Shown piece by piece: positions 1 through 33,846 of a stretch of 33,846 nt of DNA; position 1 is the first letter of the stretch, and each line of letters starts with the position of its first letter. This stretch comes from an uncultured Verrucomicrobia subdivision 3 bacterium. GTDB taxonomy: Bacteria > Verrucomicrobiota > Verrucomicrobiia > Limisphaerales > UBA8199. The stretch lies in NCBI GenBank assembly GCA_903913865.1, contig CAIWMU010000011.1:1-33846 (forward strand). Direction: 5' to 3'. Under the pieces are notes generated by a model. That model was given only the letters and a program-made list of their open reading frames with translations. It did no database searches and was not told the DNA's origin. The position numbers and the translations under genes were made by a program.

Positions 1-425
1 AGGGCTGAAGGCCCGATCCATCGGTTCCGGTCACGTATCCCAGACATGAAACCGGGCTTTCAGCCCTCCGGTCATGCCAATGCCTAATTCCTATGGCGAT
101 GCCATAGGCTGGGATGGGGCTGGGCCGTTGGCCCTCGAACAAACCGGAGATGCGGCATTTGGACGAACCGGGCGGTTGGACATCCCCGGGCCGAGCACCA
201 ACGGTGCGGCATGATACCAGCCTGGGGTACCGCCCCAGGAAACGGGGCATTGAAACGATTCAAGGGCTGAAGGCCCGGTATCATCCTCCCGACAATCCGG
301 AACGCGCCCCATATGTCGGGCCTTCAGCCCTCGGGTTCCATTTTCATGGCAATACCCAGGCCGGTGGCCTGGGCTTTCTCAGTGTGCGCCGTTGGCGCGG
401 TGGGAAAACGGGGCAGGTCACCACT
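1..425. repeat. Dispersed palindromic repeat block (family B)
   Basis: No convincing gene lies in the first 483 bases. The stretch is built from short inverted repeats: AGGGCTGAAGGCCCG at 1-15 faces a one-mismatch partner at 53-67, and the same 15-mer at 263-277 faces a perfect partner at 317-331. Further small palindromes are CCAGGCCGGTGGCCTGG near 357-373 and GCGCCGTTGGCGC near 386-398. The part from about 319 to 413 recurs as a diverged copy at 32689-32787, so it is a dispersed family and not local structure. Reading frames crossing it are low-complexity shadows. Confidence 0.75.
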
Positions 426-483
426 CACCATTTGTCTCGTTTACAACTCCGCGGGAGGACGGTCAATGTCCACTCAACCGGCA

Positions 484-3400
484 TCAGAAAGGTTTGGCAT
501 CTTCTCCCTTCGGCTGGCCAGTCCTCCCACTGCCCTGGATCAGCAGCAGCAGGACCATTCCCAGAACGATTCCCCCGAGGATGATCAGGGTGCGTTGCTG
601 CGTGGCCTGTGCCGGGGTTGCGTTGATGTTCAAACGGAGGTCCGCGTTGGGATCCACCAGCACTGCGCGCTTGAAGACCAGCAGCCGGCTCTGGACCGGG
701 ATGTTGGCCCGCAGCGCGGCCGGATTGGCAAGGGCGGCATCCTGCTGCTGCACCAGACGCTCGGCCAGGCGCATCAGCGCGGCGTTGTCATCCGCAGAGT
801 TGCGCTCGATGATCTCCCGGGCATCCTGCTGGGTGTAGTTCGCCTCCTGGCGGCTTCTCAGTTCCCGCAGTTTCGCGGCCACCGGACCGGCTTCTGGCGC
901 GGTGCCGGACTGGCGCACATTCAACCCCACCAGCGCCTGTTGGAGCTTCACGTTGTGGAGTTGCACCCGGGCATCCTCATTGAACGCCGCATCATGGGAT
1001 GAGAGCCCGTAGGCGGCCTGGAACGACCGGCGGGCCTGCTGCGGATCGCCCCCTTCGAGGGCGTTGTTGCCGGCCGCGAGCAAAGCCTCCGCCTGCCGGG
1101 TTCGGGCCTGCTGCTGCTCCGTTTCGGCCTGCAGGTAGCCCTGCAGATCGCCCAGGGGCACCGGTGCCGCCTCCTCCTGTTCCAATTGCAGCGCGCCCGT
1201 CCAGCGCCGCACCCGCCACTTGCCATCCATGGAGACGCGCCAGGTGATGTTTTCCAACGGCAGATCAAACTTGGGTGCCACAAGGTCCAGGTCCAGATCG
1301 CCCGATTTCCTGGCACCCGCCTTCAGGCTGTAAAACAGTTCCACCACGATCTTCGCATCGGCCCCGGCCGGTTTTTCGAGCGGGATCAGGTAGCGCTCCT
1401 GCTCGCGCCACGGCCAGACCCCCGCCCCGTTCACAAAGGCGAACCAGAAGTGCGCCCCCGGGGGGAGGCCCACGTGCAGCAGCCGCTTGTCACCGGACGT
1501 CATCTCGAGCCGCGCCTGGGTCAGCATCGAGCCATCATCGGAAATCGCCGAAGCGAGGGTGATCTCCTTCACTCGTGCCTCTAGCAACCTGGCCGGTTCA
1601 TGGCGATCCAGCCGCAGCGCCAGTTCAAAGCCGGGATCCACCAGTCGGAACGCGAAGGTCGCGGGCGATGCCTTCAGACCCAGTTGGAGGGACCGCGGGA
1701 TGCTCTGCCACTCGGCCGCCTGAAGCGTGGCGGGCAGGGTCTCCACCCGCACCTGCAACCTGCCGAGGGATTGGACTGTGACAAAGCCGCGCTGGAGGCC
1801 GACATCCACCGTCTGGATTCCCCGCAGTGTGGCTTCGGTTGCATTTTCCTTGAGCGGCAGCTGGTAGAAGGCCTGAACCATCAACGGCCCCAGCACCCTC
1901 CGCTGGAGCTTGATTTCCCAGCCCCGCGTTCCGTTCGTCGCCACGGCCTCCGCGGGCAGGAAGTCTGTCACAAGCTCGTTCTGGAAGCGGACGCTCTCGG
2001 CGCTGTCAGGCAGGCGCACATACAACGTCTTCACACCGGTGTTCTCAATCTGGTAATGGAGGTTTGCAGAGACGAGGATGTGCCCCTCGTTGACTTGCAC
2101 CTGCTGCAGGCTGTTGACCTGCACCCAGGGATCGACCTGCTCAAGATCCACCACCAGCCGCCGCTGCATCTGGAGCACACGGAAGGCAAGCACCCCCTTC
2201 TGCTTCACGCCCGACTTTTGCGGGTCGAGCTGGGCAAGGCCCTCGCTCGCTGCAGTCTGGAGGCGCAACCCCTGCTCCGGCACAACCATCAGTGTCCCGC
2301 GCATCTTCGCCGCCTCACGAAACGTCACCTGGGGCGCCACCCACCCGCGGGCCGCCTTCACCCCCGGGCCGGCTAGGCTCACGCTGAAGGTTTTGGTTCC
2401 CTCCGTGCGCCCTTTCAAATGAAGCGTGATGGCCCGTCCGCCATCTGTGCGCGCCTCCGTCCAATGGCTCAATGCCTCGCCGCTGACCGATTCCACATCC
2501 ATGCCGGGTGGCAGCATGAAGCTGAGCTTGAAAATCCCCGCCCGGGTGATGTCCACCGTGGCCGTGGCCGCGAGCACGACCCGGTCCTCGGCAAGGGAAA
2601 GGGTGTCCTGGGTCTCAACACGCACATCCGGCTCCACTGCGGAGGCCCGCACCTGGATCGTGGCCCCGGCCTCCCCGTAGCGGAACGCCCTGCGCAAGCC
2701 CAACCCTGGAATCTGCCCCTGCAACGCCGCCAATGGTGCAGCCGGGAAATCCTCCAGATTGATCGGGGAACAGCCCCCCTGCCCTCCGGCGGATGCCCCA
2801 TCCAGCTGCACCTCGGAACCGGTGGCGATGCCCACCACCCCGATCTGGCCTGCCGCATCCGCAACACTCAACAAGGCAACCGTGTTCGTGAACGGCAGCG
2901 ATCCGGTCGGGAGCTGCGACCGCACAAGGAACGAGAACGGCTTGCTCTGCGGTGTGTCCAGCCGCATGCGCAGCTTCCGCGTGTCCGGATCGAACCGCCA
3001 CAGCGCGACCCGCACCGGGGCCACCGTTTGCGTCTGCGCGTTGTTGCCCATCTGGGACGCCGGGGCGGCATTCTCCGTCAGCTCCGTGATGGTCCAGCCG
3101 GGCGGCACATCCATCTGCAGACCCGCGATCTCCCCCTGGGCAGGCCGGATGGACACGATATGCACCGCTTCTATGACACCGGCCGCAGGGGTATACAGCT
3201 GCGCCAGCTCGGCATAAAACGTCCTCTTCTCGATCTTCAGATCCCGGGAACGGGGCTTCCACCCAACCCAGGACTTCCCCCCCGGAACCATCACCAGACG
3301 GCTCACCGTGTTCGTTCCGGCCACCTCCCGCTGGATGGATGCGGCCGCCTCGGAGACCACATCGACATCCTGGCCAGCAATCGTGATCCGCGCCCGGTTC

Positions 3401-6400
3401 ACCAGACTGGAGGGCAGCGGGGATAAAAACCCGGTTTCCTGATCCCGCTTGGTGGTCCGCACCTGATAACTGAGCTCCAGATCAAACACACCTTTGCGAT
3501 TGGCCACAATCTGGTGGTGCCTCTTTCCGCCGAGCACCATTGTGACGAGATGCGTCCCGTTTGATGGGAATGCAAGCCGTGTCAGGATGGCCGGCTCCGC
3601 AAGAAGGGGGAGCACATCGCCCGGTTCCGCCTGCCACCGGATCTTTGCGCTTCCGAAGGCAAACGGATCCTCCACCCGCACCTCCTGCTCGATCAGTTGC
3701 GCCGTCACCTGCACGGGCACAGGCGGAAGCCGGACCGGCTTGTTGGTGCCGGCAGCCCGGGCATTGCCCGCACCCAGAAGCAGTCCGCACATCAGCAGCG
3801 CAATCCCGGCCCCGGCCGCAGGTGGGTCGGAAGGCGCGACAACCGCCCGGGCCTGCGGCAGTTCCCACAGTTTCTTCATTACAGGAATCAGCACTTCCAG
3901 AAGGATGAAGGCCGTCAGGACACCAAGTCCCGCCATGCCACCGCCAGGAATCCGCAACGCCGCCCAGGTGAGAACCACCCAGCCGGGCACCCGGGCGAGG
4001 GATCCCAGCCCCCCATCACCCAGCCCCCGGACGCAGGCCAGCCCGAGAAGGGCCAGCCCCAAAATCACAGGCCACAGCCACGCAGTCCATTCCCCGGCCG
4101 AGGCGGCCCACTCCATATTTTCAACCTCCAGCTGGAGCGTGCTGTTCGCAGCCTGCACCGGGGCCATGACGGTCAATCCTCCCGCCGAAGGGCCATGAGC
4201 GGTTGTCGCTACCGGCATCATCGAGCCCGGCATGCGGTCCACTATTTGTAGGAGGGCCGAACCACACAACCCGGCTGAGATGGCGACAAGTAGCAGCACG
4301 AGGATGAATTCTGCTGAGTAGCGCTCCACCCGGCACCCAGCGGCCCACCGGCAGCACGCCACAGTCAGCAGCAGCACCAACCCGGCAACCCCGGCACCCG
4401 CAGCGGTCCACACCCCCCGGGAAAAGGCCTGGGCCAGCTGGCCAAAACCGTTCGGACCACCGGATCCCAGCGGAGCCACCGTCCCCCCCTTGAACACCAG
4501 CCGCCGCCCGGCGTCCGGCGTCAAAGTCCACTGCGCAAGCATCACCGGGGCATTCACTCCCGGCAGGGCGAGGCTCAACCGCGAGGCCTCCTTCGAGCGG
4601 GAAGCCAGCTTCAGTTCCACCGTCAGGACGGCATTGGGATCGCTGTTCTGCGGGAGCGGGATCAGGTTGGCATCCCCATCCAGAACCGGCACCACGGCGG
4701 CTGCGTTGACGGTGGCCGCCCACAACTGGGTATCGCGCGGCAGCACACACTTCAAATGCGGGTTGCCCCGGCTCTTCACATAGTATTTCACCGTCGTCAG
4801 CACCTGCCCCTCCTTCGACACCCCTGTTTCAACCACGGCCCGGTCGATCACCTGGCTCAGCGAGTCCCCCTGCTCAAGAGGGCTCAGGGCCAGCTTCAGG
4901 CTCACCGGCTGTGCCACATAGCGGTAGGCCGCCAGCAGTGGGGCGTCAAAGAACAGCCGGTATTCGGAGGGCACCTCCCCCTTCTCAAGGGTCAGCAACC
5001 CGGGCGAAACCTCGGCCGGTTTCACCTGGAACTGGGCGGCGCTGGTGATCAGGGTGTGGCCCTGCTCCGATTGCGCATCCAGCGGCCGCGCCCCTGTGAA
5101 TGCGAGTGTCTCACCCGCTGCCTTGAACGGCCGCTCATAGGTCACCAGCAGGGCGCAGGAGCCCGAGACCGGCCCGTGCAGGCGCACCCGGTAATGCCCA
5201 TCCTCCTTCTGCCAGCCCCGGATGTCCTTGCCCGTGAACTCGGGGTTCGCATACTCCTCCGCCAGCCCGATATTGAAGGCCGAGACCGGCGCGCCGGACA
5301 CGGTGTAGTTGATCAGCGTGCTGCCATACGCAATGCCCTCGCTGATGGAAAACAGGTGGAGCACATCCGCCTGCACCGATTGCGGCAGCCGCTCCACACT
5401 CAGCGTCGCCTCCCACGCCACATCCCCGAGCCGGAAGGCCGATTGCAAACCGGCAAATTTCTTCGGAAAGAAGGCGGCACCAATCTCGGTGAGCCCCTGC
5501 AGTCGATCCACCCCCAGCCGGAACCCAGCCTCGGCACCGATCCCCAGGTGACCCCTCAACGACTTGGCCGCAGGCACCGCAATACGCGGCAGCACCCAGT
5601 TGGTGGTGCCCAAGGGCTGGTTTCGTTCCAGCCGCAGTTCAACAATCTGCCGCCCGCTCACCGGCTGAGAATACACGAGACGTAATTCACTCTCCTGCCG
5701 CCCATCCACATCGTGCAGGAAATAATCGGCAAGGCCGGGTGCGTTCACCCGCGCGGGCAGGTAGCCCCGGGGGAGCACCAGCAGCAGTTCCCGCAACGGT
5801 GCCTCCCGCACCTCCAGTTCAATCTCCGCATCAATCGAAGTCTCATTCTCCGCAAGATGGTAGGATAGGAGTTCAGAGACGGACAACTCCGGCTGCACCT
5901 GGTCCGCCTGGATTCCAAGGACCTGGTCCGCACCGGAGAATTTATAGACAAACCGCTGGGTGCCACTGCTCCGCAACGCGGCCCGCGTGGTGTCATTCTC
6001 CGGGAATTGCTCCGGCGACACCTGGGAAAGACCGGTCGCCCGCGCCACCTCCAGCCGCACCGCCCCCTCATTCACAATCCGGTAATAACCGCCAAACCGT
6101 GTGGCCTCCCGGGGGATAAGCCGCAGCGCCTGCACCGATTGCGGAAATGCCCCGAGGGCCGTCTGAGCCTGGATCTGGAGCTGGCACTGATCCTTCTGCG
6201 GCCGGTTGAACTGGATCGCCAGCAGCCTCGTGGCCGGAGTCTCCCCCGGCTCAATGCCCCATGCCAACACTCCCTCGCCTGAAACGCGGGTGACCTCCCC
6301 GCTGCCCGCCAGTTCAATCACAAGCCGCATCAACTCCCCCTGCATCACCTTGAAATCAAACAGCGCCGTCTGCTTCATCAGACCCGGGCTGACGCTGATC

Positions 6401-6966
6401 TGCGAAAGCATCTCTGCCGCATAAAATAGCTTCCCCTCCCCCTCCGCTGCCGCATCCTTCCAGGAAAGCCTCACCGCACCATCCCCCGGAAGAAAGCTCT
6501 CAAACACGCCTCCCTTCAGCACCGGACGCGCCGCACCGGCAAACTCAAGCTGCGTCCCGCTGGAAAGCCCGGCCAGCCGCACCGGCTGGATGGCGGCAGG
6601 CGCCACCGAGAACTCCACCATCTGCCACCCATCCCGACCCCCAACCGGCACCTGGAATGGCAGCCGGATCGCATACCGCCCCGGCCGCTCGAAGTGCGCC
6701 ACAATCCCATTCGTCCCCGCCCGTGTTTCCCACCGGGGACCGCTGGTGGGCCCGGTGAGCGCCACCCTGCCGCGCAGGATGTCCACATCCGCCCCCTTCG
6801 GCTCGCTCACCACCACCGTGGCGCTCAACTCGAACCGCGCCTGCCCGGGCGCAAGATCGCCCGTGAGAAGAAAATCATCCAGAGTTGTCTGGGTATCTGA
6901 TGCACAATACGCCGTCACCGCGATGAGCAGAGCCGCAAGGCCCAGCCGGATTTTGTGGGTTTTCAT
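484..6966 (-). CDS. Giant exported multi-domain membrane protein (2160 aa)
   Basis: Function unknown; I recognise no named family. The protein starts with a signal peptide (residues 1-22, KIRLGLAALLIAVTAYCAS). A long beta-rich exported region follows to about 850. A block of about five membrane segments spans roughly 855-1040, and a second signal-like hydrophobic stretch ending in NARAAGT lies near 1055-1075. A second long beta-rich region follows, then an Ala/Gln-rich TPR-like helical segment near 1950-2030 and a C-terminal membrane helix (LIILGGIVLGMVLLLLIQ) with a short charged tail. The layout suggests two exported proteins fused end to end. The gene begins 12 bases after the VWA gene and is the last gene of the sigma factor operon, so it is probably an envelope component controlled by that sigma factor. 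Start chosen for the signal peptide and spacing. Confidence 0.85.
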   Translation of the reverse strand: MKTHKIRLGLAALLIAVTAYCASDTQTTLDDFLLTGDLAPGQARFELSATVVVSEPKGADVDILRGRVALTGPTSGPRWETRAGTNGIVAHFERPGRYAIRLPFQVPVGGRDGWQMVEFSVAPAAIQPVRLAGLSSGTQLEFAGAARPVLKGGVFESFLPGDGAVRLSWKDAAAEGEGKLFYAAEMLSQISVSPGLMKQTALFDFKVMQGELMRLVIELAGSGEVTRVSGEGVLAWGIEPGETPATRLLAIQFNRPQKDQCQLQIQAQTALGAFPQSVQALRLIPREATRFGGYYRIVNEGAVRLEVARATGLSQVSPEQFPENDTTRAALRSSGTQRFVYKFSGADQVLGIQADQVQPELSVSELLSYHLAENETSIDAEIELEVREAPLRELLLVLPRGYLPARVNAPGLADYFLHDVDGRQESELRLVYSQPVSGRQIVELRLERNQPLGTTNWVLPRIAVPAAKSLRGHLGIGAEAGFRLGVDRLQGLTEIGAAFFPKKFAGLQSAFRLGDVAWEATLSVERLPQSVQADVLHLFSISEGIAYGSTLINYTVSGAPVSAFNIGLAEEYANPEFTGKDIRGWQKEDGHYRVRLHGPVSGSCALLVTYERPFKAAGETLAFTGARPLDAQSEQGHTLITSAAQFQVKPAEVSPGLLTLEKGEVPSEYRLFFDAPLLAAYRYVAQPVSLKLALSPLEQGDSLSQVIDRAVVETGVSKEGQVLTTVKYYVKSRGNPHLKCVLPRDTQLWAATVNAAAVVPVLDGDANLIPLPQNSDPNAVLTVELKLASRSKEASRLSLALPGVNAPVMLAQWTLTPDAGRRLVFKGGTVAPLGSGGPNGFGQLAQAFSRGVWTAAGAGVAGLVLLLTVACCRWAAGCRVERYSAEFILVLLLVAISAGLCGSALLQIVDRMPGSMMPVATTAHGPSAGGLTVMAPVQAANSTLQLEVENMEWAASAGEWTAWLWPVILGLALLGLACVRGLGDGGLGSLARVPGWVVLTWAALRIPGGGMAGLGVLTAFILLEVLIPVMKKLWELPQARAVVAPSDPPAAGAGIALLMCGLLLGAGNARAAGTNKPVRLPPVPVQVTAQLIEQEVRVEDPFAFGSAKIRWQAEPGDVLPLLAEPAILTRLAFPSNGTHLVTMVLGGKRHHQIVANRKGVFDLELSYQVRTTKRDQETGFLSPLPSSLVNRARITIAGQDVDVVSEAAASIQREVAGTNTVSRLVMVPGGKSWVGWKPRSRDLKIEKRTFYAELAQLYTPAAGVIEAVHIVSIRPAQGEIAGLQMDVPPGWTITELTENAAPASQMGNNAQTQTVAPVRVALWRFDPDTRKLRMRLDTPQSKPFSFLVRSQLPTGSLPFTNTVALLSVADAAGQIGVVGIATGSEVQLDGASAGGQGGCSPINLEDFPAAPLAALQGQIPGLGLRRAFRYGEAGATIQVRASAVEPDVRVETQDTLSLAEDRVVLAATATVDITRAGIFKLSFMLPPGMDVESVSGEALSHWTEARTDGGRAITLHLKGRTEGTKTFSVSLAGPGVKAARGWVAPQVTFREAAKMRGTLMVVPEQGLRLQTAASEGLAQLDPQKSGVKQKGVLAFRVLQMQRRLVVDLEQVDPWVQVNSLQQVQVNEGHILVSANLHYQIENTGVKTLYVRLPDSAESVRFQNELVTDFLPAEAVATNGTRGWEIKLQRRVLGPLMVQAFYQLPLKENATEATLRGIQTVDVGLQRGFVTVQSLGRLQVRVETLPATLQAAEWQSIPRSLQLGLKASPATFAFRLVDPGFELALRLDRHEPARLLEARVKEITLASAISDDGSMLTQARLEMTSGDKRLLHVGLPPGAHFWFAFVNGAGVWPWREQERYLIPLEKPAGADAKIVVELFYSLKAGARKSGDLDLDLVAPKFDLPLENITWRVSMDGKWRVRRWTGALQLEQEEAAPVPLGDLQGYLQAETEQQQARTRQAEALLAAGNNALEGGDPQQARRSFQAAYGLSSHDAAFNEDARVQLHNVKLQQALVGLNVRQSGTAPEAGPVAAKLRELRSRQEANYTQQDAREIIERNSADDNAALMRLAERLVQQQDAALANPAALRANIPVQSRLLVFKRAVLVDPNADLRLNINATPAQATQQRTLIILGGIVLGMVLLLLIQGSGRTGQPKGEDAKPF

Positions 6967-6977
6967 GGGAAATGGGA

Positions 6978-9764
6978 CTATTTGCCGGAAATTGACTTCG
7001 CCTGCCGGATCATCGATTCGAGCCGGCCCGGTTTGGGATCGGTCCCGTAGGTCTCAGGCACGCCCTGCAGCAGCGGCAGGAGCCGGTCGGGGGTCACATC
7101 GCCCGCAAACGGGCTCATGGCCAGCCACTCGGAGAACGCGCCCGCACTCGCCGCGAGCCTCAGGGATGGGGGTGCCAGCGACAGTGGCGGTGCATTGCCA
7201 ATCCACCCGACCACCCACTCCTGCTCCCGGTAATCGGTGGTGCCGGGGACCTTGTAGCGCACTCGCACCTTGGCCAGCGGCCCGCTGCCCTGCGGCAGGG
7301 GTTCTATCACATACAGGGCGGTGCCGGATTCTGCAGCCCCCAGCTCCGCCGCATCCACGGTATTGTCCCGGAACTGTTCCTTCGTCAGCTGGTGCCTCAC
7401 GTAGCCCACCTGCCGGAAGAGGCGCACCCGTGCGGGATTGAACTCGACCTGCACCTTCACATCGGAGGCTGCAACCCGCAGTGCCCCCGCCAACTGCCCC
7501 GCAAAATCTCCCGCCGCCGCCTCCGGCGTGTTGATGAATCCGTATCGCCCATCCCCGTTCCGCGAAAGGCTCTCCAACAGGTCATCGTTATAGCCCTCCC
7601 AGCCAATCCCAAAGCAATCCAGCGCGATCCCCTGCCGCCGCTGTTCCTCGACGAGTTTCCTCAAGGTCGCCGGGCTCACCTCGCCCAGGTTCGCCGCGCC
7701 ATCGGTCAGGATCACCACCCGGTTGATGCCGCCGGTTTGAAAATGGCGGCGCGCCGTCTCGTAACCCGCCCGCAGTGCCTCCTCCAGATTCGTCCCACCC
7801 TCAGGTCTCAGGCTGGCGACTTTCCCGAGGGCAGCCCCTGCCTGATCTCCCGGCACGCCATCCACCCAGAGCCGGGCGGTTCGGGCAAAGGTGACCACGC
7901 TGAGCTTGTCCTGCGGCTTCAGTTGCGCGGCAAGAACCCGCAACCCCTCCCGGATGATCCGCACCCGGTCAGCCCGCTCCATCGAACCTGAATTGTCCAG
8001 CAGCAGCACCACGTTCAGCGGTATCCCAGCCGCGCGCCCCTGGGCCGCCGTACGGATCGAAAACCTCAGCACGTCCCGGTTCTGTGCAAACGGATACCGC
8101 GCCCGCTCCCACGCAAAAGAGATCGGCACCCCGACCGCCGGATCCGCATCATGATAATCAAACGCATTGATGAACTCCTCGCTCCGGATCCCCGCCGGAT
8201 CCGGCAGCACACCGCTCTCAAGACCCGCCTCGGCGAGCTTGAACGACACATCACTCACATTCAGCGAGAAGGTGGACATCGGCTGCTCAGCAGTCACCGT
8301 CTCCGGCAACACCGCGAGCGGCACCCGCTTCGCCATCGCCGCAGCAGGTTCTCCGGCCTGGGCGGGGACCTTCCTATCTTCCGTCAGGCGCACTTCCGAT
8401 CGCACCTTGTCCAGGCTCTGCGACAATTCACGATTGACCGCCGCCTGCCCTGCATAGGCAGGAAGCGCCGCCACTCCGACGACCGGCTGCTCCTTGACCG
8501 CCTCCGCCTTTTTTTTCTCCTGCTCGAACCGCTCCGAAACCGGCCTGCCCATCGACACGGGCTTTGATGGGGCGGGTGTGTCGAACAATTGGCCTCTGTT
8601 CCCCCCATTGACAGCCATGGAGTTGTTATTCATCTGGCCAGTGATCCCACCACCGCCACCGGCCCCACCGCCCCCCATCCCTCCGGCGGACAGTTGCTTG
8701 TTTGCGGCCGCGGACACTCCGTTTCTCAGCCCGGATGTCAGGAGCCCATCGGTGCGCCCACCTGCCCTGCCCTCCAACGGTTTCCCGGCAGTGAGCCCAT
8801 CCAGCTCCATCCGCCCATAAGCCAGCTTTGTGCCTTCGCTTTCGGTAATGGCGCGCGTTGCTGTGGCAGCCCCCACAGGATCCGACTTCGCAACCAACCC
8901 TGAAACTTCATCTCCCACCTCGGAAGCCGATTTCGAACGGTCCCCAGCCTGCACCCCTCCTCTGTCAACATTCACATAACCATTAACCTGCAACGTCACC
9001 CCGGCTGATCCGGAGGGGCCTGGCGGCATTGTTACTGGTGCAACGGGTGACAGCTCGCCGCTTGCCCCACTGACTGTCACCACCCCGCCAGCCGAAGGCA
9101 ACCCCTGCGCCTCTCCTGTGTCCGCTCCCTGATCCCCTTCCGAACCGTGGGTCTTGAAAGCAAAACCCAGCATGGCCGAGTCCTTGGCCAGCTTTGGCAC
9201 CTCGTTGGCAGGGGTGGGCATCGCGGACGGCGGAGAGGCGGGTGCATTTGCGTCGCTCGGGGCCGCCAGCCCATACCGCCTCCTGAAAACTTCCTGATCG
9301 GCTGAATTCGTAGCCAGCCATCCCGAAACACGCCGGTTGTGAGAAGCGGACAAGCTTTGTGCCCGCGACTTTGCCTTGCTAAACGCCGGTAAGGTGATGG
9401 CCCCCAGCAACACAATGAAGAACGCGGCCGCAATGGATATGGGCAGGAGTTGACTTCTTCGCTGTGGAACCGGCTGCCGGAACACGGCCGGCTGAACGGT
9501 CTTGAACTGCTGCAAAAGGGCACCCCGCCGGGAATCACTCAACCGCAGCGTTTCAGCGGGCGTTTCCCCGGCTTTCGCGGATTGCGCCTCCCGCAGGAGT
9601 GTCACCACCTGTTGCAGCCGCTCCATGGCCCGCCCGGCCTCAGGGTTTGTGGCCACCCAATCCCGCAGGGCTGTGGCCTCCACTTCCGTCAGTTCCCCCA
9701 GCAGCAGGGCTGTCAAACGCTCCTCAAGATCCAGTTTGGGAGTTTTTGGTAGATCCGGGTTCAT
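6978..9764 (-). CDS. Anti-sigma-like, membrane-anchored VWA domain protein (YfbK-type)
   Basis: A 928-residue protein. Residues 1-90 are helical and cytoplasmic, resembling the anti-sigma-like N-termini common in Planctomycetes/Verrucomicrobia operons (LTALLLGELTEVEATALRDW). One membrane helix spans about 106-127. A low-complexity Gly/Asn-rich linker lies around 365-390. The YfbK-type region with N-terminal segment, VWA domain and C-terminal DUF3520-like part fills about 500-900. The VWA metal-ion-dependent adhesion site is visible as DNSGS near residue 590, GGTNLEE, and TDGAAN. The start codon overlaps the sigma gene stop by four bases (ATGA), which indicates translational coupling. Inferred role: holds the sigma factor at the membrane and senses an envelope signal through the exported VWA part. 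No zinc-binding HxxxCxxC motif was seen in the N-terminus. Confidence 0.88.
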   Translation of the reverse strand: MNPDLPKTPKLDLEERLTALLLGELTEVEATALRDWVATNPEAGRAMERLQQVVTLLREAQSAKAGETPAETLRLSDSRRGALLQQFKTVQPAVFRQPVPQRRSQLLPISIAAAFFIVLLGAITLPAFSKAKSRAQSLSASHNRRVSGWLATNSADQEVFRRRYGLAAPSDANAPASPPSAMPTPANEVPKLAKDSAMLGFAFKTHGSEGDQGADTGEAQGLPSAGGVVTVSGASGELSPVAPVTMPPGPSGSAGVTLQVNGYVNVDRGGVQAGDRSKSASEVGDEVSGLVAKSDPVGAATATRAITESEGTKLAYGRMELDGLTAGKPLEGRAGGRTDGLLTSGLRNGVSAAANKQLSAGGMGGGGAGGGGGITGQMNNNSMAVNGGNRGQLFDTPAPSKPVSMGRPVSERFEQEKKKAEAVKEQPVVGVAALPAYAGQAAVNRELSQSLDKVRSEVRLTEDRKVPAQAGEPAAAMAKRVPLAVLPETVTAEQPMSTFSLNVSDVSFKLAEAGLESGVLPDPAGIRSEEFINAFDYHDADPAVGVPISFAWERARYPFAQNRDVLRFSIRTAAQGRAAGIPLNVVLLLDNSGSMERADRVRIIREGLRVLAAQLKPQDKLSVVTFARTARLWVDGVPGDQAGAALGKVASLRPEGGTNLEEALRAGYETARRHFQTGGINRVVILTDGAANLGEVSPATLRKLVEEQRRQGIALDCFGIGWEGYNDDLLESLSRNGDGRYGFINTPEAAAGDFAGQLAGALRVAASDVKVQVEFNPARVRLFRQVGYVRHQLTKEQFRDNTVDAAELGAAESGTALYVIEPLPQGSGPLAKVRVRYKVPGTTDYREQEWVVGWIGNAPPLSLAPPSLRLAASAGAFSEWLAMSPFAGDVTPDRLLPLLQGVPETYGTDPKPGRLESMIRQAKSISGK

Positions 9765-10309
9765 CGCAGTATCCCCTTTCGTGCCAGTTCATCACCCAGC
9801 CCCTTGAGCAGGTGGTGAAGCTGAAAACCCACATTCCCGGCTGTCAGACCCAGCCTCTCGCCGATTTCCTTGTAGGAAAGGTCCTCCGTGAATTTCAGCC
9901 GCAGCAATTCCCGGCTCTTTCCCCCCAAAGCAGCAACCGAGGATTGCACCATCCCGATTCTTTCAACACGTGCAAGTTCCTCATCCGGATGAAGTTGCGG
10001 ATCTGGAAGATTCTCCCCCCTGTCCCCTTCCTTCGTCCCCCTGGGGTCCATCGGCACAATCTTGCTGGAATCGCGCCGCTGATTCATCGCCAGATTGTGA
10101 ACCGTGCGATACATCCACCGCCGGGGATCCCGAACCTCCGCAAATTGTTTGTGCAAACGCATAAACGCTTCCTGCACAAGATCCTCTGCCACCCCTCGCT
10201 CGCCAGCCAGCCTGAGCGCATAGCCCAACAGGGGCGACTCGAGCGCCGCAAACAATTCTTCAATTGTTTCCGCCCGTTCCATCATTGCGCTGGCAGGCTC
10301 AGGTTGCAT
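9761..10309 (-). CDS. RNA polymerase ECF sigma factor
   Basis: A 182-residue sigma-70 family regulator of the extracytoplasmic function class. Region 2 is visible around residues 25-80 (LLGYALRLAGERGVAEDLVQ, then DPRRWMYRTVHNLAMNQRR). Region 4 with its helix-turn-helix lies around 125-175 (LLRLKFTEDLSYKEIGERLG). The length is typical for ECF factors. It is the first gene of a three-gene minus-strand operon and its stop overlaps the start of the anti-sigma-like/VWA gene by four bases. Such pairs normally have the second gene restraining the first. The first ATG at 10309 is used here; ATGs eight and nine codons downstream are alternatives, and no strong Shine-Dalgarno site decides between them. 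Confidence 0.92.
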   Translation of the reverse strand: MQPEPASAMMERAETIEELFAALESPLLGYALRLAGERGVAEDLVQEAFMRLHKQFAEVRDPRRWMYRTVHNLAMNQRRDSSKIVPMDPRGTKEGDRGENLPDPQLHPDEELARVERIGMVQSSVAALGGKSRELLRLKFTEDLSYKEIGERLGLTAGNVGFQLHHLLKGLGDELARKGILR

Positions 10310-10556
10310 TTGACTCTTCAGGGAGCTTTCGCCCCCATCCCGCCGTTCCAGTGATACGTTTTGTGTTCAGGGACCATTGTGTCCACTGGTTACGACACGG
10401 CCCGGCTTCATTCCTTAGAAGATTTTCCCGAAAATCACCATCCGGTTCTGAAAGGCTCACCCTTCTTCCGAACTCACGAGGCTGGCATCTCCAGGATCTA
10501 GAGCGGCGGCACAGGATTTCCAGGCCAGCGTTGAAACCTCCCGCCAAAGACGCAGG
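10310..10556. other. Intergenic region upstream of the sigma operon
   Basis: No gene is supported here. It must hold the promoter of the minus-strand sigma operon and the 3' end of the acyltransferase transcript. A perfect 7-bp inverted repeat, GATTTTC-CC-GAAAATC, lies at 10421-10436, about 110 bases upstream of the sigma start, and could be an operator or a weak hairpin. No convincing intrinsic terminator with a T-run follows the acyltransferase. Confidence 0.4.
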
Positions 10557-11744
10557 TCACCGCCTCTTCGCCACCCCGGTCCCCCAACGGATCCGGTCCC
10601 GCAGGTTCAGGAGGGGGGTCTCAAAGAATTCCGTCAGCACCGCTCCCACCGCGATTGAAAACAGGCAGAAAACCAGGAAGAGCGCCGCCACCAGGCCGGG
10701 CGCCCAGGATACATGGGCCGCCACCCATGTCTGGGTTTCCCGATAAAACGGCAGCGGCAAAGCCCACAGAAAGAAGTTCCAAAGAAAAATATTGTAGGAC
10801 CACCGCCCCACGTGCGACACCACCCGGACCAGCAGGGTCTTTTCCCACCGGCCAAACCCGTTCAAATAGAGCGTCAGCAGCAGCAGGCTGTATCCGAGCG
10901 CCAGCAGGGTGAAGCCCCCGACAAACATCACCGGATTTTCACGGGCCAGGAAGAACCCGGACGAGATCAATGCCATGACCACGGCAAAGGCCCTCCAGGG
11001 ATGTCGCCGCAGAGGCTCCAGGGCGGGCAGATGATACCGGCAAAGGAACTGGGCCAGAACACCGTAGGTCAGCCCATCCAACCGGAAATGGGTCAGGCGA
11101 AAATTCTCAGGGTGCATCCCCGTGGCAGCAGATGCCAACCGCAGGAGCGGAATCCCCGCCAGAATGACCAGAAAGGCCGCCAGCAACCCCCGGGACGATC
11201 CCCCCTCGGAGGGCTTCCGCCCCGGCCAGAGCCACCACAACAGCAACGGCATCAGCAGGTAAAAATGCTCCTCCACAGCCAGACTCCAGGTCGGGCCGTT
11301 GGGATTATCAGGCAGATAATTCTGGATGAACAGCAAATGCTCCGCAAGGGAACGAGCCATCCCGGCCCCGGAACCGGTCACCAGCCAGTGGCTGGCACCG
11401 CTGACCGCCAGCACCCCCAGCAACAGCCAGTACGAAGGCAGAATCTTGAAGGCCCGCCGGATCCAGAACCGCACCAGATGCAACCGGTTCGTCTGCTCCA
11501 ACTCCTTGAACAACAGCCCGGAGATGAGAAACCCGCTCAGCACAAAAAACATGTCCACCCCCGTCCATCCAATGTTCTTCAGCCGCCAATACACGAACCC
11601 GGCCCCCCCCGTCAGGGTCGGCAGCATGGGCGCCGTGAACGGCTCCAGATGGTTGAACAAAACCATGACAATCGCCACCCCCCGGAGAACATCGAGGCTC
11701 TGATTGCGAACAGGTGCTGCGGGGGATGCGGTTGGGTTCGACAT
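10557..11744 (-). CDS. Acyltransferase 3 family membrane protein (OafA/YrhL-like)
   Basis: A 395-residue integral membrane acyltransferase of the family that O-acetylates or otherwise acylates surface polysaccharides and lipids. The N-terminal signature is clear: LDVLRGVAIVMVLFNHLEPF with the family Arg and His, then GVDMFFVLSGFLISGLL and the conserved FWIRRAFKILPSYW. About ten hydrophobic segments follow to the C-terminus. No SGNH extension is present. It is a single gene, with the sigma operon downstream on the same strand separated by about 250 bases. The acyl donor and acceptor cannot be read from sequence. The assigned start has a short polar leader (TASPAAPVRNQ) before the first helix. 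Confidence 0.93.
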   Translation of the reverse strand: MSNPTASPAAPVRNQSLDVLRGVAIVMVLFNHLEPFTAPMLPTLTGGAGFVYWRLKNIGWTGVDMFFVLSGFLISGLLFKELEQTNRLHLVRFWIRRAFKILPSYWLLLGVLAVSGASHWLVTGSGAGMARSLAEHLLFIQNYLPDNPNGPTWSLAVEEHFYLLMPLLLWWLWPGRKPSEGGSSRGLLAAFLVILAGIPLLRLASAATGMHPENFRLTHFRLDGLTYGVLAQFLCRYHLPALEPLRRHPWRAFAVVMALISSGFFLARENPVMFVGGFTLLALGYSLLLLTLYLNGFGRWEKTLLVRVVSHVGRWSYNIFLWNFFLWALPLPFYRETQTWVAAHVSWAPGLVAALFLVFCLFSIAVGAVLTEFFETPLLNLRDRIRWGTGVAKRR

Positions 11745-12021
11745 GAATTATTCTGGGATCTGGATGGCTTGGATGACTCGTCGGCCGCAATGGGCCATAT
11801 GTCTCTCTGCTGGATGCTCTTGGGCGCTCGTTTTTTCGGCTGCTGCCAATTGATCAACCTTGCCGGAATAAGTGAGAGTTGGCAGTTGAACCCACTTATT
11901 GGAAGCAAGCGTCCCAAAAGCGCTTATCCCTGTAAAGCGACAACTTGGGACGCCGAAATGGAGCACAACCGCGAACTTCGCCCACGGATCTCGCAAAAAT
12001 GAAGAGTGTCAGCCATTTATA
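11745..12021. other. Gap between acyltransferase and IS element; hairpin
   Basis: No gene is convincing. On the minus strand an 82-codon frame (11748-11996) stays open but lacks recognisable domains. A hairpin AATAAGTG (11867-11874) / CACTTATT (11893-11900) with an 18-base loop lies in the middle. The stretch ends at the TA dinucleotide that forms the left target duplication of the IS630 element. Confidence 0.4.
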
Positions 12022-12050
12022 CCATTTCTGTTAGAAAAAGAGTAGAAAGC
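12022..12050 (+). repeat. IS630 left terminal inverted repeat
   Basis: Begins CCATTTCT next to TA and ends GTAGAAAGC. Compared with the reverse complement of 13131-13159 it matches at 20 of 29 positions by hand count, with conserved outer (8 bp) and inner (GTAGAA.GC) blocks around a variable middle. Confidence 0.75.
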
Positions 12051-12086
12051 TGTTGCTCGTCACTAACGCACGACTTAGACTTCGTC

Positions 12087-13129
12087 ATGGGAAGACCCCG
12101 AACAAAGATAGTGATGAGTGAGGAGCAATTGGCGGACCTCAAGCAAGGGATCAGCAAGGCCACCGATGTGCGGGAAAAGGAGAGGCTGCAGGTGGTGTTA
12201 TGGGCCACAACCGGGCAGTATACCCTTGATGAAATGGCAACATTGAGTGGACGCGTCCGCTCAACGATCCAAATCTGGCTCGATGACTTCATGGAAGGGG
12301 GAATCACCGGGCTTGTGGCCCGCAAGAGCCCGCCCGGCAGGAGCAGCCCCATATCGAACCCTGAAGTTCAGGAGCAACTGAAAGAGGGGTTGAAGGCGGG
12401 GAAATGGCGCACAGCAGGCCAGGTCGCCCAGTGGCTCAAGACAGCCCACGGAATCGAACGGGATGCCAAGTCGATTTATCCGTGGTTGGGAAAAGTGGGT
12501 GGCGCGCCCCTGCCACGTCAAGCAGGACCCGGAGGCGGTGGCGGCCTTTCGCGCTGAATTTGGAAAGAAGCTTGAGGACCTCAAGTTGCCAAAGGACAAG
12601 CCTGTGAGGATCTGGGTTGTTGACGAGAGCCGCTTCGGGTTGCACACACAAAGCCGCCGATGTTGGACATTGAGGGGGCACAGGGTTGTGGTGCCCCGTG
12701 AGCATCGCTATGCGTGGGACTATGTCTACCGAGCCGTCGAAGTGGTGGAGGGCATATCACAATTCCAGTTCATGCCGACCGTTGGTCTGGACCTGACCCG
12801 GGGGGGGTCTTGAGCAGATCGTCAATAGTGACCTGGAGGCCGGGCACGTGATCGTCTGGGATCAGGCGGGATTCCATCACAAAGCGGGCGACGCGACCCT
12901 GCCGGAACGGATACACCTGCTTCCCCTGCCTCCCTACAGCCCGGAACTCAATCCGGTGGAGGAATTGTGGGATCAGGCAAAGGATGTGACGAGCAACAAG
13001 CGCTTTAAAGGCCTTGGAGAGTTGGAGGAGACACTGAACGAAGCCCTGCGGCCCTTCTGGGAGATGCCGGCACGAGTCCTCTCCCTTGTTCACCACTGGA
13101 TGCACGATCAAGCAAACGCTACAGTTTGA
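12087..13129 (+). pseudogene. IS630-family transposase, two frameshifts
   Basis: Read in three frames it gives a full-length transposase of about 347 residues. The N-terminal part (from ATG 12087, MGRPRTKIVMSEEQL) carries the helix-turn-helix and linker up to YPWLGK near 12498. The middle part carries the first catalytic Asp (WVVDESRFGL). The last part carries the second Asp (VIVWDQAGFHH) and the Glu (NPVEELW). The first shift lies around the AAAA/GGG run near 12492-12503. The second is at a run of eight G (12800-12807); removing one G restores the frame through to the final domain. Both shifts need one base skipped. All three DDE residues and the HTH are present, so decay is recent or the shifts are functional or technical. 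An in-frame upstream ATG at 12006 lies outside the element and is not the start. Confidence 0.85.
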
Positions 13130-13130
13130 C

Positions 13131-13159
13131 GCATTCTACCGATTGTGAAGAAGAAATGG
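13131..13159 (-). repeat. IS630 right terminal inverted repeat
   Basis: Inverted partner of 12022-12050, ending AGAAATGG next to the right TA (13160-13161). It begins one base after the transposase stop codon, typical of compact IS630 elements. Confidence 0.75.
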
Positions 13160-13287
13160 TATCAGTTGGCAAAGAGGGTTGAATTTAGAGGCACGCAAGG
13201 CAGGTGCGGATTGGGATGTGCGGTCGGGAGCCCGGTTTGGAGAGGCTTAAGGAGTGATTGAAAGGAGCTTTTGACCTGATCCGAGCA

Positions 13288-13986
13288 TCAGTGTTCTAAC
13301 TCAGATTTCCAGCGCCCCGTTTTCAATTGTTCCTGGGCTGCTCGCATCAAATCCGGGACGTTTGAGACTCCGAGCTTCCGCATAAGGCGGGCCTTGTATC
13401 CTCCTACAGTCTTGGCCCCGATGCCGAGATTGGAGGCTATTTCCTTGTTGAGGAGGCCGCGGCTGATCATTTCAAACACTTGAAGCTCGCGGTCGCTCAA
13501 TTCGGCAGCTTCCCGGGCCTGTTTTGCATCGGAGGACTCAGATTCGCGGCCGACTGCGAGCCGGATGAGTTCATTGTTCATCGCTTCGCTGACCACGAGT
13601 TGGCCTGCGAGAATTTTTCGTACGGCCTTGACGACCTCGTCCAGCGGAGCCTCCTTTGTCAGGTAGCCGGACGCTCCGGAGCGGAGTAGTCTGACGGCGT
13701 GAAGGTGCTCGTCGAACACGGAATAGACGAGGACCTTCGCCTGTGGCTGCTGGGAGCAAAACTCATAGAGCAGGGACCATCCATGTCCATCCTTCAGTTG
13801 AAGATCCAACAGCACCAGGTGGGGAAGTTTCGATCGGATGAATCGAGATGCCTCCCGCCATGAGTCAGTCTGGGCGCAGACCTCCATGTCCGGTTGTTCG
13901 TTGATGCAACTGCAGATTCCAGCCCGTGTGGCCGGGTGGTCTTCAACGACGAGAATCCGGGATTTAGGTTGCGGTGTCTCTTGCAT
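13288..13986 (-). CDS. NarL/FixJ-type response regulator
   Basis: A 232-residue transcription regulator. The receiver domain (about 8-130) has the acidic pocket E15/D16, phosphoacceptor D61 (VLLDLQLKDGHGW), S89 and K111 (GYLTKEAP). The C-terminal LuxR-type helix-turn-helix (about 162-215) reads LSDRELQVFEMISRGLLNKE followed by IASNLGIGAKTVGGYKARLM. All residues needed for phosphorylation are present. Its start lies inside the end of the histidine kinase gene (23-base overlap), so the two are co-translated and almost certainly cognate partners. Target genes are unknown; neighbours are mobile or Rhs DNA, so they give no hint. Confidence 0.95.
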   Translation of the reverse strand: MQETPQPKSRILVVEDHPATRAGICSCINEQPDMEVCAQTDSWREASRFIRSKLPHLVLLDLQLKDGHGWSLLYEFCSQQPQAKVLVYSVFDEHLHAVRLLRSGASGYLTKEAPLDEVVKAVRKILAGQLVVSEAMNNELIRLAVGRESESSDAKQAREAAELSDRELQVFEMISRGLLNKEIASNLGIGAKTVGGYKARLMRKLGVSNVPDLMRAAQEQLKTGRWKSELEH

Positions 13987-15739
13987 ATGGAGCTGTGGTT
14001 CTGGGAATGGATGAGATGTTTGCCTCCCTCACCCGATCCTCTGCCGGCAACAGGAGGAGCGATTCGGGGATGACAAGTTCCAAAAGGACTGAGTTGGGTG
14101 GCTGATTCTGCAGGGTGAGGGTTCCGCCGAGCAGCCGAGCCCGCATCTGCATCTGGCGGAGGCCCAAGCCTTCCCGCACTTTGTCCTTGGGTGGGAGCGG
14201 AAGTCCGTCATTGGAAATGGTGATGAGCAGATTGCTGTTCTGCTTCAGGATGGCAACCCAGACCTTCTTCGCATGACCATGTCGGGAGGCATTTACCACA
14301 GCCTCGCGGATTATTCTCAGCAGGAGGCAGGACACCTCCTTGTCGCGAATGGAGACATCATCGTCGAGGTTCAGATCCACACTGATTCCCAGCCAAACCT
14401 CCGCGTGCTCGGCAAAAGCGCTCAGGCTGTCCTCAAAGCTGAGGAACCCCAGGTCGGTGAGGGCGAGATCATGGGCCAGGGTGCGGGTGGCCTTCAGGAT
14501 GCGGCTGGATTCCCTCGCGAGTTCCTGGAGCTTGGGCTGAAAATCGGCAGGGGGTGGATGCGGAAGCGACGCCAGGAGGTCGATGGACCGGGTCAATCCG
14601 GCCAGGTCCTGGCAAATCGAATCGTGGAGGTCCTGCCCGACCCTCCGCTGCTCCTCCTCCTGGACACGAACGGCCTGGGTGAGCGCCTGCTGCAGTGCGC
14701 GGGCACAATCGGTGTAGGCCGCCCTCAATGCGAGGGATGCCTCGTGCTCTCGCGTTTCATCGCGGCCCAAAAGAACCCAACCTGCGACTTTGCCCCGGCG
14801 GTCCAGGAAGGGGGCAACGATGAATCGCAAAAGCCGGCTGCCAACCCGCAGGGAGAGGGCCGGGGGCTTTGGGATGTCGATGCGCAGTTGGGAGAGGCCA
14901 GGGATCTCATGGATGACTTTTCCATAGGTGGAGTCAGAGCAACCCAGCCAGTCGATGGCCTTCTGGTTGAAGTCTAAAACGCTGCCCGACTTGTCGAGCA
15001 CCAGCAGTGCTTCTGTCATGTGCTCAAGCAGCACACTGCGGGATAGAGGGGCCAGATCAAGCAGGCGCCAGCGCAGCATGGCCCATCCGAGCAGGCCCAG
15101 CAGGGCGGTTGCGCCAAGGTAGGGCATGATGAGGGTTTGCTCCATTGTGAAATGGAAAAGGTGCATTGAGTCCAGAACGAACAGCAGCCCTGCTGAGATG
15201 AAGAAAGCCATGGACCCACGACGTTGCCTCCGGGGTGCGTGCCTCCAGTGTTTCAACAGCAATCCGGCAGCGAGACCAAGGATTGATAGCACATACACAT
15301 GCAGGAGCCAGAAAATGGGTCCACGGACCCTTCTCAAGTATGTGCCGACACCTGTGGAGCCAAGGCTGGTGGACTTGTAATAAAGGTGATGCCAATCGTT
15401 GGTCCAGTTTGCACCGATGGCGAACAGGGGGACGCAGAAGAGCGCCAGAAGAGGCAGGGGACGCAACCATCGTTGATTCCTGACATGGTAGAGCGCGAGC
15501 ACCATGATCAGGCCTGGGACCAAAGGTTCGGTCGCGTATTCGGCCTTGTTCCAAGCCAGCTTTGTGGGATGGTCTGGAGCAATCAAACCCATGCTGTAGC
15601 AGAACAGGGAGCTGGCGATGCACAGCATCGTGAAAAACAGGACGCGCGAGCCTGATTGTGCCGGGCGCAACGCGGCCAGCACGGCTACGGCGATCGCGCC
15701 ACCCACGGCCAGCCACAGTGTGTCCAGGGGCCAGAACAT
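13964..15739 (-). CDS. NarX-like sensor histidine kinase with multi-pass N-terminus
   Basis: About 591 residues from ATG 15739. The first 230 residues contain about seven hydrophobic helices (a 7TM-type sensor). A PAS-like domain follows at about 245-340 (LEHMTEALLVLDKSGSVLDF). The HisKA_3 dimerisation region has the phosphoacceptor His near 372 (RRVGQDLHDSICQDLAGL). The C-terminal ATPase domain has the N box (IIREAVVNASRHGHAKKV) and a G box (NDGLPLP, GLGLRQMQMRARLLGG). The frame extends 64 codons further upstream, but that part overlaps a transposase remnant on the other strand and precedes the first membrane helix. The chosen ATG has AGGAA directly upstream. It overlaps the response regulator by 23 bases. 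The signal sensed is not readable. Confidence 0.92.
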   Translation of the reverse strand: MFWPLDTLWLAVGGAIAVAVLAALRPAQSGSRVLFFTMLCIASSLFCYSMGLIAPDHPTKLAWNKAEYATEPLVPGLIMVLALYHVRNQRWLRPLPLLALFCVPLFAIGANWTNDWHHLYYKSTSLGSTGVGTYLRRVRGPIFWLLHVYVLSILGLAAGLLLKHWRHAPRRQRRGSMAFFISAGLLFVLDSMHLFHFTMEQTLIMPYLGATALLGLLGWAMLRWRLLDLAPLSRSVLLEHMTEALLVLDKSGSVLDFNQKAIDWLGCSDSTYGKVIHEIPGLSQLRIDIPKPPALSLRVGSRLLRFIVAPFLDRRGKVAGWVLLGRDETREHEASLALRAAYTDCARALQQALTQAVRVQEEEQRRVGQDLHDSICQDLAGLTRSIDLLASLPHPPPADFQPKLQELARESSRILKATRTLAHDLALTDLGFLSFEDSLSAFAEHAEVWLGISVDLNLDDDVSIRDKEVSCLLLRIIREAVVNASRHGHAKKVWVAILKQNSNLLITISNDGLPLPPKDKVREGLGLRQMQMRARLLGGTLTLQNQPPNSVLLELVIPESLLLLPAEDRVREANISSIPRTTAPYARDTAT

Positions 15740-15820
15740 TTCCTGAATCAAACACCCACTTTTCGGAAAGTGCCAGCCAAATCGGGACTGCAAAACCTGA
15801 TTTTTGAGAGCGGTACTGCC

Positions 15821-16372
15821 AACAAAAACGCCATAGCCGAAGGAGCGGTGATCGTCTTTGTCGATGAGGCATCTTTTCGTCAAACCCCCACCCTGCGTCA
15901 AACCTGGGCCCCCTGCAACAAACGTCCCCAAATCCCCACACGGGGCGAAGGCAACACCCGGAAGGTCCTCGGTGCGGTGGAACTTCGCTCAGCAAAATAC
16001 GTTTATCGCCACCAAACCGATTACTTCAATCATCAGACCTGCCGCTCGTTTGTCGAGGATGTCGTCCTGCCGGGCTATTACCGCCGTGGACACCGGATTT
16101 ATCTGATACAGGACAACGCTTCCTATCATAGGCATCCCGAAGTCTGGGGATTTTTCAAACAAGAGCGCAGCAAACTTGAAGTTTTGTCACTTCCCAAATA
16201 CTCGCCAGAATTGAACGCTCAGGAACCGCTCTGGAAGTTTACACGCTCCAACTCCATTCATAACCGGTTCTTTGAAACACCCGCTGACTTGTGCTCCAGC
16301 CTGTTTCATTCCTTCGCAGACATGCAGCGCCATCCGGAAAAACTCCCGGGCATCCTTCGTCCTTTCTCTTGA
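15821..16372 (+). pseudogene. Truncated IS630-family transposase (catalytic half)
   Basis: Encodes only the DDE half of a second IS630-type transposase, unrelated in detail to the intact-length one at 12.0-13.1 kb. The catalytic Asp is seen in VIVFVDEASF, the second in IYLIQDNASYHRH, and the Glu region in YSPELNAQEPLW. The N-terminal helix-turn-helix is missing: upstream sequence runs directly into the start region of the histidine kinase on the other strand. The exact left boundary is uncertain by some tens of bases. No clear terminal inverted repeats or target duplication were found. It is most likely a dead remnant. Confidence 0.82.
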
Positions 16373-16401
16373 TGCCCGTATGTCGCTTTATTTATGCGCA
16401 C

Positions 16402-16746
16402 CTATATAGGCGTCGTGCGGACTGCAATCACTACAATCCCTGTGTAGTGCACAACCATCAAAGCCAGGAAGGATATTGTCGCCGTCCGGTTCGGAACCCG
16501 AATGATAAGCAGTCCAACGCCAACCCATAGGAGAAGACACCCGAACAGGCTGGCCTTAAATGAAACCAGTGCTAATGGAGATGAAAACACTCGGAACGGA
16601 ACATAAGTGCCATCTCCAGCACCAGCGCAGATCACAGCGAGCAAAAAAAGGGCAAGGCTGTATCCGAGAAACGCGAGCACTGTAGCGACGCTTCCAAGAG
16701 ATAGCGTCGATCTTAACGGCTTCGAGCGGTATGGAACTGAGGACAT
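16402..16746 (-). CDS. Small membrane protein, possible Rhs-module immunity protein
   Basis: A 114-residue protein with about four hydrophobic segments (VLAFLGYSLALFLLAVICAG, SLFGCLLLWVGVGLLII, then FLALMVVHYTGIVVIAV). No named family is recognised. It starts six bases after the stop of a short Rhs-associated tail (16753-16932). It shares a sparse pattern with the neighbour at 17186-17542: a Gly near the end of helix 1, then PF.VF, then S.LFG about 15 residues later. Both sit directly behind Rhs-derived sequence, so an immunity role is plausible but inferred only from position and size. Confidence 0.7.
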   Translation of the reverse strand: MSSVPYRSKPLRSTLSLGSVATVLAFLGYSLALFLLAVICAGAGDGTYVPFRVFSSPLALVSFKASLFGCLLLWVGVGLLIIRVPNRTATISFLALMVVHYTGIVVIAVRTTPI

Positions 16747-16752
16747 AGCCCC

Positions 16753-16932
16753 TCACCGGAAACATGCCTTACAAGGCCATTTCTTGTTCCATTTCTCGAC
16801 CATCTGCTTTGTTACGGCCCCTGCTTGCTCTCCAGTGAGCGGTTTCATTGTTCCCTTCACGATTTCATGTTCCACCCAGCGACCTGTGAAAGCGTCACTA
16901 TCGCCTAAACAGACACCCGACCCGCCGGCTTG
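16753..16932 (-). pseudogene. Rhs-associated tail remnant
   Basis: A short open frame directly upstream of the membrane protein gene. It reads GVCLGDSDAFTGRWVEHEIV and continues KGTMKPLTGEQAGAVTKQMV, then EKWNKKWPCKACFR and stop. The first half is shared with the 5' end of the Rhs gene at 18974-20287 through the 165-bp direct repeat. A TGA sits immediately upstream, so the frame is cut off from any Rhs core. A GTG at 16875 could start a 40-residue peptide. I read it as the last codons of a toxin gene whose body has been lost. Confidence 0.5.
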
Positions 16933-16999
16933 TCACGCAAAAAAGTGTAACATTCCAAAAGAATTCCAAGGCCGAATATCATCCGCAGATTTCGCAAAG
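16835..16999. repeat. 165-bp direct repeat, copy A
   Basis: Nearly identical to 20247-20411 in the same orientation, with about 19 mismatches and no gaps by hand count. It brackets the two Rhs/immunity modules. Homology stops abruptly on both sides. The stretch from here to 17185 holds no supportable gene. Confidence 0.85.
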
Positions 17000-17185
17000 G
17001 AGGAAGGAGGGACTGGCCGGAGTCTGTGTTGATCTTCGACACCTGCGCCAGGATCATGGCCTCCACGGTCGCCCTGACCAGTGCCGGATCTTACCCCTTC
17101 GCCCCTGGCCAGAGGCCCAGGGCCCGAAACAAACAGGAGTTGGTGGTGACTCCTGCGCCCCCCAGTCACAACAGGATGCAGGTGT

Positions 17186-17542
17186 TCACCAGAATGATTC
17201 GTAGAAACTTTGCGGCAAGAAGCAGGCTCCCACTGCGAGAGCGTGAAAACCAAGTAGCGTCAGGAGGACGAGAGTCCGCCGTCTTGCTTCCCAAAATACT
17301 CCGAGGACAAGAGCATACAGTGGCAACTGTAGAAAGTTGACGACGTTCAATGCCCATGTTTTGTCACCGAATAACGCGCTGCGATACAGGAACTCGGACC
17401 AAGGGAAAAAGACCGTAAAAGGAAGTTCGCTCCCGTGGACCCCAGCGTTAACGGCCAATAGCCACGCTGCTCCCCATAGAGCGATTCCACCTAATGCTCC
17501 AGAGCAGGAAAACAACACCATCCGGCTCGTGCGGACCGTCAT
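17186..17542 (-). CDS. Small membrane protein coupled to an Rhs toxin-like gene
   Basis: A 118-residue protein with about three to four hydrophobic segments (ALGGIALWGAAWLLAVNAG, NVVNFLQLPLYALVLGVFW, LVLLTLLGFHALAVGACF). Family unknown. The start chosen is ATG 17542, which overlaps the TGA of the upstream Rhs fragment as ATGA and has AGGAGG a few bases upstream; a longer frame from 17575 would begin inside the Rhs gene without a ribosome site. The coupling is the arrangement expected of a toxin and its immunity protein. It resembles the protein at 16402-16746 in helix layout and in the PF.VF ... S.LFG pattern, so the two may be diverged paralogues. Confidence 0.75.
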   Translation of the reverse strand: MTVRTSRMVLFSCSGALGGIALWGAAWLLAVNAGVHGSELPFTVFFPWSEFLYRSALFGDKTWALNVVNFLQLPLYALVLGVFWEARRRTLVLLTLLGFHALAVGACFLPQSFYESFW

Positions 17543-18393
17543 AGCTCCTCCTTTTCCTCGCATATACACCGGCATGACGCCAACCCGTCGTTGATCATTC
17601 TCCGGAAACGCACTGCAACGTAAGCTTCCGCTTGCCCAAAACGCCGCAAACTACCGGAAACAGGTTCAGTCCAATTGTCCTTGTGCTCTTCAGGATAGCT
17701 GGAGGGCCAGAAATCTGTAAAACCACTTGGGGAGCCAGTGATTGGGTCCACAAAGCCTTGTGACGTATGAACTCCGTGGCCGTAATAATCCTGCCAACTA
17801 TGGCTGAGCCGACCCAACGCCTTCAATCGCTCCCAACACTCCGGGATGTAGTTAAAACTCACTTCCTCATCTTGAAGATATCGCCCGTAAGCATCCCGAG
17901 CTGCAGCCCTCCACTGTTGCAGCTCTTGAGCGGTTTCAGTGACGAATCCGCTACGATTAAAATGACGTGGCAAGCCGTCTCCTGCCGAGCCACGATCTTG
18001 ACTTATGTTGGCGGCAACAAACGCCTCTCTGATCTCCTTCCTGCATTTTTCGTTGACCGGAGGAGTCAAACCTTCCAGAGCGGTGTTCAGGGAGTTTCTA
18101 GTCAACGTACCGTGCTGACCCCCTTTTGGCCAACTGATCCAGAGTCCAAATGCATCTATAGAGTTAACGGCATTATTCCCAACCATGCCATAGAGGTTCG
18201 AACCTCCCCGCTCCCCGATGGGGTCTCGGCTGAGCCAACGACCGTCCTTTTCATACCAATACCCATAGTAAAGCAGGTCGGTCTCATCATCCTGGCATTT
18301 GGTGGAGAACCGGAAGGGGTTGACCCTAGCCATGGGGCCGGTGGCGCGGAGGACTTCCCCAAAGGGGCCGTATTCGTATGGCGAGGAAGACAT
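17539..18393 (-). CDS. Orphan Rhs C-terminal fragment with H..QD-type toxin-like domain
   Basis: About 284 residues from ATG 18393. Residues 1-86 are the end of an Rhs repeat-associated core (YEYGPFGEV, DLLYYGYWYEKDGRWLSRDP, then NLYGMVGNNAVNSIDAFGL). The variable C-terminal domain (about 88-284) is helical and carries RLSHSWQDYYGHGVH near 190-205. That motif recalls the H-x-x-Q-D-x-Y-x-H motif of zinc phospholipase/Het-C-like proteins, suggesting a metal-dependent membrane- or lipid-acting toxin; this is a motif-level guess. The frame runs upstream to 18600, but that part overlaps the neighbouring gene in another frame and has no Rhs character. The rest of the Rhs protein is absent, so this is a displaced tail cassette that may be silent. 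The stop overlaps the membrane protein start (ATGA). Confidence 0.8.
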   Translation of the reverse strand: MSSSPYEYGPFGEVLRATGPMARVNPFRFSTKCQDDETDLLYYGYWYEKDGRWLSRDPIGERGGSNLYGMVGNNAVNSIDAFGLWISWPKGGQHGTLTRNSLNTALEGLTPPVNEKCRKEIREAFVAANISQDRGSAGDGLPRHFNRSGFVTETAQELQQWRAAARDAYGRYLQDEEVSFNYIPECWERLKALGRLSHSWQDYYGHGVHTSQGFVDPITGSPSGFTDFWPSSYPEEHKDNWTEPVSGSLRRFGQAEAYVAVRFRRMINDGLASCRCICEEKEEL

Positions 18394-18446
18394 GGCGAAC
18401 TTTCGGGAATGAAGAATCTCGTCAACAAATTGTCTTACGGCCTTCA

Positions 18447-18998
18447 TCAGCTTCCATTCGGAACCGGGATCATCAGGACTTCCGACCACTCGTTTGTAGA
18501 TCGCCTCTGCTGCTCGGTGCGTGACAGCCAACTTTGGATTTGGCCCAAAATCCCCTGGTTGCAGTGCGTGAACAGCCATAAACCGAGCTCCCCGCGCCAT
18601 GTCAGACTAGTGATTCGGAGCCCGACCTTCGCGGCCTCTGCATTCTTTGGCACTTCGATCACACTCTGTAACGACTCGTGAGGTTTCAGGAGTTGTTTAC
18701 CTCCACCTGGGGTCCGCATTGCGTTTTCCGCCCAGACGCCATTACTGACGTACGCGACCCTAAACCACGGTTGGCGAAACCCAGCCGGGAAAAGCACAGG
18801 ATATTTGGAGACATTCGAGAGAACGATAGAAATGGTGTTCAGCGCCTCATTAGTGGGGGCGGTCATTCTGATCCCAAAGGCCAATGAGCGTGTAGGCATG
18901 GGTGGGCATCGTAGTATGACTACGCCGAACATTCCCACGATAACGAGGAACAGGATGGCAACCCTGAGCTTCTTTATTTGGTGCCCTGTTTTATCCAA
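18447..18998 (-). CDS. Hypothetical single-pass protein, possible immunity protein
   Basis: A 183-residue protein with an N-terminal membrane helix (VAILFLVIVGMFGVVILR) and an outside beta-rich domain (SIVLSNVSKYPVLFPAGF, LLKPHESLQSVIEVP). It looks like an anchored immunoglobulin-like fold; I cannot name a family. The only start keeping the helix is TTG at 18998, which lies inside the upstream Rhs gene (25-base overlap), implying translational coupling. By position it is the immunity candidate for the Rhs fragment 18974-20287. It ends about 50 bases before the next Rhs fragment. Confidence 0.7.
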   Translation of the reverse strand: MDKTGHQIKKLRVAILFLVIVGMFGVVILRCPPMPTRSLAFGIRMTAPTNEALNTISIVLSNVSKYPVLFPAGFRQPWFRVAYVSNGVWAENAMRTPGGGKQLLKPHESLQSVIEVPKNAEAAKVGLRITSLTWRGELGLWLFTHCNQGILGQIQSWLSRTEQQRRSTNEWSEVLMIPVPNGS

Positions 18999-20287
18999 TT
19001 GTTCAAACCTTCGTCCCAGAGTTTTGTCGGCGACTGCGCTTCAGCGATATAGAGGGATTGGCTTTCATGTCCAGCGCCGTTTATGAATACAGTTATTGAT
19101 ACGGTGCCGTTCGTGTTCCGAGTGAAGTCGAACCTGATGCAGCCAAGCACCTTGTCATCCACCAAATGCTCATCTGGTCGTGTTCTACAAACAGCACGGT
19201 CCTCGAAATGCCAGGTGGTATCGATGACTGGCTTTATTTTCGAGAAATGGGGGGCGTGAATGATCGTGAGGGGTTCAGTGGATCCGTCGTAAGGGGGTAT
19301 TGGATCATTTGGCGTGTTCGGCGTCTTTAGCACGTCGAACTGCGGGATTCGGACCATGGGATCCTTAACGACCTGCGCGAGAAATATATTCTCTTTCTTG
19401 CACGGGCAGACCGGATGCTCGTACCTGCCGTAGGTGGGGAGGTATCTCGGTGCAAACCCCGTGTAGGTCTCGCCCTTGTAGGGGACGTCCCTGAGCACGA
19501 GCATCCACCAGCCTGTTGGAGGCAGATTGGATATTTGATAGGCAAGCCCAAAAAAGTCGATTGCCGTAATGGGGTCGTTTTGCGGAAAGGAGAAGAGATT
19601 CATTCCCCCTCGCTCAGTAAACGGGACACGGCTCAGCCATCTTCCCGTGCTCGGGTTGCAATACAGATACCCGTAATACACCAGATCGATCTCATCATCC
19701 TGATACTTGATGGAAAACCGAATGCTACAGGCGTTCACCATCGCTCCGGTTTCGCGGTTGACTTCCCCGAAGGGGGCGTATTCGTAGCAGGCCGAATCGG
19801 TGCCGTCTGTCGCGTTGATCAACAACGACATGTTGCCATTGCCGTCGTGGGCGACGAAGTGGGTTGAAGGCTGGTTGTTGAGCGTTGAGAGGGCATGGAT
19901 CCACAGCAGCCCGCCAACGCCGCCTGCCCCTTGGAATGTGCCGGAGAGATCCGTCCCCCAGACGAAAGAAGGCAACAAAGAGTTATCCGCCCCCAGCACG
20001 GCGAAAAGGTTCCATCCGTCGTAAGGGACCTTTTGATCAAGGCCCGATGTGCCTGTCCCAGCGGTGTTGTTCCATACGCGATTGGTGATGCGCCGGCCCT
20101 GGTGGTCATACGCGAAGTCCATCCGCTGTTGTGGACCCACGACCGTGTTGGCCACCATCCGGACAATGCGGTTAACTGAGGTCCCGGTTCGGGTGTGCAG
20201 AGCAGGGATTGGGGGCGGATATGCAAGCGGCAATATCTTCGGAACTGTGAGCGATTTCATTGTTCCCTTCACGATTTCATGCTCCAC
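18974..20287 (-). CDS. Orphan Rhs C-terminal fragment with unknown toxin-like tail
   Basis: About 437 residues if started at GTG 20287. After a junction peptide (MEHEIVKGTMK, from the direct repeat) it enters Rhs/YD-repeat sequence (MDFAYDHQGRRITNRVWNN, HFVAHDGNGNMSLLINATDG, YEYAPFGEV). It reaches the core end motif (DLVYYGYLYCNPSTGRWLSR, then DPITAIDFFGL near 245). Residues 250-437 form a variable domain with a Cys pair (HPVCPCKKEN) and no family I recognise. The full core of more than a thousand residues is missing, so this is an orphan tail; the start codon is borrowed from the repeat and may not be natural. The coupled gene at 18447-18998 is its likely partner. Base composition is clearly AT-richer than the flanking core genes. 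Confidence 0.8.
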   Translation of the reverse strand: MEHEIVKGTMKSLTVPKILPLAYPPPIPALHTRTGTSVNRIVRMVANTVVGPQQRMDFAYDHQGRRITNRVWNNTAGTGTSGLDQKVPYDGWNLFAVLGADNSLLPSFVWGTDLSGTFQGAGGVGGLLWIHALSTLNNQPSTHFVAHDGNGNMSLLINATDGTDSACYEYAPFGEVNRETGAMVNACSIRFSIKYQDDEIDLVYYGYLYCNPSTGRWLSRVPFTERGGMNLFSFPQNDPITAIDFFGLAYQISNLPPTGWWMLVLRDVPYKGETYTGFAPRYLPTYGRYEHPVCPCKKENIFLAQVVKDPMVRIPQFDVLKTPNTPNDPIPPYDGSTEPLTIIHAPHFSKIKPVIDTTWHFEDRAVCRTRPDEHLVDDKVLGCIRFDFTRNTNGTVSITVFINGAGHESQSLYIAEAQSPTKLWDEGLNNWIKQGTK

Positions 20288-20411
20288 CCGGCTACCTGTG
20301 AAAGCGTCACCATGACTTAAACAGACACCTGACCAGCCGGTTTGTCACGCAAAAAAGTGTGTCATGCCAAAAGAATTCCAAGGCCGGATGGTATCCGCAG
20401 ATTTCGCAGAG
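20247..20411. repeat. 165-bp direct repeat, copy B
   Basis: Second copy of 16835-16999, same orientation. On the minus strand it reads GVCLSHGDAFTGSRVEHEIV and runs into the Rhs fragment, while copy A runs into a different tail: the two diverge right after the ATGAAA codons. Between here and 20501 there is no gene; it should hold the promoter of the plus-strand phosphoesterase. Confidence 0.85.
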
Positions 20412-20501
20412 TGCCGCAGATGGGGAAGAAGGGAGGCTGTCACAAAATACCTTCGACCTCGACCCTCCCGGGAAGCCAACGATTGTGACAAGTTGGAGTC
20501 C

Positions 20502-23228
20502 ATGCAAAACAGGGATTGCCTCCCTGCGTTGCCTTGGCATCCTCAGGGTGTGAACTGGCTAACGCTTTTGACCCGATGCACCGGACACGCAACGACCCTG
20601 CTCGCAACCGGCCTCTCCCTCACCACCCTGGCCGCGGATTCCTGGAGCACGCGGGAAAACGTGGGTGCCGTTGGCACGAACCGGTGGTATACACCGGCAA
20701 ACCAACTCCTCACCCCGGCAGGTCTCCAGATTGACCTGCCCGGCATGCGGCCCCAGGCCCTGGCACTCAGCCCCGGGGGCAGGTTCTTCGTCACGGCAGG
20801 CAAGACCCACGACCTTGTTGTCGTGGATGTGGCCACGGGCGGCATCCTCCAGCGGGTGGCGCTCCCCTCGGATAAGGATCAGAACCCGGCCCCTGTCTCC
20901 ACCGAAATCCTTACGCCCGACAAGACCGGCCAGCTCAGCTTCACCGGAATCGTCTTCTCGCCGGATGGCACCCGGATTTACCTCTCGAACGTCAACGGGG
21001 ACATCAAGGTCTTCAGCGTCGCCAAGGATGGCAAGGTCTCCGGTCTTTTCACGATTCCACTTCCACGCGTCTCGGGACCCCGGCGCGGTTCCGAAATCCC
21101 GGCGGGTCTCGCCGTCTCGGCCGATGGAACCCGCCTCTATGCGGCGATGAACCTGACCGACCAATTGGCGGAACTGGACACCGCCACAGGCAAACTGCTC
21201 CGCACCTGGGATGTGGGGGTCGCCCCGTTCGGTGTCACCATCAGCGGCAAAAAGGTCTATGTGAGCAACTGGGGCGGGCGCAGGCCCGCTGCCGACAGCC
21301 TCACAGGCCCGGCCGGGCAGCTCACAACTGTCCGCGTGGACCCCGTGCGCCACATCGCCAGCGAGGGATCGGTGAGTGTGATCTCGCCCGACTCCGCATC
21401 CAAATCCGTCCAGTCGGAAATCGTCACCGGTCTTCATGCCTCGGCATTGACAACCTCGCCGGACGGCCTTTACGTCGTCGTTGCCAACACCGGCAGTGAC
21501 ACCCTGAGCGTCATCGACACCCGCACCGACAAAATCATCGAGACCCTCTGGACACGCCAAAGCCCGGGTGACCTGTTCGGCGCCCAGCCTACCGCCCTGA
21601 CGTTCGACCCCACCGGCAAAAAACTCTTTGTCTGCAACGGCACCCAGAACGCGGTTGCCGTGATCGACTTCAAGCCGGGCAAATCCTCCCTGCTCGGCCT
21701 GATCCCCACCGGCTGGTTCCCGGGTGCCATCGCCTACGACCCCGCCCGCCACACCCTGTGCGTGGCAAACATCAAAGGCATCGGCTCCACCGCAAAAATC
21801 GCGCCGGGCGAGCCGGTGAAGTATGCCTCGCCCCAGAGCTACGGAACACTCTCGCTCATCCCGGAGCCCTCAAAGCGTGAACTGGGACGACTCACACAGA
21901 TTGCCCTGCACAACATGCGCCACGGACTGCTCCGGCAGGCCATGCTCCCTCCGAGGGCCAACCAGCCCCCCCGTGTCGTCCCCGAGCGGGCCGGTGAACC
22001 CAGCCTGATCAAACATGTGGTTTATATCATCAAGGAAAACCGGACCTACGACCAGGTGCTGGGCGATGTCAGGGAGGGCAATGGCGATCCCTCCCTTTGC
22101 GTCTTCCCGGACCGCATCACCCCGAACCAGCACAAGCTGACCCGTGAGTTCGTCCTGCTGGACAACACCTACTGCTCCGGAATTAACAGCGCGGATGGCC
22201 ATCAATGGGCGGACAGTGCCATCGCCAGCGACTACATCGAGCGCTCTTTCGCCGGGTTCCCCAGGAGTTACCCCTACTATGGCGACGATGCCCTCGCCTA
22301 TGCCCCGACCGGGTTCATCTGGGACAACGCCCTCGCCCACGGACGCACCCTGCGCGACTACGGCGAATACACCCTCACGGATGTCGTCTGGGCCGATGCC
22401 TCCAAAAAGAACAGACCCCGCTGGCTGGATGTTTACCGCGACTACACCAACCAGTCCGGCCTTATCAAGATCAGTTCCCATGGAACCGTCCCCCCTCTCC
22501 GCCCGCACGTCGCCACGAACACCGCCGGCTTCAGCATGAACGTCTCCGACCAGTTCCGGGCTGATCAGTTCATCAACGATCTCAGGGAGTCCGAACGCAC
22601 CGGCAACTTCCCGAACCTCATCATCCTGCTGCTGCCCTCCGACCATACCAGCGGCACATCCGCAGGCAGCCCGACACCGGCCGCCATGGTCGCCGACAAC
22701 GATCTTGCCATGGGCAGGGTCGTGGAGGCACTCAGCCGCAGCAGGTTCTGGAAGGACACCTGCGTCCTCGCCATCGAGGACGACCCGCAGGCGGGCTGGG
22801 ACCACGTCAGCGGCTACCGCACCACCGCGTACGTTGCAAGCCCCTACACCCGGCGCGGCGCGGTGGTCAGCACACAATATAACCAGACCAGCCTCGTTCG
22901 AACCATCGAACTCATGCTCGGACTTCCGCCCATGAACCAGCTCGATGCCACCGCCACCCCCATGTCCGACTGCTTCACAAACACCCCGGACCTCCGCCCC
23001 TTCACCGCTGTGGCCAGCAATGTGCCCCTCGATGAGATGAACCCGGATCCAAAGGCCATCCTCAACCCTCAACTCAGGCGCAATGCCCGGATCTCCGCCC
23101 GGCTCCCTCTCACGCTGCCCGACCAATGTCCCGAGGACACCCTCAACAGGATCCTCTGGGCCGCCATGAAAGGCCCTCAAACCCCCTATCCCACGTGGGC
23201 CGTGAAAACAGTCAGGGATGAGGATTGA
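20502..23228 (+). CDS. Secreted YncE-like beta-propeller / phosphoesterase family protein
   Basis: About 908 residues. After an N-terminal hydrophobic export signal (ATTLLATGLSLTTLAAD), a YncE/cytochrome-D1-like beta-propeller fills about 50-460 with repeated units such as PQALALSPGGRFFVTAGKTH and LSVIDTRTDKIIETLWTR. From about 503 a phosphoesterase-family (alkaline-phosphatase fold) domain begins (KHVVYIIKENRTYDQVLGDV). It carries likely metal residues in DNTYCSGINSADGHQWADS, LPSDHTSG and AIEDDPQAGWDHVSGYRT. The combination matches proteins annotated as bifunctional YncE/alkaline phosphatase family; the substrate is unknown. ATG 20502 has GGAG upstream; GTG 20550 is an alternative giving a more usual signal peptide. 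An extension to 20364 enters the direct repeat and is rejected. It ends 68 bases before the next gene. Confidence 0.9.
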   Translation: MQNRDCLPALPWHPQGVNWLTLLTRCTGHATTLLATGLSLTTLAADSWSTRENVGAVGTNRWYTPANQLLTPAGLQIDLPGMRPQALALSPGGRFFVTAGKTHDLVVVDVATGGILQRVALPSDKDQNPAPVSTEILTPDKTGQLSFTGIVFSPDGTRIYLSNVNGDIKVFSVAKDGKVSGLFTIPLPRVSGPRRGSEIPAGLAVSADGTRLYAAMNLTDQLAELDTATGKLLRTWDVGVAPFGVTISGKKVYVSNWGGRRPAADSLTGPAGQLTTVRVDPVRHIASEGSVSVISPDSASKSVQSEIVTGLHASALTTSPDGLYVVVANTGSDTLSVIDTRTDKIIETLWTRQSPGDLFGAQPTALTFDPTGKKLFVCNGTQNAVAVIDFKPGKSSLLGLIPTGWFPGAIAYDPARHTLCVANIKGIGSTAKIAPGEPVKYASPQSYGTLSLIPEPSKRELGRLTQIALHNMRHGLLRQAMLPPRANQPPRVVPERAGEPSLIKHVVYIIKENRTYDQVLGDVREGNGDPSLCVFPDRITPNQHKLTREFVLLDNTYCSGINSADGHQWADSAIASDYIERSFAGFPRSYPYYGDDALAYAPTGFIWDNALAHGRTLRDYGEYTLTDVVWADASKKNRPRWLDVYRDYTNQSGLIKISSHGTVPPLRPHVATNTAGFSMNVSDQFRADQFINDLRESERTGNFPNLIILLLPSDHTSGTSAGSPTPAAMVADNDLAMGRVVEALSRSRFWKDTCVLAIEDDPQAGWDHVSGYRTTAYVASPYTRRGAVVSTQYNQTSLVRTIELMLGLPPMNQLDATATPMSDCFTNTPDLRPFTAVASNVPLDEMNPDPKAILNPQLRRNARISARLPLTLPDQCPEDTLNRILWAAMKGPQTPYPTWAVKTVRDED

Positions 23229-23296
23229 CCGAAGGGGGCCGGTGCTACAGCATCGCCCTCATCAAAGCACACGCCCACACACCCGCATGCAGTTCC

Positions 23297-25384
23297 ATGC
23301 GCCACCCCTTGCAGACACCCCTCAGCCTGTGGATTGCCGCCATCCTCTGCACCCTGGCGCAAAGCTCCCCTGCCGACCCAGCCGTGGATGCCGGCAGCAC
23401 TTGGCATCGATGGGAACATGTCCTGACCAGCCAGCGGGATTACAAGAACCCCTGCACGGATGTCGTATTGGCCGCACGCTTTGTCGGCCCCGGAAATCAG
23501 GTGCACACCAACCTCGGCTTCTGGGATGGCGACCGGAGCTTTGTCATCCGGTCCACCTTCCCCACTCCGGGCGATTGGCACTGGCAGACCCTCTGCTCCG
23601 ACACCTCCAACACCAGCCTTCACGCCCAATCCGGCATCGTGAGGGTCTCCAGGTCCACCGGATCAAATCCCATCGTGCGCCATGGATACCTCCGTGTTTC
23701 CGGGGATGGCCGTCTCCTGGTCCACGCCGACTCCACCCCCTTCCTCTGGATTGGTGACACCTGCTGGGCCGCCCCGGTCCATGCCACCACCGCCGAGTGG
23801 CGGCATTACGTGGCCAACCGCTCCAGCCTCGGCTACTCGGTTCTCCAGGTTTCCATCGCTCCCGATTGGGCGATCAAAACCGCCTCCGAGGATCCAAAAC
23901 CGTTCCTCTCCACCCTCCCGGACATCACAAAGCCCAACCCCCGGTTCTTCCGGCGGATGGATCAGATGCTGGCAGAGGCCAACGATCAGGGACTGGTGGT
24001 GATGATGTGCGGACTCATGGAGACCCCCCACCGCTATCCCCCACCCGAACAGACCGCCATCCTCAGCCGCTACATCGCCGCCCGCTACTGTTCCTACGAG
24101 GTCATTTTCTCCCCGAGCTTTGACAGCGGCATTCATGAGGCTGAGACACTTGCCGCAGCCCGGGCCGTCCGCTGGGCTGCCCCGCAAAACCTCCTCACCA
24201 TGCACATGGGCACCGGGGTGGAACCCCGGTTCCACGCGGCAGACTGGCTCTCCTTCGACATGTTCCAGAGCGGCCACAACGGCGGGGATGCCGCCAGACA
24301 ATCCTCCCGCGCGGTGTCCATGCCCGCTGAGATTCTCTCCCTCGCTGGCAGAAAGCCGGTCATCAACGGCGAGGCCATCTATGAGGGGGACCTCGGCGGG
24401 GCCTATGATGTTCGCCGCACCGCATGGTTGAGCTTCCTTTCCGGTGCCTCCGGCTACACAGCCGGAATCAACCAGGTTTATGCGTGGAAACCGGATGCCA
24501 TCGCCCGCATGAATGTCCCATCCAGCGGGCAGATCGCCACACTGGGCCGATTCCTCCGTGCCATCCCCTGGTGGGATCTCAACCCCGCCCCCGGACGCAT
24601 TCTGAACCAGACCGCTGACCGGGCCGCGCTCATGGCCTTCGCACTCACAACCGACAGGCAGCTCGGCATCGCATACCTGCCCCGGAACGACAGCGTGACC
24701 CTCGATCTGCAAGACTTTCCATCCGCCCTCAGCATCCTCTGGATCAACCCCGCAACCGGGCAGTCCCATCCGGGCACCCCCCTTCAACCCTCCACCCGCA
24801 CCACCATCAAAGCCCCCGACGGGAGGGATTGGGTGCTTCTCCTCACAGCCCCGAATGCATCCCAAAACAGATCCATCCAGCGGGCATTGGACAAAGGCCG
24901 CACCCGCATCAACGGTTCCCGCGCCACGCTCACTTTTGGTCCCCGGGATTCCATGAATGGTCTCGTGCAAAAATCCCCCGCTGATGGGGTGCTCGTCACA
25001 GGTTCGTTCAAGGGAAAAGCCTGCGCCATCAACGAAAACCCGGGACGGAATCGCTACCTTTACATCGATATCGATGATCGCCTCGCTTTCCGGGGTGCCG
25101 TGGGAAAAATGCGGATGGATGTCCAGTTGCACTCCGACAAGCCGCTGGATGCCGTGCAACTCCAATTCGACTCAACCGGCCCGGCACAGGTCTCCAATAC
25201 CTATCGCCCGGTGTCCCCCACCTCCTGCAGTCGGCATGGGGACTGGACATCCCTCACGTTCGAGGCTCCCACCCCCTATCTGGGCAACCGCCAGAATAGC
25301 GGCGCCGATTTTCGCCTCTATCTGGGCACCAATCTCTGCCACGTTGCCTCGATCAAGGTGACTCTCGAACCGGCGGCTCGTTGA
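23297..25384 (+). CDS. Secreted DUF5060-DUF4038 glycoside hydrolase-like protein
   Basis: About 695 residues with a signal peptide (LSLWIAAILCTLAQSSPAD). An N-terminal DUF5060-like beta domain (WHRWEHVLTSQRDY, LGFWDGDRSFVIRSTFPTPG) covers about 30-125. The DUF4038 TIM-barrel (apiosidase/GH140-like) runs about 140-430, starting DSTPFLWIGDTCWAAPVHAT and including INGEAIYEGD with a possible catalytic Glu. A C-terminal beta region resembles the putative collagen-binding domain that follows DUF4038 in related proteins (RAALMAFALTTDRQLGIAYL), plus an extra beta-rich segment after about 520. Likely role: outside-the-cell breakdown of a plant or algal polysaccharide side chain. Start ATG 23297 chosen for the signal peptide. 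Its last 32 bases overlap the 3' end of the convergent polymerase gene. Confidence 0.85.
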   Translation: MRHPLQTPLSLWIAAILCTLAQSSPADPAVDAGSTWHRWEHVLTSQRDYKNPCTDVVLAARFVGPGNQVHTNLGFWDGDRSFVIRSTFPTPGDWHWQTLCSDTSNTSLHAQSGIVRVSRSTGSNPIVRHGYLRVSGDGRLLVHADSTPFLWIGDTCWAAPVHATTAEWRHYVANRSSLGYSVLQVSIAPDWAIKTASEDPKPFLSTLPDITKPNPRFFRRMDQMLAEANDQGLVVMMCGLMETPHRYPPPEQTAILSRYIAARYCSYEVIFSPSFDSGIHEAETLAAARAVRWAAPQNLLTMHMGTGVEPRFHAADWLSFDMFQSGHNGGDAARQSSRAVSMPAEILSLAGRKPVINGEAIYEGDLGGAYDVRRTAWLSFLSGASGYTAGINQVYAWKPDAIARMNVPSSGQIATLGRFLRAIPWWDLNPAPGRILNQTADRAALMAFALTTDRQLGIAYLPRNDSVTLDLQDFPSALSILWINPATGQSHPGTPLQPSTRTTIKAPDGRDWVLLLTAPNASQNRSIQRALDKGRTRINGSRATLTFGPRDSMNGLVQKSPADGVLVTGSFKGKACAINENPGRNRYLYIDIDDRLAFRGAVGKMRMDVQLHSDKPLDAVQLQFDSTGPAQVSNTYRPVSPTSCSRHGDWTSLTFEAPTPYLGNRQNSGADFRLYLGTNLCHVASIKVTLEPAAR

Positions 25385-28300
25385 AAACCAATCCCGCACC
25401 CTCCCCCCGGCTTCTGGGCCGCCCGGCCCGCATCACCCGCAGGGAAAATCCCCGGCCATTCTCTGTCGGCTCCACCCGCGCCTCCACCTCCAGCACCGGA
25501 TACCGCACCGTTGCCAGCACGTGGCTTTTGTAGGCGCGCGCGAACAGTTCCGTCTCCACGATTCCCGTCCAGTCGGCCAGGGTCAGGAATTTCATCGGCT
25601 CCCCCGTGATCTGGTGGTGTGTGCGCTGCTCAATCACCAGTCCGCACGTCGTCACCACCTCCCCCACAAACTCCCCGAGCCTCCCCACGGGGCAATAGGT
25701 CTCCCATGCCACCGTGTCAAATAACTCCAGCGGATGGCCGCTCACGGCAAAGCCGAACAACTCCGTCTCCCATTCCAACCGTTCCCGCCGCCCCGGTTCC
25801 TGCAGCGGCACCGCCACCACCTGCTCCAGCCCGGGCGGCGGGATGAGCCACCCCTGCCCCGGCTCCACCCCATCCCCGAAGGTCCTCGCCAGATGCTGCG
25901 CCTGCCAGAACTGCCGCGTGCGGCTCTCCCCGAACTCATCAAAGGCACCCGCACGGATCAATGACTCCAGCTCCTCCCGGGTCGGGGCTACCCTGTGAAA
26001 GAAGTCCACGATCGATGCAAACGGCCCGCGCACCCGCGCCGCCAGAATCGCATCACCCGTCCGGGTTGTGAGCCCCTTGATGCGTGTGACCGGCACCCGG
26101 ATTCTGCCCCTTCCCCCATCCCGCCCACCGGCGCACTCCGCTGCGGGAGGGTGTGGCACAAAGGCGGGCCCCGGCTCATTGACCGATGGGGGCATGAGGC
26201 TGATGCCCAGCCGGCGCGCTTCCAGCACATAGACGAGCGGATCGTAAAACCCCTTGCCGTTGGTGAGCACAGCCGCCATGAACTCCGTGGGATGCCGGAG
26301 CTTCAACCAGGCCGCCTGATATGCCTCCACCCCGTAGGCCGTGCTGTGGGCCTTGCAGAAGGCGTAACCGGAAAAGCCGCACACAAGATCCCAGACCTCC
26401 CCCGCCCGTTCCGCAGAATGGCCCCGCGCCAGGGCCCCTTCAAAAAACTCCCCGCGCATCTCCGCCACCACGGTCTGCCGCCGCTTTGTCAGGGCCCGGC
26501 GCAGGACATCCGCCCGGCCCGCTGTCATCCCGGCAAACGCCTCGCAGATCTGCAAAATGTGTTCCTCATAAACCACCAGCCCATAGGTGCTCCGCAGGCA
26601 TGCCTCCAGCGAGGGATCCGGATAGACCACCGGCTCCATGCCCTGATACCGCCTCGTGAAGGCCCCTTTCTTCCCCTCATTCGCCGCCCCCGGCCGGATC
26701 ACACTGACAATGGCCACAAGCCCGTCGATCTCCCTCACGTTGCACATGCGGCAGAGGCTGATCATGGCCGGGCTTTCAATATGGTGCACAGCCCTCGCAT
26801 TGCCCCCCGCAATCAACTCCCACACAGCCGGATCGCACCACGGATCCCCCGCCGATCCATCCACCGGGGGAGGCCCGCCCCCGCCCTTTTCCCAGGCCAC
26901 ACACCGCTCCAGATCGATCCCGATGCCCCGTGCCTCCAGCATCCCCTTCACATCCCGCATCACCGCCAGCCCTCCCTGGGCCAGAATGTCCATTTTCACA
27001 AGCCCCACCTGCTCGACCGCATCCATGTCAAAATGGGTCGTCGGCCATCCCTTGTTGGCGGTGAAGGTCGGCGTCAACTCATGCATCGGCTGCCGGGAGA
27101 GCACCACACCGCAGGGATGCATCTTGGGATGGCGCGGAACACCCTCGAGAAACCCGGCCATTTCAATCGCCGTTTTGTAGGGCTCCTCCTCCAGTGGCAG
27201 GGTGCGCGTCTCGGGCGCAGCCTTCAACAGCTCGATCAATCCGGCCCCGTGGTCATCCATCCCGCCCCCCATGCCCCCGCCAAAACTCCAGGGAAAATGT
27301 TCGGTGAACCGGCGCACATCCCGCTCCGCAACCCCCAGCACCTTTGCCACCTCGGCAAACGCGCTGCGGGCCTGGAAGGTCGAAAAGCCCCCCACCACCG
27401 CACAATGGTCCCCGCCGTATTTCTCAAAAATGAGCCGCACCACATCATCCTTCTCGTCGTGCGCAAAATCGATGTCGATATCCGGCAGCTTGTGCATCGC
27501 CATCCGTTCCTTGTTCAGGAACCGCCGGAAATACAGGTCAAACCGGATCGGGCACACCCCGCTGATGCCGAGGCAGTAGCAGACCAGGCTGTCCGCCGCA
27601 CTCCCGCGCGTGATCCAGTGGATGCCCCGCCTCCTGCATTCCTGCAAAAAATCCCAGGTGATGAGAAAATAGTCCTCGTAGCCAACATCCCTGATGATCC
27701 CCAATTCCTCCATCGCCTGGCTCCTGAACCGCCCGGCTCCAGGCCCGTAGCGCTGCTCCAGCCCCTGAAGCACCAGTCGGCACAGAAACTCCCCCGGCTC
27801 CGTGCCATCCGGCGTTGTGAAGGATGGAAACTGCGGCTTCCCGGGCGGAAGATCAAAGTGGCATCTCTCGGCAATCTCAATCGTGTGCCGGATCCATTCC
27901 GGGTTCTCCCGCGCCCCCCGGGCCATCTCGGCGGCGGTGCGGAAATGGAGCCGCCCGCCCGCCCGCTTCTCCGGATGCCCCTCCCGCAGCAGTGTCAGTG
28001 TGCGGATGCTTTGGACAATGTCATATTTCTGCCGGTCCCCGGCCGGACCGTGGTGGATGGAGGGGCAGGCCACCTCGCGAAAGCCTTTGGGTGCCCTGGC
28101 CGCCGTCAACATCCGGTAGAACCTCCCCTCAAACCGCTCCGCCAGCCGTTCATCCGTGCCAACCGCCAGCAAGCCCCCGGCAAGCCCGTCGAATTCCTGA
28201 AGCCGGTAGGGCCGCCTCTGCTGGTCCGCCACACTCCCGCCCTCCACCCCGTGCCTCGCGGCATGGCGCGAAATCAGGCGGCAAAGATTTGCATACCCGG

Positions 28301-29795
28301 CGGCCGACTCCACATGGAGCAGCAGCGGGGCATTCTCCACCACCAGTTCCACCCCAAGCACCGGCTTGATGCCCGCCTGCCGGGCCGCATCCAGAAACTC
28401 CACCGCACCGTGCAGGTTCCCGGCATCCGCCAAACCCACCGCCGCCAGCCCCTGCCCGGCCGCCAGTCTCACGATCTCCGCCGGGGAAAGTGTCGAATCC
28501 AGAAACGAGTAGTGGCTGTGCGCCCGCAACGGAACATAGTCCGGGATGGCCACCCTGGCTGGAATGACGGCGCGGCGGGCCGGCACCGGCTGCTCCCGCA
28601 CCGCCACCGCCTCAACCGGCGGGCTTCGCAGCCGCAGATCGTGCCCGCGCAGAATGACTCCCCGCCCATGGGCATGCCGCAGCTCATCAATCACCGCCGC
28701 CAGCCTCGCCTGCGCCCCCACCCGCTCCGCCGGAATCCCCAGCGGCAGTTCCCCGCCAAACCGGCTGTCGTAAAGATTCGAGAGCTTCAGCGAAACCAGC
28801 CGCAGGCTCACACGCCGCCTCCACGCCTGCTTCAGCATCCCATGCAGCCGCCCATGCACATCCGTCTCAAGATCCGTCGGCTCCCCAAGGCTCTCGCTGA
28901 CCGTGTCCTCCCCCATGTCGTTGTAGCGCACCCTCACCGTCAGGGTGCGGATCGTCCGCCGCTCCGCACGGACGGTTGCGAACAGATCATCCGCCATCCG
29001 CCGCAGCACCGCCTCCACATAGCCCTCATCCGTCAGGTCCGATGCAAAGGTCTCCTGCTGGCTGAACGTCTTCTGCGGCTCCCGCGCCGGGGTGATCGGC
29101 CGCTCATCGATCCCGTGCGCAAACTGGCGGATCACCGCCGCCTGCCCCCCCAGCATCAGCTCCAGCATCTCCAGCGGCGTGGCCGCCACCTGCCGGATCT
29201 GCGCCAGCCCCGCCGCATCCAGCCGCGCCCCCGTCTTCGGCCCGATCCCCGGCAGCCACCGGTTCGGCAACGGATGCAGAAACGCCGCCTCCCCCCCGCT
29301 CTGCACCTCCCGGAATCCCCCGGGCTTCGTCAGCTTCGATGCCACCGCACTGACCAGCTTGTTGGTCCCTATCCCCTCGCTGACTGTTATCTTCAGCCTC
29401 TGGCCGATCGCCTGCCGGATCGTCTCCGCAATTTCCACCGGCGGCTTCCGCGCCCCTGTCACATCAAAGTAGCCCTCATCAATCGACGTCTGCTCCACAT
29501 CCGGCGTGAAATCGTAGCAGTAGCCGAACATCCAGTCCGAGAACTGCTCGTAACGCTCGAAATCCCCCGCCAGCACCACAAGCTTCGGGCAGAGCTTCCG
29601 CGCCCGTGCTGTCGGCATCGGCGTGTAAACCCCAAACTTTCGCGCCTCATACGATGCCGAGGCAATGATCCCCCGCTTCTCACCCCCAACCGCCACAGGC
29701 CTGCCCCGCAATTGCGGATCCGCAGCCTGCTCCACCGCCGCAAAAAATGCATCCGCATCCAGATGCACAATCGCCCTCGAGCGAATGGGTCCCAC
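25353..29795 (-). CDS. DinB-type Y-family polymerase fused to DnaE2-like C-family polymerase
   Basis: One uninterrupted frame of about 1480 residues joins two DNA polymerases. Residues 1-~410 are a full Y-family polymerase: HLDADAFFAAVEQ gives catalytic D13 and steric-gate F18, and QTSIDEGYFDVTG gives D106/E107. The HhH motif (LPGIGPKTGARLDAAG) and little finger (LRLVSLKLSNLYDSRFGG) follow. From ~417 a DnaE begins with a PHP domain (YVPLRAHSHYSFLDSTLSPA), then the palm with LPDIDIDFAHDEKD (~772) and VKMDILAQGGLAVM (~935), which together hold the three catalytic Asp. Next come the HhH region, the YLGFYLSGHPL-like segment (ELFGFAVSGHPLELFD) and an OB fold (~1380). No tau-binding tail is seen, as in DnaE2. 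The gene follows lexA on the same strand, implying an SOS mutagenesis role. The start is uncertain: GTG 29795 or GTG 29816; the frame continues upstream through REP repeats to 29987. Confidence 0.93.
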   Translation of the reverse strand: MGPIRSRAIVHLDADAFFAAVEQAADPQLRGRPVAVGGEKRGIIASASYEARKFGVYTPMPTARARKLCPKLVVLAGDFERYEQFSDWMFGYCYDFTPDVEQTSIDEGYFDVTGARKPPVEIAETIRQAIGQRLKITVSEGIGTNKLVSAVASKLTKPGGFREVQSGGEAAFLHPLPNRWLPGIGPKTGARLDAAGLAQIRQVAATPLEMLELMLGGQAAVIRQFAHGIDERPITPAREPQKTFSQQETFASDLTDEGYVEAVLRRMADDLFATVRAERRTIRTLTVRVRYNDMGEDTVSESLGEPTDLETDVHGRLHGMLKQAWRRRVSLRLVSLKLSNLYDSRFGGELPLGIPAERVGAQARLAAVIDELRHAHGRGVILRGHDLRLRSPPVEAVAVREQPVPARRAVIPARVAIPDYVPLRAHSHYSFLDSTLSPAEIVRLAAGQGLAAVGLADAGNLHGAVEFLDAARQAGIKPVLGVELVVENAPLLLHVESAAGYANLCRLISRHAARHGVEGGSVADQQRRPYRLQEFDGLAGGLLAVGTDERLAERFEGRFYRMLTAARAPKGFREVACPSIHHGPAGDRQKYDIVQSIRTLTLLREGHPEKRAGGRLHFRTAAEMARGARENPEWIRHTIEIAERCHFDLPPGKPQFPSFTTPDGTEPGEFLCRLVLQGLEQRYGPGAGRFRSQAMEELGIIRDVGYEDYFLITWDFLQECRRRGIHWITRGSAADSLVCYCLGISGVCPIRFDLYFRRFLNKERMAMHKLPDIDIDFAHDEKDDVVRLIFEKYGGDHCAVVGGFSTFQARSAFAEVAKVLGVAERDVRRFTEHFPWSFGGGMGGGMDDHGAGLIELLKAAPETRTLPLEEEPYKTAIEMAGFLEGVPRHPKMHPCGVVLSRQPMHELTPTFTANKGWPTTHFDMDAVEQVGLVKMDILAQGGLAVMRDVKGMLEARGIGIDLERCVAWEKGGGGPPPVDGSAGDPWCDPAVWELIAGGNARAVHHIESPAMISLCRMCNVREIDGLVAIVSVIRPGAANEGKKGAFTRRYQGMEPVVYPDPSLEACLRSTYGLVVYEEHILQICEAFAGMTAGRADVLRRALTKRRQTVVAEMRGEFFEGALARGHSAERAGEVWDLVCGFSGYAFCKAHSTAYGVEAYQAAWLKLRHPTEFMAAVLTNGKGFYDPLVYVLEARRLGISLMPPSVNEPGPAFVPHPPAAECAGGRDGGRGRIRVPVTRIKGLTTRTGDAILAARVRGPFASIVDFFHRVAPTREELESLIRAGAFDEFGESRTRQFWQAQHLARTFGDGVEPGQGWLIPPPGLEQVVAVPLQEPGRRERLEWETELFGFAVSGHPLELFDTVAWETYCPVGRLGEFVGEVVTTCGLVIEQRTHHQITGEPMKFLTLADWTGIVETELFARAYKSHVLATVRYPVLEVEARVEPTENGRGFSLRVMRAGRPRSRGEGAGLVFNEPPVRESP

Positions 29796-29804
29796 CGAGC
29801 GAAT

Positions 29805-30050
29805 GGGGTCAGTCCTCACCTTTTTGTGTCGTTTACAAAAAGTGAGGACTGACCCCTGAGCGGGAAATCGGTCATCCCATCCACCCGACACGACACCCCA
29901 CACCTTTTTGTGTCGTTTACAAAAAGTGAGGACTGACCCCTGAGCGGGAAATCGGTCAACCCACTCACCCGACACGACACCCCACACCTTTTTGTGTCGT
30001 TTACAAAAAGTGAGGACTGCCCCCTTCGCGGACCCCTTCGCGGGAAATCG
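29805..30050. repeat. REP-like palindromes, three units of 84-bp period (family A)
   Basis: The first unit is a near-perfect hairpin at 29805-29856: arms begin GGGGTCAGTCCTCAC and close GTGAGGACTGACCCC around a GTCGTTT loop. The right part plus the trailer CGGGAAATCGGTCA repeats with a period of exactly 84 bp (CACCTTTTTGTGTCG at 29817, 29901 and 29985). As 84 is 28 codons, the repeats stay open on the minus strand, in frame with the polymerase. Nothing else is recognisable between lexA and the polymerase. The same family recurs at 31.8-32.3 kb. Such elements are usually spread by RAYT transposases, none of which is in this window. Confidence 0.88.
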
Positions 30051-30066
30051 GTCATCCCACTCACCC

Positions 30067-30690
30067 TCAATCCCTCCCCTTGCGAATCAGCCCGCGGAAC
30101 ACCCCCTGGATGACCAGTTCCTCCGAGGGGATCAGCTCCGGATAATTCGGATTCTCCGCCTTCAGAAACGGCCTGCCGTTCCTCACCAGGAACGTCTTCA
30201 GCGTGTTCTTCCGGTCAATCAGCGCCGCCACAATCTGTCCCGGTCTCGGCTCCGGCCCATGCTCAAACACCGCGATGTCCCCATCGCAAATATGCCGCCC
30301 GATCATTGAATCCCCCACCACCCGCAGCGCAAAGGTGTTCCGGGTCGGCTTGAACCCGATGCTCTCCACATCCACGGACACACACCCCTCCGGCTGCTGC
30401 TCACGGTCGCCCGCAAACCCGGCCGGGATCGTCCCAAACAGCGGAATATCCACAATCCGCCCCCGGAGCAGCGCCAGCGGTGTCACAACCCGCAGTGTCC
30501 GCGCCTTGCCCGGATCCGATTCAATGAACCCCTTCCTCTTCAACGCCTCCAGATGGCACGCCGCCGCACGATGGCTCCGGAAACCAAACTGCGCCGCAAT
30601 CTCACGCACCGTCGGAATCGGCCGGCCCGCATGGACCTCTGCCTGAAGAAAATCCAGGACACGCTCCTGTGCTGGGGTCAGTTCATTCAT
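30067..30690 (-). CDS. lexA: LexA SOS repressor
   Basis: A 207-residue LexA, the usual family length. The N-terminal winged helix (1-65) reads LTPAQERVLDFLQAEVHAG, then IPTVREIAAQFGFRSHRAA. The C-terminal S24 peptidase-like domain has the self-cleavage Ala90-Gly91 bond (GTIPAGFAG), nucleophile Ser128 (VVGDSMIG) and general base Lys165 (NTLKTFLVR). RecA-stimulated self-cleavage should therefore work. The recognition helix (SHRAAACHLEAL) differs from the E. coli type, in line with a different operator. The start ATG at 30690 lies two bases after a palindrome that is probably its own operator. It is divergent from the aldo/keto reductase and precedes the polymerase fusion, its likely main target. 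Confidence 0.96.
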   Translation of the reverse strand: MNELTPAQERVLDFLQAEVHAGRPIPTVREIAAQFGFRSHRAAACHLEALKRKGFIESDPGKARTLRVVTPLALLRGRIVDIPLFGTIPAGFAGDREQQPEGCVSVDVESIGFKPTRNTFALRVVGDSMIGRHICDGDIAVFEHGPEPRPGQIVAALIDRKNTLKTFLVRNGRPFLKAENPNYPELIPSEELVIQGVFRGLIRKGRD

Positions 30691-30692
30691 AT

Positions 30693-30730
30693 CTATCCAA
30701 ATGGATAGCAGTCCCGCAAATCAGGGTCAA
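30693..30730 (-). promoter_or_regulatory. lexA promoter with overlapping palindromic operator
   Basis: The palindrome CTATCC-N4-GGATAG (30693-30708) lies directly before the lexA start codon. On the minus strand a -35-like TTGACC (30725-30730) is followed after 17 bases by TATCCA (30702-30707) as -10. The left palindrome arm is thus the -10 box, so a bound repressor would block polymerase. Transcription would begin at or within a few bases of the ATG, which predicts a leaderless message; no Shine-Dalgarno site fits. The -10 match to consensus is only moderate. The same site could also affect the divergent reductase, whose start is 65 bases away. Confidence 0.6.
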
Positions 30731-30773
30731 TCGGCTTTTCAAAAAATCAGCCTTGGGCTAAATTCCATTCCAC

Positions 30774-31793
30774 ATGAACAAACCGGCATCCACACGCCTT
30801 GGGCGGCGCGAATTTCTCACCAGCCTGGGGGCCATCGCCAGTGCCACGGCACTCGGCGCGCCCCAACTGCTGGCCGCCCTGAACCCGGATGCCGGCAAAA
30901 ACGCCTCCGGCATCCCCCAGCGCATCCTCGGGCGCACCGGCGCAAAGATCACCATCCTCGGCCTCGGCAGCGCCCCCATCGGCCACAGCATGCCCGGCGC
31001 CGCCGTCGGCATCCCCGTCTATCGCGCCGCACTTGAGGCTGGCATCAACTACGTCGATACCGCCCGGATCTACGACGATGCCGAGCAATACCTCGGCGAA
31101 CTCATGCCCCAATGGCGCGACAAGATCTTTCTCACAACCAAGGCCTGGCCCGGCGGCGATGACCCCAAGGCTGCGGCGGAACGGATGCGCCTCAGCTTCG
31201 AAGAGTCCCTCCGCCGCCTCAAGACCGATCACGTGGACCTCTTGCACATCCACAGTGCCAACGACTCCGATCCGGCCATGATTCTGGCCTCCGGCGGCCC
31301 GCTTGAATTCGCCAGAAAAATGAAGGAAAAGGGCCTCACCCGGTTCATCGGCATCACCGGCCACAACCGCCCCGCGCGATTCGCCCCGGTGCTGGACACC
31401 GGCGAAATCGATGTGCTGATGACCGCCCTGAACTTTGCCGATTATCACCAATACCCGTTTGAGGAGACCATCCTGCCGATCGCCCGGAAGCACAAGTGCG
31501 GCATCCTGGCCATGAAAGTGTTTGGCGGCCACATCAACGGTTTTCCCGGCTACAAAAACCGCGGCCCCTCCAGAATGCCGAAGGAATTTCTGGAGAGCTC
31601 CCTCCGCTACAGCCTCGGCATTGAGGGAGTAGCGGGTGCCGTGGTTGGTGTTTACGGCGTCGAAGAGGTTCGGCAAAACGTCGAGTGGGTCAAACATTGG
31701 AAACGTCTCGGGAAAAAGGAAGTGGCCGCCCTCCGCGAAGAAGGCAAAAAGCTCGTATCCACCTGGGGTCCCCGCTTCGGCCCGCTGGCCTGA
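30774..31793 (+). CDS. Tat-exported aldo/keto reductase
   Basis: A 339-residue oxidoreductase. The N-terminus is a twin-arginine signal (RLGRREFLTSLGAIASATAL, Arg-Arg at 11-12). The mature enzyme is an aldo/keto reductase TIM barrel with the catalytic tetrad visible as D95 and Y100 (YVDTARIYDDAEQYLGE), K123 (LTTKAWP) and H160 (VDLLHIH). The C-terminal nucleotide-binding region is seen around GVAGAVVGVYGVEEVRQNVE. Tat-dependent forms of this family are common in Verrucomicrobiota and Planctomycetes; substrate unknown. It is transcribed away from lexA with an 83-base divergent gap. No terminator follows; repeat DNA starts a few bases after the stop. Confidence 0.93.
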   Translation: MNKPASTRLGRREFLTSLGAIASATALGAPQLLAALNPDAGKNASGIPQRILGRTGAKITILGLGSAPIGHSMPGAAVGIPVYRAALEAGINYVDTARIYDDAEQYLGELMPQWRDKIFLTTKAWPGGDDPKAAAERMRLSFEESLRRLKTDHVDLLHIHSANDSDPAMILASGGPLEFARKMKEKGLTRFIGITGHNRPARFAPVLDTGEIDVLMTALNFADYHQYPFEETILPIARKHKCGILAMKVFGGHINGFPGYKNRGPSRMPKEFLESSLRYSLGIEGVAGAVVGVYGVEEVRQNVEWVKHWKRLGKKEVAALREEGKKLVSTWGPRFGPLA

Positions 31794-31799
31794 TCACCC

Positions 31800-32262
31800 A
31801 GGCGAACAGGATCAGGCCCTCGCGGGCAATCGGTCAACACCCGAGCGCCATGGGGTCAGACCCCTGGCGCGGGAAAACGGTCATCGCCCATCCGCAACGG
31901 TTTCCACCATCTGCGCCATCTGCGGATAACCCCTCCCCCGAGCGATGGGGTCAGTTCTCATCTATTGAGGCCGGCCCCAGCCGGACTCGACAGTGACCGA
32001 ACTGACCCCTCGCGGGAAATCGGTCAACACCCGAGCGCCATGGGGTCAGTTCTCACTTTTTGTGCCGTTTACAAAAAGTGACGGCACTGACCCCTGGCGC
32101 GGGAAAACGGTCATCGCCCATCCGCAACGGTTTCCCCAATCTGCGTCATCTGCGGATAACCCCTCCCCCGAGCGATGGGGTCAGTTCTCATCTGTTGAGG
32201 CCGGCCCCACCCGGACTCGACAGTGACCGAACTGACCCCTCGCGGGAAATCGGTCAACGCAC
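31800..32262. repeat. REP-like repeat array (family A), two 230-bp units
   Basis: No gene is supported. The block contains the same GGGGTCAG...CTGACCCC hairpins and CGGGAAATCGGTCA trailers as the lexA-polymerase gap, including a version with the TTTTTGT-type loop near 32041-32092. A longer unit starting GGGAAAACGGTCATCGCCCA repeats at 31871 and 32101 (period 230 bp) and includes TCCGCAACGGTTTCC and TCTGCGGATAACCCCTCCCC. A last single trailer is at about 32897. Short frames through it are artefacts of the repeat. Confidence 0.88.
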
Positions 32263-32279
32263 ACACACCCCACTCCCCT

Positions 32280-32475
32280 ACGCCAACGGCATTGTGCCCT
32301 ACAGCCCGGCGTTACGCCGGGTATGAGGACGGATTGCCCTTCAACGCCAACGGCGTTGTGCCCCACAGCCCGGCGTTACCCCGGGTATGAGGACGGATTG
32401 CCCTTCAACGCCAACGGCGTTGTGCCATAAAGCCCGGGGTTGCGCGGCTCTCCGCGCTACCCCGGGTGCGCTTGG
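32280..32475. repeat. 64-bp tandem repeat (family C), three copies
   Basis: Copies begin ACGCCAACGGC at 32280, 32344 and 32408, a period of exactly 64 bp. Each carries the palindrome-rich AGCCCGGCGTTACGCCGGGT followed by ATGAGGACGGATTGCCCTTC. The third copy is diverged, with an expanded hairpin (GCCCGGGGTTGCG ... CGCTACCCCGGGT). A further related palindrome, AACCACAACGTGGTTGTG, follows near 32489-32506. No gene is present. Confidence 0.85.
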
Positions 32476-32688
32476 GATGAGTGCAACAACCACAACGTGG
32501 TTGTGCCGAGGCAACGAACGTGTGAATTGTCGCACACAAGGCGGGTTGCGGTATTGAAAACCCACGATGGCATTGTCCATTCCGCCCGATCCGGCCACCC
32601 CGGCGCGGGTCTACATGGATGTTGCCTCGGCACAACCCCTTTGGGGTTGTTTATATGTTGGGCATTTACCTGGGGGAGGGATATTTCA

Positions 32689-32787
32689 GGCCTTCAGCCC
32701 TCGGATTGACTTCTTGATGGCCGATACCCAGACCGGTGGTCTGGGCTCTCATAAGGTGCGCCGTTGGCGCGATGGGAAAGCGGGGCA
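32689..32787. repeat. Dispersed repeat (family B), second copy
   Basis: A diverged copy of 319-413 at the other end of the window: GGCCTTCAGCCCTCGG, then CCCAGACCGGTGGTCTGGG, then GTGCGCCGTTGGCGC and ATGGGAAAGCGGGGCA. The arms of the central palindrome changed together (GGCCGGTGGCC to GACCGGTGGTC). That compensatory pattern suggests the folded structure, in DNA or RNA, is under selection or reflects how the element spreads. Confidence 0.8.
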
Positions 32788-33058
32788 ATCTCACATCACA
32801 AAAGCCAACCAAGGTAACGAGGCCCGTAAAGCTCTTTGTTCTCTCCGTTTGCTTCTGTTCCATTTCCGCTTCGGGCCATGGGGTCAGGCACGGGAAATCG
32901 GTCATCGCCCAACCACCATCGCCTCCCCCTCCCCCCATCCGCCGCAACCTGCACCCTGTAACCGACACCCCCCCAATTCATAATTCTTAATTTTTAATTC
33001 TTAATTCCCCCCTCCTCCCTCCCCCTTTCGTGTCTTTCGTGGTCCAAATCCCCCCAAC
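32788..33058. other. Gene-free spacer with AT-rich tract
   Basis: No gene is seen. It contains one more family A trailer (about 32880-32912), a C-rich stretch, and an AT-rich tract at about 32977-33007 built of repeated AATTCTTAATT units, unusual for this GC-rich sequence. It ends at the T-run of the terminator for the minus-strand gene on its right. Confidence 0.5.
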
Positions 33059-33095
33059 AAAAAGGGCCGGAAGCAGCCTTTGCCACTTCCGGCCC
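33059..33095 (-). terminator. Intrinsic terminator of the partial minus-strand gene
   Basis: A perfect 10-bp stem, GGGCCGGAAG (33064-33073) with CTTCCGGCCC (33086-33095), has a 12-base loop. On the minus strand it is followed by TTTTTG (33063-33058). It lies about 70 bases downstream of the stop codon at 33168. Strong stem plus U-run makes this the clearest terminator in the window. Confidence 0.85.
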
Positions 33096-33167
33096 CGTGA
33101 TTCCTTCTTCCGCACTGTTCAGGCCTCGTCTCTGGCGGACGGGTGCCTCAGGTGCGGGTCGGAGGTC

Positions 33168-33846
33168 TTACTCCTCCACCGCGCGGTAGAACCGCTGCGG
33201 GGCGCTCTTGGCGTGGGTGTCCAGGACTTCAATGGTGCCATCCGGGTTCGCAACCGCGCTCCCCACCACGCTCCATTGGAACATGTTGCCCGTTGCTTCG
33301 ATCCGGTAGGTCTTTCCTGCCTCACCCGCCAGGTGGACCATCATGCCATCCACCGAGTTGTTCAGCGTCAACGTTCCGGACATGCCCACGTTGATCGACA
33401 TGATCCCCACCGCCTCGCCTCCACGGCCATCGGCAATCAGGTAGGCGAACAGGTCCACCCCATGATATCCAACCGGCGCGCGGTAGATCAGGTCGGTCCC
33501 TTCCTGGATGATCCGGCCACCATTGGCCGACACTCCGCTGAAGCTCTCCCAGACCACCGTGTCCCCATCCACGTCCGTGTCATTCGCGATGATCGATGCG
33601 ATCGTGTTCGTCATGGTCCCGTTTACACCCACACTGAAGGTGTCCGGTCCCGCCACAGGCGGACGGTTCAATGCCAGCACCTTCGTCACCGGGGCGCTGA
33701 TTCCACCGTCCCCATCCGCAACCACCACCCGCAGCGTCCTGCTGTTGGTGCTCTCGTCATCGGTCTCAATCGTCACGGACCGCAGCAGGGCCTGCACGGA
33801 TGCCGGTGTCGCGTTCGTGTTCAGGCTGAACACCAGCGGGGTCGTG
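33168..33846 (-). CDS. C-terminal part of a cadherin/tandem-95-like secreted protein (partial)
   Basis: The gene enters from beyond the right end; about 226 C-terminal residues are visible. They hold the end of one beta-sandwich repeat (TLRVVVADGDGGISAPVTKV), one complete repeat (NRPPVAGPDTFSVGVNGTMT, a possible calcium motif NDTDVDGDT, then YHGVDLFAYLIADGRGGEA), and a last beta domain (LNNSVDGMMVHLAGEAGKTYRIEATGN). This is the pattern of large surface or secreted proteins with tandem Ig/cadherin-like repeats. The last domain, with its ...W..VG...A.PDGT.E..D.......RFYRA pattern, resembles the C-terminal module often seen in Verrucomicrobiota exported proteins. A GTG at 33833 is internal and not the start. 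Confidence 0.85.
   Translation of the reverse strand, partial: TTPLVFSLNTNATPASVQALLRSVTIETDDESTNSRTLRVVVADGDGGISAPVTKVLALNRPPVAGPDTFSVGVNGTMTNTIASIIANDTDVDGDTVVWESFSGVSANGGRIIQEGTDLIYRAPVGYHGVDLFAYLIADGRGGEAVGIMSINVGMSGTLTLNNSVDGMMVHLAGEAGKTYRIEATGNMFQWSVVGSAVANPDGTIEVLDTHAKSAPQRFYRAVEE

Follow-up and report, generated by a model that had tools for sequence, protein, structure and literature searches.

The question raised by this locus of an uncultured Verrucomicrobia subdivision 3 bacterium is whether one protein can hold two DNA polymerases, whether both halves are catalytically competent, and what such a chain would do in the cell. The locus probably encodes a self-contained SOS translesion mutasome, a single PolY-DnaE2 chain that is repressed by LexA and binds RecA. 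The window, i.e. the whole stretch of 33,846 nucleotides that was analyzed, carries an open reading frame called at 25353..29987. The frame ends with a stop at 25353 and is open to 29987 and, via a repeat, beyond. GTG at 29795 is most likely the start (Table 1), but this is uncertain by some codons since the frame upstream of it enters a tandem repeat. The plus-strand reading of 25353-29795 is interrupted by stops.

The initial annotation had proposed that one continuous frame holds two polymerases, without naming a strand; the frame is confirmed and is on the minus strand. Pfam matches on the 1480-aa protein are, in order, IMS (12-154), IMS_C (242-341), PHP (423-515), DNA_pol3_alpha (670-939), the finger domain (985-1124) and HHH_6 (1197-1294). 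The residues pointed out in both halves, D13, F18, D106/E107, PDIDIDF (D772/D774) and VKMDIL (D936), are all present. A short linker had been placed near residues 400-417; a linker is indeed found, and its position here is about residues 391-420.

Table 1. Coordinates of the fusion gene, its domains and motifs, and its upstream region
Feature	Position	Strand	Basis or remark
Fused PolY-DnaE2 polymerase gene	25353..29795	minus	1480 aa from GTG 29795
Y-family polymerase core, residues 7-345	28761..29777	minus	Pfam IMS and IMS_C, AF2 model, PDB Pol IV matches
Y-family D13 codon	29757-29759	minus	
Y-family D106/E107 codons	29475-29480	minus	
RecA-N-terminus-like motif, residues 358-390	28626..28724	minus	Column-shuffle test; helix 354-376 in model
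Variable linker, residues 391-420	28536..28625	minus	
PHP domain and segment after it, residues 421-669	27789..28535	minus	Pfam PHP 423-515; exonuclease site lost
C-family catalytic region, residues 670-939, D772/D774/D936	26979..27788	minus	PF07733, E 1.9e-66
C-family finger domain, residues 985-1124	26424..26843	minus	PF17657
Helix-hairpin-helix, residues 1197-1294	25914..26207	minus	PF14579
QGWLI, putative sliding-clamp motif, residues 1314-1318	25842..25856	minus	Alignment with DnaE1
C-terminal beta domain, OB-like, about residues 1380-1458	25422..25658	minus	Strands in model
lexA, 207 aa, next gene upstream of polymerase	30067..30690	minus	TIGR00498, 143.2 bits (cut-off 110.95)
Putative LexA operator CTATCCATTTGGATAG, palindrome	30693..30708	minus	Similar palindromes before lexA in relatives
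Putative promoter: TTGACC 30725-30730, 17 bp, TATCCA 30702-30707	30702..30730	minus	Read from sequence
Tandem copies of dispersed hairpin repeat, lexA-polymerase gap	29817..30025	minus	84-bp unit, 2.5 copies

Occurrence of the fusion in other genomes

The fusion is present in many Verrucomicrobiota, usually directly behind lexA. Of the 191 relatives returned by a genome scan across 84,980 species, the best 80 were analyzed; the scan patterns were drawn from the C half of fusions, and the best 80 of 191 loci do not amount to a census. Both halves are in one open reading frame at 73 of these 80 loci, and the other seven begin at a contig edge. One of the seven (L144) starts inside the RecA-like motif and hence also spans the linker. 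Imperfect cases among the 73 are L132, cut at a contig edge, and L153, which stops early; at L100 and L129 the N-terminus is lost to a frame change. Chance or a frame artifact was rejected on the counts of 73 loci in one frame and seven at a contig edge. The 14 full-length relatives share 60-75% identity with the window protein.

Forty relatives, source genome included, comprise 21 with the fusion or its fragments, one with the Y half only (G005) and 18 without the fusion. The fusion runs end to end in a single frame in 15 of the 40 (G000-G004, G006-G008, G011, G018, G021-G023, G026, G036). A stop is flagged inside the match in G003, G004 and G018, yet single open reading frames of 1441, 1610 and 1441 aa, respectively, hold both halves. 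G009, G016 and G030 have a frame that spans the linker but breaks at a later point. In G012 the contig ends just beyond the linker and another contig opens with the identical eight residues, and G010 and G025 have fragments only. A phylum sample of 387 genomes, searched at E 1e-105, gave, besides the source genome, single-frame fusions in G226 and G378 and a fusion spread over two contigs in G333.

Two genes joined by error during assembly, or a chain cleaved after translation, might be thought to lie behind the long frame. Most fusion loci come from metagenome-assembled genomes (MAGs), L100, L129 and L153 carry a frameshift or a truncation, and in G009 the parts are on different contigs, with a Y-side frame that ends past the PHP start. 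Against this, the fusion is in one frame in the cultured isolate Brevifollis gellanilyticus NBRC 108608 (L148), in a single-cell genome (L117) and in a MAG that has a contig of 1.74 Mb (L147), and one-frame fusions are spread over genomes of nine families. Assembly error is refuted by the isolate together with this breadth of genomes, and an artifact of either kind is scarcely credible. Within contigs, a split into two genes at the linker was found at none of the best 80 of 191 loci, and none of the 80 has a degenerate half; G005, outside this set, has the Y half only.

The locus in G005 (L081:5178-7043) consists of lexA followed by the Y half alone, a 404-aa protein that ends soon after the RecA-like motif. 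It is a natural truncation within the fusion clade, the DnaE2 half being gone. The C half is therefore dispensable in G005, which retains lexA and the Y half by themselves.

Two polymerase halves and the joint between them

Conservation of residues was assessed in an alignment of 81 proteins, the window protein and those of the best 80 of 191 loci. In the Y-family half, D13 is Asp in all 71 rows that reach that position, and D106 and E107 are intact in all 72 rows that reach them. The steric gate (F18) is Phe in 65 of 71 rows and Tyr in six. The AlphaFold2 model of this half displays a complete Y fold (mean pLDDT 92, pTM 0.69). Among PDB entries it matches best, at E 7e-38 to 5e-32, a Dpo4-type model and Pol IV of E. 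coli (4r8u/4irc, E about 1e-32); TM is only 0.55-0.58 with an rmsd of 16-18, i.e. the domains are differently placed. The half had been labeled DinB. The NCBI Pol IV model PRK02406 is passed narrowly (265.8 bits, cut-off 256) and the other Pol IV models stay below their cut-offs. The polymerase IV likeness thus stands in part, but the half forms a clade of its own outside the sampled DinBs and carries a RecA-like motif.

The C-family half has Asp at D772, D774 and D936 in 81 of 81 rows each. In the AlphaFold2 model (pLDDT 84.6, pTM 0.82) a C-family fold extends from the PHP domain to the C-terminal beta domain, and the nearest PDB structure is Mycobacterium tuberculosis DNA polymerase 7pu7 (TM 0.79). 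In the PHP domain none of the 81 rows has an Asp at the position of E. coli D201, and none has a His at the His44-equivalent position, which is a gap in two rows; the proofreading exonuclease site is lost. The tail past the OB-like region (after R1461) is at most 45 aa in the 81 rows, without the long DnaE1 tail. Absence of the C-terminal tau-binding domain is a trait of DnaE2. The description of this half as DnaE2-like holds in view of the inactivated PHP site, the lack of a long C-terminal tail and the intact catalytic Asp residues. Among family models, the superfamily model TIGR00594 is passed (576.8 bits, cut-off 434), and the NCBIfam error-prone DNA polymerase PRK05672 gives 509 bits against a cut-off of 939, the narrower DnaE models likewise being below theirs. 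The source genome has matches for one LexA, one RecA, one IMS protein and two C-family polymerases. A DnaE1 duplicate was considered and rejected: the second C-family polymerase (C234), taken as DnaE1, is encoded elsewhere, and the C half is outside the sampled DnaE1 clade.

Both halves are under purifying selection and both catalytic sites are conserved; as proposed in the initial annotation, both error-prone polymerases look competent. For seven of nine close pairs, dN/dS is 0.04-0.08 in the Y half and 0.07-0.12 in the C half; dS exceeds 1 in several pairs and the ratios are rough. The pair L102/L105 gives 0.124/0.112 and the very close pair L088/L101 gives 0.32/0.21. These data bear on the possibility that the Y half is a scaffold like ImuB, which would bind RecA and DNA and direct the chain to its target, with all synthesis left to the C half. 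Such a division of labor has a precedent in ImuA-ImuB-DnaE2, where ImuB is the scaffold and its C-family partner synthesizes (PMC6511836, PMC12926913). In the fusion, however, the Y catalytic residues are unchanged in all rows long enough to include them, dN/dS of the Y half is below that of the C half in seven of nine pairs, and the Y half is far from the four sampled ImuBs in the tree. A scaffold role is improbable. A dead, ImuB-like Y half was rejected on catalytic residues and tree position, and the proposal of an apparently competent Y site, unlike that of ImuB, is upheld.

The joint between the halves begins after the little finger with a segment that aligns with the RecA N-terminal motif, a feature of Y-family proteins described by Timinskas and Venclovas (PMC6511836). 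A plain HMM search put RecA at background (E 1.4 and 2), with the split PolYs L194 and L193 at the top (E about 0.001). As RecA could not be told from background in this search with the RecA-NT profile, a column-shuffle test was used. The best window of a 67-row profile in the whole of E. coli RecA is residues 9-32, with four of 1000 column shuffles as good. On the RecA N-terminus of the source genome none of 1000 shuffles was as good, and for UmuC the top position is residue 371 (7/1000). The AF2 model has a helix at 354-376 in the motif region. The motif thus has statistical support, and it is predicted to bind RecA.

The linker that follows is richest in P, A and R. Split PolYs have a QxxLF motif before the RecA motif, QLDLF in G043 and QIDLF, QINLF and QMDLF in those of four Bacteroidetes plasmids. 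At that position of the Y half only L119 of 74 fusion rows has a motif of the QxxLF type, and 58 of the 74 have E(L/V)x(L/V) instead. At the DnaE1 clamp position, set by alignment with E. coli and verrucomicrobial DnaE1, the fusions mostly have QGWL(L/I/F) (Q 65/81, W 64/81, L 68/81); this putative clamp motif ends in L or I rather than F in most rows. The clamp motif has apparently moved from the Y half to the C half, where it may bind the clamp.

It might be argued that the two polymerases are merely delivered together, both active and acting independently on different lesions, with the fusion fixing equal amounts and a single clamp and RecA address. Both sites are conserved, a linker of 24-134 aa (median 33, 75 rows) implies no precise geometry, and the Y half persists alone in G005. 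Yet 73 of 74 rows have no QxxLF in the Y half, while the separate PolY of G043 keeps QLDLF, which points to recruitment of the Y half through the C half. Independent action of the two halves is considered rather unlikely. For a single-chain mutasome as proposed above, the built-in hand-off from inserter to extender that the initial annotation suggested is plausible but hypothetical; the conserved sites indicate that both sites are kept, not that a primer end is transferred.

Origin and comparison with known mutasomes

In the Y tree the 27 fusion Y halves and the lone Y half of G005 form one clade (100/100, the bootstrap being not quite settled), which is apart from 10 DinBs, four ImuBs and Bacteroidetes PolY; the 10 DinBs are separated from it at 95/91 and 100/96. 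A second, midpoint-rooted Y tree omits eight long-branch or dead rows (UmuC, the L193 PolY, four ImuBs and two Streptomyces iPolY), and in it the PolY of G043 is sister of the fusion clade (98/95). In a quick, unrooted C tree the 27 fusion C halves are one clade and the DnaE2 of G043 is its sister, both at SH-aLRT 100, followed by the split DnaE2s of Desulfosarcina and of four Bacteroidetes (SH-aLRT 98). In the same tree, which has no outgroup or published group labels, 13 DnaE1s and the DnaE2s of ImuB or Streptomyces systems fall elsewhere. The fusion halves are outside the sampled DnaE2A.

G043 is of the same phylum, and its separate PolY and DnaE2 are the sisters of the two fusion halves. 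They differ from the fusion in being on two contigs, the PolY at a contig end and the DnaE2 flanked by other genes, and in the QLDLF of the PolY. The simplest reading is a single fusion event between two partners that already coexisted, with later loss of the C half in G005, as G005 nests inside the fusion clade.

Other sources were also considered. A scan of viral contigs for a phage origin gave no match. A plasmid search reached at least 5000 records, and the 20 rows listed are all below 33% identity. Nine of 10 plasmid records inspected have Y-family and C-family polymerases as separate open reading frames, and the tenth, from Paroceanicella, has only a dnaE; with identities this low and separate frames, a plasmid origin is not supported. 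A Desulfosarcina ovata plasmid (L193:1525-7300) carries lexA, a DUF72 protein, a Y-family protein and a DnaE2, all in one direction; the Y-family protein has altered catalytic motifs and is annotated as hypothetical.

Among described systems, the DnaE2B-PolY-RecA modules of Bacteroidetes (Cellulophaga algicola type; PMC6511836, PMC12926913) are a better comparison than ImuA-ImuB-DnaE2. According to these papers, they combine an active PolY with a DnaE2 and predicted RecA binding and do without ImuA and ImuB, as the fusion apparently does. These modules are made of separate polypeptides, whereas the fusion is one chain. The C. algicola type was compared through its published description, and the sequences compared are those of other Bacteroidetes pairs. 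In the C tree the fusion C half is joined (SH-aLRT 98) by the DnaE2s from four plasmid-borne Bacteroidetes pairs. The dinB and dnaE genes of Emticicia, Adhaeribacter and Chryseobacterium are neighbors but remain two genes. The Bacteroidetes pairs differ further in that PolY keeps QxxLF and identity is about 30%, and the three annotated pairs, unlike the fusion, have no co-directional lexA just upstream.

ImuA-ImuB-DnaE2 shares with the fusion a LexA-linked, error-prone pairing of Y-family and C-family members, as described in the literature, but consists of three proteins, with a catalytically dead Y member, a DnaE2 of another clade and ImuA. Order-mates without the fusion use the ImuB system (G017, G024, G032, G038); four of the 18 non-fusion genomes have ImuB (E 1e-10), strong ImuA matches and a DnaE2. 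ImuB was found in none of the 22 fusion or Y-only genomes versus 4/18 of the others (Fisher p 0.033, relatedness ignored). Where the 22 have ImuA matches, these are only at E 1e-6 to 1e-5 and in frames of RecA-like length. A single ImuA query gave no match at E 1e-5 in the source genome, which has one RecA-family match. Two loci of order-mates without the fusion (L206:3806-8529 and L208:205-5815) carry imuB-dnaE2, with imuA adjacent in L208. DNA polymerase IV (DinB) shares the fold, catalytic triad and steric gate; it differs in clade and in having no fusion partner, and most DinBs are without the RecA motif (PMC12926913).

The initial annotation noted no described enzyme of this architecture, and none was found among the papers listed from open-licence PMC full text, as judged by titles and the openings of abstracts. 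A survey of more than 3000 species distinguishes 11 kinds of DnaE2/PolY modules; in its available text each is made of separate proteins, and the word "fused" occurs twice and is never applied to PolY with DnaE2 (PMC12926913). The available parts of PMC6511836, PMC3919608 and PMC3765255 contain no PolY-DnaE2 fusion. The protein is best classed with the PolY-DnaE2-RecA type, as a variant fused in cis and coupled to LexA; its parts are known, and no literature report of the cis architecture was found.

Probable LexA control and a proposed mode of action

The gene next to the polymerase encodes the only LexA_DNA_bind match of the source genome. With duplicates, lexA is linked at 74 of 80 loci; once six duplicate loci are removed, it is upstream on the same strand at 68 of 74 distinct loci with more than 800 bp of upstream sequence and missing from six. 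The distance is at most 150 bp in 58 of the 68. A link to LexA, drawn on in the initial annotation as a parallel with ImuA-ImuB-DnaE2, is supported by this position. LexA is found in 22/22 fusion or Y-only genomes versus 1/18 others (Fisher 2e-10, relatedness ignored), and LexA_DNA_bind has no match in the four genomes with ImuB.

The putative operator CTATCCATTTGGATAG overlaps the −10 element of the promoter-like site; with up to one mismatch allowed, no second copy was found in the 6.27-Mb genome (95% complete). Perfect palindromes with arms of at least 7 precede lexA in 42 of 72 distinct upstream regions versus 3.9% of shuffles; the best palindrome has shorter arms in the other 30, and TTGAC is present in 56 of the 72. 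By eye, there is no like palindrome before recA of the source genome. A classical SOS regulon is not supported, since the operator is found once in the genome and not before recA. The operator sequences differ strongly among relatives, and the palindromic form is often kept. It is as if each LexA were co-evolving with one operator.

The gap between lexA and the polymerase contains a dispersed hairpin repeat, with three copies between the two genes and one also at 32056-32078. Its core, CTTTTTGTAAACGACACAAAAAG, has 23 genomic sites at up to two mismatches, the reversed control having none. A second tandem array, with a 64-bp unit in 2.5 copies, is at 32280-32441. Rfam gave no match between lexA and the polymerase. 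The repeat stretch in the gap has an RNA fold z of −5.46, and its last hairpin ends just before the start codon; the hairpins may damp expression of the polymerase relative to lexA.

The following sequence of events is proposed. Without damage, LexA would sit on the palindrome over the lexA-polymerase promoter, as the position and conservation of the palindrome suggest. Upon damage, RecA filaments would trigger self-cleavage of LexA, in line with known LexA biology, and one long protein would be made. The RecA-like motif would dock RecA and so license the enzyme, as proposed for other PolY mutasomes. The Y-family half might then insert opposite the lesion, and the C-family half, with its PHP proofreading site lost, might extend the distorted end. 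The clamp motif, now in the C half, would keep the entire chain on the primer end, which either active site could then take by virtue of the linker. In its fullest form, with two active sites working in cis on one primer end, one clamp motif, licensing by RecA and a LexA that may be private to the operon, the proposal is possible and is put forward tentatively. LexA may serve this operon alone since there is a single operator and since LexA is found almost only with the fusion in the 40 relatives.

If this fullest form holds, the whole SOS mutagenesis program would be one two-gene cassette. Mutasomes in bacteria usually comprise several proteins and are difficult to reconstitute, and other bacteria use separate proteins; a single chain with two separable active sites makes the inserter/extender model testable by point mutation and linker change. 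In the Rosetta-stone sense, the fusion further hints at physical cooperation of PolY and DnaE2 where these are separate genes. The findings also suggest that LexA, in some of the Verrucomicrobiota, may act as a local switch of a single mutagenic enzyme and not as a global regulator.
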